Shown in pieces: positions 1 through 64,000 of a stretch of 64,000 nt of DNA. Both the position numbers and the translations under genes were made by a program. Origin of the DNA: Desulfobacteraceae bacterium (GTDB taxonomy: Bacteria > Desulfobacterota > Desulfobacteria > Desulfobacterales > Desulfosarcinaceae). Where the stretch lies: NCBI GenBank assembly GCA_013003715.1, contig JABDIN010000108.1, forward strand, positions 62,001-126,000. The letters are read 5' to 3'. A model generated the notes under the pieces. It searched no databases. It was given only the letters and a program-made list of their open reading frames with translations, and had not been told where the DNA came from. Positions within the stretch are counted from its first letter, which is position 1. Every line of letters starts with the position of its first letter.

Positions 1-2262
1 GATATCAACCCCCATCCCAACGCCGACAAATTGAACTGCTGTGACGTGGACACCGGCGACCGGACCTTTCCCGTGGTGTGCGGAGCGCCGAATGCCAGGC
101 TGAATGGTCTCTACCCGATGGCATTGCCGGGTACCCATCTACCCAATGGTATGGCCGTCCGGAAGAATAAAATACGCGGGGAAATATCCGAAGGAATGCT
201 ATGCAGCGAGGGAGAATTGAGTCTTGGACCTGATTTTTCCGGCCTGCTTGCCCTTGATTCGGGCCTGACCGCCGGTACCCGGCTGAACATCGCGCTCGAC
301 TATTCGGATCCGGTATTTGAAATCGGTCTCACCCCCAATCGACCGGATTGCCTGGGGATTATCGGTATCGCCAGGGAGGTGGCGGTAATCGAACAAACCG
401 GTCTGAAACAGCCCGAGATAGAACTGCCCGAAAGCACCGGGGATATCACGAAACTGACATCGGTTACCATCGAATCACCAGATCATTGCCCGCGATACGC
501 GGCCAGACTGGTTAAAAACCTCAGGGTCAAACCATCACCTTTCTGGCTTCAGGACAAATTGCTCTCCGTGGGATCACGGCCCATCAACAACCTGGTGGAC
601 ATTACCAATTTCGTCATGCTTGAAAGCGGGCAGCCATTGCATGCCTTTGATTTTGATCAACTGGAAGAGCGGCGCATCGTCGTGCGAACGGCAAGGGATG
701 GCGAAAAGTTCACTACCCTCGATCAGAAAGAACGAACACTAACCGATGAAACACTCATGATCTGTGATGGTGTGAAGCCGGTGGCCATCGGAGGGGTGAT
801 GGGCGGGTTGAATTCCGAGATAGAAGACACAACGACAAACGTGTTGATCGAAAGCGCCTATTTTTCACCGGCAAGCGTACGCAAGACGTCCAAAAAACTG
901 GGGTTGCCCACCGATGCCTCGCATCGGTTCGAGCGGGGCGTGGATCCGGCGGGCACCTTGTTCGCGCTCGACAGAGCCGCCCAGCTCATAACCGATCTCG
1001 GTGAAGGTGAATTGGTGGGCGGCACCATTGATGAAAAACATGAGTTGCCGGAATCCCCGGATATCCCCTTACGCGTGTCGTCGACAAACCGCGTGCTGGG
1101 CCTTGATCTCACTGCCGGACAAATGACCACCCATTTGTCGGGTATAGAGTTCGATGTCCGTGTACACGATGAAGACACGCTTATGGTCAAAGCCCCCTCT
1201 TTCAGGGGTGATGTTTCGCGGCCGGCGGATCTGATGGAGGAAATAGCAAGGTTATCGGGCTACGATAATATCCCCACCACCTTCCCCGAAATCCCGGCAA
1301 CGGCCGTAAAATCAGCGAAGATCCTTGAACATCGACGGGACATCTGCCGCCTTATGGCCGGCTTTGGATTTACCGAAGCCATCAACTACAGCTTCATACG
1401 GGCCGACGCCTGTGATCACCTCCGACTACCTGCTGCGGACAAACGCCGCCATGTGGTACGGGTGTTAAACCCCCTCTCCGAAGATCAATCGGTGATGCGG
1501 ACCTCTTTGGTGCCCGGTTTGCTCGAGACCGTTTCACGGAATCTGTCCCACCGGGCCAATACCATACGGATGTTTGAAACCGGACGTATATTCATCGGCA
1601 AGGGTGCTGACCAGCTGCCGACCGAATACGAGATTGTCGCCGGGATATGGACCGGCCGCCGCCGGGAGGATTTCTGGCAGGAGAAGAATACGGATTGCGA
1701 TTTTTTTGATCTTAAAGGGATCGTGGAGGCACTGATCACAGGGCTGAACGTGTCCGGCATCAATTTCACCGCACTTCCGGAGGCATCCTGCTCATACTAC
1801 CAAACCGGTCACACGGCCCGGATATCGGCTGGTGACCACCATATCGGCGTAATCGGCCGGATCTTACCCGCCGTATGTGATCATTTCGGTATAGATCAGC
1901 CGGTATTCATTTTCGAACTGGACCTGAATACTGTGTCGCCGCTGATTCCGGACTACAACCAATATGTGCCGTTGCCCAAATTTCCGGCAACCAGCCGCGA
2001 CGTCACGCTCATCGTGGATAAATCCAGCGAGACGGACAGGATACTCAATGCCGTGGTACAATTCGATGAGCCGCTGGTGGAAGATGTCAGACTATTTGAT
2101 GTTTTCGAGGGTGATCCCATCCAGGCCGGTAGAAAAAGTATTTCATTTCGAATCACGTACCGGTCTGCACGGGAAACACTACTGGACGAGTCCGTAAACA
2201 CGCTGCATAAAAAAATATCCGACAGGCTGCTCGCTCAATTTGACGCCGACCTGCCGGCATAG
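1..2262 (+). CDS. pheT: Phenylalanine--tRNA ligase beta subunit (5' partial)
   Basis: Beta chain of the alpha2-beta2 phenylalanyl-tRNA synthetase, which charges tRNA-Phe in the cytosol. The frame is open from base 1 and its first codons give PHPNADKL, typical of the N-terminal OB-type tRNA-binding domain, so the start lies upstream; about 753 residues remain of a usual ~800. In order follow the B3/4 domain (PINNLVDITNFV near residue 194), the B5 domain (SFRGDVSRPADLMEEIAR from about 400), the pseudo-catalytic core and the C-terminal FDX-ACB anticodon-binding domain (from about PKFPATSRDV). A TTG at base 31 is only an internal leucine, not a start. pheS is expected just upstream. The MerR-type gene follows after 131 bases. 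Identity is secure. Confidence 0.97.
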   Translation, partial: DINPHPNADKLNCCDVDTGDRTFPVVCGAPNARLNGLYPMALPGTHLPNGMAVRKNKIRGEISEGMLCSEGELSLGPDFSGLLALDSGLTAGTRLNIALDYSDPVFEIGLTPNRPDCLGIIGIAREVAVIEQTGLKQPEIELPESTGDITKLTSVTIESPDHCPRYAARLVKNLRVKPSPFWLQDKLLSVGSRPINNLVDITNFVMLESGQPLHAFDFDQLEERRIVVRTARDGEKFTTLDQKERTLTDETLMICDGVKPVAIGGVMGGLNSEIEDTTTNVLIESAYFSPASVRKTSKKLGLPTDASHRFERGVDPAGTLFALDRAAQLITDLGEGELVGGTIDEKHELPESPDIPLRVSSTNRVLGLDLTAGQMTTHLSGIEFDVRVHDEDTLMVKAPSFRGDVSRPADLMEEIARLSGYDNIPTTFPEIPATAVKSAKILEHRRDICRLMAGFGFTEAINYSFIRADACDHLRLPAADKRRHVVRVLNPLSEDQSVMRTSLVPGLLETVSRNLSHRANTIRMFETGRIFIGKGADQLPTEYEIVAGIWTGRRREDFWQEKNTDCDFFDLKGIVEALITGLNVSGINFTALPEASCSYYQTGHTARISAGDHHIGVIGRILPAVCDHFGIDQPVFIFELDLNTVSPLIPDYNQYVPLPKFPATSRDVTLIVDKSSETDRILNAVVQFDEPLVEDVRLFDVFEGDPIQAGRKSISFRITYRSARETLLDESVNTLHKKISDRLLAQFDADLPA

Positions 2263-2393
2263 CCGGGGGCTACCGGCAAATTGGCATTACGGATTTTCGA
2301 AAATCACAGCAGCGGCATTGACCTGAACTCTGATGTGCTGCAACCGATTCGCTTTAGGTATTCACGGACCTGCACCGGGTCCGTCACCCGACC

Positions 2394-2738
2394 ATGACTG
2401 ATCACAATGATATACCAGACAAACTATACTTCAAGATAGGGGAAGTAAGTGAAATCGCCGGTGTACCGGCCTACGTGCTCAGGTTCTGGGAATCCGAATT
2501 TCCAAAAATACGGCCGAAACGAACCGCATCGGGTCAGCGATTATATCGCCGGCGAGATATCGAAATGATTCTGACCATACGGTATCTCCTTCATGAAAAA
2601 AAATTCACCATCCGGGGGGCGAAACAGCACCTGAAAAACAAAAGGGCTGAAAAACCTGAGACCCTTCCCCGGGATTCCGCGGCAATGGTGGCGGAAATTC
2701 GTGGCGAACTGCAGGCACTACGAAAATTAGTTGAATAA
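2394..2738 (+). CDS. MerR family transcriptional regulator
   Basis: Small DNA-binding protein of 114 residues. Residues 9-75 form a MerR-type winged helix-turn-helix: [20 protein letters not shown] is the classic first helix-turn-helix and the wing includes [12 protein letters not shown]. The C-terminal part is short ([14 protein letters not shown]), enough for a dimerisation helix, and has no cysteines for metal sensing or effector domain. MerR-like genes of this size directly after pheT are common in delta-proteobacteria as far as I recall, but their targets are not established. It could be cotranscribed with pheT; the 131-base gap contains no clear terminator. The regulated genes cannot be named from sequence. 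Confidence 0.9.
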
Positions 2739-2835
2739 TTCCGGATATTTATCTTGGAGTTTAAAAAATCAAGAACCAGCCCCGAAGCACTGACCTGCTG
2801 AGGATGAATACCTGCCCGAATTCGAATTTAACTTA

Positions 2836-2864
2836 TTGACATTTCTTAATCAATGTCCTATCAA
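2836..2864 (+). promoter_or_regulatory. Sigma-70 type promoter of the tRNA-Gly gene
   Basis: A perfect -35 hexamer TTGACA (2836-2841) is followed after exactly 17 bases by TATCAA (2859-2864, 4 of 6 to consensus). The predicted transcription start falls around 2871, a few bases before the mature tRNA 5' end at 2878. This promoter may also feed the rimP-nusA-infB operon downstream if the terminator at 3097 is read through. Confidence 0.6.
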
Positions 2865-2877
2865 TACCCTTTGAGAA

Positions 2878-2953
2878 GCGGGCATAGCTCAGTTGGTAGA
2901 GTACAAGCTTCCCAAGCTTGGTGTCGCGAGTTCGAATCTCGTTGCCCGCTCCA
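2878..2953 (+). tRNA. tRNA-Gly (anticodon CCC)
   Basis: A 76-base cloverleaf. The acceptor stem GCGGGCA pairs with TGCCCGC, followed by discriminator T and an encoded CCA. The D arm contains AGCTCAGTTGGTAGAG, the anticodon stem is CAAGC/GCTTG with loop TTCCCAA, giving anticodon CCC, and the T arm contains GTTCGAATC. It reads GGG glycine codons. The gene sits between the pheT-MerR pair and rimP, a position resembling the metY-rimP-nusA arrangement of enterobacteria but with a different tRNA. Confidence 0.95.
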
Positions 2954-3096
2954 ATTTGAGTCCTGTTTCGACTATTGTGAACAGTTGGATTGAGTGCTTT
3001 TATCTATGTCTAAACCTCTTTCATTCGTAAAGGCTATACTTATGAATTGAAGATATCTTTCGGTTGCATGAATAAGAGTGGCAGAGATAAAAGGAG

Positions 3097-3116
3097 CGGG
3101 CGTTTGCCCGTTTTTT
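3097..3116 (+). terminator. Intrinsic terminator between tRNA-Gly and rimP
   Basis: The stem CGGGC (3097-3101), loop GTTT and stem GCCCG (3106-3110) are followed by six T residues (3111-3116) and preceded by an A-rich stretch. It would end transcripts from the tRNA promoter or act as a partial terminator limiting read-through into rimP-nusA-infB. The stem is short at five pairs but GC only. Confidence 0.7.
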
Positions 3117-3142
3117 ATTTGTTTAAGAAGTAATGGAAAACC

Positions 3143-3682
3143 TTGAAAATAAAAAAGAAAAAGCCATCACCCAGCAAAGAGGTCCAACAAATCGGGGACA
3201 AAAAACGGGGGGTGGCATCGGCCGACATAATCCGGCTGGTCATCAATATCGCCGAACCACTGTGTACAAGCGCCGGGATGGAACTGGTGCACGTGGAATA
3301 CCAGCGGGAAGCCGGTGGACGCACCTTGCGGATATACCTGGATAAACCCGGCGGTGTTACACTGGACGATTGCGCTGTTTTCAGCCGCCAACTCAGTGAT
3401 TTACTGGATGTCGGGCTTGACACCGACCTCTCCTATCGGATGGAGGTATCATCACCCGGACCAGACAGACCATTGGGGAAACCGGCTGATTTCAAGCGGT
3501 TCAAGGGAAGCAAAGCCAGAATAAAAATGAAGGTGCCGGTGGATGGGAAGAAAACGTTTACCGGTCGAATCTTGGGAATCGAGGAAAACGAGATAGAACT
3601 ATCGGGAAGTTCGGGAACCATTCGAATCAAGTATGAAAGCATTAAAAAGGCACGGCTTGTCAACTACAATGGAGAGAACTGA
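3143..3682 (+). CDS. rimP: Ribosome maturation factor RimP
   Basis: RimP binds the small ribosomal subunit and assists its maturation in the cytosol. The core reads LVHVEYQREAGGRTLRIYLD, then the conserved VSSPGPDRPL turn near residue 105 and a C-terminal SH3-like barrel (KKTFTGRILGIEENEIELSG). The first ~23 residues (KIKKKKPSPSKE) are lysine-rich and unlike the family; the frame opens with TTG at 3143, while an in-frame GTG at 3212 would give a more usual length near 156. No strong ribosome site is visible for either, so the start is uncertain. Its stop TGA overlaps the nusA ATG by one base (TGATG), indicating translational coupling. Confidence 0.93.
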   Translation: MKIKKKKPSPSKEVQQIGDKKRGVASADIIRLVINIAEPLCTSAGMELVHVEYQREAGGRTLRIYLDKPGGVTLDDCAVFSRQLSDLLDVGLDTDLSYRMEVSSPGPDRPLGKPADFKRFKGSKARIKMKVPVDGKKTFTGRILGIEENEIELSGSSGTIRIKYESIKKARLVNYNGEN

Positions 3683-5130
3683 TGTTTATTTCAGACATTA
3701 AAAAAGTCGTAGAACAAGTAAGCCGCGATAAGGGAATCGATCGCGAAGTCCTTATCAAAGCGCTGGAAGAGGCATTGCAGTCCGCAGCAAGAAAAAGATT
3801 TGGCAACAATGTCGATATCGAAGCCCAGTACAATGAGGAAATCGGCGAAATCGAAGTCTTTCAGTTTAAAGAAGTTGTCGAAGTCATTACCGAACCCGAT
3901 ATCCAGATCGGTTTGGCGGAAGGGTTAAAACTCGATCCGGAATGTCAGCCCGGAGACAGCCTGGGCACCAAAATGGACGCCACCACATTTGGACGCATTG
4001 CCGCCCAGTCGGCCAAACAGGTTATTATCCAAAAACTCAAAGATGCGGAGAGGGACGCGGTATACGCCAATTTCATTGATCGAAAAGGCGAAATCATCAA
4101 TGGCATTGTCCAGCGTATCGACCGTGGAGATATCATCGTCAACCTTGGCATGACCGAAGCGATTGTACCTTCAAAGGAGCAGGTCCCACGGGAAGGTTAT
4201 CGACGTGGAGATCGTGTCCGCGCCTTGATTTATGATGTCCTCTACGAATCCCGGGGTCCGCAGATCATATTGTCCCGGACACACCCTGAGTTTTTAGTTT
4301 TATTGTTTAAAACGGAAGTGCCGGAAATCAGCGAAGGCATAGTGGAAATAAAAGGTGCGTCGCGTGAACCCGGCAGCCGGGCGAAGATCGCCGTATCCTC
4401 GAACGATTCCGACATTGATCCGGTTGGCGCCTGTGTGGGGATGAAAGGCAGCCGCGTTCAAAATGTGGTCCAGGAGCTCAGGGGCGAGAAAATCGATATT
4501 ATCCCCTGGCACGTGGACCCGGCCAAATTCGTTTGCAATGCACTGGCCCCGGCCGAAATATCCCGCGTGATCATCGATGAGGAAGACCGGTCCATGGAGG
4601 TCATCGTACCGGATGAATTTTTATCGGTCGCTATTGGTAAACGGGGCCAGAATGTACGCCTGGCCTCCAAACTCACGGGGTGGCATCTGGACGTCACCAG
4701 TGAGACGCGATACAGCGAAGAGATGAAAAGCGGTTACAATTCATTGATACAAGTGGATGGTGTCGGTGTCAGCACCGCGGATGCCTTGTACGAAGCCGGT
4801 TTCTATTCGGCGGAGGAGTTGGCGAAAGCCTCACCGGACGACCTGCTGCAGATCAGGGGCATCGGCAGTGAAACCGCCGGCAAGTTGATTGAAAACGCGA
4901 CGGTCTATTTGGAAACCGCCGCAACAGCGGAACCCGCAGAGGATACGCAAGTGCCGGCCGATGAGGCCGCAATGGAAGCGGACACTGCCTCTCCGAAAGA
5001 TGAAACCGCGACCACTCCGGTTGCTGCGAATCAACCGGCTGCTGATACCGGAGACGAGGACCAGCCTGCCGAACGCACACCTCCGGCAGCTGTTGGTGAA
5101 GCGGAAGATGAAATGCCCGACCGGGATTAA
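3682..5130 (+). CDS. nusA: Transcription termination/antitermination protein NusA
   Basis: NusA binds RNA polymerase and nascent RNA, modulating pausing, termination and antitermination. The 482 residues show the N-terminal polymerase-binding domain (1 to ~125), an S1 domain ([16 protein letters not shown] from about 140), two KH domains ([13 protein letters not shown] and [17 protein letters not shown]) and a helix-hairpin-helix module ([15 protein letters not shown] near 395). After about residue 409 comes a ~74-residue acidic, Ala/Pro/Glu-rich tail of low complexity, not part of the conserved fold. It lies between rimP and infB as in most bacteria, but no gene for the small RNA-binding protein RnpM (YlxR) lies between nusA and infB here. 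Confidence 0.97.
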
Positions 5131-5194
5131 GAGAGCTCATAGCGTGGTATGGAGCGGTACGGACGTCAATTCCAATGGCAATTAAGGGGGATGA

Positions 5195-7942
5195 ATGGCA
5201 AAGATCAGGATATATGAGCTTGCCAGGGATCTTAACATGACGAATAAGGACCTCCTGAAAGTAATTCGGGAGATGGAGATCGAAGTAAACAGTCATATGA
5301 GTTCCCTGGAAGACGAAATGGTTTCACGCATCAAGGCACAACTCCACGGTAAAAATGCACCTGGATTGGAGGAGACACGGGTACGTCCCACCGTAATCCG
5401 CCGCCGAAGAGTCGTGAAAGAGCCCCTGCCTGTCGAAACCGATGAAGCAGGTTCAGCCGTTGAATCAGCCCCGGAAACAGCCGAAACCCCCGACGAACAA
5501 CAAGCGGTTCCCGCCGAACCGGCTGTTGTTGAGGAAGGATCCACCGCCGTTCGGACTGCCAAAAAAACCGCCAAAGCCGAGGTGACGGCTGAAGCGGCAG
5601 TCGAACCGGTTCAAGGCACGGTTGAGGCCAAGGCGGGAAAAACAACGCCGGTGGATCTGCCCGCCGACGCCCCCGAAGTTGACGCGCTGAAAACTGTGGA
5701 CACCGTCCGGACCGAAGAGCAAGCGGCCGAAGATAAACCGAAAAAAGTGACCAAAAAGAAAGCGGCTGCAACCAAAGCCAAAAAGGCCAAGGGTGAGTCT
5801 CCGGCAAAAATCATCAAAATGGCGGAACCGGATCAGATCAAGGAGATTGTCGAGAAAAGGCAGGCAAAAGCGGAGCCTGCGGATACCCGCCCCGCACCAC
5901 GGAAACCAAGGCCGAAACGCGTGCCGCCGGGTGCCGTGAAACCTGCTGACATACCCATTGCCGACGCAACAGAGGCCAAGGGCAAGCGGAAGAAGGGTAA
6001 GAAAAAAGTCGAAGAGGAAACGCAGGACAAGCGTTTCTTTAAAAAGAAAATCACCTTTCGCCGCAAGGAAGTAGTGGAAGGCGTCGCTTTATACTCAGGT
6101 AAAAAACGATCCAAAAAAGGGAGAAAAGGCGCTAAAGCCAAAGCCGCGATGGGCGGTCAGAAAACACAAATCACGACGGCAAAGGCAATCAAGCGCCGAG
6201 TTAAAATCGATGATACCATCATGCTCTCCGAACTGGCGAAACGCATGGGTATTAAAGCCAATGAGATGATCGGAAAGCTCATGGGTATGGGTGTCATGGC
6301 CACGGTGAACCAGACCATCGATTTTGACACCGCGACCCTGGTGGCGGCGGAATTCGAATATGAAGTGGAACGCGCCTCTTTTGAGGAAGACACCTTTATA
6401 AAGATCGTGGCGGATGAGCCTGGGAAATTGAAAATCAGGCCGCCTGTGGTGACCATCATGGGTCACGTCGATCACGGGAAGACCTCTTTGCTGGATGTCA
6501 TTCGAAAGACACGGGTAACCGATTTCGAAGCCGGCGGCATTACGCAGCATATCGGCGCCTATCACGTGGAGACGAGCAAAGGCCGGATTGTGTTTCTGGA
6601 TACCCCCGGCCATGAGGCCTTTTCCGCCATGCGTTCACGAGGAGCCAAGGTAACGGATCTCGTGATACTGGTGGTTGCGGCCGACGACGGTGTTATGCCG
6701 CAGACGGTTGAAGCCATCAACCACGCCAAGGCATCGGAAGTGCCCATCATTGTCGCAATCAATAAAATCGACAAAGCCGGAGCTGATCCGGAGCGTGTGC
6801 AGCGGGAGCTGTCCGAAGTGGGCCTGGTGCCGGAAGATTGGGGCGGCGATGCCATCTTTGTGAAAGTGTCCGCCAAAATGAATGAAGGTATCGACGATTT
6901 GCTCGACATGATCCTTCTGCAGTCCGAGATGCTCGAACTTAAAGCCAATCCGGACAAGCTGGCCGTGGGCCATGTGGTGGAGGCGAAGCTTGATTCCGGC
7001 AGAGGTCCCGTCGCCACCGTATTGATCCAGGAAGGGACATTAAAAACCGGAGACCATGTCGTGTGCGGTCTTCACTATGGGAAGGTCCGTGCCTTGCTTG
7101 ATGACCGCGGCCAGCAGGTGGAATCTGCAACTCCGTCCATACCCGTGGAAATCGTGGGTCTTGCCGGTGTGCCGATGGCCGGCGACGAAATGGTGTCTCT
7201 GAACAATGAAAAAGACGCCAAACAGGTCAGCTTGCACCGGACGCAGAAACAGCGCGCCAAGGAATTGGCCAAAACCAGCCGCCTCAGCCTCGACAACTTG
7301 TTCGAACGCATGCAGGAAGGCGAAATCAAAGACCTGAACCTCATCATCAGGGCCGATGTCGAAGGCTCCATCGAAGCCCTTAAGGACTCCCTGATCAAAT
7401 TGTCCAATGAAGAAGTCAATATCAATGTGGTTCAAGCGGCAACCGGAACCATCACTGAAACGGATATCAACCTGGCTACGGTTTCCGACGCCATTATCAT
7501 CGGATTCAATGTCCGGCCGAATTCAAAGGTAACCGAACTGGCCAACGAAGAGCATGTGGATATCCGGTACCACAACATCATTTACAATGTGATCAAGGAA
7601 ATCAAGGACGCCATCGTCGGCATGATGGAATCCACTTATGAAGAAAATGTGCTGGGACGGGCGGAAGTACGCCAGACTTTCCATGTGCCGAAAATCGGTA
7701 CCATCGCCGGTTGCTATGTCACGGATGGAAAAATTGAACGCGGGCAGTTGTTGCGGCTGCTCCGGGACGGTATCGTCACCTATGAGGGGAAGGCATCATC
7801 CCTGAGGCGTTTCAAGGACGATGTAAAAGAGGTACAGAGCGGATATGAATGCGGCATCGGTATCGAAAACTATAACGATATCAAACTCGGCGATGTCATC
7901 GAATGCTATTATCTAGAGGAAATCAAACCGCAAATTAATTAA
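5195..7942 (+). CDS. infB: Translation initiation factor IF-2
   Basis: GTPase that places initiator tRNA on the 30S subunit and promotes subunit joining. The start ATG at 5195 follows AAGGGGG (5184-5190). Of 915 residues, the first ~50 form an IF2_N domain ([19 protein letters not shown]). Residues ~55-330 are a Lys/Ala/Glu/Pro-rich linker, and a second IF2_N-like domain begins near 343 ([20 protein letters not shown]). The G domain carries GHVDHGKTS (423-431), DTPGHEAF and NKID. Domains II, III and IV follow to the end. The TAA stop overlaps the ATG of the next gene by one base. Identity is certain. Confidence 0.98.
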
Positions 7943-8235
7943 TGATCATGGTCGTAGGCATTGGGATAATTACGTTCAGATTGCATGACTGCCGCTCCTT
8001 GAAGGGTAAACGGAAGGTTGTCAAATCCATAATCAACCGCATCCGTAATAAATTCAATGCGTCAGTGGCTGAAGTGGCGTTCAATGATGTACACCAAAAA
8101 ACGCAAATCGGGTTTTCATTGGCCGGATCGGATCGCCAGTTGATCAATTCGAAAATCGATAAAATCTTTAACCTGGCGGACGCCATGGGACTGGCCGAAA
8201 TTACGGATACCGAATTGGAGATCATCAATCTATGA
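7942..8235 (+). CDS. DUF503 family protein (YlxP-like)
   Basis: A 97-residue protein of the DUF503/YlxP family, recognised by the N-terminal VGIGIITFRLHDCRSLKGKR and the KIDKIFNLAD region. The biochemical role of the family is unproven; its constant place between infB and rbfA suggests a link to ribosome assembly or translation. The ATG overlaps the infB stop (TAATG) and the stop overlaps the rbfA start region (8232-8235), so all three are translationally coupled. No membrane segment or signal peptide is present. Confidence 0.92.
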   Translation: MIMVVGIGIITFRLHDCRSLKGKRKVVKSIINRIRNKFNASVAEVAFNDVHQKTQIGFSLAGSDRQLINSKIDKIFNLADAMGLAEITDTELEIINL

Positions 8236-8594
8236 AACCGTTTTCCCGTTCGGATCGGGTCGGCGGACTGATCCAGAAAGTGCTGTCGGAATTGCTCCGC
8301 AAAGATATCCATGATCCCCGGATTGCAAATGCGACCATAACCGGCGTGAAAATGAGCCGGGATCTGAGAATCGCCAAAATTTACTACAGCATTTTCGGTG
8401 ATGAGAAAAGCCGGCAGGACGCCGCCGACGGATTCGAGAGCGCACGGGGATTTGTGAAGCGTTCACTGGCGCAGGAACTGGGCTTACGATATATGCCGGA
8501 TGTACGGTTTTTTTACGATGAATCCTTCGAATACGGCGCCCGGATCGAAAAACTGATCAAAGGTATAAAATCTGAAGATGAAACAAATAGTTAA
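8232..8594 (+). CDS. rbfA: 30S ribosome-binding factor RbfA
   Basis: RbfA is a KH-fold protein that binds immature 30S subunits and helps process the 5' end of 16S rRNA. At 120 residues it has family length. Typical stretches are the N-terminal RSDRVGGLIQKVLSELL and HDPRIANATITGVKMSRDLR, followed by the KIYYSIFG strand and the C-terminal LRYMPDVRFFYDES. It overlaps the upstream DUF503 gene by four bases and the downstream nrnA by 17 bases, supporting one operon. Nothing is unusual. Confidence 0.96.
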   Translation: MKPFSRSDRVGGLIQKVLSELLRKDIHDPRIANATITGVKMSRDLRIAKIYYSIFGDEKSRQDAADGFESARGFVKRSLAQELGLRYMPDVRFFYDESFEYGARIEKLIKGIKSEDETNS

Positions 8595-9570
8595 TCAGCT
8601 GAAAAAAAGCAATCGAATGCTGATTACATCCCATGAACACCCGGATGGCGATGCGATCGGCGCATTGCTTGCCTTGGGAATCGCTTTAGAGTCTCAGGGC
8701 AAACATGTCTCCCTCTACAATGAGAGCCCTATCCCGGCTGTCTATCGTTTTTTACCCTCAGTGCAAAAAGTCAAACGGGTAATCACGGATCCCGACACAT
8801 TCGATACCGTAACCGTCCTCGACTGCGGCGGTTTGCATCGTGTCGGCAAAGCCGCGGGGGCGATCCGGCAGATACCGCGGATCATCAATATCGATCATCA
8901 TGTGACCAACTCCAATTTCGGGCATTTCCAACTTATCGATACACGGGCGTGCGCCACCGCGGAAATTATCTATCGACTGATCAAGGCCATGGGCATCGGG
9001 TTGGACAAGGCGATGGCCACCGCGATTTACACCGGGATACTGACGGATACGGGTTCTTTTCGTTTTTCCAACACCAACCGCCTCTCTTTCAGTATCTGCG
9101 AAGAGATGATTTCCTTGGGTGTGAACCCTTCGGAAGTGGCCAGTCATGTTTACGGCACCTATTCACTGGGGCGGATAAAGCTCCTGAACCTGGCCCTGGA
9201 CTCCATTGAAATTTCAGCATCCGGCAAGGTCTCCATTATGACAGTGACCCAGAACATGCTGAAAGAAACCGGAACCCATGCCGAAGATGCCGACGGATTG
9301 ATAAATTACGCCCGGCGAATCCAGGATGTCCGCGTGGCGGCACTGATTCACGAGTTGGACAAAAGAAAGAAAGGCGACACCGGCCCCGTAAACTATCATG
9401 TGAGCCTGCGTAGCGATGGATCGGTGGATGTCGCCGCAATTGCCGCTCTTTTCGGAGGCGGCGGACATGCCAGTGCGGCAGGTTTCAGTATTACCTCAAC
9501 ACTGTTGGAACTGAAATCGAAGATTACTGAATTGTCCCAACGGTACCCGGAGCTATGCAACGTCAACTGA
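8578..9570 (+). CDS. nrnA: Bifunctional oligoribonuclease / PAP phosphatase NrnA (DHH family)
   Basis: DHH-DHHA1 phosphoesterase of 330 residues. Family members degrade short RNA oligomers and hydrolyse 3'-phosphoadenosine-5'-phosphate in the cytosol. Metal-binding motifs are visible: SHEHPDGDAIGALLAL near 20, TVLDCGG near 82 and NIDHHVTNSNFG (the DHH motif) near 105. The C-terminal DHHA1 domain ends with FGGGGHASAAGFSI, the substrate-binding glycine motif. The gene starts inside the end of rbfA and ends inside the start of truB, a common position for nrnA in this operon. Exact substrate preference cannot be read from sequence. Confidence 0.95.
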   Translation: MKQIVNQLKKSNRMLITSHEHPDGDAIGALLALGIALESQGKHVSLYNESPIPAVYRFLPSVQKVKRVITDPDTFDTVTVLDCGGLHRVGKAAGAIRQIPRIINIDHHVTNSNFGHFQLIDTRACATAEIIYRLIKAMGIGLDKAMATAIYTGILTDTGSFRFSNTNRLSFSICEEMISLGVNPSEVASHVYGTYSLGRIKLLNLALDSIEISASGKVSIMTVTQNMLKETGTHAEDADGLINYARRIQDVRVAALIHELDKRKKGDTGPVNYHVSLRSDGSVDVAAIAALFGGGGHASAAGFSITSTLLELKSKITELSQRYPELCNVN

Positions 9571-10472
9571 ACGGTGTATTGATCCTTGACAAGCCCGAAG
9601 ACATGAGCTCGGCCCAACTGGTTACCCGGATAAAATCCATCACGGGAGCCAAAAAGGCGGGGCATACCGGCACCCTCGATCCCTTCGCCACCGGGGTGAT
9701 GGTATGCTGCCTCAACCAGGCGACCCGCTTGGCACAGTTTCTGTTGAAAGGCCCGAAAAGTTATCTGGCCACCCTCCGGCTTGGGGTGGAAACGGATACA
9801 CAGGATCACACCGGTTCCGTTACCGCGCGAAGTGAAACCACCGGATTGACTGAAACAATGGTCCGCGATACACTCCGGTCATTTGTCGGTGAAATGGATC
9901 AGCTGCCGCCGATGTTTTCGGCGCTCAAGCACAAGGGTACGCCGCTGTACAAATTGGCGCGCAAGGGCAAAGGCGTTCAGAAACCGCCGCGCCGTGTGGA
10001 AATTGCATCCATTGACATCCTGGACATCGCCCTGCCCGATGTCCGATTTGCCGTGTCCTGCTCGGCCGGAACCTATATCCGGACCCTTTGTGCCGATATC
10101 GGGAATCGCCTGGGATGCGGCGGACACCTTGCAGCGCTGCGGCGTACCGCAAGTTGCGAATTCGGTATCGAACGCGCCGTCACCCTTGAGGAGCTGTCCG
10201 ATATAGTTGAATCGGGTCGGCTGGAAAAGGTGATGGTTCACATGCCGGATGCCCTGCCCCGGATGGACAAGTGGGTCGCTGACGGTGCCGTGCTCGAGAA
10301 GATAAAATACGGCAGACCCTTATCACAAGCGGACATGGGCAATGAATCGGCCGACACCCGGCAGATACAGGTTGTGGATGCGGGCAATCGGCTGCACGCG
10401 ATTATCGGACCGTCCCAAACTGCGGGACAGTATGATTATTATTGTGTTTTTCATAATGAGGATGCAGAATGA
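9555..10472 (+). CDS. truB: tRNA pseudouridine(55) synthase TruB
   Basis: TruB makes pseudouridine 55 in the T loop of tRNAs and acts as a tRNA chaperone. The 305 residues carry the family signature KKAGHTGTLDPFATGVM with the catalytic aspartate D42, then the second motif SAGTYIRTLCADIG near 173 and RRTASCEFGIERAVTLEEL. The C-terminal ~70 residues form the expected PUA-like region. It overlaps nrnA by 16 bases. About 93 bases separate it from rpsO, the first sizeable gap since rimP. Confidence 0.97.
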   Translation: MQRQLNGVLILDKPEDMSSAQLVTRIKSITGAKKAGHTGTLDPFATGVMVCCLNQATRLAQFLLKGPKSYLATLRLGVETDTQDHTGSVTARSETTGLTETMVRDTLRSFVGEMDQLPPMFSALKHKGTPLYKLARKGKGVQKPPRRVEIASIDILDIALPDVRFAVSCSAGTYIRTLCADIGNRLGCGGHLAALRRTASCEFGIERAVTLEELSDIVESGRLEKVMVHMPDALPRMDKWVADGAVLEKIKYGRPLSQADMGNESADTRQIQVVDAGNRLHAIIGPSQTAGQYDYYCVFHNEDAE

Positions 10473-10565
10473 GAATCACCTTTTAACTAAAAACAATGCG
10501 TTTACCGCACTGACGGTTTGCTGTCTGCAAAAAAACCAATTGGAGAACGAAGGAGGAATTTCAAC

Positions 10566-10835
10566 GTGGTATTAACGACAGAAGAAAAGAAAAAATTAAT
10601 TGAACAATATAAGACTCATGATTCCGACACGGGGTCACCCGAAGTGCAGATCGGCCTTTTGACACATCGAATCGCCTATCTGACGGACCATCTGAAAATT
10701 CATAAAAAAGACCATCACAGCCGCAGAGGATTGCTCATGCTGGTGGGCAGGCGCAGAAGACTGCTGAATTACGTCAAGAAAAACGATGTCAAAAGATATC
10801 GAACCATTATAGACACCCTGGGGCTGAGAAGATAG
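10566..10835 (+). CDS. rpsO: 30S ribosomal protein S15
   Basis: S15 binds the central domain of 16S rRNA and bridges to 23S rRNA. I choose GTG at 10566 because AGGAGG (10551-10556) precedes it at good spacing and the product is then 89 residues, the family length; the longer frame from 10518 adds an unconserved N terminus. [19 protein letters not shown] and [19 protein letters not shown] are diagnostic. The leader holds a small hairpin, TTTGC (10517-10521) with GCAAA (10527-10531), in the place where S15 autoregulatory structures occur in other bacteria; a regulatory role here is inference. Confidence 0.97.
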
Positions 10836-10840
10836 TTTGC

Positions 10841-10859
10841 ACATCGCCCTGTGCGATGT
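10841..10859 (+). other. Hairpin just after rpsO
   Basis: ACATCGC (10841-10847) and GCGATGT (10853-10859) form a seven-pair stem with loop CCTGT, beginning five bases after the rpsO stop. No T-run follows, so it is more likely a 3'-end stabiliser or processing site than a strong terminator. Confidence 0.5.
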
Positions 10860-10946
10860 ACGCTCGCCCAAAAAAGACGGCGGAAACAGGTACATCCGCA
10901 ATCATTAATACAAAACCCACCAGCGCCGGAAGGCAGGTGGTGTTTC

Positions 10947-11006
10947 GCGCTTTGGCAAAAAGCGCAACTGACGCGGCAATCAACGGTACCTCGTGAGCAT
11001 TGCCGC
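10947..11006 (+). promoter_or_regulatory. Double hairpin leader of pnp
   Basis: Two hairpins precede the pnp ribosome site. The first is GCGCTTT (10947-10953) with AAAGCGC (10959-10965), loop of five. The second is GCGGCAAT (10973-10980) with ATTGCCGC (10999-11006), loop of 18. In enterobacteria the pnp leader hairpin is cut by RNase III and used for autoregulation by PNPase. A similar role here is inference from position and structure only. Confidence 0.5.
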
Positions 11007-11025
11007 ACAATTTTAGGAGAAGTAA

Positions 11026-13119
11026 ATGGAAACAATTTTAAAAGCGGATGTAGGTGGAAAAACCTTCAGCATCCAATCCGGCAAAACAGCCAAACAGGCA
11101 TCCGGATCGGTTACCGTACAATATGGCGACACCATAGTGCTGGTAACCGTGGTCGCCGCCAATGAAGAGCGGGCGGCCAATTTTCTGCCGCTCTCAGTGG
11201 AATACCAGGAAAAAATATATGCGGCCGGTCGCATTCCGGGCAACTATTTCCGACGCGAAATCGGCCGCCCCAGCGAAAAGGAAACCTTGACGGCCCGCCT
11301 TATCGACCGCCCGATCCGTCCGTTGTTCCCTTCCGAATGGCGCTATGAAACCCAAGTGATCGCCACGGTATTGTCCATGGATCAGAAGAATGACCCGGAC
11401 ATTCTCGCCATGGTAGGCGCATCGGCAGCACTCGAAATATCCGATATTCCGTTTGCCGGGCCCATCGCCAGTGTTCGTGTTGGGCGTGTAAACGGTGAAT
11501 TCGTGATCAATCCTGAAATAGAGTTGTGGGAACAAAGCGACATCAACCTGATTGTAGCAGGTTCCAAAACCGGGATTGTAATGGTCGAAGGCAGCGGCGA
11601 CATCGTAAAAGAAAAAGATATGCTGGAGGCCGTTTATTTCGGCCACGAGGCTATCAAACCCCTGGTGGACCTTCAAACCGAGCTGAGAGCCACTCTCGGC
11701 AAACCCAAACGGGAATTTATACCACCGGAAAAGGATGCACAGCTCGTTGAAAAATTAACGGCCGAAGCAACCTCCAAAATCAGGGAAACCATCGTAATCC
11801 CCGAAAAAATGAAACGATACGCTGCCATGCGCGAACTGAAAAAAGCGATCGTCGACGGCCTCGGAGATGACTATGCAGAGCAACAGGGAGAAGCTTACGG
11901 TATCCTGAGCGATATTCAGAAGAAGGTAAGCCGTGATCTGATTATCAATGAACAACGACGCATCGACGGTCGCAAATTTAATGAAATCCGTCCCATTTCC
12001 TGTGAAGTGGGCACATTGCCACGCCCCCACGGCAGTGCCTTGTTCACCCGTGGCGAAACCCAGGTTTTAGGGATATTAACCCTGGGTTCCGGCCAGGACG
12101 AACAGCGGGTTGAGACCTTGAGCGGCGAGGAAAACCGTCAGTTCATGCTTCACTATAACTTCCCGCCCTATTCAGTAGGTGAAGTCAAACGAGTGGGTGG
12201 GCCGAGCCGACGCGATATCGGTCACGGCGGACTGTCCACCCGGGCGCTTGAAAAAGTGCTTCCGGATCGCGAAGATTTTGATTACGTTATCCGCATCGTT
12301 TCCGAGGTATTTGAATCCAACGGTTCGTCGTCCATGGGTACGGTATGCGCCGGGACTCTGGCAATGATGGATGGGGGGGTTCCCATAAAGGCGCCGGTTT
12401 CCGGAATAGCCATGGGGCTGGTGAAGGAGGGCGACGACGTCGTCATCCTGTCAGATATTCTGGGTGACGAAGATCACACCGGTGATATGGATTTCAAAGT
12501 CACCGGCACCACCGAGGGCATTACCGCGCTTCAGATGGACATCAAAATCCATGAGCTTTCCAAGGATATCATGGAAAATGCGCTGGAGCAGGCCCGTGTG
12601 GGGCGTCAGCATATTCTGAATAAAATGCTGGAGGCTATCCAGATCCCGCGGGAAGATATTTCTCCGTTTGCCCCGAAAATATTCTCAATAAAAATTCATC
12701 CGGATAAAATCCGGGACATCATCGGTCCCGGCGGAAAAATCATCCGCGCCATCCAGAGTGAAACCGATACCAAGATCGAAATTGAGGACAGCGGCCTGGT
12801 CAAAGTAGCCGCCGCTTCCCAGGAGAATGGAGAGGCTGCGGTGAGCCGTATCAACGAGATCGCCATGGACCCCGAAGAAGGTGCGATCTACGAAGGGAAA
12901 GTGGTTAAAACCACGGATTTCGGCGCTTTCGTTCAAATAAAACCCGGTACCGATGGCTTGGTCCATATTTCACAGCTCGCCGATTACCGTGTCGCCAAGG
13001 TGACCGACGAAGTCAAGGAAGGCGATGTCATCAAGGTCAAGGTGTTGGAAATTTCAAAAGACGGACGCATTCGCCTCAGCCGCAAGGCCGTTCTAAAAGA
13101 GGAAAATGCAACAGATTAA
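11026..13119 (+). CDS. pnp: Polyribonucleotide nucleotidyltransferase (PNPase)
   Basis: Phosphorolytic 3'-5' exoribonuclease of the RNA degradosome, working as a trimer. The start ATG follows TTTAGGAGAAGTAA. The 697 residues contain two RNase PH-type domains ([19 protein letters not shown] in the first, [19 protein letters not shown] in the second), a linking helical domain, the KH domain ([16 protein letters not shown] near 565) and a C-terminal S1 domain ([17 protein letters not shown] near 625). It follows rpsO as in most bacteria, with a structured leader. The end overlaps the start of the M16 peptidase gene by 14 bases. Confidence 0.98.
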
Positions 13120-14374
13120 CAAAACGACGCTCGACAACGGCATTCGTATTATCACCAAAAATATGCCCTATGTAAGATCCATTGTGATGGGTGTCTGGGT
13201 GGATGTCGGTTCACGGGATGAGACCACGGATCACAGTGGTCTTTCTCATTTTATCGAGCATATGATATTCAAAGGCACCCAAAAACGGACCGCCTTTGAA
13301 ATCGCCAAGGAATTCGACGCCATTGGTGGCCAGACCAATGCGTTCACCTCCATGGAACACACCTGTTATCATGCAAAGGTGATGGATTCACAGATGGACA
13401 CCATGGTGAATATCCTCTGCGATATTTTTCTGAATTCCGTATTTGATCCCATGGAAATGGAAAAAGAGCGTCCGGTGATCCTCCAGGAAATCGGCATGAC
13501 CGAGGACAATCCAGAGGAACATATCCACGTGTTGTCCGGAAAGAACTTCTGGGGCGATCATCCGCTCGGCCAGTCCATACTCGGCACCCGTGAGAACATC
13601 ATGGGCTTCGATGCCGACACGCTCAAACGTTTCTTCCACCGGTTTTACCAACCGGATCAAATCGTCATATCCGTCGCCGGCAATATGGAACACAACCGCG
13701 TGGTGGACCTGATGGGCCCGTATTTCGAGTCCATACACGCCGGCAACGGGCTACCGGACCGCCATAAGCCCAAAGGCATACATGAGGTCAATGTTCACCA
13801 ACGCACTTTGGAACAGGCCCACATCTGCCTGATGACGGAAGGCTTAGCCATCGATGATCCGGATCGGTTTGCACAATCCCTTTTGAATACAATTGTCGGC
13901 GGCAACATGAGTTCTCACCTGTTTCAAAATATTCGGGAACAACGGGGGCTGGCGTATTCCATATACTCTTTTATCTGTTCCCACGCGGACGCCGGAATGT
14001 TCGGTGTGTATACCGGCGTGGAGTCAAAACATATCGCGGAAACCCTGCGGCTTATTTTAAAAGACCTCCGGAGAATGGCCGGGATTCCGGTCTCCCCCAC
14101 TGAGCTCCGTGATGCCAAAGAATTCACCAAGGGCAATTTATATATGGCCGCCGAAAGTCCTGACAACCAGATGTTTCGCATGGCGCAAAATGAGCTTCGG
14201 TTCAACCGTCATATCCCCATGGCGGAGATCGTCGATAAAGTTGAAAAAGTTGCCGCCGATGACATTCTCAGGGTCGGCCAACGGTTGTTCAGCGCAAACG
14301 AGTTCTCATTGACCGTCCTCGGCAATTCAGAAGCCGCGGCGTTATATAAAGGCATTATTCACGACAACGATTAA
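13106..14374 (+). CDS. M16 family zinc metallopeptidase
   Basis: Cytosolic M16B (processing-peptidase-like) zinc protease of 422 residues. The inverted zinc motif HxxEH is present at H48-F-I-E51-H52 and the third ligand probably lies in the glutamates near residue 125-130 ([20 protein letters not shown]). The second half contains the R/Y motif [13 protein letters not shown] near 280 that closes over substrate. M16 proteases of this size often sit directly after pnp; the Bacillus relative is YmxG. The natural substrate is not known. Its start lies within the pnp 3' end, so the genes are translationally coupled. Confidence 0.94.
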
Positions 14375-14400
14375 CCGGAACCTTTGGCACACTCTCGGCT

Positions 14401-14865
14401 TTGACGATATTGAACTCTCTCAGGATTAAATTTTTACGCCTCCATCCGGACAAGGACAAGGATATCCCCCTGCCGCGATATATGAGTCCGTTGGCGGCCG
14501 GAATGGACATCTGCGCGTCCAATGAAGCGGATATCGAGCTTGCCCCGGGGGATATCCAACTGATTCCCACCGGGTTCGCCATGGCGCTTCCGCCGGGTTA
14601 TGAAGCACAAATTCGGCCGCGTAGCGGCCTGGCCGTCAAACATGGGATCAGCGTCATCAATTCACCGGGAACCATAGATGCGGATTACCGGGGTGAAGTA
14701 AAGGTGGGCCTGATCAATTTAGGGAAAAAACCTTACGCTATAAAGCGTAAGGAACGCATCGCCCAGATGGTTGTTCAACAAGCGGTCCACGCCCGTTTGG
14801 AGGTCGTGGACGCCCTGGAGACAACCCCCCGCAGCGACGGCGGGTTCGGTTCAACCGGCAAATGA
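14401..14865 (+). CDS. dut: Deoxyuridine 5'-triphosphate nucleotidohydrolase (dUTPase)
   Basis: Trimeric dUTPase that converts dUTP to dUMP and keeps uracil out of DNA. All five family motifs are seen: AAGMDICAS (motif 1), [13 protein letters not shown] (motif 2), [17 protein letters not shown] (motif 3, with the catalytic Asp), ERIAQMVV (motif 4) and [12 protein letters not shown] (motif 5). No ATG is available near the family start; TTG at 14401 or TTG at 14410 would both fit and neither has a clear ribosome site. It lies 26 bases after the M16 peptidase gene. Confidence 0.95.
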
Positions 14866-14938
14866 GGGAAAAGCGCCGGTCCGGTCACAAACATTCAATC
14901 AACTGGTCAACGACAACAGCACCGATTTAATATTTCAT

Positions 14939-15745
14939 ATGTCTTCCGAAAAAACCCCTCCCGAAAACAGCGATGAAATCCATGTATGCGTGTTGGCCAG
15001 CGGCAGCCGGGGCAATGCCATCTACATATCCGACGGTGAAGATGGCGTGCTTGTCGATGCGGGATTGTCCGGTAAGAAAATCGAGCACCGGATGCAGAGC
15101 CGGGACCTGCGAATGGACCATCTGCGTGCGATCATCGTTTCCCATGAGCATTCGGATCATATCCAGGGGGTCGGTGTCCTGTCCAGACGGTATAAGCTGC
15201 CCGTCTATATCTCCGCCGCCACCTATGCCCGCTCCCAAAAATTCCTTGGCCGGCTGGAGCAGGTCCATCACTTTGAATGCGGAAAAGCATTCGTCATAAA
15301 CGGTATGACCATCCACCCGTTTTCAACCTCCCATGACGCCGAAGACCCGGCCGGCTTCACCATCCGGCAAAACGGGATTAAAATCGGTATCGCCACGGAC
15401 CTGGGCATCGCCACAACCATGGTAAAAGAGCATCTCAAAGGCGTTTCATTGCTTGTCATTGAAGCCAACCATGACCCCAAAATGCTGGTAGAGGGCCCCT
15501 ATCCCTGGCCGCTGAAACAACGCATCAAGGGCCGTTCCGGCCATCTATCCAACGAAAACACGATGTCCCTGATCCGGGAGATTCAGGATGAGCAGCTCCA
15601 GCACGTCATCCTTGCCCATTTGAGCGAACAGAACAATCGACCGGAAATCGCCTTGGAAATGGTTAAGCCGATAATCGATGCCGGTCGGACCACCATCCAC
15701 ATCGCCGCTCAGGATGCTTGCACCAAGGTGGTGCGATTGGTTTAA
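14939..15745 (+). CDS. MBL-fold metallo-hydrolase (YycJ/WalJ-like)
   Basis: Metallo-beta-lactamase-fold hydrolase of 268 residues. The metal motif HEHSDHIQG (HxHxDH) sits near residue 64, preceded by CVLASGSRGNAIYI and VDAGLSGKKIEHRM, which are typical of the YycJ/WalJ group. Later ligands are in STSHDAEDPAGF and LVIEANHDPKML. Family members are thought to be DNA- or RNA-processing exonucleases, but the substrate cannot be fixed here. I take ATG 14939 because upstream residues in frame read as dut sequence in another frame. It follows dut at 73 bases and ends the + strand housekeeping block. Confidence 0.9.
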   Translation: MSSEKTPPENSDEIHVCVLASGSRGNAIYISDGEDGVLVDAGLSGKKIEHRMQSRDLRMDHLRAIIVSHEHSDHIQGVGVLSRRYKLPVYISAATYARSQKFLGRLEQVHHFECGKAFVINGMTIHPFSTSHDAEDPAGFTIRQNGIKIGIATDLGIATTMVKEHLKGVSLLVIEANHDPKMLVEGPYPWPLKQRIKGRSGHLSNENTMSLIREIQDEQLQHVILAHLSEQNNRPEIALEMVKPIIDAGRTTIHIAAQDACTKVVRLV

Positions 15746-15874
15746 ACCCGTATTGAAATTTAAATTCAAATCCGCTAATGTTCACGGTAGTCAGTGAAAT
15801 CTAACTGCGATGGCAATCCCGATCCGGAAGACGATTCGATGGACAACCGGCGGCGGCCCCTAAGGAGCGAGTGT

Positions 15875-17077
15875 ATGAATATGTACTGCAAACGATATAT
15901 TATCACGGTGTTCACATGCTTCTTCTTCATTTTCGGCTACGCGGTTTCAGCCACCACAAGCCCCAAGGCAGTCAAGGTTCCGGATGAACTGAATCCGGGC
16001 CTGGTTCATATTCTGGATTTGGTTTCACCGCCCCAGAATGCTTCGCCGGATATGTCCATGATCGGGACGATCCTGGATTTTATCACCGCTGAAAAAGCCG
16101 CCCCCTCCCTGTTCTATTCGGAACCGATTTCAGGTGTACCGTCCGCCTACTATGAATTTGATTTGCAGAGCGACCTGGAAAAAATCCTCAGGTACGCGTA
16201 TAACCCGGATATTCCTTCGGTGGTGTTCAGTCCCTCGTCCATCCGGTTGTCGCACTGGTCCGAGGTCAACGGGCAAAAACAGCCCTTGCCGAAACTGTGG
16301 GAACACCTGGACAACCTGACACACCCGATGATGGTTACCGGCATTGAACGCATTGAAAACACACCGGATCTATTCTCCGGCGCCTATTTCGGCTATGACC
16401 TGTACCGCACCCTTATCCTGGCCACATACAAGGGTAAACGCGTGTTCCTGTCCCTCTCGAGACAGAAAAACGTGTCCGAAGTCGGTAAAAAGGGTATGGT
16501 TCTCGGGGAGGACGAAGAATGGAATTACCTCTATTCCGGCAAATACGGTATGAATAAAGCCGGCCTTGGGTGGGTGCGTCCTTATATTTATGAATCCTAC
16601 AGTATCAGCGCCTATGTGGAGATGGATGAAGGCCGTTCATTGAGCCGGTGCGGTATTTTCAAATGGATCCGCGCGGGTTGGGCCGGTATCAACATGGTCA
16701 ACAGGAACCATATCTACACCGGGATCGAACGATTCGCCACATCATTCAAACAGATCGTGGAAAACCCGCAATTACCCAACCCGAACCGCCTCGCCGGCTC
16801 ATTGTCCAAGTTATCCACCATTCCCACCACAACCTTGAAACGCCTGACCCAGGCGCAACTCGACGAACTCAAGATTCAATATGAGGAGGTGCGGGGTGTT
16901 AAAGGGTTGTTGAAGGACCATGCGTACGTGGAACGGCTGAGCCGGATCGAGATGGAATCCATGGTGGCCAAGGAATATATCAAAAACGTGCTCACCAACG
17001 GCAAAAATGATGAATTACTGATATTTCTGGATAATCCGGAAGACACCCCAAAGGGTGAGGCCGGCCCGTTCAAGTAA
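15875..17077 (+). CDS. Exported protein of unknown function
   Basis: I do not recognise this 400-residue protein. ATG 15875 is chosen because TAAGGAGCGA precedes it and it opens a clear signal peptide (hydrophobic VFTCFFFIFGYAVSA, likely cleaved after AVSA). The mature part has no membrane segment and no cysteine cluster; it contains FSGAYFGYDLYRTLILATYK and a long charged C-terminal helix-rich region (TQAQLDELKIQYEEVRG). It stands alone on the + strand, facing a lipoprotein gene across a hairpin-containing gap. It is probably periplasmic or surface-bound; no catalytic function is suggested. Confidence 0.8.
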   Translation: MNMYCKRYIITVFTCFFFIFGYAVSATTSPKAVKVPDELNPGLVHILDLVSPPQNASPDMSMIGTILDFITAEKAAPSLFYSEPISGVPSAYYEFDLQSDLEKILRYAYNPDIPSVVFSPSSIRLSHWSEVNGQKQPLPKLWEHLDNLTHPMMVTGIERIENTPDLFSGAYFGYDLYRTLILATYKGKRVFLSLSRQKNVSEVGKKGMVLGEDEEWNYLYSGKYGMNKAGLGWVRPYIYESYSISAYVEMDEGRSLSRCGIFKWIRAGWAGINMVNRNHIYTGIERFATSFKQIVENPQLPNPNRLAGSLSKLSTIPTTTLKRLTQAQLDELKIQYEEVRGVKGLLKDHAYVERLSRIEMESMVAKEYIKNVLTNGKNDELLIFLDNPEDTPKGEAGPFK

Positions 17078-17101
17078 TGGTCAACAAAAGGATGAATAAT
17101 A

Positions 17102-17130
17102 ATGCCGACAGCGCAAACCGCTGCCGGCAT
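17102..17130. terminator. Strong hairpin between convergent genes
   Basis: ATGCCG-a-CAGCG (17102-17113) pairs with CGCTG-c-CGGCAT (17119-17130), eleven pairs with one internal mismatch and loop CAAAC. It lies between the convergent 15875 and 17165 genes. No T-run follows directly, but a second hairpin with T-rich tail begins at 17144. Confidence 0.55.
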
Positions 17131-17143
17131 CGTGTTCAGGTCG

Positions 17144-17166
17144 ATGGCAAATTGGCCATTTTATTT
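17144..17166 (+). terminator. Possible intrinsic terminator for the exported-protein gene
   Basis: ATGGC (17144-17148) and GCCAT (17155-17159) form a five-pair stem with loop AAATTG, followed by TTTATTT. It ends within the stop codon of the opposing lipoprotein gene. Weak stem, good tail. Confidence 0.45.
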
Positions 17167-18172
17167 ACAGATCTTCCCAGGGCATCTCTCCCGAATCGTA
17201 ATCATAGGTCCCGTCACCATTGGTATCCGCTTCCACCCTGCAGGTCGTGTCGGATACGGCGGTTAGCCTGATCCGGGTCGGTCCATCGGCCGAGCCGTCA
17301 GCCCCGGTGAACAGCAGCACCCCGTCATAGGGATAGATATCGCTGTGGTTGATATAGAGTGGTGCACCGGTCGATAGGGTGATATACCCTTCATCCGGGT
17401 GATAAAAGCGGCCGGAAAAACTGACGACACTATATGTGATAAAGTCTTCAGCGGCAATCTGATAATCGTCAATGCGGAAAGTCTCTCCTTCATTGTCAAC
17501 CAGCAGGCTCATTGAAATGGTGACCGTCTCACCGGAGACCGCCATTTCCATACTGCCGTCGAGGGTTACGGAACCGAACCCGGAATTGCTGGTGAGGTTG
17601 TCAAAGGTGAACCTGAAAGAGACGAACTCGCCGGCATCGGTATCGAGGACCCCTGTAAAACCGGCCTCTCCATTCAGTGTCGTATCGTCCACACAATAGG
17701 CCGAGTACTGAATCGAGCCGGAAAATACACCGGTGACATCGTCCGCGGTGATGGTATAACGAGCCTCACCGGGCGCCCCGGGACAATCTCCGGGTACGGT
17801 CTGTGATTCGGTCTGAACAGCTGAAACAGAAGACTGTCCGGCCGCAGCAGCCGAATCCACCTGGGCCATGGAGTCATGAAGCGCCAGCCAGACATGCAGC
17901 AACAATGGACGCCCTGGGCCATTGACGGATGATTCTGCTTCCAGGCCGGCAAAAGAACCTAAGGACCCGGCAAACTCACCACTGGTGTAAGCGGTCAGCG
18001 CCAGGTCGTGACTGTTGGCTTCCGTGATCAGAGCAGGATCCGTACGCCCGGTGTATGACAGGCCGTCGCCCCCGGAAGAGCTTCCACCGCCGCTGCCACC
18101 ACATCCAATGAAGGTAAATAAACTGAAAAGAATCGCCATCCAACGTACAATTACTTTTTTTGAAATACCCAT
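17165..18172 (-). CDS. Putative lipoprotein of unknown function
   Basis: A 335-residue protein with a lipoprotein signal: hydrophobic VIVRWMAILFSLFTF then IGC with the lipidated cysteine at C24, followed by a Gly/Ser linker (GGSGGGSSSGGDG). The start ATG at 18172 has AAGGAG upstream. The mature part is Ser/Thr/Gly-rich with many short beta-strand-like segments (GEAGFTGVLDTDAGEFVSFR) and ends with VEADTNGDGTYDYDSGE, resembling a calcium-binding loop. No family is recognised. It is probably anchored in the outer membrane or periplasm. It faces the convergent exported-protein gene; the isomerase-like gene lies upstream on the same strand. Confidence 0.82.
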   Translation of the reverse strand: MGISKKVIVRWMAILFSLFTFIGCGGSGGGSSSGGDGLSYTGRTDPALITEANSHDLALTAYTSGEFAGSLGSFAGLEAESSVNGPGRPLLLHVWLALHDSMAQVDSAAAAGQSSVSAVQTESQTVPGDCPGAPGEARYTITADDVTGVFSGSIQYSAYCVDDTTLNGEAGFTGVLDTDAGEFVSFRFTFDNLTSNSGFGSVTLDGSMEMAVSGETVTISMSLLVDNEGETFRIDDYQIAAEDFITYSVVSFSGRFYHPDEGYITLSTGAPLYINHSDIYPYDGVLLFTGADGSADGPTRIRLTAVSDTTCRVEADTNGDGTYDYDSGEMPWEDL

Positions 18173-18290
18173 TACCAAACTCCTTTCATCTTGACAATGA
18201 AACCGGATAAACAATAATTTGCAATAATAACTGCTTGTTATGATACAAAACATCAATGAGTGAGTTCTTATGACACTGCCCCGGCGATGC

Positions 18291-19097
18291 TCATAGATAT
18301 CCATCGAGGAAGGTCAGACTCGCCCATAAATCGGGTTCGGCATGCGGTTCGATGGTCATCACCGGATTGAGCTTTCGGTCACGGATGACACCGAAGATAT
18401 CGTTGAAATCAATGCAACCCTTGCCAAGGGCAAGGTGCTCGTCCGCCCGACCGTTATTATCGTGCAAATGAACCTGTCCAAGATACGGAAACAGCATGGT
18501 CATCCAGTGGTGAGTGGATATGCTGCTGAAGGCGGATTGATGGCCGGCATCCATACACCAGCGAACACCTGATGAATGAAGCGGTTCGAGAATCATCAAC
18601 ATCTCCTCGGGATGTCCCTCATGAACGTTTTCCAGCATCAGTTGCGTCCCATGGGCTTCCAGTTCCCCGGATAACCAGCCCCAGATGTCCACGCTTCGCT
18701 TGATCCAGTCATCTTTAAGGGATGAATAATTCCTTGGATCATACCCGGCATGGCAGACAAGGGTTTTCGGTGCAAATACAGGGATCAATTTCAGCGTTTG
18801 ATCGAGCCTCTTTTTAACCACCCGCCGGATCTCCGAATCGGGTGATCCCGGTGGCAGATCCCAGAACGGCGCATGCATCGTTATGGTGCGTCCGTTCATT
18901 ATGAATTCATCGGCTATTGATGAAAAGGCTTTAGGGGAAAACCGGTCCAGGGCCATGGCATCGATCCCGATTTCCGGATTAAGCCCGAATTTAATAAACG
19001 GTTTCAAGTATTTATACTTAAGCAAGCGAATGGGGGCATTCACCTGGACCTGTCGGATGATATGCTGCAAAGGGTGATTCATGAGTTTCCGTTCCAT
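18291..19097 (-). CDS. Sugar phosphate isomerase/epimerase-like TIM barrel protein
   Basis: Xylose-isomerase-like / AP-endonuclease-2 fold protein of 268 residues. Metal and substrate residues typical of the family are seen in order: MHAPFWDLPPGSPD, LVCHAGYDP, MLENVHEGHPEEM, WCMDAGHQSAF, VHLHDNNGRADEH and MTIEPHAEP. These supply the His, Glu and Asp ligands for a divalent metal. The substrate is unknown; family members act on sugars, sugar phosphates or related hydroxyacids. An ATG five codons in (19082) is an alternative start. A TATAAT-like -10 on the minus strand at 19172-19167 lies about 70 bases upstream in a very AT-rich stretch. Confidence 0.85.
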   Translation of the reverse strand: MERKLMNHPLQHIIRQVQVNAPIRLLKYKYLKPFIKFGLNPEIGIDAMALDRFSPKAFSSIADEFIMNGRTITMHAPFWDLPPGSPDSEIRRVVKKRLDQTLKLIPVFAPKTLVCHAGYDPRNYSSLKDDWIKRSVDIWGWLSGELEAHGTQLMLENVHEGHPEEMLMILEPLHSSGVRWCMDAGHQSAFSSISTHHWMTMLFPYLGQVHLHDNNGRADEHLALGKGCIDFNDIFGVIRDRKLNPVMTIEPHAEPDLWASLTFLDGYL

Positions 19098-19354
19098 TGA
19101 TGTTGGATGTCAAGACGATACGATTCGATTAAAAACAGACTTGTCCGGTTATAAAAAACAGTATTTATTATAAAATTACAAATACTTAACATAATTAGAA
19201 GCCGCACGCGCAAATGAATACGTCTCCATTGTCCTGTTTTTTATCAACGATTCCTAAAGCATTCAAACAATGCACAAGCGTGCTGAAAAATCACCCAACC
19301 CGCTTGCCCTCTGCATCTAAAACAATAACTCCCAAAGCCCTCGGTTCTAACTAC

Positions 19355-20944
19355 CTATTCGATATAGGCGTTTTCGAAGTAGATGGCGCCCATGGACGAC
19401 CGCCGCCACTCCTTGACCCGCTCACTCATCATCATGTTGTATGCCCGGTAATGGAAGGTCAGGATGGCCATGTCATTCATGAGCACATCTTCGGCTTTAT
19501 GCATATATTCAAGCGCTTTCTTCACCTCCACGGCCTGTTTGGCCAAGGCCACGAACTTGTCATATTCCACTGAACCCCAGCTGGAATGGTTGTTGGCGCC
19601 GTCTTTCAGGAACACATCCAGGAAGGTCATCGGATGCGGATAATCCGCACCCCACCCCATCATGGCCACATCGTAGTTGAGTTTCTGTACCTCGGGATAG
19701 TAGACCTTCCACTCCATATTGGATATTTTCGAATCGATGTTCAGATTTTTCTTCCACATCTGAGCGGTGGCTTCCACCAGCTTCTTGATCACCGGATGGG
19801 AATAATATTTGAAGTCCAGTACGGGAAATCCTTTGCCGTCCGGATATCCGGCGTCGGCCAGCAGCTTTTTGGCCTCGTCCACCTGTGCATTTTCGGTCAA
19901 TCCGTAGTTGCCGCCGGCTTCACGGAAATCCGCTCCGCCAATTCCCAACCCGGGGGGCACCAGGGCCATTCCCGGCACATCGCTGCTCTGCAGGACATGA
20001 TCGATGATTTCCATGCGATCGATGGCTTTGGCCAATGCCTGGCGCACCCGGACGTCGTTGAGGGGAGGTTTACGGGAGTTCAAAAAGGCATAGCGCGAGC
20101 CCAGGGAGGGAATAACACTGAAAGCCTTGCTTTCCACCATCAGTCGGGGGATCTCCGCCGGCGGCACATCCTCGATCCCATCCACATCCCCGGCTTCCAT
20201 GGCGGCCAGGGCGGTGGACAACTCCGGAATGACGCGGAATGTCACCTTGTTCAGTTTCACCTTACCCGCATTCCAATAATGCTCGTTTTTCACCAGGACC
20301 ATGGATTTCCCAATGTTCATTTCCGCGACCTTGAACGGGCCGTTGCTGATATAAAGTTCCGGCTTTCGCGACCAGCCTTCCGGATCTTTCTCCACCATGT
20401 CCTTGCGGACCGGACAATACACCCAGAAGGTCATGAGTTGAAGCATGTACGGGGTGACTTCCCCCAGCTCCATCCGAAGGGTATGGTCGTCAACCGCGGA
20501 TACGCCAACTTCTTTCTCCGTTGTCTCGCCGTCGAAAAACGCCTTGCCGTTTTTGATGTAAAAGAGAAGATCCGCGTATTTGGCACCTGTTTTCGGTGTC
20601 AGCACCCGCTTCCATGCGTATTCGAAATCCAATGCCGTAAGCGGTTTGCCATCGGACCATTTGAGGTTTTTTCTCAAATGAAAAGTGTACACCAGGCCAT
20701 CCGCGCTGATATCCCAGCTTCCGGCGGCGGCAGGGACGACATTGCCGATCTCGTCCAGCTTCACCAATCCCTCGAAAGCGTTGCCCACCACGGGCATGGC
20801 AAAGGTCTCATTGGTGACACCGGGATCGTAAAGGTCCGCTTCGTTATTCACCACATACATAATTTCCTGGGACGCTGCAGACACCCCGGATGCGGGAATC
20901 GCCAGCAATGCCGAGAACACAAAAAAACACAAAATTCTTCTCAT
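19355..20944 (-). CDS. Peptide ABC transporter substrate-binding protein (family 5)
   Basis: Periplasmic solute-binding protein of the OppA/DppA type, 529 residues. ATG 20944 is preceded by AAGGAGGTGTAACC, and a clean signal peptide follows (ILCFFVFSALLAIPASGVSA). Family features include VYTFHLRKNLKWSDGKPLTA near 100, EYAWKRVLTPKTGAKYAD, ISNGPFKVAEM and VRQALAKAIDRMEIIDHVL. The longer open frame upstream of 20944 is not conserved. It is the last gene of the transporter operon on the minus strand, after the two ATPase genes. Likely cargo is di- or oligopeptides, though this is inferred from family only. Confidence 0.93.
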   Translation of the reverse strand: MRRILCFFVFSALLAIPASGVSAASQEIMYVVNNEADLYDPGVTNETFAMPVVGNAFEGLVKLDEIGNVVPAAAGSWDISADGLVYTFHLRKNLKWSDGKPLTALDFEYAWKRVLTPKTGAKYADLLFYIKNGKAFFDGETTEKEVGVSAVDDHTLRMELGEVTPYMLQLMTFWVYCPVRKDMVEKDPEGWSRKPELYISNGPFKVAEMNIGKSMVLVKNEHYWNAGKVKLNKVTFRVIPELSTALAAMEAGDVDGIEDVPPAEIPRLMVESKAFSVIPSLGSRYAFLNSRKPPLNDVRVRQALAKAIDRMEIIDHVLQSSDVPGMALVPPGLGIGGADFREAGGNYGLTENAQVDEAKKLLADAGYPDGKGFPVLDFKYYSHPVIKKLVEATAQMWKKNLNIDSKISNMEWKVYYPEVQKLNYDVAMMGWGADYPHPMTFLDVFLKDGANNHSSWGSVEYDKFVALAKQAVEVKKALEYMHKAEDVLMNDMAILTFHYRAYNMMMSERVKEWRRSSMGAIYFENAYIE

Positions 20945-21002
20945 GGTTACACCTCCTTTTAGACTGATTATCAGGATGATCCGATCACGATCTACGATTT
21001 GT

Positions 21003-21989
21003 TCAACGATATAAATGACATGCCGCCCAATGCCCGGCACCGGTATCGCAGAGTCCGGGTTCAATCTCACGGCAGATGGCCAGCGATTGCCTGCAACGAT
21101 CCACAAAACGGCATCCCATGGGCAGATCCAGCGGGCTGGGGATCTCCCGATCCATGGGAACGGGCGTCCGCGCCCTGGCTTTTTTCGGATCCGGTATAGG
21201 GATTGCCGACAACAGCATTTGCGTATACGGGTGCAGCGGGTTGGCATAAATCTCACGGCTGTCGGCCATCTCCACCATCCGGCCCAGATACATAACGCCC
21301 ATTTTGTCTGAAATATGCTTTACCATGGACAAATCATGGGCAATAAACAGATAGGTGAGACCGAGGTCGGCCTGCAAGTCCTCGAGCATGTTGACCACCT
21401 GGGCCTGGATGGACACATCCAGAGCGCTGATGGGTTCGTCACATATGATCAATGACGGGTTGATGGCAATGGCCCGGGCGATACCGATGCGCTGGCGTTG
21501 CCCCCCGGAAAACTCATGGGGGTACCTGCCGGCATGGGCAGCGTCCAGTCCCACCCTGCGGAGCAATCCATCCACCCGATCCCGTCGCTCCGCCGGCGTC
21601 CCTATATTATGGATGTCCAGCGGTTCGCTGATAATATCCTGAACCGTCATCCGCGCGTTCAAGGAGGCAAACGGATCCTGGAAAATCATCTGGATTTTCC
21701 GGCGAACCGGCATCAACTCCGATGAATTGAGCGGCGCAATATCCTGACCCTCGAATATGATCCGGCCCGCCGTGGGCCGGTAAAGACGAATAATCGTCCG
21801 CGCACAGGTGGATTTTCCGCATCCGGATTCACCCACCAAACCAAAGGTTTCGCCGGAACGGATACCAAAGCTTACCCCATCCACCGCTTTGAGCTGGTGA
21901 TGATGACGGCCGAAGGTCCCGTGTTTCACCGGAAAATATTTTTTCAAGCCCGCTACTTCAAGCAGCACGGGGGTGGTATCAATTGACAT
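21003..21989 (-). CDS. Oligopeptide ABC transporter ATP-binding protein (OppF-like)
   Basis: Cytoplasmic ATPase of the peptide transporter, 328 residues. Walker A GESGCGKST (53-61), signature FSGGQRQRIGIARA, Walker B LIICDEPISALD and the switch histidine (IAHDLSMVKH) are all intact. The C terminus contains the oligopeptide-type extension (HPYTQMLLSAIPIP) and four cysteines (CRFVDRCRQSLAICREIEPGLC spans about 22 residues), as in members that carry a 4Fe-4S cluster. It overlaps the end of the preceding ATPase gene by 11 bases. Confidence 0.94.
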   Translation of the reverse strand: MSIDTTPVLLEVAGLKKYFPVKHGTFGRHHHQLKAVDGVSFGIRSGETFGLVGESGCGKSTCARTIIRLYRPTAGRIIFEGQDIAPLNSSELMPVRRKIQMIFQDPFASLNARMTVQDIISEPLDIHNIGTPAERRDRVDGLLRRVGLDAAHAGRYPHEFSGGQRQRIGIARAIAINPSLIICDEPISALDVSIQAQVVNMLEDLQADLGLTYLFIAHDLSMVKHISDKMGVMYLGRMVEMADSREIYANPLHPYTQMLLSAIPIPDPKKARARTPVPMDREIPSPLDLPMGCRFVDRCRQSLAICREIEPGLCDTGAGHWAACHLYR

Positions 21990-23001
21990 AATTTTTCTGT
22001 CTTTCTAAAAACCGGTTACGATCCGGTGCCCCCGGATGCAACCGCCAACACAGGGACCGGCGGCCGGGAGCACTCGAAAAGTAGGCCGGAATTTTCAGCC
22101 GGCATATCTGCAGGGCAAACCGGCAGCGGGGGAAAAACGGACAACCGGCCGGCGGATTGAGCATATCCGGCGGTGACCCGGCAATGGGCGACAGCCGTTG
22201 TTTCTCCTCAACATCCACCCGGGGTACGGAAGCCAGCAGACCCCAGGTATACGGGTGCCGGGGTCGGTAGAAAATATCCTCCACCGATGCCTCCTCCATG
22301 ATCATGCCCCCATACATCACGATTACCCGGGACACGGCTTCGGCGATCACCCCCAGATCGTGGGTGATGAGGATCACCGCCGTATTCAGCTCCCGTTGAA
22401 TCTGCTTGAGCAGCAGGATGATTTGCGCCTGAATCGTTACGTCCAGCGCCGTACTGGGTTCATCGGCAATTAGCAGGTCAGGATCGCAGCTCAAGGCCAT
22501 GGCGATCATGACCCGTTGCCTCATGCCACCGGAAAATTCATGGGGATACGCATTCAATCGCTGGTCCGGAGATGGAATCCGCACTAGTTCTAATAACTCC
22601 ACGGCGCGATGCCGGGCGGCCTTTCGGGAAATGCGCCGATGCACCCGTAGTGTCTCCATGATTTGTTCGCCGATGGTCAGGGTTGGGTTCAACGAAGTCA
22701 TGGGGTCCTGGAAGATCATGGACAGGCAATCGCCTCGAAGCGCCCTCATCTGCCGTTCATTCTTATCGAGCAGGTTTTCACCCTTGAACAAAGCGCGCCC
22801 GGCAATGGTTTTTCCCGGGGATTTCAGCAATTGCAGCACCGACAGCAAGGTGACGCTCTTCCCGCTCCCCGACTCCCCCACGATACCCACCATTTCTCCG
22901 GCGTTGACCCGAAAATTCACCCCCCGCACCGCCTGCACCTCTCCCTGATGGGTGAAAAACGATGTGGTCAGATTATCGACTTCAAGTAAAGTAGCGCCCA
23001 T
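21979..23001 (-). CDS. Oligopeptide ABC transporter ATP-binding protein (OppD-like)
   Basis: Second ATPase of the peptide transporter, 340 residues. Walker A GESGSGKS (42-49), signature FSGGMRQRVMIAMAL, Walker B LLIADEPSTALD and ITHDLGVIAE are present. The C-terminal oligopeptide extension has HPYTWGLLASVPRVD and a cysteine motif (CPFFPRCRFALQIC). Paired OppD/OppF-like ATPases make an asymmetric nucleotide-binding dimer. It is separated from the upstream permease gene by 340 bases that hold a tandem repeat, unusual for genes that should be co-expressed. Confidence 0.94.
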   Translation of the reverse strand: MGATLLEVDNLTTSFFTHQGEVQAVRGVNFRVNAGEMVGIVGESGSGKSVTLLSVLQLLKSPGKTIAGRALFKGENLLDKNERQMRALRGDCLSMIFQDPMTSLNPTLTIGEQIMETLRVHRRISRKAARHRAVELLELVRIPSPDQRLNAYPHEFSGGMRQRVMIAMALSCDPDLLIADEPSTALDVTIQAQIILLLKQIQRELNTAVILITHDLGVIAEAVSRVIVMYGGMIMEEASVEDIFYRPRHPYTWGLLASVPRVDVEEKQRLSPIAGSPPDMLNPPAGCPFFPRCRFALQICRLKIPAYFSSAPGRRSLCWRLHPGAPDRNRFLERQKNYVN

Positions 23002-23116
23002 AGAACCCTTTAGATCAATGATTACCGCCTGATTTTAAATCGTAATTGAATCAGCAGCCGATGTATATACACCAATTGACCGCGGTTTGGATGTTTTTTC
23101 ATTCCGCTATGCAAAA

Positions 23117-23339
23117 GCCATGGAACGTTGCAAAGGCCGGAGGGCTTCAGAAACAAGGCGACGAGGGTGAATGCCATAGTCGGACCTATTGCGAACCCTC
23201 GGCAACGCCGTATCTGGAGCCATGGAACCTTGCAAAGGCCGGAGGATTTCAGAGACAAGGCGACGAGGGTGAAAGCCATAGTCGGTCCTATTGCGAACCC
23301 TCGGCAACGCCGTATCTGGAGCCCTCCGGCCTTTGCAAC
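23117..23339. repeat. Two 102-bp tandem units closed by a 19-base inverted repeat
   Basis: Unit 1 (23117-23218) and unit 2 (23219-23320) are direct repeats of 102 bases differing at about six positions. Each begins GCCATGGAAC and ends GCCGTATCTGGA, and each contains CGAGGGT and ACCCTCG as an internal inverted pair. Immediately after unit 2, bases 23321-23339 are the exact reverse complement of 23127-23145 (starting GTTGCAAAGG). The whole element sits in the 340-base gap between the permease and ATPase genes of the transporter and carries no convincing gene; short frames through it are by-products. It looks like a dispersed extragenic palindromic repeat. Confidence 0.9.
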
Positions 23340-23341
23340 AT

Positions 23342-24535
23342 TCATTTTCGCAGCCTCGGATCCAGTGCATCCCGCAATCCATCCACCAGAAAATTGAAGG
23401 CAAACATGGTGATGCTGATGGCCAGTGCCGGGATGAACAATTGATATGGGAACGAGCGGAAGGTCCCCAGAGCATCCGAACACAAGGTTCCCCAGGAGGC
23501 CATGGGCGGGGCAACCCCCAGCCCGATAAAACTCATGAACGCCTCGATGAAAATAGCGCCGGGGATGAGCATGGCCAGCGTCACGATGATCGGCCCCATG
23601 GTATTGGGCAACAGGTGCCGGAACAGAATTCGCCGGGTCCCCGCCCCCATGGTTTTAGCCGCATAAACAAATTCCTGTTCTTTCAGGGTCAGGATCTGGC
23701 CGCGTACAATCCGGGCCATATCCACCCAGAACACGGTGCCGATGGCAAGGACGATGCTGGTAAAGCCGGATTCCAGCAGCACCATGATCAGAATCACATA
23801 GAGGGTGAGCGGGATGGTATTGATGATCTCCACGATGCGCATCATGACGTTGTCCACCGTTCCGCCGAGATAACCGGATATCCCCCCATACAGGACACCG
23901 ATGACAAAATTCACCACCGTGGCGATCAGGGCCACCAGCAGTGAGATCCGCGCACCGTATATCTGCCGGATAAACAGATCCCGGCCCAGGGCGTCGGTAC
24001 CCAGAAAATAAGTCTTGTTCCACACCCGGCTGCCGGTGGTTATTTCATTGGCATTTTCATCCAGAAGACGGACCGGCAATTGTGTGTAATCCATCCTGTA
24101 TTTCCGCCCGTTCAGCTCATACAGAATTTGTTTTTCAGCTACCAGACGTTGTTTCGGCTTTATCAGCCCGAGAAGCTTGCCGCTCCGGGCCACCTGATAC
24201 AATTTGAAATTTTTATTCAAAAACACGAATTGATCATTGCCCAGGTCGTAAAGCGGCAGCAACGGCGGGACATTGGCATAGGTCAACTCCTGGTAGTGAT
24301 AGTTGTGTGTCCAGAAGAAAGGGACAAAAACCGCGCTCAATACCAGCAGTATGATAATCCACAGGCCCATGAGGGCCATTTTATTTCGGGTAAACCGCCG
24401 CCATACATCCTGTCCGTATGAAAAGCCCTCACCGGCAATCCGTTCTTTTTCCGTGGCCGCAGGCGCCAATTCCTCCCAGAGTCCGGGAGCAATGTGTTCT
24501 GCGCTATCGACGATGTGATGTCTATCTGCGTTCAT
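23342..24535 (-). CDS. Peptide ABC transporter permease (OppC-like)
   Basis: Inner-membrane permease of 397 residues. After a charged cytoplasmic start (~50 residues, including TEKERIAGEGFSYGQDVWRR) comes the first membrane helix (MALMGLWIIILLVLSAVFV). A periplasmic insert of about 100 residues follows before GTDALGRDLF, the entry to the conserved transport domain. The coupling EAA loop reads EFVYAAKTMGAGTRRILFRHLLPN. Ordinary OppC/DppC proteins are near 300 residues, so the insert makes this one long. It follows the OppB-like gene by 54 bases and precedes the repeat element. Confidence 0.93.
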   Translation of the reverse strand: MNADRHHIVDSAEHIAPGLWEELAPAATEKERIAGEGFSYGQDVWRRFTRNKMALMGLWIIILLVLSAVFVPFFWTHNYHYQELTYANVPPLLPLYDLGNDQFVFLNKNFKLYQVARSGKLLGLIKPKQRLVAEKQILYELNGRKYRMDYTQLPVRLLDENANEITTGSRVWNKTYFLGTDALGRDLFIRQIYGARISLLVALIATVVNFVIGVLYGGISGYLGGTVDNVMMRIVEIINTIPLTLYVILIMVLLESGFTSIVLAIGTVFWVDMARIVRGQILTLKEQEFVYAAKTMGAGTRRILFRHLLPNTMGPIIVTLAMLIPGAIFIEAFMSFIGLGVAPPMASWGTLCSDALGTFRSFPYQLFIPALAISITMFAFNFLVDGLRDALDPRLRK

Positions 24536-24589
24536 TCAGGACTCGTATGTCAATTTTAAATCTCCGGGTCAAAATGGGATGCAAGCGTT

Positions 24590-25519
24590 TTACCCGGTTG
24601 ATTTTCCAAATTTAATTCTAGGGTCAATGAACACGTAAAACAGGTCCACGATAAACACCATGACGATGAGAAAGGCCGCGTAAAAAATGGTGATGCCCAT
24701 GATCGTGGTGTAATCCCTGTTGCTGATGCTCTGAACGAAATACTTTCCGATGCCGGGAAGGGCGAAGATCTGCTCCACCACGAATGAACCGCATAAAAGA
24801 TTGGCCGCCACCGGACCGAGTACCGTGATGACGGGAATCAGCGCATTTTTCAACCCGTGCTTTAACAATATCTGGTGCTGGTACAATCCCTTTGAACGGG
24901 CGGTGACCATGTAGTCCTGCTGTAATACGTCCAGAAGGCTCGACCGCGTCAGCCTGGCCACAAAGGCCAGCCAGAATCCGGCCAGGGCGACCACCGGCAA
25001 TATGTAACCGCTCCAGTGCGTGACACCAAATGTCGGGAGCCACCCCAATTTGAGCGCAAAAAAATAAAGGATGATGGTGGCCAGTACAAATGAGGGAATG
25101 GCGACACCCACCGTGGCCATGACCATGACCACGGCGTCCTGCCATTTATTCTGTTTGACGGCGGCGACAATGCCTAGGGGAATACCCGCGAAGACGACCA
25201 GCAGAACAGCCAGCACCCCGGCTTTGAACGTCACCGGGAAACCTTTCCGTATCAGCTCGTTGACGGTCACGCCGGGATATTTGAACGAGGGACCGAAATC
25301 TAATCGCAGAATACCCAGGAGGTAATCCGTATATTGTCTCCAGAGCGGATCATCCAGGTGATACTTCGCCCGCAGGGCCTTTTCCACTTCCGGCTGCAAT
25401 GCTTTTTCAGCGGTGAAAGGGCCGCCGGGCACGGCATGCATCATACAAAAAGTCAGCGTGATGACCAGCAGCAGCGTGATCACCATGGAAACCAGGCGTT
25501 TAAGGATATATCCAGTCAA
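24590..25519 (-). CDS. Peptide ABC transporter permease (OppB-like)
   Basis: Inner-membrane permease; with TTG at 25519 as start the product has 309 residues, beginning LTGYILKRLVSMVITLLL as OppB/DppB proteins do. A longer frame reaches TTG 25570 but adds unconserved residues, and no ATG fits, so the start is uncertain. Family features are the first helix, then HAVPGGPF, the coupling loop YMVTARSKGLYQHQILLKHG and FVVEQIFALPGIGKYFVQSI. It is the first gene of the minus-strand transporter operon (B-like, C-like, repeat, D-like, F-like, binding protein). The 290-base gap upstream is shared with the divergent VOC gene. Confidence 0.91.
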   Translation of the reverse strand: MTGYILKRLVSMVITLLLVITLTFCMMHAVPGGPFTAEKALQPEVEKALRAKYHLDDPLWRQYTDYLLGILRLDFGPSFKYPGVTVNELIRKGFPVTFKAGVLAVLLVVFAGIPLGIVAAVKQNKWQDAVVMVMATVGVAIPSFVLATIILYFFALKLGWLPTFGVTHWSGYILPVVALAGFWLAFVARLTRSSLLDVLQQDYMVTARSKGLYQHQILLKHGLKNALIPVITVLGPVAANLLCGSFVVEQIFALPGIGKYFVQSISNRDYTTIMGITIFYAAFLIVMVFIVDLFYVFIDPRIKFGKSTG

Positions 25520-25684
25520 AATAATGGTTCTTCGATCAGGTTGTGGGTCAGGTGATGCCCAGGCACGCAAGGCCGAAAAATGCGACCGGCATGTGAAAAA
25601 GGAATTATTACTTGATTCACATGAAAAGAGTCAAGAAAGATCCGGGTATTCGCCAGGGAGATTGCATGAAAAATGTTAAATCAA

Positions 25685-25713
25685 CTGACATAGGGTTGTC
25701 ACTGCACTATTAT
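25685..25713 (+). promoter_or_regulatory. Promoter of the VOC protein gene
   Basis: -35 CTGACA (25685-25690, 5 of 6) and -10 TATTAT (25708-25713, 5 of 6) are separated by exactly 17 bases. The predicted start near 25720 leaves a 5' leader of about 90 bases that contains the hairpin at 25733. Confidence 0.6.
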
Positions 25714-25732
25714 ATAGTCCGGGACAAGCCTG

Positions 25733-25760
25733 ACAACACCCGGCAAAAGACGGGTGTTGT
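25733..25760. promoter_or_regulatory. Perfect 10-bp hairpin in the VOC gene leader
   Basis: ACAACACCCG (25733-25742) and CGGGTGTTGT (25751-25760) pair perfectly around loop GCAAAAGA. It lies about 20 bases after the predicted -10 box and 49 bases before the start codon. It could be an operator for a dimeric repressor or an RNA structure; no T-run follows, so it is not an ordinary terminator. Confidence 0.6.
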
Positions 25761-25809
25761 GAAAGGTTCATTCAATGTCTTGTACACAACCCCAAAAAGG
25801 AGTCGCAAA

Positions 25810-26190
25810 ATGGATGAATTCATAAAAAAACATGGTGTTATCAGCTGGACGGAACTGACAACCTCCGATGTGGATGCTGCCAAAAAGTTTTATTCTGAAA
25901 TCTTCGGATGGGAATATGAGGACATGGACTCAGGCGGGATGCCGTATACCATCGCCAAAGCGCATGGCAAAGAGATCGCCGGCATGATGATAACGCCGGA
26001 AGAGGCCGACGGATGCCCCCCCGTATGGGGATCCTATGTATCCGTTGACAATGTGGATGAAACCGCAAAAAAAGTGGAAGCGCTGGGCGGGAAAGTACAT
26101 GTCGCGCCCCGGGACATCCCCAATGTGGGACGGTTCACGGTCTTCCAGGATCCACAGGGGGCCTTTATAACCGCAATTACAATGATTTAG
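25810..26190 (+). CDS. VOC (glyoxalase/bleomycin resistance) family protein
   Basis: Small vicinal-oxygen-chelate protein of 126 residues. ATG 25810 is preceded by AAAAAGGAGTCG, so the longer upstream frame is rejected. SWTELTTSDVDAAKKFYSEI and GWEYEDMD form the first beta-alpha-beta half; YVSVDNVDETAKKVEALGGK and FQDPQGAF the second. The family includes glyoxalases, isomerases and resistance proteins, with metal ligands usually His/Glu; the substrate cannot be assigned. It stands alone between the transporter operon (divergent) and the TrmO-like gene (convergent), with its own promoter and a leader hairpin. Confidence 0.9.
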   Translation: MDEFIKKHGVISWTELTTSDVDAAKKFYSEIFGWEYEDMDSGGMPYTIAKAHGKEIAGMMITPEEADGCPPVWGSYVSVDNVDETAKKVEALGGKVHVAPRDIPNVGRFTVFQDPQGAFITAITMI

Positions 26191-26248
26191 AGGTTTGAAT
26201 ACGCGAAATGGGCATCGCATCGGTGGTGTTCATCTGCAGGGTACACAA

Positions 26249-26272
26249 GCGGCGGCAATACCATGCCGCCGC
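26249..26272. terminator. Hairpin between convergent VOC and TrmO-like genes
   Basis: GCGGCGGCA (26249-26257) pairs with TGCCGCCGC (26264-26272), nine GC-rich pairs with loop ATACCA. It lies between two convergent genes and could stop transcription from both sides. There is no T-run on the + side, so it may depend on Rho or only protect 3' ends. Confidence 0.5.
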
Positions 26273-26317
26273 CACTCTTAAAAACCGATGCAAATGTATG
26301 ACAACAGAAAAAATTCG

Positions 26318-26806
26318 TCATTCCTCAAATGACATCTCCGACCCCCAATCAAAGGATCCGGAATCTTCATACCATTGTGGCCAATGGGAACACCATTCGG
26401 GTGTGGCCGCATGCTTTATCCGTTCGGTGGAGGGGTGATAGGGTTTGATGTCGATGACGGGGGTACCGTGCTCCGCATCCATATACGCAAGCTCGATGAT
26501 GCCGCTTTCCATGTCGATGGATATCACCTGGGCTGCTGTCAGGGAAACGGGATTGGGCCTTACGGGGGATCGGGTGGCAAACACGCCTACGCGGTCCGGT
26601 CCCTTTGTGTATGGTTTCGGGTAAATCACACGCTTTCTGTTCTCCTCATCATCAATAAGGTGGGACCACCACAACACCTGGATATGAGTAAATCCGTCCA
26701 ATGCCGTAAGCCCTTGCCGAAACGCTTTATAAATCGAAATCGAATAGTTTCCCTTTTTACTGCCGACGTTACCAATGGAAATAATATTATACTGAGTGTG
26801 ATCCAT
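26318..26806 (-). CDS. trmO: tRNA (t6A37) methyltransferase TrmO-like (UPF0066)
   Basis: Protein of 162 residues in the TrmO/YaeB/UPF0066 family, whose characterised member methylates the t6A base at position 37 of certain tRNAs using S-adenosylmethionine. The hallmark GVFATRSPVRPNPVSLTAAQ is intact, preceded by GLTALDGFTHIQVLWW and followed by DAEHGTPVIDIKPYHPSTE. It is shorter than enterobacterial TrmO (about 235), lacking the C-terminal extension, so some caution about substrate is needed; archaeal and clostridial members have this short form. It lies 23 bases downstream of the AraC-type regulator on the same strand. Confidence 0.85.
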   Translation of the reverse strand: MDHTQYNIISIGNVGSKKGNYSISIYKAFRQGLTALDGFTHIQVLWWSHLIDDEENRKRVIYPKPYTKGPDRVGVFATRSPVRPNPVSLTAAQVISIDMESGIIELAYMDAEHGTPVIDIKPYHPSTERIKHAATPEWCSHWPQWYEDSGSFDWGSEMSFEE

Positions 26807-26829
26807 TCATATTCTCCTTTTTATACTAT

Positions 26830-27831
26830 TCAAAAATTCTCCAACGGTTTTACCGGTACACAGATATCCACGACACATTTATCCGAACTGTTATTTTCAA
26901 CCCCCGGCGGATACCGTTCAAAACATGGGCGATCATCCGGAACATAGCCGCTTTGCGGCAACCACGAGCCAAAAACCCAGTCCCAGGCAGCTTGATACTC
27001 GGACGGTAAGAGGTGAAAGCGGCAAAGGGCATATTCTCCTTCGGGAATAACCATCCTGCCGATTTCTCCGCTAACCCGCGTCAGTTCCGGCACCGAAACA
27101 CAGGCACTGATTCTCAGTCTGTTTGTATCCGTGATCCCGGGATCATCGTGATAGACAACAAACATCCATGGCGGAGAAAAAGAGAGCAGGTGCCTTGGTT
27201 TTGCCCATTTGAAGAGTTTTTCGAACAACCTTTCGAATAGCACCGCATCCCCTTTATAGGGTCCGATATAACGCACATAAACAACGGTCATCTTTTGAAG
27301 AAATGTAACCTTTACCGTGCAGTTAGCGGTTTCGGATGCATCAAATGGCGCGGGTTCAACTGTCTGGTTGAAGGGAATATATGATGGATCGTTTACAATG
27401 TCTTTCGTTTGATTGCTTTTCAGTTTACCTATATTGCTTTGCCTGTGGACGAGGGGTTCATGCAGATTATTTTTACGATATTGGGAAGCGGACAACTGAA
27501 ATGTTTTTTTAAATGACCGGGCAAAGGCGGCGGAACTGGTAAAACCACAATCGAAGGCAATTTCAGTAATGGATCGGTTTGGATCGGATTTTAGAAAAGC
27601 GGCTGCCTTTTCAACTCGAATCCGTTGAATAAAGTGAAATAACGTCTCTCCCACCAGCAGATGAAAAATCCGGTGGAAATGAAACTTGGAAAAATGGGCC
27701 ACATGGGCAAGCTCGTCCAGTGTAAAGGACTGACTTATATTGCTTTCAATATAATCCATCACCCGATTGATCCGGGCTTTATACGCCTCTATTCGTTGAT
27801 TTTCCGGCAACGGACGTTTTGGTATGTCCAT
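26830..27831 (-). CDS. AraC family regulator with GyrI-like effector domain
   Basis: Transcription factor of 333 residues. ATG 27831 follows GGGAGGTAAGTCG; the open frame extends 13 codons further without support. Residues ~20-115 hold two AraC helix-turn-helix motifs (FTLDELAHVAHFSKFHFHRI and SITEIAFDCGFTSSAAFARS). The C-terminal half (from ~165) is a GyrI-like / AraC effector-binding domain, with VRYIGPYKGDAVLFERLF and GEYALCRFHLLPSEYQAAWD, as in Rob and SoxS-type drug sensors. It probably binds a small hydrophobic ligand. It is upstream of the TrmO-like gene in a likely two-gene unit. Confidence 0.92.
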   Translation of the reverse strand: MDIPKRPLPENQRIEAYKARINRVMDYIESNISQSFTLDELAHVAHFSKFHFHRIFHLLVGETLFHFIQRIRVEKAAAFLKSDPNRSITEIAFDCGFTSSAAFARSFKKTFQLSASQYRKNNLHEPLVHRQSNIGKLKSNQTKDIVNDPSYIPFNQTVEPAPFDASETANCTVKVTFLQKMTVVYVRYIGPYKGDAVLFERLFEKLFKWAKPRHLLSFSPPWMFVVYHDDPGITDTNRLRISACVSVPELTRVSGEIGRMVIPEGEYALCRFHLLPSEYQAAWDWVFGSWLPQSGYVPDDRPCFERYPPGVENNSSDKCVVDICVPVKPLENF

Positions 27832-27917
27832 CGACTTACCTCCCAACAGCCATTTCCGGCATCCAATCACATGATGCAGAAAAAGCGTATCCCGGCAAAC
27901 TAAGTCCGCTGTGCCGA

Positions 27918-28808
27918 TTATAGAAGCACAAGCGCAAAGCTGCCGCCAATGCCCATGGCCGCTGCGAGAATCCGCTGGCGGTTCATGGGCTCTTTCAGGA
28001 ACAGTGCCGAGAAAATGAAGATGAAAATGGTGCTGGTCTGATTGAGGGCCGCGGACACGCAGGCCTGGGTGTATTTAAAACCCGCCATCCACAGGGTCAG
28101 GGCGATGTAATATCCCACAACCGAACCCGACAGGGCATACACCCATCCCCTGCCAATGCCGATGGAGCTGAATATACGGCGCCGGTCCCTGCGATACGCC
28201 ATGTAAACCGCCAATGTCGCCAACCCGCCCAACAGCCGGACCTGCACCACCCACAACACCGGCAGGTCGCACAGGATCGGCTTGATCATCACAATGCCAA
28301 CAGCCAGGGTGAACATGGCCGACACCCCGTATACCAGTCCTTTCATCATATCGGCCTTGCTGACCGTGGCCCGGGCGCCCCGGTTCGCCGCCACGAGCAC
28401 CGCGGAAACGATGGCAATGGCACCCAGGGTTTGCGGCAGGGACAGGGTTTCCCCGATGAATAAAATGGACAGTCCGATCACAAAGGGGCTGTATAGGCAG
28501 TCCACTATGGCCGACAATCCCGCCCCCATCAGATTCAGGGCTCTGAAAAACAGGGTGTCTGAAATGCCGATGCCCAAAACCCCGCTGGCCAGCAGCAACA
28601 GGTAGTTTTCCCGTGAACAGGGGATCATGAAAGCTTCGCCCATGACCATCATGGTGGGAATGATCAATACAAATGCCAGCAGGTTTTTGACGATATTCAG
28701 GGCCACGGGGTGCATGGTTTCCCCGCTTTTTTTAAAAAGGATCACGCCGAACGCCCAGGCGACGGCTGTAAGAACGGAAAAAACTTCACCCATGTAAGGA
28801 AAAAGCAT
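27918..28808 (-). CDS. EamA/DMT family transporter
   Basis: Drug/metabolite transporter superfamily membrane protein, 296 residues if ATG 28808 is used (AGGATTAATGTC upstream); an ATG at 28793 is an alternative and an open frame reaches 28898. About ten membrane helices in two EamA repeats are visible: the first begins VFSVLTAVAWAFGVILFKKS and ends with LGAIAIVSAVLVAA; the second ends with RILAAAMGIGGSFALVLL. The loop KEPMNRQRILAAA is typical. Substrates range from amino acids to nucleotides and none can be assigned. It is divergent from the glycosyltransferase fusion gene. Confidence 0.9.
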   Translation of the reverse strand: MLFPYMGEVFSVLTAVAWAFGVILFKKSGETMHPVALNIVKNLLAFVLIIPTMMVMGEAFMIPCSRENYLLLLASGVLGIGISDTLFFRALNLMGAGLSAIVDCLYSPFVIGLSILFIGETLSLPQTLGAIAIVSAVLVAANRGARATVSKADMMKGLVYGVSAMFTLAVGIVMIKPILCDLPVLWVVQVRLLGGLATLAVYMAYRRDRRRIFSSIGIGRGWVYALSGSVVGYYIALTLWMAGFKYTQACVSAALNQTSTIFIFIFSALFLKEPMNRQRILAAAMGIGGSFALVLL

Positions 28809-28957
28809 GACATTAATCCTGAAGACCGGAAGGTATACGCGGATGGTTGCGCACAAAAAGAAGGACACTAAAGAATAAGTGAACACGATGTCAATCATTA
28901 ACTGATACGGTATCAGGATAATTGCATATTCATTCGATTCATGAGATAAGGCCCAGC

Positions 28958-30244
28958 ATGGAACAATTAATCATCTTTGGGCGTTACCCGGTGCCCGGAA
29001 AGACGAAAACCAGATTGATTCCCCTGCTCGGATCAGTGGGGGCCGCGGATTTACACCGGCGTCTGACGGAGAGCATCTGGACCTCTGCCGTATCCCTGGA
29101 TCGACTGGAATGCACCATCGTCTTTTGCTACGACGGCGGAACCCCCAAAAAAGTCGCGCAATGGATTGGTGAGGAGCCGCTGGTTTATAAGCCGCAATCC
29201 AAGGGGAACCTGGGGCAGCGCATGTTCGACGCCATGACAGCCGGGTTTAAAGGGGGGGCAAAACGCGTGGTACTGGTGGGGACGGACATTCCGGATATCC
29301 GTCGCCATCATCTCGACAGTGCCTTCGAGGCGCTGGCGTCCAATGACCTTGTGCTGGGTCCCAGCACGGATGGGGGCTACTGGCTGGTGGGTCTTCGCCG
29401 GCCGGTGAATGTTTTTGAGAACATTCAGTGGGGCAGCCCGAATGTATTAAAACAGACCCTTTTGCTGGCGGAAGATAAAGCCCTTTCACATCACCTGCTC
29501 GATCAGTTGACCGATATCGATGAACCGGACGATCTTCGCCAATTCGTCGCCCAATCGGAAATCGACCGGCCTTATATTTCGGTGATCATACCGGCCCTGA
29601 ATGAGGCCGAAGGTATTGCCCGCACCATATCCATGGCGGCAGATCCAAACGCGGAAATCATTGTGGTGGACGGACAAAGCAGTGATCACACCGTGGCCGA
29701 AGCCACGGCAGGCAAAGCCCGTGTTTTGACCGCCCCCAGGGGCAGGGCGCGTCAATTGAATGCCGGTGCACGGCAGGCACGGGGGCAAGTCCTGTTGTTT
29801 CTGCATGCCGATACCCGGTTGCCCGAAAATTATATCCATTGGATTTTCGATGCCCTCCTGGATAAATCATGCGTCATGGGGGCGTTTCGATTCGGTACGG
29901 ATTCATCGCGGCTGGGCATGAGAATCATCGAATTTGCGGCCAATATCCGCTCGGTGATCTTTAAATTACCCTATGGTGATCAGGCCTTTTTCATGAAACG
30001 GTCACAATTTGAACGATCCGGCGGATTCCCCGAGGTACCCATTGCCGAGGATCTTTTCTTTGCCCGGAGAATGGCGGTTGCCGGCAACATCAACATCACG
30101 GCCGCCCGGATCATTACCTCGGCCCGAAGATGGGAACGTGTGGGTATCCTCCGCACGACCCTGATCAATTATCTCATCGCCGCCGGGTGCATTGCCCGTA
30201 TCTCTCCCCAAAAACTGGCACCCTTATACCGGCGGGTGACGTAA
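28958..30244 (+). CDS. Fused glycosyltransferase: TIGR04282-like + TIGR04283-like
   Basis: A 428-residue two-domain protein. Residues 1 to ~200 (MEQLIIFGRYPVPGKTKTRL, VLVGTDIPDI, LGPSTDGGYWLVGL) match the DUF2064/TIGR04282 group with a nucleotidyl-transferase-like fold. Residues ~205 to 428 are a family 2 glycosyltransferase of the TIGR04283 type (ISVIIPALNEAEGIARTI, VVDGQSSDHTV, LFLHADTRLP, GDQAFFMKRSQFERSGGFPE). The two are separate neighbours in many bacteria and fused here. ATG 28958 is preceded by AAGG. The acceptor and sugar are unknown. A radical SAM gene follows at 31 bases. Confidence 0.9.
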   Translation: MEQLIIFGRYPVPGKTKTRLIPLLGSVGAADLHRRLTESIWTSAVSLDRLECTIVFCYDGGTPKKVAQWIGEEPLVYKPQSKGNLGQRMFDAMTAGFKGGAKRVVLVGTDIPDIRRHHLDSAFEALASNDLVLGPSTDGGYWLVGLRRPVNVFENIQWGSPNVLKQTLLLAEDKALSHHLLDQLTDIDEPDDLRQFVAQSEIDRPYISVIIPALNEAEGIARTISMAADPNAEIIVVDGQSSDHTVAEATAGKARVLTAPRGRARQLNAGARQARGQVLLFLHADTRLPENYIHWIFDALLDKSCVMGAFRFGTDSSRLGMRIIEFAANIRSVIFKLPYGDQAFFMKRSQFERSGGFPEVPIAEDLFFARRMAVAGNINITAARIITSARRWERVGILRTTLINYLIAAGCIARISPQKLAPLYRRVT

Positions 30245-30275
30245 GTGTTACATTTTACGTGTCAGGTGACTGAAA

Positions 30276-31601
30276 ATGGATCAAAAAATCAACATTTCAA
30301 CCGGCGGTGAGCCACTTGCGGCGGTGGTGGCCAATGCCGGGGGCGAAATATTCGATCTGGAGGGGTATGCCGCACTGGGAGCGGACGGAGCGGCGTTATC
30401 ACCGCTCACCGTGGACCGGACGCAGATGCTGCCGTACGGCAGCGAACTGATGTTTCTGCCGGATCGACGTCCCCGGGTGCTGAACCTTGGCACCGGCCGG
30501 GTGGAGGTGCTGACGGAAAATCCCTATGTTCCCGGTGAACGGATTTTTCCGGTGGCGGCATTCAACTCCCCGGGTTACGTGATCGCCCACACCGCGGCCT
30601 ACGAGGAAACGAACGGCGCCGGTTTTCTACCCCTGTTTTCATATGGCGCCGTGGGTTTTCACGGTGAGGATTTCCGCAGCAGTGTGATTTGCGTGGATAC
30701 CGAACCCCGGCAGGACCTGCGGCAAATGGAAATCAAAGATGTGAAAAAAGGCGTGCACCGCATCCGGAAAACACTCCCCCGGAACCGGTTGCGGGAACAC
30801 CTGGAAAACTGCGCCCTCACCTATGGCTGTCCGGCCGGTAAAAACTTTTTTCTCGGCCGGTATGAAGCACCCCTGCCCACCTCCAAGGCCTGCAATGCCC
30901 GATGCCTGGGATGTCTGTCGCTACAGGCCGAAGGTACCGTCCCCAACAGCCAGGACCGCATTGACTTCACCCCCAGCGCCCAAGAGATCGCCGAGATTGC
31001 CCTGGCCCATATCAACCATGTGAAAAATGCGGTGGTCAGTTTCGGCCAGGGCTGTGAAGGGGACCCGCTGCTGGCCGCGGATGTCATCGCTCCGGCCGTT
31101 GAGCTCATCCGGCAACAGACATCCGCCGGTACCATCAACATCAACACCAACGGCAGCATGCCCAAGGTGATGGACCGGCTGTTTCAGGCCGGAATGGACA
31201 GTGTCCGCATCAGCATTAATTCCCTGCAGCCCGAGTGCTACACCGCCTATTTCCGGCCCCATGGGTATGTTTTCGAGGACGTTGTAAACGCCATCGACAC
31301 GGCCGGCAGGCATGGAAAGCATGTGGCGCTGAATTATCTGAATTGTCCCGGTTTCACCGACACGGCATCCGAACACAAGGCCTTGACATCGTTTATGTCG
31401 AACCATCCCGTGAATATGATCCAATGGCGGAATCTCAATTTCGATCCGGTCCGTTATGTTCACATCATGAACGACGCCAGGAAACAGGCGACGCCCATGG
31501 GCGTCCATACCTTGCTGGACAAGGTCCGTGAAGAATTTCCAAACTTGAAATATGGTTATTTTAATCCGCCCAGGGAGAAGTGGACGAATGAAATGGATTG
31601 A
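30276..31601 (+). CDS. Radical SAM protein
   Basis: Radical S-adenosylmethionine enzyme of 441 residues. The cluster motif is CNARCLGC with cysteines at 206, 210 and 213 (Cx3CxxC), followed by a partial TIM barrel containing VSFGQGCEGDPLL, INTNGSMPKV, VRISINSLQPECY and VALNYLNCPG. The first ~200 residues are a separate domain (GGEIFDLEGYAALGADGAAL and a jelly-roll-like region) that I do not recognise. A C-terminal portion ends KYGYFNPPREKW. No auxiliary cysteine-rich cluster domain is obvious. It overlaps the start of prmA by 14 bases; the reaction is unknown. Confidence 0.9.
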   Translation: MDQKINISTGGEPLAAVVANAGGEIFDLEGYAALGADGAALSPLTVDRTQMLPYGSELMFLPDRRPRVLNLGTGRVEVLTENPYVPGERIFPVAAFNSPGYVIAHTAAYEETNGAGFLPLFSYGAVGFHGEDFRSSVICVDTEPRQDLRQMEIKDVKKGVHRIRKTLPRNRLREHLENCALTYGCPAGKNFFLGRYEAPLPTSKACNARCLGCLSLQAEGTVPNSQDRIDFTPSAQEIAEIALAHINHVKNAVVSFGQGCEGDPLLAADVIAPAVELIRQQTSAGTININTNGSMPKVMDRLFQAGMDSVRISINSLQPECYTAYFRPHGYVFEDVVNAIDTAGRHGKHVALNYLNCPGFTDTASEHKALTSFMSNHPVNMIQWRNLNFDPVRYVHIMNDARKQATPMGVHTLLDKVREEFPNLKYGYFNPPREKWTNEMD

Positions 31602-32514
31602 AATCAAGGTTGTTTTCGAGCACGACGACATTGATCTGGCCGGAGAATTGATTGCCGATATCTTCTATGACCTGGGGGCCAGAGGCGTCGTGATGGAAGA
31701 CCAGGTCAGGGAATATGAACCGGGATGGGTGGAAGCGCCGGAAACACCGCCCGCCATCACCTCGGTGAGTGCTTATTTCCCGGATACGCCTGCAGGCAAT
31801 GAAATTGCCCCGCTCCTTTCGGCACGTTTGGATGATCTGGAAAAGAGAGAAGGTATTTCCTCCATTGTGGGTCATAAACGGCTGGACGAAGACGACTGGG
31901 CCGAATCCTGGAAAGCCTTTTTCCACCCGATCAACATCACGGACACCATCGTCATCAAACCGACCTGGCGGGAATACGCGGCCGCACCGGAAGAGATCAT
32001 CATCCATATCGATCCCGGCATGGCCTTTGGGACCGGCACCCACCCCACCACTGAACTATGCATTGGTCTCATCGAAAAATATCTCACGCCGGGACAAACC
32101 GTTCTGGATGTCGGCACCGGTTCCGGCATATTGACGATCGTCGCGGCAAAGCTCGGTGCGGCGCATACTACGGGAGTGGACAACGATGAAACCGCGGTCA
32201 TGGTCGCCCGGCAAAATATGGCGCAAAACCGGATACCAGCGGATCACTACGATATCCATGCCGGCGATCTCACCGCCCGGGTCAAGGGGGTCTATGGCCT
32301 GGTGGTGGCCAATATCCTGTCCGAGGTCATCGTAACCCTCCTGGACAGCATCGAGTCGGTGATGGCGCCCCGCGGCCTGTTTATCGCCTCAGGCATCATC
32401 CTGGCCAACAAGCAGAGGGTACTGGATAAAATGGCCGAGATAGGCCTCACCCCCAGGGAGATTCTGGAAAAGGAGGAGTGGGTGGCGATTGCGGCTGAAC
32501 GGATAAATCGTTGA
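31588..32514 (+). CDS. prmA: Ribosomal protein L11 methyltransferase
   Basis: PrmA trimethylates ribosomal protein L11 using S-adenosylmethionine. ATG 31588 follows GGGAGAAGTGGACGA. The 308 residues show the N-terminal substrate-recognition domain (WIEIKVVFEHDDIDLAGELI, DDWAESWKAFFHPI), the linker DPGMAFGTGTHPTTELC, the SAM-binding VLDVGTGSGILTI motif and GLVVANILSEVI. Its start lies inside the radical SAM gene, so translation is coupled. Convergent asd follows after a 125-base gap without a clear terminator. Confidence 0.95.
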   Translation: MKWIEIKVVFEHDDIDLAGELIADIFYDLGARGVVMEDQVREYEPGWVEAPETPPAITSVSAYFPDTPAGNEIAPLLSARLDDLEKREGISSIVGHKRLDEDDWAESWKAFFHPINITDTIVIKPTWREYAAAPEEIIIHIDPGMAFGTGTHPTTELCIGLIEKYLTPGQTVLDVGTGSGILTIVAAKLGAAHTTGVDNDETAVMVARQNMAQNRIPADHYDIHAGDLTARVKGVYGLVVANILSEVIVTLLDSIESVMAPRGLFIASGIILANKQRVLDKMAEIGLTPREILEKEEWVAIAAERINR

Positions 32515-32639
32515 TACCGGATCCGACGTAATGAGAGGCCGCCTGCTAAGATAATTTTTCCGATAGACTGCGGATTGGATAATTTTTCATTCGGTTGTGC
32601 AAACCCATGCTTAAGACTTTAAAATTCAACATACACACG

Positions 32640-33758
32640 CTACCCCAGGTGTTCCAGGATAATTCTCAACACCCGCCGCAAGGGTTCGGCGGCGCCCCAG
32701 AGCAATTGATCCCCGATGGAGAAAGCGGCCAGATAATCTTCGCCCATGTTCAGCTTTCGTATTCTGCCCACCGGGACGGACAGCGTCCCCGAAACAGCGG
32801 CGGTGGACAATGCTTTCAAGCTGTCTTCCCGGGTGTTGGGAATGACCTTCACCCATTGATTGTGATCGGTCAGTATGGACTCGATCTCATTGATGGGGAT
32901 GTTGCGGGTCAGCTTGATGGTGAAGGCCTGACTGTGACAGCGCATGGTTCCGATGCGAACGCAGAGGCCGTCCACCGGCACGGGATTATCGTGCTGCCCT
33001 AAAATCTTATTTGTCTCGGCAAATCCTTTCCACTCCTCGCGTGTCTGACCGTTGTCCATGGGACGGTCTATCCATGGAATCAGGCTGCCGGCCAACGGCG
33101 CCCCGAACAATTCAGTGGGATATTCGGCCGCGGAAAGCGTATCGTTCACCTTCCTGTCGATGTCCAGAATCGAGGCGGCCGGATCGTCCATGAGGGCTTG
33201 GGCATCGGCGCCGATGACGCCCATCTGGGTCACCAGCTCGCGCATGTTTTTTGCGCCGGCACCGGACGCCGCCTGGTAGGTCATGGACGTCATCCACTCG
33301 ATCAACCCCTGGCGAAACAAGCCGCCCAGGGCCATGAGCATTAAGGATACCGTACAATTCCCCCCGATAAAGTCCGTGACACCGTTTGACAATCCTTCGT
33401 CGATCACCTCACGGTTCACCGGATCCAGCGCAATAATGCTGTTTTCGGCCATTCGCAAAGTGGAGGCGGCGTCGATCCAATAGCCTTTCCACCCTGTTTC
33501 ACGGAGTTGAGGGTAGACCCGGGAGGTGTACCCGCCGCCCTGGCAAGAGACGATAATCTCCATTTCCGACAGCGATTCAATATGAAGGCCGTCTTCCAAC
33601 GGCCGACTGCCCGATCCGACATCCGGTCCGTTTTGACCGATCTGGGAGGTGGAGAAAAAAACGGGCGCAATTCCGCTGAAATTCCCCTCCGACACCATCC
33701 GCTGCAGTAATACGGAGCCCACCATTCCCCGCCATCCGATAAATCCGACCTTACGCAT
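32640..33758 (-). CDS. asd: Aspartate-semialdehyde dehydrogenase
   Basis: NADPH-dependent enzyme that reduces aspartyl phosphate to aspartate semialdehyde in the pathway to lysine, diaminopimelate, threonine and methionine. The 372 residues match the gamma-proteobacterial type: VGFIGWRGMVGSVLLQRM at the start, IVSCQGGGYTSRVYPQL, FIGGNCTVSLMLMALGGL with the catalytic cysteine, and RIGTMRCHSQAFTIKL containing the active-site histidine. I take ATG 33758 (AAGGGG upstream); an immediately preceding TTG extends one codon. A single-gene unit, divergent from the hybrid kinase and convergent with prmA. Confidence 0.95.
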   Translation of the reverse strand: MRKVGFIGWRGMVGSVLLQRMVSEGNFSGIAPVFFSTSQIGQNGPDVGSGSRPLEDGLHIESLSEMEIIVSCQGGGYTSRVYPQLRETGWKGYWIDAASTLRMAENSIIALDPVNREVIDEGLSNGVTDFIGGNCTVSLMLMALGGLFRQGLIEWMTSMTYQAASGAGAKNMRELVTQMGVIGADAQALMDDPAASILDIDRKVNDTLSAAEYPTELFGAPLAGSLIPWIDRPMDNGQTREEWKGFAETNKILGQHDNPVPVDGLCVRIGTMRCHSQAFTIKLTRNIPINEIESILTDHNQWVKVIPNTREDSLKALSTAAVSGTLSVPVGRIRKLNMGEDYLAAFSIGDQLLWGAAEPLRRVLRIILEHLG

Positions 33759-33954
33759 CAATTGAATCCCCTTTCCATAACCACGGTTGTAAAGTTTTTT
33801 GCGGAACTTTTTGGTTTACTCGCCAGCGGGCGTTGAGGTATACAGGTATGTATATAGCACCGATGGGCTGTCTTAGGCATATAACCGGATAGCATATGCC
33901 TGTCAAGATGTTACCTAAAGGCCAACGCCCTTACACGTCCGCCGCGAGAATGGA

Positions 33955-36138
33955 ATGGAGCAGAAAATGGTTGATACACCCCATCGATCCAAGAAAACGC
34001 CGAAAGAAACGGAATACCGTTATAAAGAGCTGGAACAGCGGATTAACCTCCGAACCGCACAGCTTCTTGAGACCAACCGGCAGCTTCAGCGCGAGATCAA
34101 TGACCGGAAACGCGCGGAACAGATCACGCGGTCACTCTTCCGGATTTCCAATGCTGTTAACACCACCAAAAACCTTCCGGAATTATATGTCTCCATTCAT
34201 AGATCACTCGATGAAATTCTCGAACTGAAAAACTTCCTCATCGCTTTGTATTTCAAAGAAAGAAACACCATCTACTTCCCGTATTTCAAAGATGAATTTG
34301 ACCTTAATCTTGAGCATCAGGAATATTTGATCGAAAGCGACACCCTGGCCGGAGAGGTCATCATGTCGGGCAGACCCCTGGTCATCAATCAGAAGGACCT
34401 GGAACAGCGGGCGGCCGCCAGCAAACTGGTGGGTACCATCCCCAAGATCTGGATGGGTGTACCCTTGAAGATAAAAGGGGAAGTTATCGGTGTCATGGCC
34501 ACCCAGAGTTATGACGACCCGAACTGCTTCGATCACATGGATCTGGAAATTTTAAAGACGGTGTCCGATCAGGTTGCCCTGGCCATTGAACGCAAACGAT
34601 CTGAACAGGCCTTGAAAGAAAGTGAAGAAAAATATCGTGGTATCCTCGACAATATCGAGGACGGTTACTACGAGGTCGATCCGGCCGGCAACTTCACGCT
34701 GGTGAACGGCGCATTGTGTAAGATGCTGGGGTATACCGTGGAAGAGCTCATGGGCTTGAACAATCGGAAATTCATGGACGAAAAAAATGCCCGGCTGATT
34801 TACGGGACCTTCAATACCGTGTACCGGACCGGCATGCCGGCACAGGCGCTGGATTGGGAATTCATCCGCAAGGACGGCGCCGTCCGGAATGTGGAAACCG
34901 CGGTATCCCTGATCCGGGACGGCGAGGATCAGCCCATAGGGTTCCGGGGGATCGCCAGGGATGTCACCGAACGCATAAATGCCGAGAAAGAACGCAAGGC
35001 ACTGGAATCGCAACTCCAGCAATCCCAGAAGCTCGAGTCGCTGGGAACGCTGGCCGGTGGTGTTGCCCATGATTTCAACAACCTGCTCATGGGCATACAG
35101 GGCCGGGCCTCATTGATGCTCATGACGACCGATGAGACACATCCCCACCACCACCAGCTCAAAGGTATCGAAGAATATGTCAGAAGTGCGTCGGCATTGA
35201 CGACCCGGCTGCTTGGCTTCGCACGGGGGGGGAAATATGAAGTCAAACCCACGGATTTAAATGAGCTGGTGGAAAAAAGTATTGAACTGTTCGGGCGGAC
35301 AAAAAAAGAGATCGCCGTCACCACGGTATACGACGAGCATCTGCATCCGGTGGAGGTGGACGCCAACCAGATCGAGCAGGTCCTGTTGAATTTGTTTGTC
35401 AATGCCTGGCAAGCCATGCCTGACGGCGGAAAGATGCTTATCCGGACCAGGGGTGTGACTGTGGACGATGCGGAGGCCCAGGCCTACGGCATCAAAACAG
35501 GGGAATACGCCAGACTCACCGTAGCCGATACGGGCAAGGGGATTGAAAAAGAGGCGCTGGCCAGGATTTTCGACCCCTTTTTTACCACCAAGTCCACCGG
35601 GCGCGGTACCGGCCTGGGCCTGGCCATGGTTTACGGTATTGTCAAAAATCATTCCGGTGCGATTTACGCCGAAAGCGAACCGAATCGCGGTGCCACCTTT
35701 ACCATTCTGCTGCCCTCAACCCGCAAAGCGGTGCACGTCGAATCCGGTCAGAAAGACGGTATCCAACAAGGAGACGAGGGGATTCTGCTGGTGGATGATG
35801 AAGCCATGATTACCGAAGTCGGCCGGGATTTACTGGAAAAGCTGGGCCATACGGTCTGGGCAGCCGCTTCCGGCCGCGAAGCCATGGACATTTATCAACA
35901 TCACGCCGGCGCCATAGACCTCGTGATCATCGATATGATCATGCCCCACATGAGCGGCGGAGAATTATTCGACCGGCTGAAGGTCCTCAATCCCGGCATC
36001 AGGGTCCTCCTCTCCAGCGGATACAGCATCAATGGCCAGGCCGTGGAAATTATGAACCGGGGATGTGATGGTTTCATCCAAAAACCCTTTAACATCATAC
36101 AATTGTCCGTCAAAATCCGGGAAATACTGGATAGCTGA
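33955..36138 (+). CDS. GAF-PAS hybrid sensor histidine kinase with receiver domain
   Basis: Cytoplasmic two-component sensor of 727 residues. Order: an N-terminal coiled coil ([20 protein letters not shown]), a GAF domain (~65-215, [16 protein letters not shown] to [12 protein letters not shown]), a PAS domain (~225-340, [20 protein letters not shown]), HisKA with phospho-acceptor H372 ([11 protein letters not shown]), and HATPase_c ([32 protein letters not shown]). A C-terminal receiver domain follows with phospho-acceptor D660 ([15 protein letters not shown]). No membrane segment, so the signal is internal. It precedes the secretion operon but a 267-base gap separates them; a direct link is not shown. 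Confidence 0.92.
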
Positions 36139-36298
36139 GAGCCGCCCACCCACCAAGTTAACGGGAATAATAATACCCGGATTAATCCTGCCGCCAACAC
36201 CCACCGCGGTCCACCCTGCCGTACGAATACCCGGCGGCTGTTAAAAAACCTAAATAATCACTCCCAATTACCGATATTAATAGTTGAAATTGTTTTGT

Positions 36299-36365
36299 GG
36301 TGAAGTCACCGGCAAAAAAGCCTGATCCTGGCCGATGATTCATATTCGAGTGACCGGCTTCACTC
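36299..36365. promoter_or_regulatory. Two dyad symmetries upstream of the secretion operon
   Basis: GGTGA-AG-TCACC (36299-36310) and GAGTGA-CCGGCT-TCACTC (36348-36365) are two inverted repeats 38 bases apart that share GTGA/TCAC half-sites. They lie 40-107 bases before the kinase start at 36406 and could be operators. No good -35/-10 pair was identified near them. Confidence 0.4.
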
Positions 36366-36405
36366 CTGTTCCGGACATGATCACTTAATAATATAGCGCA
36401 AAGAA

Positions 36406-38211
36406 ATGAAATCCCGGCAAAAACGACTATTATTCGGCATTTTGATTTTCATCGGCATCATCGTCTCACTATGGACGTTATCGCGATACGAACACCGCGA
36501 CCGTATCAGTGCCTTCATGGAAAGCGGAAACCGTCTGGCGGAACTGGTTGCCCTTTTTCCGATGGACCGATTCGAGGAAGATGCCGGACGGTATTTCATG
36601 AATGTCATGACCCGTCATTCACACCAGGTGGGACTGATATACTGTCTGATCCACGATACCGACGGCAAAACCATTGCCGAATACATGCCCCGGGCATCCA
36701 TGGGAAATATTCCCGATCACATCAAACACGGCGCCCTGGGGGCAACGGGTCTGGCCCGACACCGTTTTCGCGTGGAGACTTCCGGGATTGAGATCGAAGA
36801 GTTTTCGAAACCGATTTATGAAAACGGGAAACGCTGGGGAACGGTGCGCATCGGCATGAAAATGCCGGCATATGCCTCCCGATTTTCTGCATCCACCGGT
36901 TGGATCGTTATGGCAACGGCGGCGGTGCTCGTGCTGACCTTGTTTCTTGCATTTGCATTGGTCACTCGTGTTTTACGGCCGGTGAACACGCTTTTGCGCC
37001 ATGCCGATATCCGAACCCCGCCCGATCCCCCGCAAAAACGCTTCATGTTTTTCAACGGTCTGCGATCGCAAATTGAACTATTCCGGGAATATGTGGATGA
37101 CTTGTCATCACAACATCAACTCCTGGCGGCAAAGGTCGGTGTCTTGTCTTATGAAAAACAACAATGTTCGTCCATAATTGACGCCCTCGAAGACGGCCTG
37201 CTCGTCACCGATATCCAGGACAATATCTGGATGTACAACAAACAGATTTTGAAATTGCTCGACAAAACCGATAACCACTTATTGGACCGATCGATCAGCG
37301 AGGCCGTCGACGATGACAACATCCTCGCCTGCATCAACCGTCAGGAAGTGTCCGACGGCTCGGAAATGAATGCCTTTATCGATGTCGAATTCTTGCAGAC
37401 CTTTCCCAATGATATGTTCCGGATGTCCATCACCTATTTGAACGACATCAACAATTTACCAGTGGGCAAACTGATCCTGTTCCGGAATGTCACCCGGGAG
37501 AAATTGGCGGAACGCTCAACCACCGAATTCACCGCCCATCTTTCCCATGAGTTGATCACCCCGCTGACCACCATAAAATCCTACAGTGAAATGTTGATGG
37601 ATGGTGAAATCGATGATCCGGAAACACAAAAAGAATTCGTCAACACGATCAACGACGAAACCGAGCGCCTGGCGCAAATGGTAAAGGACTTGCTCAACGT
37701 ATCGCAAATCCAACTCGGTGAGCTCACCATAGAAAAAGAATTGGTTCGCACGGATTGGCTGTTCGAGGATTGCATCAAAGCCATAGAGGGCGAAGCCCAG
37801 AAAAAAAGGATAAAAGTGTTGCGGGAGCTTCCGGACAATTTCCCGTCCATTCTCGGTGATAAGAACAAACTCAAGGCGTCCATCATCAATATTCTGGGGA
37901 ACGCGGTGAAATACACGCCGGAAAACGGCAAAATCCGTTTCGCACTCAATGAATCCAACGGCAATGTGGTGTTTACCATCACCGATACCGGACACGGCAT
38001 TGCCGGGGAAGAGCTTACCCACATATTTGAGAAATTCTACCGATCGGAAGACCCGAACATCACGGATCAGCAGGGCACCGGCCTGGGTCTGGCCATCACA
38101 TCAGAAATTGTCCGCCTTCACGATGGTACCATTGACGTCAAAAGCAAGGTGGGCGCCGGGACGCGATTCACAGTGAAAATTCCAAAGGAGGAATATTACC
38201 TTGGGCAATAA
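36406..38211 (+). CDS. Membrane sensor histidine kinase
   Basis: Sensor kinase of 601 residues and first gene of the secretion/pilus operon. Membrane helix 1 (LLFGILIFIGIIVSLWTL, ~8-25) and helix 2 (WIVMATAAVLVLTLFLAFAL, ~166-186) bracket a periplasmic sensor region of about 140 residues. A PAS-like domain follows (SSIIDALEDGLLVTDIQDNI), then HisKA with H381 (LSHELITPLTTIKSYSEML) and HATPase_c (NILGNAVKYTPENG, DTGHGIAGEEL, GTGLGLAITSEIV). It lacks its own receiver domain; its natural partner is the single-domain response regulator gene that overlaps its 3' end by 11 bases. Confidence 0.93.
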   Translation: MKSRQKRLLFGILIFIGIIVSLWTLSRYEHRDRISAFMESGNRLAELVALFPMDRFEEDAGRYFMNVMTRHSHQVGLIYCLIHDTDGKTIAEYMPRASMGNIPDHIKHGALGATGLARHRFRVETSGIEIEEFSKPIYENGKRWGTVRIGMKMPAYASRFSASTGWIVMATAAVLVLTLFLAFALVTRVLRPVNTLLRHADIRTPPDPPQKRFMFFNGLRSQIELFREYVDDLSSQHQLLAAKVGVLSYEKQQCSSIIDALEDGLLVTDIQDNIWMYNKQILKLLDKTDNHLLDRSISEAVDDDNILACINRQEVSDGSEMNAFIDVEFLQTFPNDMFRMSITYLNDINNLPVGKLILFRNVTREKLAERSTTEFTAHLSHELITPLTTIKSYSEMLMDGEIDDPETQKEFVNTINDETERLAQMVKDLLNVSQIQLGELTIEKELVRTDWLFEDCIKAIEGEAQKKRIKVLRELPDNFPSILGDKNKLKASIINILGNAVKYTPENGKIRFALNESNGNVVFTITDTGHGIAGEELTHIFEKFYRSEDPNITDQQGTGLGLAITSEIVRLHDGTIDVKSKVGAGTRFTVKIPKEEYYLGQ

Positions 38212-38584
38212 TCCCATCAAAATCCTGGTAACCGATGATGAAGCGTTTATTCGCCGTGTTTTGGAAGTAAAGCTGAAAAAACGCGGTTATGAGGTTCAAT
38301 TGGCGAAAAACGGACTTGAGGGATATAACCTGATTAAATCCTACAGACCTGATGTTGTGATATCCGACATCAATATGCCGGTAATGGATGGAAAGGAATT
38401 TGCTATAAAATCGGAAGCTTTTAAAAAGGACCGTCCATTTCTGACCATTATCATCACCGCCCGCATCAAACCGGATGACCACTATTGGATCAACGATCTC
38501 ACGGATACCATATTTATGGAAAAACCATTCAGTCCGTCAAAGCTGGTGGACGAAATCGAAAAATATCTGGGAGATAAAGGATGA
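38201..38584 (+). CDS. Single-domain response regulator
   Basis: CheY-like receiver of 127 residues with no output domain. The start is TTG at 38201, supported by AAAGGAGGAATATTACC directly upstream. Acidic residues D12 and D13, phospho-acceptor D56 (VVISDINMPVMDG), the conserved threonine (TIIITARIK) and lysine in MEKPFSPSKL are intact. Being only a receiver, it must act by protein contact, perhaps on the HD-GYP or STAS protein encoded next. It overlaps both the kinase gene upstream and the HD-GYP gene downstream. Confidence 0.93.
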   Translation: MGNNPIKILVTDDEAFIRRVLEVKLKKRGYEVQLAKNGLEGYNLIKSYRPDVVISDINMPVMDGKEFAIKSEAFKKDRPFLTIIITARIKPDDHYWINDLTDTIFMEKPFSPSKLVDEIEKYLGDKG

Positions 38585-40062
38585 TGATCGACCATTCGAT
38601 GAAAGGATTGCTCACGAGCCTTTCCCGGCTCAATGGCATTCATTTCCAGTTAATGGATGAAAACGGCCGGATACTGTTCACCTGTCTGCCGGAATCCCCT
38701 TCCCTATCCATCAAGAATACCGCCGTGCAACTGGCCGGAAAAACCCTGATTGAAGACAGCTTTCAATTCCGATACGACGGCCGATCACAATTACTCTGTG
38801 CGTCACCGATAAAAACGGAGGATGATATGAGTTCGGTGCTGATGAGCATCGAGGAAAATTGCCCATCGGATAATGGCACAGTGCATATTGAAAACATCAG
38901 ACAATTTCACACCCGGTTGATATCCTTGATCGAACAGCACCTGACCCTCAATGAAGAGGTGGATGAACTGGTGGAGGAGTTGGACAACAGTTTTGAAGAT
39001 CTGAATCTTTACTCCCGGATCGCCTCCCAGATCAAAACCTTGAAGTTTTCCGATGAAATGCTTCGCAGTTTGCTGAGAGACCTGCTGGAAAATATGCGCG
39101 CTCATATGTCTTTCGCGTCCTTTCCCGACCTGCAGAAGGAACAGATGCATATTCTGAAACCGATGGCGGAAAAAGAAGTCCCCGACCCGAAAGACTTTGC
39201 CGAAAGGCTTATCCAAAATATTCCACCGGACGAACCCTCCCTGGACGACCATTATTATATTCTCAACCATTCCTATGAATCGCCGGAGATGTCGGCGCTT
39301 GCGAAAAAACCGTTCCGCTTCCTGTCGGTGAAGGTCCAGCATGAGAATTATTCTTACGGATGGCTGGGCCTGGTCTCGTTTGAGATGAATGAAATCTTCA
39401 GAAGAGGTGAATTGAAGCTGCTCACCGCCATGGCCGAACAGCTTGCCGTCGTCATCGCCAATACGAATCTGTACAGGGATCTGGAACGCTTCGTGATCAA
39501 TATGGTCCGGTCGCTCGTATTCGCCATCGAAGCGAAAGATGTATACACAAGAGGCCATTCGGAACGGGTTTCCTATTACAGCATGCTCATCGGAGAACAC
39601 CTTGGTCTTCCCGAGAAAGAGACCAATGATCTCAAATGGGCGTCTATCCTCCACGACATCGGGAAAATAGGCATACCGGAGCATATTCTGAACAAACCGG
39701 GAAAACTGACGGACCAGGAATTCGGCATTATAAAAAACCACCCCCGTAAAGGCGGCGAAATATTGCAGCCGGTGGACCAGTTGGCCGCATCACTTCCCGG
39801 TGTAATTCACCACCACGAACGTTTCGACGGCAATGGCTATCCGGACGGACTCAAAGGGGAGAAAATTCCGTTGACAGCCCGTATTATCGCCATTGCGGAC
39901 ACCTATGACGCCATCACCTCAACCCGGGCATACCGCGACTCCATGCAGGCGGAAAAAGCCGTGGCCATCATCAAGGACGTCGCCGGTACGCAATTGGATC
40001 CAGACCTGGTGCCCATTTTCCTGAATCTCTATGAAAAAATACTCGTTCATGAGGTGAATTGA
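38581..40062 (+). CDS. HD-GYP domain protein (probable c-di-GMP phosphodiesterase)
   Basis: Protein of 493 residues. The C-terminal ~180 residues form an HD-GYP domain with intact motifs: HSERVSYYS, LHDIGKIGIPEHIL (HD near 359), NHPRKGGEIL, HHERFDGNGYPDG (GYP near 416) and IADTYDAITS. Such domains hydrolyse cyclic-di-GMP. The N-terminal part begins GIHFQLMDENGRILFTCLPE, a sensor-like segment, followed by an acidic coiled coil (LNEEVDELVEELDNSFEDL) and a GAF-like domain. It overlaps the response-regulator gene by four bases and lies two genes before an ATPase carrying a c-di-GMP-type N-terminal domain. Confidence 0.93.
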   Translation: MMIDHSMKGLLTSLSRLNGIHFQLMDENGRILFTCLPESPSLSIKNTAVQLAGKTLIEDSFQFRYDGRSQLLCASPIKTEDDMSSVLMSIEENCPSDNGTVHIENIRQFHTRLISLIEQHLTLNEEVDELVEELDNSFEDLNLYSRIASQIKTLKFSDEMLRSLLRDLLENMRAHMSFASFPDLQKEQMHILKPMAEKEVPDPKDFAERLIQNIPPDEPSLDDHYYILNHSYESPEMSALAKKPFRFLSVKVQHENYSYGWLGLVSFEMNEIFRRGELKLLTAMAEQLAVVIANTNLYRDLERFVINMVRSLVFAIEAKDVYTRGHSERVSYYSMLIGEHLGLPEKETNDLKWASILHDIGKIGIPEHILNKPGKLTDQEFGIIKNHPRKGGEILQPVDQLAASLPGVIHHHERFDGNGYPDGLKGEKIPLTARIIAIADTYDAITSTRAYRDSMQAEKAVAIIKDVAGTQLDPDLVPIFLNLYEKILVHEVN

Positions 40063-40065
40063 CCG

Positions 40066-40431
40066 ATGACCGGAGACAAGCAAACAAGAGCATCTGCGTC
40101 GAGTTCCACCAGACAGATGGCGGGGCGAACGATCATCACACCGGAGAAGGCCTTGACCCATGAAAACTGCGAAGAATTCGAACGGAAAATGGAATCCTTG
40201 TTACGGACCAATAAAAGCATCGTCATTATCGATTGTAAAAAAATTCCCTTTTTCGACAGCAGCGGGCTCGAAACGCTGGTGCGAATTCACCAGAAGTTGA
40301 AGGATATGGGCGGGACCTTGAAAATTGCCAACCTGGACAAGGTATGTCGGGATATTCTGCTCGCAACACGGCTCGTCAATTTATTCTATATTTATGAGGA
40401 TCTTCATACAGCGGTAACCAGCAGATCATGA
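40066..40431 (+). CDS. STAS domain protein (anti-sigma factor antagonist type)
   Basis: A 121-residue STAS protein like SpoIIAA/RsbV. After a ~20-residue polar N terminus, strands and helices include TPEKALTHENCEEFERKM and IDCKKIPFFDSSGLETLV. The motif D64-S65-S66-G67 keeps the serine that is phosphorylated in SpoIIAA (second Ser). No partner kinase of the RsbW type is encoded within the operon; it could be a partner for another kinase or a scaffold. The gene starts three bases after the HD-GYP stop and overlaps the ATPase gene by four bases. Confidence 0.9.
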   Translation: MTGDKQTRASASSSTRQMAGRTIITPEKALTHENCEEFERKMESLLRTNKSIVIIDCKKIPFFDSSGLETLVRIHQKLKDMGGTLKIANLDKVCRDILLATRLVNLFYIYEDLHTAVTSRS

Positions 40432-42134
40432 AACGACACTATATCCCCAAACGAAAAAAACTGGGCGAAATCCTCGTCCAGAAGGGAAAGCTCACACCGG
40501 ATCAGCTCACCGAACTGCTTCGGTTGCAAAAAGAATCGGACAAGCCGCTGGGTAGGCTGCTGGTCGAAAAAAAGATCCTGACCAGTGATGAACTCACCAA
40601 TATTCTCAGCGAACAATTGGGCATCCCCCATGTCTGGCTTCGGAAAGGTCTTGTGGACCCCCGAATTGTCCATGTGCTGCCCAAGGAAAAGGCGATCCAC
40701 TACCAGGTCATTCCCATGTTCCGGGTGAACGCGGTGCTGACCCTGGCAACAGCTGATCCGAACGCTTTTTTTGTCTTCGATGAAATCCGGAAAATAACGC
40801 AATTGGAAGTCCAACCGGTCCTATGCCGGGCGGACGATATTCAGGAAGCGATCCAGCAGGCCTATCAGGATCAGATATCCATCGACGATGTCATGGCGGG
40901 CATGGACGACACCGGCATCGATCTGATCGACACCGGCACAGAGCAGGAAGTCAGTGAAATTGCCGAAATGGCGGAGAAAAGCCCGGTCATCAATCTTGTC
41001 AACATGATTCTGCTGCGGGCCATTCGCGATGGGGCCAGTGATATTCACATCGAGCCCCAGGCCGGGAAAATGCGCGTCCGGGCTCGTATCGACGGTTTGT
41101 TGTATGAATTAATGACCAAAAAACAGGAGTTCCATCCGGCGGTGGTATCCCGTCTCAAAGTGATGGGCAAACTGGATATCGCCGAACGGCGGATGCCCCA
41201 GGACGGACGGATTCAGGTACAGGTGGACGGCCGCCTTGTGGATTTGCGGTTTTCGTCCATGCCCGGCGTACATGGAGAAAAGGTCGTTTTGAGAGTGCTG
41301 GACCGGCAGAAAGCCATTCTGGACCTGAACCGGCTCGGATTCAACGCCGGTATGCTCAGCTCGTTTAAAACCTTGCTCCGGAAATCCCATGGCCTCATTC
41401 TGGTCTGCGGTCCCACCGGCAGCGGAAAAACCACCACGCTGTACTCGGCGCTGACCATGCTCAACACCACGGAACGCAACATCATCACCATCGAAGACCC
41501 GGTGGAATACCAGTTGGATAATATCAACCAGAACCAGGTTCATGCCTCCATTGGATTGAATTTCGCCACCTTTCTCCGCCACGCCCTGAGACAGGATCCC
41601 GATATCATCATGGTCGGTGAAATCCGCGACAGGCAAACCGCCGAGATCGCCATCCAGGCCTCGCTGACCGGCCACCTCGTTCTGTCCACCTTGCACACCA
41701 ACGACAGCCCGAGCGTCATCACACGGCTTCTGGAAATGGGGGTCGAGCCATACCTGCTGTCCTCCTCGCTGCTGGCCTGCATGGCTCAACGATTGGTCCG
41801 GACCATCTGCCCGGATTGTAAAACCGACCATTACACACCCAAAAACGTGGTCATCGAGCTCGGCCTGGACCCGGGCAAGAAACACCGGCTCACCCGGGGA
41901 AAGGGTTGCGCATCCTGTTATGATTCCGGGTTCAAGGGAAGGACCAGCATTCACGAATTGCTGGAAATAGATGAGGATCTACAGGCGATGATTTTAAACA
42001 ATCCGACCGCGGATGCTTTGAAAAAACATAACAAATCCAAAGATCACAGAACCCTGAAAATAGACGGATATGAAAAAGTCTTAACCCATAAGACGACGAT
42101 CGAAGAAATTCATCGCGTCACGGCATTGGACTAA
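40428..42134 (+). CDS. GspE/PilB family secretion/pilus assembly ATPase
   Basis: Hexameric cytoplasmic ATPase powering pseudopilus or pilus assembly, 568 residues. The N terminus is an MshEN-type domain: LGEILVQKGKLTPDQLTELL and, 30 residues later, LGRLLVEKKILTSDELTNIL; in characterised proteins two such motifs bind c-di-GMP. In the second, the usual central glycine is a lysine. Then come Walker A GPTGSGKTT (~327), the Asp and His boxes, Walker B MVGEIRDRQTAEIA, and a zinc tetracysteine (CPDC at ~460, CASC at ~493). No PilT-type retraction ATPase is in the cluster. It overlaps the STAS gene and precedes the GspF gene by ten bases. Confidence 0.94.
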   Translation: MKRHYIPKRKKLGEILVQKGKLTPDQLTELLRLQKESDKPLGRLLVEKKILTSDELTNILSEQLGIPHVWLRKGLVDPRIVHVLPKEKAIHYQVIPMFRVNAVLTLATADPNAFFVFDEIRKITQLEVQPVLCRADDIQEAIQQAYQDQISIDDVMAGMDDTGIDLIDTGTEQEVSEIAEMAEKSPVINLVNMILLRAIRDGASDIHIEPQAGKMRVRARIDGLLYELMTKKQEFHPAVVSRLKVMGKLDIAERRMPQDGRIQVQVDGRLVDLRFSSMPGVHGEKVVLRVLDRQKAILDLNRLGFNAGMLSSFKTLLRKSHGLILVCGPTGSGKTTTLYSALTMLNTTERNIITIEDPVEYQLDNINQNQVHASIGLNFATFLRHALRQDPDIIMVGEIRDRQTAEIAIQASLTGHLVLSTLHTNDSPSVITRLLEMGVEPYLLSSSLLACMAQRLVRTICPDCKTDHYTPKNVVIELGLDPGKKHRLTRGKGCASCYDSGFKGRTSIHELLEIDEDLQAMILNNPTADALKKHNKSKDHRTLKIDGYEKVLTHKTTIEEIHRVTALD

Positions 42135-42144
42135 ACGGTTTTTT

Positions 42145-43296
42145 ATGGCCATCAGCTATAATTCAATAAAACGGTCTTCCCCGGTCTCCGCCGGCACCGC
42201 TCACACCCATCGCGTTCTTCAAAAGGATGGGTTCCGGTCGGTGGTTCAGGGCTTGTTTTCACGTATAAGATCGTCCGAAGTCTCCTTTTTCATATCACAA
42301 CTTTCCCTGATGATTGAAATCGGCACCCCGCTGAACCTGGCCATTAAAAGCATCGAACGGGAGATTAAAAATCCCGCTTTTAAAAAAGTACTGTCGACCC
42401 TTTACCAGGAGATCGAAGAGGGCCGGCAGCTTTCCGAAGCCATGGCCAAGCATCCCCGGGTGTTCGACCATACCACGGTCAGTATGATCCGGGCCGGCGA
42501 GCGCGGCGGATTCATGAAAAAGATACTGGATCGTATCGTCGAGCTGCATGAGAAGCGACAGGCATTGGTTTCTCAACTCCAATCCGCCCTTACCTATCCG
42601 TGCATCCTTTTGATTGTCGGTCTGATTGTCATCATCTTCGTGCTCACCGGCGTGCTGCCGAAATTCACCGCCTTTTTCGAAGGAAAGGAAAAAATACTGC
42701 CGGTCACCACGCGGTTTCTGATGGCGGCCAGTGTTTCACTGAAATCTTATTGGTGGGCCTATCTCGCCGGGCTTGCCGGTTCCGTTGCCGGTATCTGGAT
42801 CTGGTTAAAAAGCGCCGCAGGGCGCAAGCTGCTGGATCGCGTCCTCATTCAAACACCGGTTGTCCGCACACTAGTCAATCAGATTCATACCTGTGCGCTC
42901 CTGCGCACCATGGGAAACCTTCTGGAAAGCCGTGTGCCCTTGCTTGAAGCGCTGAAAGTCACCCGTCCCACCATCTCCAATGTATTTTATCGTCAATTTA
43001 TCGGAGAAATCGCCCATGCCGTCGACCAGGGCGGCCGGTTTTCCATGCCCTTTGCCGCCGCCGACTTTCTACCGGAAACCGTCAAGCAGATGGTGACCGT
43101 GGGTGAAGAGGTCGGCCAGCTCCCCAAGGTCCTGCTGAGGCTGGCGGTCTATTATGATGTCCGGATTGACGAAGGATTGAAAAAATTCGCGGCCCTGGTT
43201 GAACCGGTGGCCCTGATCCTCATGGGCATCATCGTGGGGATTATCGTGTCCTCCGTCATCCTTCCCATGTTTAAATTAGCTCAAGCTGTGGCATAG
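42145..43296 (+). CDS. Type II secretion system F family protein (GspF/PilC-like)
   Basis: Inner-membrane platform protein of 383 residues. Two GspF domains are visible: the first from FISQLSLMIEIGTPLNLAIK, ending near the helix ILLIVGLIVIIFVLTGVLPK; the second from HTCALLRTMGNLLESRVPLL, ending ALILMGIIVGIIVSSVILPM. Three membrane helices are predicted (about 152-172, 205-225 and 355-375). The motif VTVGEEVGQLPKVLLRLAVYYD is standard. The N-terminal ~45 residues are basic and unconserved. Partner of the adjacent ATPase. Confidence 0.94.
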   Translation: MAISYNSIKRSSPVSAGTAHTHRVLQKDGFRSVVQGLFSRIRSSEVSFFISQLSLMIEIGTPLNLAIKSIEREIKNPAFKKVLSTLYQEIEEGRQLSEAMAKHPRVFDHTTVSMIRAGERGGFMKKILDRIVELHEKRQALVSQLQSALTYPCILLIVGLIVIIFVLTGVLPKFTAFFEGKEKILPVTTRFLMAASVSLKSYWWAYLAGLAGSVAGIWIWLKSAAGRKLLDRVLIQTPVVRTLVNQIHTCALLRTMGNLLESRVPLLEALKVTRPTISNVFYRQFIGEIAHAVDQGGRFSMPFAAADFLPETVKQMVTVGEEVGQLPKVLLRLAVYYDVRIDEGLKKFAALVEPVALILMGIIVGIIVSSVILPMFKLAQAVA

Positions 43297-43398
43297 ACCT
43301 GCCGATAATACCTTAGCAACGCCTCAACAATCGTAAAACGATAGAAAACAGACTGATATACAGCATCAGATCTTACCGTATAGGAGGGAAAAAAGATT

Positions 43399-43944
43399 AT
43401 GGAGCGCATTTTAAGGAATCGTAATCTCATTGGCCGGAATAGCAAGGGATTCACACTGATCGAAATGCTGATCGTCATCATTGTCCTGGGCATCCTGGCA
43501 ATGCTCATCATTCCCCAGATTACCGTTTCCAGCGATGATGCAAGAACCAATACCCTGCAAAGCAATCTGAACACCATGAGAAGCGCCATTGAGCTCTATT
43601 ACCATGAACACAGCCAGATATATCCAGGATCCACCAAACAAACCGACGGTACAGCCGTGATCAGCGATGCAGAAGCCGCGACGGCTTTTCCGCTTCAACT
43701 CACCCTGTATACCGATATCAACGGACAGACGAATAACAGCAAAACAGCGGTGTTCAAATACGGTCCATATCTGAAAGGCGGGAAGCTGCCCCTGAATCCG
43801 TACACAAGCACCTACACCATAGAATGCGATTTTGATGAGGCGGATATCACCATCCGCACGGCGACGACAACCTCGGCATGGCGGTTTTTTCCGCTGACCG
43901 GCGTATTGATCGCCAATGACAGCGCCGCCCACGCTCTGTTTTAA
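43399..43944 (+). CDS. gspG: Type II secretion major pseudopilin (GspG-like)
   Basis: Prepilin-like protein of 181 residues. After a short positively charged leader comes KGFTLIEMLIVIIVLGILAM, with cleavage expected after the glycine and Glu at +5. PNPSTSTYTIE-like segments and the length agree with GspG, although the usual calcium-binding loop is not obvious. It starts with ATG 43399 behind TAGGAGGG. The 102-base gap upstream, the largest in the cluster, holds dyads ATCGT-AAA-ACGAT (43330-43342) and CTGAT-N7-ATCAG (43353-43369) and may carry a separate promoter for the most abundant subunit. Confidence 0.92.
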   Translation: MERILRNRNLIGRNSKGFTLIEMLIVIIVLGILAMLIIPQITVSSDDARTNTLQSNLNTMRSAIELYYHEHSQIYPGSTKQTDGTAVISDAEAATAFPLQLTLYTDINGQTNNSKTAVFKYGPYLKGGKLPLNPYTSTYTIECDFDEADITIRTATTTSAWRFFPLTGVLIANDSAAHALF

Positions 43945-43959
43945 CAGGATGATACTGCC

Positions 43960-44499
43960 ATGCACGGTCTTGCGGCGTGCAAAACGCAAACAGGGTTCAC
44001 GCTTCTTGATCTGATCCTGGTCATGATCATCGTGGCCATTACGGGAATGATCAGCGTGCCGGCGTTCAACTCCGTCGCATCCATTGCCCGGCTCAATGAA
44101 GCCGCGGCGGAAACCGTGTCGGCACTGGAGTTCGCGCGCCACCGGGCCATCCTTTTTCAGCGCCCTTTCGGGCTGCGCGTCGACACCGCTGAAAACCGCT
44201 TCATTGTTTTTGATAAACGCTATACCGCCGATGCCTCACCCCATCCGGATGCAATACCGCCGGTGAACTCCAATGGGGTGTTGTTTCATCCCATCGATAA
44301 AACCGCCTATCAAATCGATTTTGACGACCGAAATACTTTCTCCGGTGTGGATATCAGCGCCGTGACACCGGGCAATGAGATCCTGTTCCATGCGGACGGT
44401 CATGCCGCACCCCAATCACCGACTATGGTGATCGTTCTCGGAAAAGAGCAGCGCGTCATCATGGTGGACCACGTGACCGGGAAGGTGACGGTGCAATGA
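43960..44499 (+). CDS. Pseudopilin (GspH-like)
   Basis: Prepilin-like protein of 179 residues. The N-terminal helix reads GFTLLDLILVMIIVAITGM: the cleavage glycine is present but position +5 is Asp, where nearly all pilins have Glu. The region SALEFARHRAILFQRPFGLRV resembles the GspH/FimT group, and the C-terminal half is beta-rich. It is a likely minor pseudopilin capping the assembly. It follows GspG by 15 bases and overlaps the next gene by four (ATGA). Confidence 0.88.
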   Translation: MHGLAACKTQTGFTLLDLILVMIIVAITGMISVPAFNSVASIARLNEAAAETVSALEFARHRAILFQRPFGLRVDTAENRFIVFDKRYTADASPHPDAIPPVNSNGVLFHPIDKTAYQIDFDDRNTFSGVDISAVTPGNEILFHADGHAAPQSPTMVIVLGKEQRVIMVDHVTGKVTVQ

Positions 44500-44945
44500 A
44501 CCAGCCGGGCAAAATTAAAAGATTCGTAGAATTGTGCCGAGATTACCGGTTCGACGCCGGGGGGTTCAGCCTCGTCGAGGTGATGGTGACCCTGGTTATC
44601 CTGGCCGTTGCCGTGGTGCCCATGCTCCGGGCCTTCACACCGTCGCTGTCCAATGTGGGCCACCAGGAACGGGTCACCGTCTGTGTCAACCAGGCACGCA
44701 GCACCCTGAACCGGGTGTTGTCCCTGGATTATGCGGTGCTGAAAGCCCATGAAGGCGACCCCGTGGACCTCATCTCGTTGTTCGGGTCAGCGGCAGAGGC
44801 GAACCGGGAGTCGTTTGTATTCAACTCGAAAACCATGGTGCCAGTGGTGGCCATTTCAAATGCCGGCGGCGCCGACCAAGGGCTTCTGGAAATTCGGGTG
44901 ACGGCGACGGAGGTGACGTTGACCTCATTGTCGGCGGAGATATAG
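44496..44945 (+). CDS. Pseudopilin (GspI/PilV-like)
   Basis: Small prepilin-like protein, 149 residues. The N terminus has GGFSLVEVMVTLVILAVAVV with an ordinary class III cleavage site (G before F, Glu at +5) after a 26-residue leader that is long for this group. Length and position between GspH- and GspJ-like genes suggest the GspI role in the tip complex. The mature part ends LLEIRVTATEVTLTSLSAEI. Start ATG overlaps the previous stop codon. Confidence 0.87.
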   Translation: MNQPGKIKRFVELCRDYRFDAGGFSLVEVMVTLVILAVAVVPMLRAFTPSLSNVGHQERVTVCVNQARSTLNRVLSLDYAVLKAHEGDPVDLISLFGSAAEANRESFVFNSKTMVPVVAISNAGGADQGLLEIRVTATEVTLTSLSAEI

Positions 44946-44956
44946 CGGGAAATGTT

Positions 44957-45616
44957 ATGGATAAAATACCCTGCATGCGGCTGCTGCCGCAAAATGAACG
45001 GACGGATGCGGTATGCGGCCTGACCCTCATCGAAGTGTTGGTGGCCGTGGCACTGACCAGCATTATCGTCACCGGACTCTACCAGGTGCTGGCCAATGCC
45101 ATGATGACCTATGAGACCGTCAACAGCCGTCAGGACACCATCGGCGCCGCCCGCGCGGCCATGGAGCGGATGGTCATGTTTGCCGGACGCGCCGATGCCG
45201 TCGAAACGCCCGGTTCCGAAATGAATGTGGAAACGCTGAAAATCAGCGAGCGGGTCTATGACATGTATGACAACACCAGTCACGCCTTTGCTGCGGACGG
45301 GGATCGAAAAATGGATGCGGACAATGATGGGGACGGCTTGATCAACGAGGATACGGCAAACCCTGACATATTGGAATGGGTGGAATTCACTCTGGACAAA
45401 ACCGATGCCGGCAACTGGCGCCTCACCGAGACACTGCCGGATTACAGCACCGCCGATGTCGATGACACCCTGCCCCCGTCGGTGATTTGCGACCGTGTAA
45501 CCGCCTTCGCCTGCAACCGGGTGGCGCCGGATGTGGTGGAAATCAACCTCACCGTGGACGATGGGGAACAGGGCATAACACTGAAAACCCGGGCGAAATC
45601 CCGGTGGCTGCCGTAA
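44957..45616 (+). CDS. Pseudopilin (GspJ/PilW-like)
   Basis: Prepilin-like protein of 219 residues. The helix is CGLTLIEVLVAVALTSIIVT with cleavage after glycine and Glu at +5. The mature part includes NSRQDTIGAARAAMERMVMF, typical of GspJ/PilW, and an Asp/Asn-rich segment (MDADNDGDGLINEDTANPD) that looks like a calcium-binding dockerin-type loop. It is the fourth pseudopilin in a row and lies four bases before the NHL-fusion gene. Confidence 0.87.
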   Translation: MDKIPCMRLLPQNERTDAVCGLTLIEVLVAVALTSIIVTGLYQVLANAMMTYETVNSRQDTIGAARAAMERMVMFAGRADAVETPGSEMNVETLKISERVYDMYDNTSHAFAADGDRKMDADNDGDGLINEDTANPDILEWVEFTLDKTDAGNWRLTETLPDYSTADVDDTLPPSVICDRVTAFACNRVAPDVVEINLTVDDGEQGITLKTRAKSRWLP

Positions 45617-45620
45617 GGGA

Positions 45621-47990
45621 ATGCGAAAACAGACAATGCAAAAAATAACGGATAGGGACGGGTACATCCTGTTGTGGATGATCCTTATCCTGCTGTTTCT
45701 GTCCGTCACCGCCGTGGCCATCAACCGGGGGACCGGCATGAAGACCCAAATGACTGCGTCCATGCGCCAATCCACCCAAATCAATTTCGGAGAACAGGCG
45801 ATGATCGAACACGGCCTGTGGGACCTGACCCGGGACCCGGGCCTGCGGGTGCCTGATCCGGGAGAAGATGTCACTTTCAACGGAACCGCTTTCAAGCGCC
45901 GGTTAACGGCCGCCACCCAGACCGGGTACACGGATGCCGTGGCCATTGACATCGCCAGGCCCGATGCGGACCGGCATCTTCGCGCTTACTACCGGTACTA
46001 TGTCCTGCCGCCCTATGCGGGGTATGACAGCGGTGTCGAACCCATTCATATTGCCCGGGACGCCACCGGCGACCTTTATTTTGCCGATCCCCAGACCCAT
46101 TGCGTGTACAAACGCAACGCCATTTCCGGGGAGATCAATGTGGTGGCCGGCACCGGCGCCTCGGGGGACAATGGCGATGGGGGGCCGGCCACGGCGGCTC
46201 AACTCAACAAACCGTTTGGCGTGGCGCTGGACACGGCGAAAAACATTTATATCGCGGACAAGGACAATCATCGTATTCGAAAAGTGGATGCGGTCACCGG
46301 GTTGATCTCAACGATAGCCGGCACCGGCGATGCGGGAGATGATGGTGACGGGGGACCGGCCACCGGTGCAAGGATCAATAAACCAAGGGCTGTCAGGGTC
46401 GGACCATCCGGTAACATTTACATCGCGGATACGGACAACAATAAAATCCGGAGGGTCTCCACCGGGATTATATCGACAGTGGCCGGCATTGGAAGCGCCG
46501 GTGACGACGGGGATGGCGGACCGGCAATATCAGCGAAATTGAACAGACCCAACGATGTGTTTGTACAAACCACCGGAGATTTCTACATCGCCGATACCGA
46601 CAATAATCGCATCCGATTCGTGGATGCCGGTACCGGCATGATTACGGCCTATGCCGGCACCGGCGACAAAGGAGACAACGGTGACGGCGGACCGGCCACA
46701 GCGGCGGAACTTGGGGAGCCGGGTGCGGTGTCCGTGGATGCCATCGGCAATGTGTTCATCGCGGACACCGGCAATTCAAAAATCCGCAGGGTGGAGAAAA
46801 GCTCCGGCATCATTACCACCATCGCCGGCACCGGCACCGCTGGATCCGATGGTGATAACGGACCGGCCGTCAATGCCGTTTTAAATAAACCGGCCGGGCT
46901 CTGCCATGGGGCTTCAGGAGTCATCTACATCGCCGATTCCAAAAACGGCAGTTTGCGAAAATTCGAAGCCGGCGCCACCATCACCACCATATACAACTCA
47001 AAGGGATTGGGACTAAACAAACCCGGTCAACTCGCCCTTGATACGGATAACAATTTATACATCGCCGATACGGATAACCATACCATTCCCAAGATCGACG
47101 CGTTTGGCAGCAAGGCCATCATCGCCGGTGCCGGCGGGGCCGGTTTCAGCGGCGACGGGGGACCGGCGACGGATGCCAAGCTGAACCGGCCGGAAGGGCT
47201 GATCCTGGATACCCTGAACAACATTTATTTTGCCGACAGGGATAACCATTGCATTCGCAAAGTGGAAGCGTCCACCGGCATCATCTCCACCATTGCCGGC
47301 GAGGGCACGAAATCCGGTGATACCGGTCTCGGGGGGCCCGCCACGGCAGCCAGGTTAAACAAACCAACCGCTCTGGCGATGGACGATGCCGGACATCTGT
47401 ATATTGCAGACACCGACAACCACAGGATCTGCGTGGTCAACCTCGGCACCGGTATCATCAGCCTCGTGGCCGGAACCGGGGAAGGCGGATTCGACGGTGA
47501 CGGCGGGCCGGCGACCGATGCAAAACTGAATAAACCCAGGGGTCTGTTTGTGGATGCGGACAACAATATTCTTATCGCCGATACGGACAACCATCGTATC
47601 CGCATGGTGGATGCCGGCACCGGGGCCATCTCAACGATCATCGGCAATGGCAGCAAAGGCAGTGCCGGGGATGGCGGCATGGCAGCGGCGGCTCAAGTGA
47701 ATAAGCCCCGGGGGATACTTGTGGACGGACCGGGAAATATATACGTCTCGGATACGGACAATCATAAAGTGCGCTTCGTCAGCCACCAGGACAACCGGAT
47801 AAGGACACTGGCGGGCATCGGCGATGCCGGATACGACGGCGACAACCAGCCGGCGGTGGATGCCAAGTTGAACAAGCCCTCGTCCATCGTCATGCCGGCG
47901 ACAAGGGGCGGCAGACGAATTTTCATCAGTGACAAGGACAACAACCGGATTCGCGTGTTGGTGCTGAAAAATGAAAAGGTGCTGTATTAA
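45621..47990 (+). CDS. Pilin-like (GspK/PilX-type) protein fused to NHL-repeat propeller
   Basis: A 789-residue protein with two very different parts. Residues 1-~140 resemble a GspK/PilX minor pseudopilin: short leader, then DGYILLWMILILLFLSVTAV without Glu at +5, then MTASMRQSTQINFGEQAMIE. From about 165 to the end there are roughly eleven NHL repeats of 55-57 residues, each with a core like GDGGPATAAQLNKPFGV and IYIADTDNHRIR; one (near 460) is degenerate. This is enough for one large or two smaller beta-propellers. The gene lies exactly where gspK is expected in a pseudopilin operon. It probably presents the propeller at the tip or outside of the filament; that is inference. Confidence 0.9.
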   Translation: MRKQTMQKITDRDGYILLWMILILLFLSVTAVAINRGTGMKTQMTASMRQSTQINFGEQAMIEHGLWDLTRDPGLRVPDPGEDVTFNGTAFKRRLTAATQTGYTDAVAIDIARPDADRHLRAYYRYYVLPPYAGYDSGVEPIHIARDATGDLYFADPQTHCVYKRNAISGEINVVAGTGASGDNGDGGPATAAQLNKPFGVALDTAKNIYIADKDNHRIRKVDAVTGLISTIAGTGDAGDDGDGGPATGARINKPRAVRVGPSGNIYIADTDNNKIRRVSTGIISTVAGIGSAGDDGDGGPAISAKLNRPNDVFVQTTGDFYIADTDNNRIRFVDAGTGMITAYAGTGDKGDNGDGGPATAAELGEPGAVSVDAIGNVFIADTGNSKIRRVEKSSGIITTIAGTGTAGSDGDNGPAVNAVLNKPAGLCHGASGVIYIADSKNGSLRKFEAGATITTIYNSKGLGLNKPGQLALDTDNNLYIADTDNHTIPKIDAFGSKAIIAGAGGAGFSGDGGPATDAKLNRPEGLILDTLNNIYFADRDNHCIRKVEASTGIISTIAGEGTKSGDTGLGGPATAARLNKPTALAMDDAGHLYIADTDNHRICVVNLGTGIISLVAGTGEGGFDGDGGPATDAKLNKPRGLFVDADNNILIADTDNHRIRMVDAGTGAISTIIGNGSKGSAGDGGMAAAAQVNKPRGILVDGPGNIYVSDTDNHKVRFVSHQDNRIRTLAGIGDAGYDGDNQPAVDAKLNKPSSIVMPATRGGRRIFISDKDNNRIRVLVLKNEKVLY

Positions 47991-47995
47991 ATAAA

Positions 47996-49132
47996 ATGTC
48001 TTTTTCAAGAAACACATATCCCATCGGGGTGGACCTGGCCGATCAATACGTGTATGCCGCACAGTTCAAAAAGAATGCAAATGGCCCGGTCATCCGGGGC
48101 TTGTACGATCGTATGCTGGACAAGGGGCTGTTCGAATGGACGGCGGATGACCCTGACCTGGATGCTGAATTTTCCGGGCAGTTGACGGCCATATTCAAGG
48201 AGATCCGGACCAGTGACGATTTCGCGGACAGACGAATTGTCCTTAAATTACCGGCGCATCTGCTGTTTACCTTTCCCGTGACGTTCGAACTGGAGGAGGA
48301 GGCCACCGTGGAGGCGGCCATCGTCCGCGAATGCCGGCGGTACTTGTCCTTTCCCCTCGAGGAGGCCGTCATCGACTACCCGGGCATCGATCGCATGGCG
48401 GACGGCGATACCCCGCGCTACAGGGCCAGCATTATCGCCGTACGTCGGGATCAGGTGGAAAAATACCTCTCCCTGGCCAGCTCCGCCGGGCTGGTGGTGG
48501 AAGCGATTGATTACGGCATGGCCGCCTTGTTCCGCTTGCACCACCACCTGTACCCGATCAAACCGAAACCGATGATATTGTGCAACCTCGGATACCGGCA
48601 GAGCCTGCTCGCCATCGTCACGGCCGACAACATCCTGGCGCAACGGGCCGTCACCTGGGGATTCCACGATATCGCCGAGCGCATCCGATCCAATTTCGAG
48701 TTACCGGCGGCATCCGGTTCACTGGCCGGATTGATCCGCACCTGCGGTCTCCGGTATGAAACCGGCCGGCATGGGCAAGATGCCCCCGGAGACAACAGCA
48801 GCGATACGTCCATGGGGGATATGGATGTGCACCGCACCGTTTACCAGGTGCTGGCCCCCTATGTGGATGAGTTGATTCATGAACTGCACCAGATAATCGC
48901 TTACGTGAGATCCGAAACCCGGCACACCGCCTTTGAATCCATCGCCTTGTACGGGCAGGGCAGCGATGTGCATCATCTGGATCAATATCTTGAGAGCCGG
49001 CTGGGTATTCCCACACGATGTATAAACCCGATGACAAAGATATCGGCCGGTGAAAAATCGGTGGATTCAAGCGGTGCGGCGAATTATGCCATCGCACTGG
49101 GATTGGGGTTACGGCAGGTGAAATGGCTATAA
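47996..49132 (+). CDS. pilM: PilM/GspL-type actin-like assembly protein
   Basis: Cytoplasmic actin-fold protein of 378 residues that links the PilN/PilO inner-membrane complex to the assembly platform. The N terminus YPIGVDLADQYVYAAQFKK is the first nucleotide-binding strand pair, and the fold continues with VEKYLSLASSAGLVVEAIDY and SIALYGQGSDVHHLDQYLES. No membrane helix is present, which separates it from full-length GspL. A His/Asp-rich middle (around 255-275) is low in conservation. It follows the NHL gene by five bases and overlaps pilN-like by ten. Confidence 0.9.
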   Translation: MSFSRNTYPIGVDLADQYVYAAQFKKNANGPVIRGLYDRMLDKGLFEWTADDPDLDAEFSGQLTAIFKEIRTSDDFADRRIVLKLPAHLLFTFPVTFELEEEATVEAAIVRECRRYLSFPLEEAVIDYPGIDRMADGDTPRYRASIIAVRRDQVEKYLSLASSAGLVVEAIDYGMAALFRLHHHLYPIKPKPMILCNLGYRQSLLAIVTADNILAQRAVTWGFHDIAERIRSNFELPAASGSLAGLIRTCGLRYETGRHGQDAPGDNSSDTSMGDMDVHRTVYQVLAPYVDELIHELHQIIAYVRSETRHTAFESIALYGQGSDVHHLDQYLESRLGIPTRCINPMTKISAGEKSVDSSGAANYAIALGLGLRQVKWL

Positions 49133-49716
49133 GGGAAATCAACCTCGTACCCCTGGACATCCTTCACCGGCAGAAGGTGTGGCGCCATATCGTATTCTGG
49201 TCGGCATGGCTGGTGCTCTCCATGACGATCATCGCCCTGGTTTACGGGTATCAGATCATCCGGGTGATCTCACCGCTGCAACCGGCGACATCCATAGAAG
49301 AGATGTATACGCACCTTGGGGCCACATTTGAGGAGATTGACCAGACCCGGACGGAAATTGAACGCCTGCGTGTTCAGGAGGCGTTTCTGAAAAGCATCAC
49401 CCGAAATCAGCCCCTGTCCCTGACACTCCTTCGGATAATCCATCGTATCAATTTGCAGACGTGGCTCACAGCACTGGCGGTGAAGGCCGGTGAAGAAAAA
49501 GAAGAGGGCTTGCTGATGACCTTATCCGGATTCAGTAAATCCAATGATACATTGGGGATATTTCTGACCGCATTGTCGGAAGAACCCCTGTTTCACGCCG
49601 TGGTCCTGAAGTATGCCCGGGAAGTGCCGACACCGCGGTACCTTGAGTTGAACGGGGAACCCGTGCGGGCGATTCAATTCCAGATCAGGTGCAAGATACC
49701 GGTGCCGTCATTATGA
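49123..49716 (+). CDS. PilN-like inner-membrane assembly protein
   Basis: A 197-residue bitopic protein. The cytoplasmic N terminus IREINLVPLD is the PilN motif that docks into PilM. A membrane helix follows (HIVFWSAWLVLSMTIIALVY, ~22-41), then a periplasmic coiled coil (EIDQTRTEIERLRVQEAF) and a ferredoxin-like domain ending FQIRCKIPVPSL. The gene overlaps the PilM gene at its start and the next gene by four bases (ATGA at 49713). Confidence 0.9.
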   Translation: MAIREINLVPLDILHRQKVWRHIVFWSAWLVLSMTIIALVYGYQIIRVISPLQPATSIEEMYTHLGATFEEIDQTRTEIERLRVQEAFLKSITRNQPLSLTLLRIIHRINLQTWLTALAVKAGEEKEEGLLMTLSGFSKSNDTLGIFLTALSEEPLFHAVVLKYAREVPTPRYLELNGEPVRAIQFQIRCKIPVPSL

Positions 49717-50240
49717 ACGCTCTACTCAAAAAAATAGATATGGCCGGTATTGCCGGTATTATCGTCATCGTATTCGCCTGTGGATCTTGGGTGGTGACGG
49801 ATATCCGGGCCCGGAATCACCGGTATAACATCGAACAGCATCTGATATCGGAAAAAATGAAAGAGGTGAATATCGCCACCACCAACCTGGAGGCCTTAAA
49901 GTCGGCCTTGGCGGAAACAAGCGATGAACTGGCATTGTTGAGCGAACGGGTGCCCGAAGCTGGTAAAATCGGCACCTTGCTGGGACAAATCAACCAACTG
50001 GCCAAACACCGGCGGGTCACCCTGGTCAGCCTGGAGCCCCAGCCGCCTGAACCGGTTAAGGATTTTATTCGTACACCCTTGAGATTGAATTGCCTTGGTG
50101 AATTTGCGGACATCCTCTATTTGCTATGGGATCTCGAGCGGATGAACCGCATCATGGTGATGGAGTCCATGACCATCTCCCGGGACGGCGTATCACAAAA
50201 GCTCCGGGTGGATTTACTTGCATATGTATTTGAAAGGTGA
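49713..50240 (+). CDS. PilO/GspM-like inner-membrane assembly protein
   Basis: A 175-residue bitopic protein starting at ATG 49713, inside the previous stop. It has one membrane helix (IAGIIVIVFACGSWVV, ~13-28), a periplasmic coiled coil (EKMKEVNIATTNLEALKSAL) and a compact C-terminal domain (VTLVSLEPQPPEPVKDF, FADILYLLWDLERMNRIMVM). This matches PilO, the partner of PilN. No odd features. Confidence 0.88.
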   Translation: MNALLKKIDMAGIAGIIVIVFACGSWVVTDIRARNHRYNIEQHLISEKMKEVNIATTNLEALKSALAETSDELALLSERVPEAGKIGTLLGQINQLAKHRRVTLVSLEPQPPEPVKDFIRTPLRLNCLGEFADILYLLWDLERMNRIMVMESMTISRDGVSQKLRVDLLAYVFER

Positions 50241-50246
50241 TGGGAC

Positions 50247-50795
50247 TTGAGCACCAGAAATAATCACGACCACCGGAAAACAGATCAGATAAAAGTGGCC
50301 GCCGTCATAATTCTGGCGGTAATTGCGGTTATCATGGCTTATTTTCGTTTTTTCCGGCCGACACCCCCGAATGCCCCGGTGTCGGAATCCGTACCGGAGG
50401 TCTCCATATCCGAAAGCCTGGATGTCTCGCTGCCGGAACCATTGTCATCCAAAGGTGGCCGGGAAAAGCGGCATCCGCTGGATCTGACGGACCCCACCGA
50501 CATCCGGAACATTTTTGCCCCCACACCCCTGGTCATTTCCAGGGATGATCTATCACCGTTGACAAGAAAATCGTCTCAGCCGCCATCGATAAATGTCGTT
50601 TTAAATGGCATTATTGCCGGAAATGGTAAGAATGTTGCAATCATCAACAATGCACTTTACCGCACCGGCGATAAACTGGGCGCCTATGTCATTGTCGGTA
50701 TTGAAAAAAACAAGGTGATGCTGAAATACAAAGATCACCTGAAGGCATTATTTTTGTCAACCATACCTGAAAATACAGAAGAAAAAACCGAATGA
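50247..50795 (+). CDS. PilP/GspC-like periplasmic linker protein
   Basis: A 182-residue protein with one membrane helix (VAAVIILAVIAVIMAYFRFF, ~17-36) and a proline-rich periplasmic linker. The compact C-terminal domain (INVVLNGIIAGNGKNVAIIN, LYRTGDKLGAYVIVGIEKNK) resembles the homology-region domain of GspC and PilP that contacts the secretin. The start is TTG 50247 behind AAAGGTGATGGGAC. PilP proteins are usually lipoproteins; this one has a membrane helix, which is the GspC arrangement. It overlaps the secretin gene by four bases. Confidence 0.8.
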   Translation: MSTRNNHDHRKTDQIKVAAVIILAVIAVIMAYFRFFRPTPPNAPVSESVPEVSISESLDVSLPEPLSSKGGREKRHPLDLTDPTDIRNIFAPTPLVISRDDLSPLTRKSSQPPSINVVLNGIIAGNGKNVAIINNALYRTGDKLGAYVIVGIEKNKVMLKYKDHLKALFLSTIPENTEEKTE

Positions 50796-52603
50796 CGAGC
50801 AGCAATACAACCTGTGCGCCATCCACAAGGCTGACCGCCACCGGATCCCGTATCCGGCTGTTTGTTGCGCTGTCCGTTATGCTCCTGTGGGTATTCAACG
50901 GACCGGCCTGGGGTGAAACGGACCCGGAAACGGTCGAACTCAAGGCTGTGCGGGCCGGACACCATGGCCACTATACCTCCGTTGTCTTTGAATTCGACCG
51001 GACGGCGACGTTCATCCCCCCGGCGCTAACGGATGATACGCTTACCATCGCCTTCAACAATGTCCGAACCGGCCTGTCGCCATACCGGCAGTACAAGGAC
51101 GTCGGCACATGGGTGCGGTTGAATACCGAAAAATCAACGATCACCGCCCGGATCGGCCTCACCGAACATTTCAACCGGTTCACCTATTTTGTTCTCCAAT
51201 ACCCGGATCGCGTGGTCGTCAATTTATATGACAACCCCCTTCCGGTCAGCAGTCCCCCCACCGCTCAACCACCGGAAAGCACACCGGCGGCGAAGGGGGC
51301 CGGATCAACTCCGGATCAGGCGGCCACATCGCCCCCCCCAAAAAAGGCACCGTCATCCGGTCCGGAGCATCGGCGGCTGACCTTGAATATCAATCAGGGC
51401 GATATCCGCGAAATCCTGTCGGCACTGGCCATACAGCAGGAAATGAACATCGTCATGGCCCCTGAAGTCTCCGGCAAGGTGACCATTCACCTCCACCAGG
51501 TGGATCTGATGGATGCCCTGCATGCCATCAACCGGGCCGCCGGTTTCGAGGTCAAACGGCGCGGCAACATCTACTATGTTTTTAAACCCGCGGAACAGCA
51601 GGATCCCCAGTCCGATAAATACCACATGCGCATTTTCAAGCTGGAATACGCTGAAGTGACCCAGATTCAGGAGATTCTCGAAGCTATCCCCGGCATCCGC
51701 CTGATTAAAATACATGAACCGTCAAAAACCATCATCGTGGAGGACACCTGGGCAAACCTGAAAAAAATCGAAACCCTTATCGGGTATTGGGATGTCAAAC
51801 CCAAGCAGGTGCTGATCGAAGCGAAAATATTGGAAATTGCACTCACCGACGACATGTCCTTCGGGGTGAATTGGGAGAAGGTGCTCAAAGACTTTCGGAT
51901 CGGCACCGGCGGATTCAGCACGGCCACCCTGCCCGGAGCGGAAGGGGTCTCACCCTTGCCGGCGACAGGCTCCGGGGTTTTCGGTAATGTGATTACCGGA
52001 GCCGGCACGTCCAGCCAGATCGCCGCGGCCATCGATGCCCTGCAGTCGAAGACGCGTATCGAAACCCTGTCCACCCCGCGGATACTGGCGATTCACGGCA
52101 AAAACGCCCTGGTACAGGTCGGCGGCAAACAAGGATACAGGGTGACCACCACCAATGTGGGGGTGGCCACGGAAACCATTGAATTCATCGACACCGGCAC
52201 CATTCTCGAACTCACCCCTTACATCGATGACGAGGGAAACACCCTGCTCAATATAAAACCGAGTATCAACGCCGCCCGCCTGGAAGAGGGCGTGCCGGTG
52301 GTGAACTCCACGGTGGTGTCCACCTGGTTGATGGCCAAAAACGGCGAAACCGTTTTTATCGGCGGCCTGATTCAGGATGCCGGCACCGAAACCCGGGATC
52401 AGGTGCCCTGTGTCGGCGATATACCGGGCCTGGGACTGCTTTTCGGGCGGCGCACCTATGGCAGCGGCAAGTCCGAACTGGTGGTGCTGATAACACCCCA
52501 CATCGTGGACGGACCGACCATCGCCGGCGAAAAGGCCATCGAAACCACCGAAAAACTCGAAGAGCGGTTCAAGAAAAAAGGCAATTTTGATGATCTTGAG
52601 TAA
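50792..52603 (+). CDS. AMIN-domain secretin (PilQ/GspD-like outer-membrane channel)
   Basis: Outer-membrane secretin of 603 residues and last gene of the operon. A signal peptide (LFVALSVMLLWVFNGPAWG, ~25-43) is followed by one AMIN domain (~48-145), a proline/alanine linker, a secretin N1-type domain (LTLNINQGDIREILSALAIQ), a NolW-like domain (FKLEYAEVTQIQEILEAIPG) and the secretin core. Diagnostic stretches of the core are TRIETLSTPRILAIHGKNAL, NGETVFIGGLIQD and VPCVGDIPGLGLLFG. AMIN plus secretin is the PilQ arrangement, although the pseudopilins are of secretion type. No pilotin gene is evident. Confidence 0.95.
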   Translation: MTSSNTTCAPSTRLTATGSRIRLFVALSVMLLWVFNGPAWGETDPETVELKAVRAGHHGHYTSVVFEFDRTATFIPPALTDDTLTIAFNNVRTGLSPYRQYKDVGTWVRLNTEKSTITARIGLTEHFNRFTYFVLQYPDRVVVNLYDNPLPVSSPPTAQPPESTPAAKGAGSTPDQAATSPPPKKAPSSGPEHRRLTLNINQGDIREILSALAIQQEMNIVMAPEVSGKVTIHLHQVDLMDALHAINRAAGFEVKRRGNIYYVFKPAEQQDPQSDKYHMRIFKLEYAEVTQIQEILEAIPGIRLIKIHEPSKTIIVEDTWANLKKIETLIGYWDVKPKQVLIEAKILEIALTDDMSFGVNWEKVLKDFRIGTGGFSTATLPGAEGVSPLPATGSGVFGNVITGAGTSSQIAAAIDALQSKTRIETLSTPRILAIHGKNALVQVGGKQGYRVTTTNVGVATETIEFIDTGTILELTPYIDDEGNTLLNIKPSINAARLEEGVPVVNSTVVSTWLMAKNGETVFIGGLIQDAGTETRDQVPCVGDIPGLGLLFGRRTYGSGKSELVVLITPHIVDGPTIAGEKAIETTEKLEERFKKKGNFDDLE

Positions 52604-52669
52604 CCAGCTCAACCCACCGCGCAGACCACCAGCCCACCGGTCCACACATGGACCTGAATTGAGACCTTA

Positions 52670-53584
52670 TCACCCGGCTTTCACCATCAGCGTTTCGAGA
52701 TTCCGGGCGAGCACCGGCAAATAATCCGTCAGCCCCAACTGATCCAATTTCGTCTGCATGGGAACCGGCAGATCCGACATGCGATTGGACAATATTCTCT
52801 CCGTTTCCGGTTCGGTGAAGGCCACACTGAATTGGATGCTTTTCTCATGCCGTTTGTTCATGGGGCAGACCAGTTGACACCGCAGGCACCCCACCAGGCA
52901 ATTGTGCCATGAGGGATCGATCCAGTCCGGGAACCCCTGCTCCCGCTCATTGAAAAAGGTGAGGCATTTTTCCGCCCGGATTAAAAACCGTTTGTCATCG
53001 ATGGCGCCGGTGGGACACGCCTGTACGCAGGACAGGCATCTGTCGCAGGTCTCCATGGCCTGTGCCTCCTCCCACGGCGCATCCTCCGGTGGTTCGAGAT
53101 CGCTGTAAAAGGCCGCCAGCCGGAAGAAACTGCCCATGCCGAAGACATAGGTGACATTGTTCCTGCCGTATGCCGCCAATCCGCTGCGCACGGCCGTCAG
53201 TTTTAACGGCAATACGGCTTTGCGGGCGGTCAGTCCATACCCGGTAAGAACATCGGTGATCAGGTAGTGAATGAGATAATCAGTGCCGTGGGTATATGTC
53301 GGTGGCACCCTTGTGGTGAACGTTTTGTCCTGGACCCTGAATTCGACGGACAGCGGATACTGCGGCGCGGCGGTAACGATCAAAGACTTGGCACCGTTCA
53401 GCTTTTTCTCAGCCGCCTCGAACAGAGGGGTCAGCCATAGTCTGTATAAATCCGGATGGATGTCTCCAGTGACGTTCCGCCGGAAAATTTCATCACGAAT
53501 TTCGGCCGCCCGGGATACCGGTATAATTGTCGCCTTGCAATTGATGGTGGCCAGCCGGCGGTGAAGGTGATTGATGGGATCCAT
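52670..53584 (-). CDS. QueG-like 4Fe-4S double-cluster protein
   Basis: A 304-residue iron-sulfur protein. Two cluster motifs are present: CDRCLSCVQACP near 190 and CLVGCLRCQLVCP near 245, together with a lone cysteine in AEKCLTFFNE. This arrangement matches epoxyqueuosine reductase QueG and reductive dehalogenase relatives. The first half (TAAPQYPLSVEF, GLAAYGRNNVTYV) is only distantly like the cobalamin-binding domain, and the C-terminal HEAT repeats of QueG are absent. Function is therefore uncertain. ATG 53584 has AGAGG upstream; a longer frame begins at 53605. Confidence 0.85.
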   Translation of the reverse strand: MDPINHLHRRLATINCKATIIPVSRAAEIRDEIFRRNVTGDIHPDLYRLWLTPLFEAAEKKLNGAKSLIVTAAPQYPLSVEFRVQDKTFTTRVPPTYTHGTDYLIHYLITDVLTGYGLTARKAVLPLKLTAVRSGLAAYGRNNVTYVFGMGSFFRLAAFYSDLEPPEDAPWEEAQAMETCDRCLSCVQACPTGAIDDKRFLIRAEKCLTFFNEREQGFPDWIDPSWHNCLVGCLRCQLVCPMNKRHEKSIQFSVAFTEPETERILSNRMSDLPVPMQTKLDQLGLTDYLPVLARNLETLMVKAG

Positions 53585-53739
53585 ATGGGTTTCCTCTATA
53601 CGCATACGATCTGAATGGTATTGAAATATGCCGGGTCCATGTGCTAATCTGCTAACTGCCTATTGTGACTTTGAAGGTTAGCAATGAAGATCTAACCTGT
53701 CAACACCTTTTTACCGGTTAAAATAAAACGGAGAAACCT

Positions 53740-54354
53740 ATGCCTGAACGGGATGCCGGAAACCTGAAACTGCTGGGCGGCAGGCTATGCCTGGATTTTG
53801 TGAACACGGTGGATTGGCGGGGCACCGAATCCCCTGTTGAGTTTTTAAACTGTGCGGACGATCTTCTCCGCTGGGGGGTCCATTCGGGCATGATCGCCCC
53901 GGCGGAGGCGGACGATCTTGGGCGGGTTATTGAAAACAAAGCTTCGGTGGTCGGCCGGGTTGTCGCCCGGGCCATCCGGTTGCGGGAAACCATCTACCGT
54001 TTGTTCGCCGCGGTGGCCGCCGCCGCACCACATGATCCGAAAGATCTTGCTGAAGTGAACCGATTTCTCACCGCCAACCTGCAATACCTTCATATCGCCG
54101 CATCCGACGGACGATTCCACTGGCGGCGGGCGACGCTTTCCACATCATTGGATGGTTTTTTGGCGGATATTGTCAAATCTACGGTGGATCTGCTGGTATC
54201 CGATGATCTCAACCGGGTAAAAATGTGTGCTGACCCCCGATGCGCCTGGCTTTTTTTAGATGTCAGTAAAAATAATAGCCGCCGCTGGTGCGACATGAAA
54301 GACTGCGGCAACCGGGCAAAGGTTTCACGGTTTTATAGGAAACGGAAAAGCTGA
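53740..54354 (+). CDS. CGNR zinc finger / ABATE domain regulator
   Basis: A 204-residue protein with an N-terminal ABATE-type domain (KLLGGRLCLDFVNTVDWRGT, LRETIYRLFAAVAA) and a C-terminal CGNR zinc finger: CADPRCAWLFLD followed by RRWCDMKDCGNRAK. The four cysteines bind zinc and the basic tail (RAKVSRFYRKRKS) probably contacts DNA. Family members are thought to be stress or ligand-responsive transcription regulators; target genes are unknown. It is a single-gene unit between the QueG-like gene and the hybrid kinase, which are both on the opposite strand. Confidence 0.9.
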   Translation: MPERDAGNLKLLGGRLCLDFVNTVDWRGTESPVEFLNCADDLLRWGVHSGMIAPAEADDLGRVIENKASVVGRVVARAIRLRETIYRLFAAVAAAAPHDPKDLAEVNRFLTANLQYLHIAASDGRFHWRRATLSTSLDGFLADIVKSTVDLLVSDDLNRVKMCADPRCAWLFLDVSKNNSRRWCDMKDCGNRAKVSRFYRKRKS

Positions 54355-54396
54355 AAAAACATCACGTTCATACTCCCCGGATTGAATATGGTGTAC

Positions 54397-56730
54397 TCAG
54401 ATATCCATTACCTTACGAACGACGGCTTGTAATTCATCAAAACGATACGGCTTTTGGATGAAACCGGCCAACCCTTTTGCCGTAGAACGGCTCGAGGCAT
54501 TGTTTCTACTATATCCGCTGGAGAGAATTGTTCTCACATCGGGCCGGATTCGCCTCATTTCCCTGAAAGCTTCCTCTCCATTCAGATACGGCATCGTCAT
54601 ATCAAGAACTACCAAGTCAATTTTACCGGCTTCGCGGCGGAAAACGTCAACGCCTTCACGACCATCAGATGCCGTCAGAACTGTAAATCCCATTTTTTTC
54701 ATCATTATCCGTGCAAGCTTGCGTATGGATGCCTCATCATCGACGAGCAGAACAACCCCTTTCCCCTGCCATGCCGGAGTTTCAGCCTCCTCTGTTCCAT
54801 CAACCGCTGCAGGCTGGTCGGATACCGGGAAAAGTACCCTGAAGCTTGTTCCCTCCCCCATTTCACTTGTCAGATGGATGGTACCTTTGTGCCCGCGGAC
54901 AATACCAAGTACTGCGGCCAAGCCCAACCCATAACCAGATGTTTTAGTAGTGAAAAATGGGTCAAATATCTTATGTTGAACATCTGCGGATATGCCGCAT
55001 CCGGTATCGGTGACCTCCAGAAAGATGTATTGGCCAATGCTCAAATCATCATCAAAAGAGGTCTGGGATAAATATGATTTTCCACATTCCATAATTCCCG
55101 TACTGATGGTAATGATACCGGACTGGTCTCCAATGGAATCCGACGCATTAATGATTAAATTCATGATAATCTGATGAACTTGAGTGGCATCCGCCTCTAT
55201 TATCGGCAAATCGGCGGCGAAATCAGTTTTCAACACACATTTTTTTGAAATCGAGACTTTCAACAACCGGCTCATTTCCTGAACCAGAGCCGTAATATTT
55301 AATGGCTGCGTGACGAATCTGCCTTTTCCGGAATAGGCCAGCATTTGCTGTGTAAGCTCGGCTGCCCGCCGGGTTCCGCGAACGACTTCATTTATATATT
55401 CTCTGGCGACTGTGTCAGGATCCACCTCGGTGCCGGCCAGATCCGCATAGCCCAGGATACTCGTCAACAGGTTGTTGAAATCGTGCGCAATACCACCAGC
55501 CAAAATACCTAGGCTTTCCAACTTCTGTGCATGCAACATCTGGCGCTCAAGGGCCAACCTATCTGTTTCCAGCTGCTTTCGGCCGGTGAAATCCTGAGTG
55601 ACCCCCATTAACTTTTCGACGCTTCCAGCTCTGTTTTTGATGGGTATAAAGCATGAATCGAAATAACGAACGCCGGATCCGGTTTTCACCTTATACTCAA
55701 AAAATGAAGGTGTCCCGGCATATGCGGATTTCAGCAGGACTTTGACGTGCTCAACATCCTCATCTGCAACCACATTCAGGTAATGGACACCGCAAACGGC
55801 TTCCTCTTTTTCAGTACCCATCATAACAAGACCCGCCTTGTTCATCGATACCAGATATCCATTCATATCAATCTCATGAATACAAATCGGTGCATTCTCT
55901 ATCAACAACCGATATCGCTCTTCGCTCTGCTGCAAGGCAAGTTCAGCGTTTATACGTTCGCCGATATCCTGAATCTGAGAGATAAAGTAGAGCGGTTTAT
56001 CCTGCTCATCCCGGACAAGAGACATGATGGTCAGAACATAAAGGTCTTTCCCGAGCTTGTGCTTAAATTTCATTTCCATATGACTGGTTCGAATTTTACC
56101 GGAAAGCATTTGATTCAAATGGTCAATGTGAATATCATGTTCTTTGGGATCAGTAATATCCTGAAGTGTCTTACCCAAAAGCGCCTGTTCCGGATAACCC
56201 AATATTTTACAGATGGCCTGGTTTACTTTCAGCAAACGCCCGTCGAATGCCACAAGCGCCATACCTATAGGCGCATGGTCAAAGGCGACGGCAAACCGGT
56301 TGTCGCTTCCACCGGCTTCTGCCGCGGCAAATTTCCGGTCAACAATGTCGTAAACCACGGCGATGAATACCGGCCGGCTTCCATCGGTCCCCATGGTGAG
56401 CTGTACTTCCACAGTGTATGTTGAACGGTCCTTGCGCTGGTGGAGCGCTTTGTAAACGATTTTGTTTGGCCGCCCGGATCGAAGCGGTTCAATTAGATCA
56501 TGGAAGGACTCTGTGGTGAACTCCGGTTTGATCTCGAGGGGGGTCATCCCTATAAGCTCTTCCGCCGAATACCCTAAATTTCGGCACGCAAACCCATTGG
56601 CATGGATAAACTGCAGCGTTGCCGCATCAAAGATGTAAGCTTCATTGGGAATGTTCCGCACGGTATCTGACAGTTCGCCGATGGTGGCATTCGGTATCTC
56701 AACCCTTTTTATGGTGGCAACAGGTTTCAT
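54397..56730 (-). CDS. Multi-PAS hybrid sensor histidine kinase with receiver domain
   Basis: Cytoplasmic sensor of 777 residues without membrane segments. Three PAS domains in series: PNEAYIFDAATLQFIHANGF (~30-130), FAVAFDHAPIGMALVAFDGR (~145-260) and YRLLIENAPICIHEIDMNGY (~275-385). HisKA follows with phospho-acceptor H416 ([14 protein letters not shown]), HATPase_c (IMNLIINASDSIG, DTGCGISADVQ, GYGLGLAAVLG) and a receiver domain with D710 (VVLDMTMPYLNGEEA). It resembles the kinase at 33955 in its output half but has PAS instead of GAF input. A 408-base gene-free stretch lies upstream. Confidence 0.93.
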   Translation of the reverse strand: MKPVATIKRVEIPNATIGELSDTVRNIPNEAYIFDAATLQFIHANGFACRNLGYSAEELIGMTPLEIKPEFTTESFHDLIEPLRSGRPNKIVYKALHQRKDRSTYTVEVQLTMGTDGSRPVFIAVVYDIVDRKFAAAEAGGSDNRFAVAFDHAPIGMALVAFDGRLLKVNQAICKILGYPEQALLGKTLQDITDPKEHDIHIDHLNQMLSGKIRTSHMEMKFKHKLGKDLYVLTIMSLVRDEQDKPLYFISQIQDIGERINAELALQQSEERYRLLIENAPICIHEIDMNGYLVSMNKAGLVMMGTEKEEAVCGVHYLNVVADEDVEHVKVLLKSAYAGTPSFFEYKVKTGSGVRYFDSCFIPIKNRAGSVEKLMGVTQDFTGRKQLETDRLALERQMLHAQKLESLGILAGGIAHDFNNLLTSILGYADLAGTEVDPDTVAREYINEVVRGTRRAAELTQQMLAYSGKGRFVTQPLNITALVQEMSRLLKVSISKKCVLKTDFAADLPIIEADATQVHQIIMNLIINASDSIGDQSGIITISTGIMECGKSYLSQTSFDDDLSIGQYIFLEVTDTGCGISADVQHKIFDPFFTTKTSGYGLGLAAVLGIVRGHKGTIHLTSEMGEGTSFRVLFPVSDQPAAVDGTEEAETPAWQGKGVVLLVDDEASIRKLARIMMKKMGFTVLTASDGREGVDVFRREAGKIDLVVLDMTMPYLNGEEAFREMRRIRPDVRTILSSGYSRNNASSRSTAKGLAGFIQKPYRFDELQAVVRKVMDI

Positions 56731-57138
56731 GGATAGGCCTCATAAGCTATGGATTGTCAGGCGGCTGTAATCCCTATAGAAATTGAGATCCAGGGGGAGG
56801 ACTTAGAAACACCTTCTTAATCTTCAGCAATTTTCCGGCTGGTTTTCAATCAGCCAAATTGCGGGGGCAGTTGGAATTTCTATAGAAAAATAACATAATA
56901 CTGATATTGGAATAAACAACCTGGAAGAATGGAAGCGGTATCATGTGTAAAAAAACGGGCGAATGAAACAGGGCCACTTCCTTTAATACCTTGCAGCATA
57001 TGTATCGGGTCATGGCAGCGGTGGACGGACACCCCTGTGCCCGGTCAATTGCCCCTGCGTGGCCCCTATTACCAAAGGTGTATCAGTTCAAAACCAGTTG
57101 ATCGACCATCTGAGTCCAATGCTCTATTGAAGCCTGGA
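56731..57138. other. Gene-free stretch with an 11-bp terminal inverted repeat
   Basis: Between two minus-strand genes. CTATAGAAATT (56774-56784) and AATTTCTATAG (56875-56885) are perfect inverted repeats delimiting 112 bases, with a small hairpin GGCTG/CAGCC inside. A 73-codon frame at 56929-57150 on the + strand lacks a convincing ribosome site and is not called. The stretch probably contains the promoter of the hybrid kinase, but no clear -35/-10 pair was found. Confidence 0.5.
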
Positions 57139-57834
57139 TTAAGCCGATGATTTTCTCTTTTGAATATCCAAATCCCATAATTTCTTTTGAATCATGTAGG
57201 TATTCACCACCAGGCCCGCCAGGCAGCACAGCACCACCGCCGGTAACAGGATATGAAAGTTCACGGTGCCGAAAATGATGATGTATGTGTTGATAAGAAT
57301 GAACACCACCCTGGTTTCCGTGGGGCCGACCCCGAAATGATAGATTTCGAATTCATTGGTGGCACCAAACGAAAGGAATGAATTGACCATGAAGCCCCCC
57401 AGGATCACCAACAGGGCGAAATACCAGATTTCCTGGCCGTCAGGGGAAATCATGTATCCCACAAACACCAGGGAACTCAGGAACAGATAGTCGAGGAAAT
57501 GATCCATGTAAAATCCCCACTTGACCAGGCCGGTGTTCCGCTGCCGCCCCAATTCCCCGTCGAACAGATCCGTCAGGTATTGCAAAACGATCATCAGGGA
57601 CACCAGCCAGAGGACAGACAGATGTTGTCCGGCCCAAAAGCCCAGAAACACATTGACGATGGACCATACGAGCGTCATCAGGGTCAGGTGCCAGGTCTCG
57701 ATACCCGCCGGTATTTTCGGCACCGCCCAATTTTTCAATCTGTTTTCCGGTCCGCTGAGCAGGGATGTTCCGATCTTTTTATCCCCGCCGAAAGAAGCGC
57801 TCCCCTTCATACCCAAGCCCCCGTCAGCACGCAT
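57139..57834 (-). CDS. CDP-alcohol phosphatidyltransferase-like membrane protein
   Basis: A 231-residue membrane protein with the CDP-alcohol phosphotransferase motif: D89-x2-D92-G93-x2-G96-R97-x9-G107-x3-D111-x3-D115. In the canonical motif position 96 is alanine; here it is glycine. All four metal-binding aspartates are present, so activity is possible. At least five membrane helices are seen (for example LTLMTLVWSIVNVFLGFW and FHILLPAVVLCCLAGLVV). The lipid head group is unknown. ATG 57834 begins three bases after the stop of the AhpD-like gene, with which it forms a pair; ATG 57810 is an alternative. Confidence 0.82.
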   Translation of the reverse strand: MRADGGLGMKGSASFGGDKKIGTSLLSGPENRLKNWAVPKIPAGIETWHLTLMTLVWSIVNVFLGFWAGQHLSVLWLVSLMIVLQYLTDLFDGELGRQRNTGLVKWGFYMDHFLDYLFLSSLVFVGYMISPDGQEIWYFALLVILGGFMVNSFLSFGATNEFEIYHFGVGPTETRVVFILINTYIIIFGTVNFHILLPAVVLCCLAGLVVNTYMIQKKLWDLDIQKRKSSA

Positions 57835-57837
57835 TCA

Positions 57838-58233
57838 CTATCGATGATATACCTCATCCACCGGCACTTTCATGCCATTGGCAATGCCGTTTGTCTGGTG
57901 AGCCATGGCCACCACGGCCAGCAATTCCTCATATTGCCCGGCGCTCATGCCCTTGGCGAACGCTGCTGCTGTATGTGAGTGAATGCAATAATCGCAGGTG
58001 TTGGCGATGGAGACCGCGATATAAATCATCTCCTTTGTCAAGGTGTCGATCTCCCCGGATCCCATGACCTCTTTAAGCCCCGCCCATACCCGCTTCAATG
58101 TTTTGGGATGGTTGGCCAGCGCCTTCCAAAAATTATTAATATACTCCGTGTTTCGCAACTCACGGATATCGTCGTATACGGCCCGGACTTCCTGGCTTGC
58201 GTCTTCATATTCGATTAAATTGACTGTTGCCAT
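57838..58233 (-). CDS. Carboxymuconolactone decarboxylase / AhpD-like protein
   Basis: A 131-residue protein of the carboxymuconolactone decarboxylase family, AhpD type. ATG 58233 follows GAAAGGATCGAT. The peroxidase-like signature is complete: E68, C80, C83 and H87 in TLTKEMIYIAVSIANTCDYC followed by IHSH. The E-x11-C-x2-C-x3-H spacing equals that of mycobacterial AhpD, so a thiol-dependent peroxidase/disulfide activity is plausible. It is first in a two-gene unit with the CDP-alcohol phosphotransferase-like gene. Confidence 0.9.
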   Translation of the reverse strand: MATVNLIEYEDASQEVRAVYDDIRELRNTEYINNFWKALANHPKTLKRVWAGLKEVMGSGEIDTLTKEMIYIAVSIANTCDYCIHSHTAAAFAKGMSAGQYEELLAVVAMAHQTNGIANGMKVPVDEVYHR

Positions 58234-58418
58234 GATCGATCCTTTCTGGTTAGGAATTTTTCTGTGCGGCTGCCGGTACCCGAAACAGCATGTTGCGGTA
58301 GCGGTGCCATTCCGACAAATATGCCACCACAAGGGTGACAAGTAAATGATTAATACTGCGGAACGGCCGCATTTTGCGGCAGCCCAAATCCGGGAAAATC
58401 TTTATATAGAGTCTATTG

Positions 58419-58448
58419 TTGACAGAAGCCGACTGTTCTTTTTAAAAT
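58419..58448 (+). promoter_or_regulatory. Promoter of the 595-residue exported protein
   Basis: A perfect -35 TTGACA (58419-58424) and -10 TAAAAT (58443-58448, 5 of 6) separated by 18 bases. The predicted start is near 58455, leaving a leader of about 70 bases with the ribosome site AAGGAG before ATG 58524. Confidence 0.6.
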
Positions 58449-58523
58449 TCCCTTAATGCTGTTTTACCCATACGATTCAACGTGCCTTCAGATTAACACT
58501 GTTGTGGAAAAGGAGTTTTTCAG

Positions 58524-60311
58524 ATGACGCCACCACTTTCGCGATTGCTCATCATTGTCGTTTGCCTGTTCACGGTCCTGTGTTTTCACGTTTCATCGGT
58601 AATGTCCATCGAAGTCAAACAACAGCTCGAAGCCCGATTCAGCTACAAGGTCAAATGGGATTTTCAGGAAGGGGATATGAAATTCCAGGGCAGTCTGTCG
58701 GTTCATGCCAAGGGTATTCTGAAGATCAATGCGCAATTCGCTTCATCGTCCCATGATCTGCCGGCGGCGGTCATGCTGCCCTATGCCATCGATGCCATGG
58801 GGGGCCACTATACCTACGAGGAACACGTCTATAACCAAAACCCGCCGAAGGACTGTCCGTCGCTGACCGAAGAATATTCGGGTGGCGGTCCGCTCACCAT
58901 TGAAAAGATGCCGGGACCCGGCAACCTCATCGTCAACAATCTCGGAGCGATGATGAAAGCCTCGGGTGTCTCCGGACCGGCCGCCGCTGCCATGTCCAAA
59001 AATATGTTCGACCACTATCTGCTTGCGTTTCCCGGTGTAAAACAAAAAGTCACCGGCCGCAAACTCTACCTTTGTAAATATATTCCGGCTGAAAAAACCA
59101 TTGCCGTGTCCAATATAGGCATCCGCTACCTGGTGCCGGAAGATGGCAAGATCGACGGCAAGGCGTCCTGGACAACCAAAACCAACACCACCCCCGATTT
59201 CCAGGTGCGCGTGTCCAATCTGCCGCAACACTTTGAAAAAAAGGCCTACCAGCCGGAAAACAAACCCGGTGGGGTCAGCTACCAACTGAGCTGGACGGTC
59301 AAGGAGCCGGTTTTTATTGCCATCCAGAGAAAGGTGAAGGGGAAATGGCAGGACCTGGAGACCGCCGGCGATCTGACAGAGGTTGTCGCCGGTGAGCGAA
59401 TGTTCCTGAAAGGCATAGCGTCGCCTGAATCCAAAACCATGTCCAGCAGTGACTGGACGATTGACGGGAACAACGGGGAAAATTACATCAAGGAATTCAA
59501 GGCCACCGACAACCACGGCGAACCCCTTCCAATGCAGCCGGATGATCTTGATGATCAGGAAGTCTCCTTTGTCTGGTACAAGGGTGATTCGGGAAAGGTC
59601 AAACTACAGGCGACTATTGATGGCGAAAAGTATGACAAAGAGGTTGAATTCACCATATCAAGGCCTGAGTATACGGTCACCTGGGAAAATTCTCCGGATT
59701 CACATTTCGGAGAATGTGTGGGTGGCGTAAAAGCGCTTCAAGACAAATGGCCCCGGGAAAACCGAAATTCTCGTCATGGCTACGAAGGCGACCTGGCAGA
59801 CGGGAAACGTGTTTTCGGTCTGGAGTATAACGGCATCTTGTTTCAATGTGCCACCGATTCGGACATACCGGGTAAGACCCGGTGGGTTCAGCTGGTCACT
59901 GAAACGCAGAAATTCAATTCGTTTAGGGCGTATGGCACCCCCACAACGAACCGGGGGCTCGATAACCGGTATCCCACGGCATACAATGACAGTTTTTACG
60001 ATGCCCCGGCCATCCCGACAAGCATTATCAAAGACAATACAAACGGATCCTGGGAGGTGAGCCTCAAATTCGACCTCTATCTGATATTCAGACCGGATGG
60101 GCGGACAAGGTCGGAAACCGAACAAAACGAATGGATACCGGTTAAGCTGATCAAGTGGTCCTGGGCAGGTAAAGCCGCACGGAATACGCTGGAGGACGAC
60201 TGGTACGAAGTACATTCATATGAGCCGGTGGACGCCCTGGGAAGGGAACCCACCCAGGAATCGATTTCAGAGTACCCGACGTGGGACGACAACACCTTGA
60301 CTTTCGAGTAA
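58524..60311 (+). CDS. Exported protein of unknown function
   Basis: I do not recognise this 595-residue protein. It starts at ATG 58524 after GGAAAAGGAG and has a signal peptide (LLIIVVCLFTVLCFHVSSVM). The N-terminal third (KQQLEARFSYKVKWDFQEGD) is beta-rich. The middle (~300-390) reads like one or two Ig-like or polycystic-kidney-disease-like folds (DWTIDGNNGENYIKEF, VKLQATIDGEKYDKEVEF). The C-terminal part includes FGECVGGVKALQDKWPRENR and FDLYLIFRPDGRTRSE. A surface or periplasmic role is inferred. It has its own promoter and a strong hairpin after the stop, so it is a single-gene unit. Confidence 0.85.
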   Translation: MTPPLSRLLIIVVCLFTVLCFHVSSVMSIEVKQQLEARFSYKVKWDFQEGDMKFQGSLSVHAKGILKINAQFASSSHDLPAAVMLPYAIDAMGGHYTYEEHVYNQNPPKDCPSLTEEYSGGGPLTIEKMPGPGNLIVNNLGAMMKASGVSGPAAAAMSKNMFDHYLLAFPGVKQKVTGRKLYLCKYIPAEKTIAVSNIGIRYLVPEDGKIDGKASWTTKTNTTPDFQVRVSNLPQHFEKKAYQPENKPGGVSYQLSWTVKEPVFIAIQRKVKGKWQDLETAGDLTEVVAGERMFLKGIASPESKTMSSSDWTIDGNNGENYIKEFKATDNHGEPLPMQPDDLDDQEVSFVWYKGDSGKVKLQATIDGEKYDKEVEFTISRPEYTVTWENSPDSHFGECVGGVKALQDKWPRENRNSRHGYEGDLADGKRVFGLEYNGILFQCATDSDIPGKTRWVQLVTETQKFNSFRAYGTPTTNRGLDNRYPTAYNDSFYDAPAIPTSIIKDNTNGSWEVSLKFDLYLIFRPDGRTRSETEQNEWIPVKLIKWSWAGKAARNTLEDDWYEVHSYEPVDALGREPTQESISEYPTWDDNTLTFE

Positions 60312-60318
60312 TAACGGT

Positions 60319-60348
60319 GGCCGCCGGCACCGTACGGAAGCGGCGGCC
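60319..60348. terminator. Strong hairpin after the exported-protein gene
   Basis: GGCCGCCG (60319-60326) and CGGCGGCC (60341-60348) form an eight-pair GC stem; its 14-base loop contains the palindrome CCGTACGG. It begins eight bases after the stop codon. No T-run follows. Confidence 0.5.
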
Positions 60349-60399
60349 GGATCACGCGAAACCGGCGCGCAAGGATTCCTAAAATATGGAGAATGGGTG

Positions 60400-60454
60400 T
60401 TGACACCCTGTACGGGAAATGGTAATCGCTTTGTAAGTTTATTGGACTTACTAA
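60400..60454 (+). promoter_or_regulatory. -35 box and possible ROK operator
   Basis: TTGACA (60400-60405) is a perfect -35; a convincing -10 at 17 bases is lacking (TAATCG). Just downstream is the inverted repeat GTAAGT (60433-60438) with ACTTAC (60446-60451), spaced by seven bases and ending 24 bases before the ROK gene start. ROK repressors commonly bind such AT-containing palindromes and regulate themselves; that role here is inference. Confidence 0.45.
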
Positions 60455-60474
60455 TACAAGGACCCGGATCCCCC

Positions 60475-61662
60475 ATGAAAAAAGCGACCCGGCAACACAC
60501 CAAGGCCCACAACAGCCGGTTGATCTTAAAGCTCCTCTATAAACACGAAGATATCAGCCGCGCCGAAATATCCCGGCTCACCGGTCTCACGCGTACGACG
60601 GTTTCCGACGCGGTGGCAGGGCTGATGGATAAGGGTATCGTGGCCGAGGTCGGTGTCGGGCCTTCCCTGGGGGGGAAACCGCCGATCCTGTTGGGCATCC
60701 AGGAAAATTCACGGGATTTGATCGGGGTTGATCTCGCCAACAGTGAATTCAGGGGGTCCATCATCAATCTCCGGGGCAAGATCAAACACCAGATGGTCCT
60801 GCCCATATATGATGGAAACGGCGATGCCGCCCTGTCCCTGGTGTACCGCCTGATCGACGAATTGTTGGCAAAGGCTGAAAATCCGGTTCTCGGCATCGGA
60901 ATCGGGGTGCCGGGTCTCATGGATCCCCATAGACGCGGCGTCCGCAAGGCGGTTAATCTGGATTGGCATGATGTCATGCTCGGCGACCTGCTCGAGAAGC
61001 GCTATTCCCTGCCGGTTCACATTGCCAACGATTGCCAGGCCGCCGCGCTTGCCGAATGTCTGTTCGGCGAGGCCCAGGACGTCGCCAACATGGTGGTGCT
61101 GAAGGTGGGCCGGGGTACCGGCGCCGGTATCATTCTGAACAATCAGCTCTACTTCGGGGACGGGTTCGGGGCCGGCGAGATCGGCCATGTGGTGGTGGCG
61201 GAAAACGGGGAGCGTTGCCTTTGCGGGCATTACGGCTGCCTGGAAACCGTCACCAGCATGCGATCCATCATCAGGCGCGCCCGGGGGCAATTCAATGACA
61301 ACGGATCATCGGTTCTGCGTCAGATGGCCGCTTCACCCGCGGACATCAACTCGGAGATCGTGATAAAGGCCTTTCAAAACGGAGATGCCGGGTTAAAAGC
61401 CGTGGTGCAGGAGGCGGGCCGATATCTGGGTATTGCCGTGGCCAATCTCGTATGCGCCCTGAACATAAGGCGCATTGTGGTGGCAGGCAGTGTTTCCAGG
61501 TTCGGCGAAGCGCTGCTTGAACCCATCAGAGCGGAGGTGGCCGAACGCAGCCTCGCGTCCCTGGCTGGAGACACCCGGATCAAGCTGACCACGCTGGAAC
61601 CGGATATCGTGACCCTCGGTGCCGGGGCGCTGCTGCTCTCCCATGAGTTGGGGCTACCCTGA
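60475..61662 (+). CDS. ROK family transcriptional regulator
   Basis: A 395-residue ROK repressor. The N-terminal winged helix-turn-helix (residues ~5-75) reads RLILKLLYKHEDISRAEISR and LTRTTVSDAVAGLMDKG. The ROK domain carries the nucleotide/sugar loop LIGVDLANSEFRGSII, VLGIGIGVPGLMDP and NDCQAAALAECLFGEA. The zinc and sugar motif is EIGHVVV followed by CLCGHYGCLE. ATG 60475 is preferred over upstream codons because the helix-turn-helix begins there. Such proteins (NagC, XylR, Mlc types) sense sugars or amino sugars. The downstream RapZ-GlmS-like gene suggests an amino-sugar ligand. Confidence 0.92.
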   Translation: MKKATRQHTKAHNSRLILKLLYKHEDISRAEISRLTGLTRTTVSDAVAGLMDKGIVAEVGVGPSLGGKPPILLGIQENSRDLIGVDLANSEFRGSIINLRGKIKHQMVLPIYDGNGDAALSLVYRLIDELLAKAENPVLGIGIGVPGLMDPHRRGVRKAVNLDWHDVMLGDLLEKRYSLPVHIANDCQAAALAECLFGEAQDVANMVVLKVGRGTGAGIILNNQLYFGDGFGAGEIGHVVVAENGERCLCGHYGCLETVTSMRSIIRRARGQFNDNGSSVLRQMAASPADINSEIVIKAFQNGDAGLKAVVQEAGRYLGIAVANLVCALNIRRIVVAGSVSRFGEALLEPIRAEVAERSLASLAGDTRIKLTTLEPDIVTLGAGALLLSHELGLP

Positions 61663-61719
61663 AGTGATGGATTCACTTCGCTCAACCATATTTGTAGTAG
61701 AAGAACTCCTGAGTAAAAC

Positions 61720-63357
61720 ATGAAATTACCGCAATCGATTACATTGGTCGGGCCCAGCGGGTCAGGTATCACCACGGTCTCCAAGGAACTGGAGAGTATG
61801 GGATACGAGATCATTCAGCCCACACTGCCGGATACACCGGCGCGGGATAAGGCCCGGAAGGCGCCCCATGTGTATATCGCCAAAATCTGGGATGCCCTGG
61901 ACCAGGGGGTGGCCCTGAAAGATCTTGGTGCTTACGCCCAGACCCTCTGCGACAACATCCGGAAATGCCGGGGCAATATTATTATCTTTCTTCACGCCGA
62001 CATCCCGGTGCTGACCCGGCGGCAGGAGGAAAACCGGCTGAAGACCCGTCTATCCCAGGAATACAATTTGCCGCACCAGCAGGCGCTTCTCATCGAACAG
62101 GAAGTCCTTAAACCATTTGCCGACGTCGCACAGATCAAATTGGACACCACCCGGATGAGTCCTATTCTCGCCCGGCGGACCGTGAACCTTCTGTTGAGCC
62201 TTCAGATCCCCTTTGAAACCAACAGCTATGAAAAACTGGTGGACCACGTGGTCTCTGACTTCTATCATTTCTTCGAGGGCACACCCATCGTCCGGGAAAT
62301 GTTGTCCCAGCAGCAGGCCGCCAGGCAATTCAACAATGACCGCGACACCTACCCTTCACTGTTCGATGAAAAGGTTGTGGAGCAGTCCAACCACCGGGTA
62401 TTTCTGGTGGGGGAGGGTTCTTCACTGATTGCCCTGAACAGCGCGGCCTGGTTGCTGCACAAGGGGTACGGACAACTCATCTGTTTTTATCGTATCCCGG
62501 CAGCCGATCTGAGATTTACCACCATTGAAAATGCCATGGTGATCGTCTGTTCCAATTCCGGGGATACGGCGGAAATCAAACAGAATATCGACGAGGGTGT
62601 TCTGGACAGGGCTGCCCTGGTGGCCGGCATCACCAACCATGAGAAATCCGCCTTGGGCAGGTATTGTTCGGCAAAGGGCGTACTCTTGCCGTTGAATGTG
62701 CCGGAAGAAGCGTCCATTGCCTCAACCGTCGGTTTTTTCAAGTCCTTGCTCACCGCCGCGGCGGTACTGGCCACTGTCGGTGACATGCTCACCGGCATGA
62801 CCGTTTATCAGTGTGTGTTCGATGACGTCAGCCGTCTGCCGTCCCAGTTAAAGGATCTGTTCGCCCAGCAACGCATGAATTCCATGGCGGCGGCGGCAAA
62901 AGAACTGCACCGCGGTCTGGTGAAAACCAACCATGGTTACCTTACGGCGGCCGGATTTTTTTCGGATTGCCTGCTGGCGGAAGCGTCCCTGAAGGCGAAA
63001 GAACTGGCGCGGATTCACCTGGAACCCATATTTCACTCCTTGTTCCACGGCCCCCTGAACCCGGATGTCAGCACGGCTTTGTACCTGCAGGACCCGCTGG
63101 TCAGCAGAAACGCCATGGTAAAACATGTGGAAAAACTGCGGCTCTATATTCCCCATGTGGTTACGCTGGGGGCGCATGACCTGGGCGTTCCCAATATTCC
63201 CCTGGCCGCCGGTAACCCCGTTAACAGCCTTCTCCTGGCCCTGGTGAGCCTGCAGCTGGTCTTTTTGCTGGTGGGGATCGAGCGCGGATACAGCCTCGAT
63301 GAGATTCAATTTCCCATCCGGTTGAGCAAGGTGGTGGTGGAAAGCCCGCTGGGTTGA
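61720..63357 (+). CDS. RapZ-like P-loop domain fused to GlmS-like SIS isomerase domain
   Basis: A 545-residue fusion I have not seen described. Residues 1-~165 resemble the N-terminal domain of RapZ: GPSGSGIT (11-18) then LESMGYEII, FLHADIPVLTRRQEENR and KLDTTRMSPILARRTV. The Walker A lysine is isoleucine (I17), so ATP hydrolysis is doubtful. Residues ~225-545 are a two-lobed sugar isomerase domain like GlmS: VFLVGEGSSL, CSNSGDT, EASLKAKELARIHLEPI with K425 and E428, HGPL with H443, and a C-terminal RLSKVVVE with K537. These align with the catalytic Lys, Glu, His and Lys of E. coli GlmS as I recall it. No glutaminase domain is present. It sits 57 bases after the ROK gene. Confidence 0.85.
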   Translation: MKLPQSITLVGPSGSGITTVSKELESMGYEIIQPTLPDTPARDKARKAPHVYIAKIWDALDQGVALKDLGAYAQTLCDNIRKCRGNIIIFLHADIPVLTRRQEENRLKTRLSQEYNLPHQQALLIEQEVLKPFADVAQIKLDTTRMSPILARRTVNLLLSLQIPFETNSYEKLVDHVVSDFYHFFEGTPIVREMLSQQQAARQFNNDRDTYPSLFDEKVVEQSNHRVFLVGEGSSLIALNSAAWLLHKGYGQLICFYRIPAADLRFTTIENAMVIVCSNSGDTAEIKQNIDEGVLDRAALVAGITNHEKSALGRYCSAKGVLLPLNVPEEASIASTVGFFKSLLTAAAVLATVGDMLTGMTVYQCVFDDVSRLPSQLKDLFAQQRMNSMAAAAKELHRGLVKTNHGYLTAAGFFSDCLLAEASLKAKELARIHLEPIFHSLFHGPLNPDVSTALYLQDPLVSRNAMVKHVEKLRLYIPHVVTLGAHDLGVPNIPLAAGNPVNSLLLALVSLQLVFLLVGIERGYSLDEIQFPIRLSKVVVESPLG

Positions 63358-63423
63358 GAAGAACTGTTCGTAACGCTTGATACTCAAGCACTTAGAAAAA
63401 AAACCAACTACTTAGGATAACGC

Positions 63424-64000
63424 ATGATAACAAAATTGTTTTTTTTAGATCCCCCCAGGCATGTGCCGCCGCTGGATCCGGAATTCCGGCCGGCGGCTTC
63501 CGCCAACCGGAAATTTGCCGTGGAAGTAGCGCGGTCCGGTGGCGGAGAACCCTTGATTTTCGGTCTGGAGCGCAGGGACGGCTCGCTTTCTCAATTTGAA
63601 ACGCGGGTATTGCCGGATTCGCATCCCCATAGAGCCGCGAATTTGTTTTATGCCGAACGCCTGCTCAAATTTCTCCTGTGGCAGCGCGGCGCGTGGAAGG
63701 TATACGTGGGCGGCCCCACGTCGGTGGGGGAGCATATTCAAAGAGAGTACAGTCCCGACGGTTCCCGGGCGTTCGACTATCATTTTATGGGTGAAACGGT
63801 CTATGAAACACCTTTTATCGTGGTGTGCTGCAGTCCGGAAGCGGTACCGCCGGAAAAGCCCTTTGAGAAACCATTGGGCCGTCATCTGAACGGCTGCCGT
63901 ATCGGTTTCGACCTGGGGGCGTCGGATCTTAAGGTCTCCGCTGTGGTGAACGGCGAGGCAATATTCAGCACGGAGATAGAATGGTCGCCCAAAACACAGA
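63424..64000 (+). CDS. ROK-like sugar kinase/regulator, N-terminal part (3' partial)
   Basis: An open frame from ATG 63424 (TAGGA upstream) runs off the window; 192 residues are visible. The first ~155 residues form an extra domain unlike known ROK N termini (KLFFLDPPRHVPPLDPEF, LPDSHPHRAANLFYAERLL, VYVGGPTSVGEHIQREYS). Then comes RIGFDLGASDLKVSAVVNGE, the first phosphate-binding strand of the ROK/ASKHA sugar kinase fold. No helix-turn-helix is seen, so it is more likely a kinase than a repressor. It is the third gene of the sugar locus. The full protein cannot be judged from this fragment. Confidence 0.8.
   Translation, partial: MITKLFFLDPPRHVPPLDPEFRPAASANRKFAVEVARSGGGEPLIFGLERRDGSLSQFETRVLPDSHPHRAANLFYAERLLKFLLWQRGAWKVYVGGPTSVGEHIQREYSPDGSRAFDYHFMGETVYETPFIVVCCSPEAVPPEKPFEKPLGRHLNGCRIGFDLGASDLKVSAVVNGEAIFSTEIEWSPKTQ

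Follow-up and report, generated by a model that had tools for sequence, protein, structure and literature searches.

The described systems that come closest to the locus analysed here are MITEs, the IS1380 family and the REP/BIME palindromes. IS1380 elements make duplications of 4–5 bp. In the parts of the review PMC10969869 that concern it, Chunjie, a MITE of Geobacter uraniireducens (Chen et al. 2008), is a 235-bp element with size variants of 178–235 bp; one copy lies in an operon, others are intergenic, and partial copies occur without TIRs or DRs. Corresponding parts of PMC10969869 present the Correia elements of Neisseria as short MITEs that can lie in transcripts, where RNase III cleaves at the TIRs. 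The word IS1380 is absent from the main text of this review. REP sequences, in the relevant portions of PMC3733652 and PMC2817692, are palindromes of 20–40 bp which take alternating orientations in BIMEs. None of the best-ranked literature matches concerned IS1380-derived MITEs or MITEs of Desulfobacterales, and the family presented here seems to be undescribed so far, though of a known kind.

The stretch analysed (the window) comprises 64,000 nt from a Desulfobacteraceae bacterium and includes an oligopeptide transporter operon interrupted by a repeated palindromic element. This element is very probably a decayed and tandemly duplicated copy belonging to a MITE family of Desulfobacterales. 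The features of the locus are as follows.

21003..21989, minus strand: oppF-type ATPase (ABC_tran, oligo_HPY)
21979..23001, minus strand: oppD-type oligopeptide ABC ATPase (ABC_tran, oligo_HPY), the downstream gene
23116..23217, plus strand: unit 1, with the left TIR remnant AACGTTGCAAAGG from 23124 and the hairpin body
23127..23146, plus strand: left partner of the exact 20-bp inverted repeat
23218..23319, plus strand: unit 2, the second copy
23320..23339, minus strand: right partner of the exact 20-bp inverted repeat
23320..23343, plus strand: right arm with the right TIR remnant AGCCCTCCGGCCTTTGCAACATT, terminal GGGG missing
23342..24535, minus strand: oppC-type permease (OppC_N, BPD_transp_1), the upstream gene
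24590..25570, minus strand: oppB-type permease (BPD_transp_1)

The earlier note, made from the sequence of the window, had placed the element between the permease and ATPase genes of one ABC transporter, and the protein domains agree with this (an OppC-type permease and an oligopeptide ATPase). It had also regarded the operon as split. The oppD gene starts 340 nt after the oppC stop, with the element filling much of the gap, against −4, −4, −1, 2, 14 and 234 nt between OppC and OppD in six distant homologues. These are the loci, among 29 others, in which the gap was measurable by a Walker-motif script (23 were not measurable; two of the 29 are paralogues from the own genome, neither of them among the six). 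No close OppC homologue was found in the 29 other family genomes, the best match outside the own genome being 50% identical over residues 176–396, and neither an empty nor a filled orthologous site was found.

The element consists of two head-to-tail direct units of 102 nt which, as had been noted, are about 94% identical (96 of 102 positions). Searching the window for a 23-base stretch of the unit with ≤3 mismatches gives two occurrences, against a mean of 0.00 in 100 shuffles, which excludes chance. Inverted arms at 23123–23154 and 23312–23343 are 91% complementary across 32 nt. The inverted copy reported by the earlier note was real but one base longer than the 19 bases given, the exact match being a 20-base sequence which encloses them (GTTGCAAAGGCCGGAGGGCT, 23127–23146 versus 23320–23339). 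The bounds of the element, put at 23117–23339, also required adjustment: this start lies one base inside the unit, which begins at 23116, and the inverted arm reaches 23343 and abuts the oppC stop codon (TCA at 23342–23344). Elsewhere in the window, a run of repeats of about 171 nt (46077–47779; 7 to 9 copies, 61–75% alike) is probably a repeat protein without relation to the element.

In a BLAST search of the own genome (E ≤ 0.001) no locus besides that of the window matches the element, and a 20-nt loop pattern (≤3 mismatches) finds only the window's two units. Among 31 genomes, the own genome included, BLAST detects relatives in eight at E ≤ 1e-5; G016 carries 33 matches at E ≤ 1. From 36 aligned copies, 25 were taken for a covariance model, R1; the 11 rows left out are unit 1 of the window and ten truncated, low-scoring or aberrant copies. 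Since unit 2 is among the 25 model sequences, its own match to R1 is by construction. At E ≤ 0.001, R1 matches 20 of 30 family genomes (own included), with up to 44 matches per genome, a copy matched on both strands counting twice. The own genome has 14 matches; among the 13 listed, three are the window locus and ten are other loci, nine of which belong to a sister family (family 2, of which R1 contained no row from this genome) and one of which (on C111) resembles the window's family. The earlier note had named uniqueness in the genome, together with presence at one site in all relatives and coding-like conservation, as signs against a mobile repeat: copies are dispersed, the model matches other loci of the genome although BLAST alone finds only the window locus, and the conservation is of the hairpin type.

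A 30-base hairpin pattern retrieves 51 stretches from named genomes, several of them sharing one genome. All except one, in a Calditrichota MAG, come from records called Desulfobacterales, Desulfobacteraceae, Deltaproteobacteria, Desulfosarcina or Desulfatitalea (50/51). With L100 (232 bases) excluded, the 50 stretches compared with the model all match at E ≤ 0.001, their scores exceeding 60 bits in 43 cases and lying at 25.7–51.3 bits in seven, which is no independent test because they were fetched by the hairpin pattern and some copies were already in the model. Identical stretches are shared by G018 and G016 with Desulfatitalea records and by G039 with a Desulfosarcina record, these records belonging to the window's family by the grouping of the search tool. 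Neither the long form described below nor a third repeat family has a match in plasmids or phages. In viral contigs the pattern of TIR plus arm gives no match and a loose core pattern gives five, one of which matches the model weakly (20.7 bits). An unrelated dispersed repeat of about 60 bp occurs some 39 times in G031 (for example at L344) and fewer times in seven others of ten genomes.

The edges of the elements were set where homology stops in an alignment of copies with their flanks. They define a long form of about 253–258 bp with the TIRs CCCCAAYGTTGCA and TGCAACRTTGGGG, built as CCCCAACGTTGCAAAA, the hairpin, a second segment and TTATGCAACGATGGGG. When ends are paired with at most one mismatch each to a degenerate TIR pattern, a 4-bp duplication directly outside the TIRs is exact in 31 of 55 unique paired copies, 26 of these 31 having the form TNNA; the remaining 24 are without an exact duplication, 14 being one base off and 10 differing by more. 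At shifted positions exact 4-bp duplications number 5 in 990, and at a length of 5 bp none of the 55 is exact. Looser ends combined with a required exact duplication give 51 elements, 42 with TNNA and 27 with a length of 253–258 bp, a set which is selected for the duplication and has no control. Long forms with shared TIRs, many flanked by exact 4-bp duplications that are mostly TNNA, show that the family moves by transposition. As a whole it is non-coding, dispersed and multicopy, with TIRs and duplications of fixed length, and the earlier note's proposal of a non-autonomous mobile repeat is supported by these properties more strongly than by the window alone. Elements with exact duplications are mostly intergenic and rarer inside genes than random points: by a crude test based on stop-to-stop frames, an open frame covers 11 of 40 reconstructed empty sites but 383 of 461 nearby control points.

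The same data bear on the kinship with REP/BIME families that the earlier note had proposed, according to which the element would be a REP/BIME or REPIN, a short palindrome spread by a RAYT (a Y1 tyrosine transposase). The element is indeed palindromic, mostly intergenic and dispersed, and carries a GTAG motif (ATAG in the window), but this motif is located in the apical stem and not at the foot, and the units in the window are head-to-tail and not in the alternating orientation of BIMEs. Long copies also differ from palindromes of 20–40 bp in measuring about 255 bp, in their TIRs of 13 bp and in their exact target duplications of 4 bp. We consider a REP/BIME origin very unlikely and discarded it on the grounds of ends, size and duplications. 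An integron attC site, considered on its general features, was likewise dropped because the copies have target duplications.

Short forms of the family, which measure 22 (seven copies), 25, 81, 86, 122 and 126 bp, retain the ends and lose the interior; the form of about 120 bp is without the second segment. Other elements have lengths between 157 and 477 bp. The 22-bp elements consist of both ends fused, seven of them having their own exact 4-bp duplications. Four read CCCCAATGTTGCAACATTGGGG (L177, L300, L303 and L304, with duplications TTAA, TTAA, TTTA and TAAA respectively); 22-bp forms without a duplication are found at L298, L301 and L302. Fused-TIR loci with 4-bp duplications include L177, L285, L299, L300, L303 and L304. 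Family 2 has comparable 45-bp and 82-bp forms with 5-bp duplications. We read these forms as the products of near-precise deletion between short repeats where the hairpin has its foot, though they may also be mobile on their own. The graded series from about 255 to 22 bp, with duplications around many of its members, documents in natural copies the way in which palindromic transposons may break down.

The window copy resembles the short form of about 120 bp. Unit 2 and the right arm together constitute one complete short-form element, whose core hairpin is placed by the model at 23222–23334, while unit 1 is cut off at an AGCC microhomology ahead of the right arm. AGCC recurs at 23116, 23218 and 23320, the edges of the doubled unit, and the tandem is therefore such as a duplication between AGCC repeats would leave, possibly through replication slippage at the hairpin. 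Tandem copies may recur in the family, since the end of a further unit precedes the element in L062 (part of which is masked); L062 (G031) and L012 (G012) are the sole orthologous pair seen, and the element is present in both. In the window the terminal CCCC and GGGG are replaced at both ends and the target duplication is absent; judged from its sequence, this is a decayed copy which is assigned to the MITE family by homology of its body and not by intact TIR ends and a duplication. Insertion at the end of oppC is the probable origin of the copy, though it cannot be proved here, both the outermost CCCC/GGGG and the duplication having been lost; we count these losses, and the lack of an orthologous site, against our reading. 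What appeared as an odd operon spacer would be one copy of a mobile-element family that is widespread among Desulfobacterales.

How the family is mobilized was approached through family 2, whose members in the own genome have the ends CCTGAATYTTGCA and a hairpin homologous to that of the window's family (best 97.4 bits with the model built without it). A 5-bp duplication is exact in 9 of 15 unique paired copies of family 2 and in none of 270 controls. In G012, a 1,777-bp element present in six copies has the family-2 TIR CCTGAATTTTGCA and an exact 5-bp duplication in all six; its 488-aa transposase matches the IS1380 model NF033539 at 201.4 bits (cut-off 180) and PF13701 at 106.7 bits (cut-off 34.7). 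The own genome retains an IS1380 N-terminal fragment on C94 (57% identical over 67 aa) behind the end CCTGAATCTTGTA, which is a one-mismatch copy of the family-2/IS1380 TIR, and on C67 another copy of this end, CCTGAATCTTGCA, extends past the limit of the contig. The C94 fragment is truncated at the start of a CRISPR-like array made up of GGTTCATCCCCACGGGTGTGGGGAACA repeats (L247, from about 1820). Two PF13701 fragments are located on C10 (44.0 and 43.5 bits), and no IS ends were found around the one examined (L265). Joined-flank queries for empty sites of the IS at three sites gave matches in other genomes for the right flank of one site only (95% in G031, weaker in G016, G018 and G034), so that they revealed no empty site. 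The ends of family 2 support its putative mobilization by IS1380, with which it shares both TIR and duplication length; the searches for the CCCC family yielded no such partner.

For the window's own family we can only infer mobilization by IS1380, and there is real evidence against it. Because the sister family, with its homologous hairpin, shares its ends exactly with an IS1380 element and likewise has duplications of 5 bp, mobilization in trans by an IS1380-like transposase has, in our estimate, a slightly better than even chance of being correct. Mobilization of the MITE by another transposase, which would leave the rest of our reading intact, is a substantial though less probable possibility. 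It agrees with the duplication of 4 bp, not 5 bp, and with the rarity of PF13701, which at E ≤ 1e-8 matches in one of the 22 genomes with the hairpin element, many of them incomplete MAGs; among nine genomes searched, the element-bearing G016, G017, G018 and G040 have no PF13701 match over the cut-off, yet a G017 copy is 96.6% identical to one of G041. The hairpin model finds no match in seven transposase-bearing loci, IS1380 loci included, no autonomous element with CCCCAAYGTTGCA ends occurs among the TIR-pair matches listed, and no facing pair of CCCCAAYGTTGCA TIRs 1–3 kb apart (≤1 mismatch) was found in three genomes assembled into one or two contigs. With no autonomous partner and with PF13701 scarce, the family's own mobilizer may be another transposase or may have been lost. 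Against a mobilizer other than IS1380 are the hairpin homology and the TIR design (CC...A..TTGCA) similar to that of the IS1380-matching family, and another PF13701-type element in G041, with one stop in frame and flanked by the duplication TTTAA, which ends in CCCGGATATTGCA.

The hairpin itself is conserved as a structure, with the core consensus AAGGCG..GGG.TG...CGTA-loop-TAC....CCC..AACG..G.ATCTG. Of the 30 pairs in the alignment of 25 copies, 10 vary on both sides, a value reached by 2 of 500 shuffles, and there are 24 double-change cells, compared with 6.4 for the shuffles (none of the 500 reaches 24) and 2 to 6 for six slid controls, although a structure derived from the same alignment is favoured over its slid versions. 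The alignment indicates that the fold is maintained, by selection or by arm-to-arm copying; it does not tell the RNA from the DNA level. A comparable core layout, recognized by eye, occurs in a third repeat family (L164–L172; G017, G035, G037 and G041), the arms of which read GTAAGCGTTTACAGGG..CCCTGTGAACGCTTAC. Most of its copies have a conserved stretch similar to GTTCACGGGGTTGAA on their upstream side, and the family matches the model at, for example, 54.5 bits in G037. The two MITE families that carry the hairpin differ in ends and in duplication lengths, and the hairpin recurs in this third family. We regard it as unlikely, but worth stating, that the hairpin is a selected module carried by at least two MITE families. 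If this were true, the hairpin might serve a function in its own right, as RNA or as single-stranded DNA, and the 22-bp fused-TIR palindromes with target duplications would represent either the scars of a regular, near-precise excision or mobile DNA of extremely small size.

Folding of the mRNA, to which the earlier note had drawn attention, is marked: the RNA of the 340-nt oppC–oppD spacer folds at −129.6 kcal/mol (z −4.83), and none of 100 shuffles is as low. Such stability, the covariation and the position between co-directional operon genes would also be expected of a structured RNA regulator of the opp operon (a riboswitch, leader or attenuator) kept for its RNA fold. The copies have unrelated flanks, however, and often target duplications; the segment 22900–23500 has no Rfam match up to E = 1, and hence no membership in a known RNA family, and no terminator-like site, though 0.8 would be expected by chance. 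We judge such a regulator to be very unlikely, while the hairpin may act on mRNA after insertion. Five related loci gave three Rfam matches up to E = 1, and only a neighbouring SAM riboswitch passes its cut-off (64.7 bits; L150 343–441, minus strand, in G017, adjoining a MITE copy). Matches to protozoan SRP in L172 (30.5 bits, cut-off 65) and to mir-791 in L147 (23.2, cut-off 70) overlap the element and were taken as chance hairpin matches.

An effect of the inserted MITE copy on oppDF expression is plausible. No sigma-70-like promoter is detected in 22900–23500 (0.7 expected by chance), and we infer that the likeliest effect would operate through folded mRNA between oppBC and oppDF, in the manner of the Correia elements and RNase III. 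The arms in the operon mRNA would form a long double-stranded stem which RNase III might cut; alternatively, the stem may separate the stability of the oppBC message from that of the oppDF message.

Among known systems, IS1380 (NF033539, PF13701) provides a link through the G012 element, which shares the TIR CCTGAATTTTGCA and the 5-bp duplication with the sister family and so connects that MITE family with IS1380 through these two features; the window's own family differs from it in its TIR CCCCAAYGTTGCA, its 4-bp duplications and the lack of a hairpin in the IS loci. With REP/BIME, in so far as the sources describe them in the relevant portions, the window's family shares a palindromic, intergenic and dispersed character, but unlike them it has transposon TIRs, target duplications and a longer full form. 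The Correia elements, likened by their description in part of the review, offer a model for a possible effect in the opp operon. Chunjie, also likened only by the review's partial description, resembles the window's family in its size range, its operon copy and its partial copies devoid of ends.
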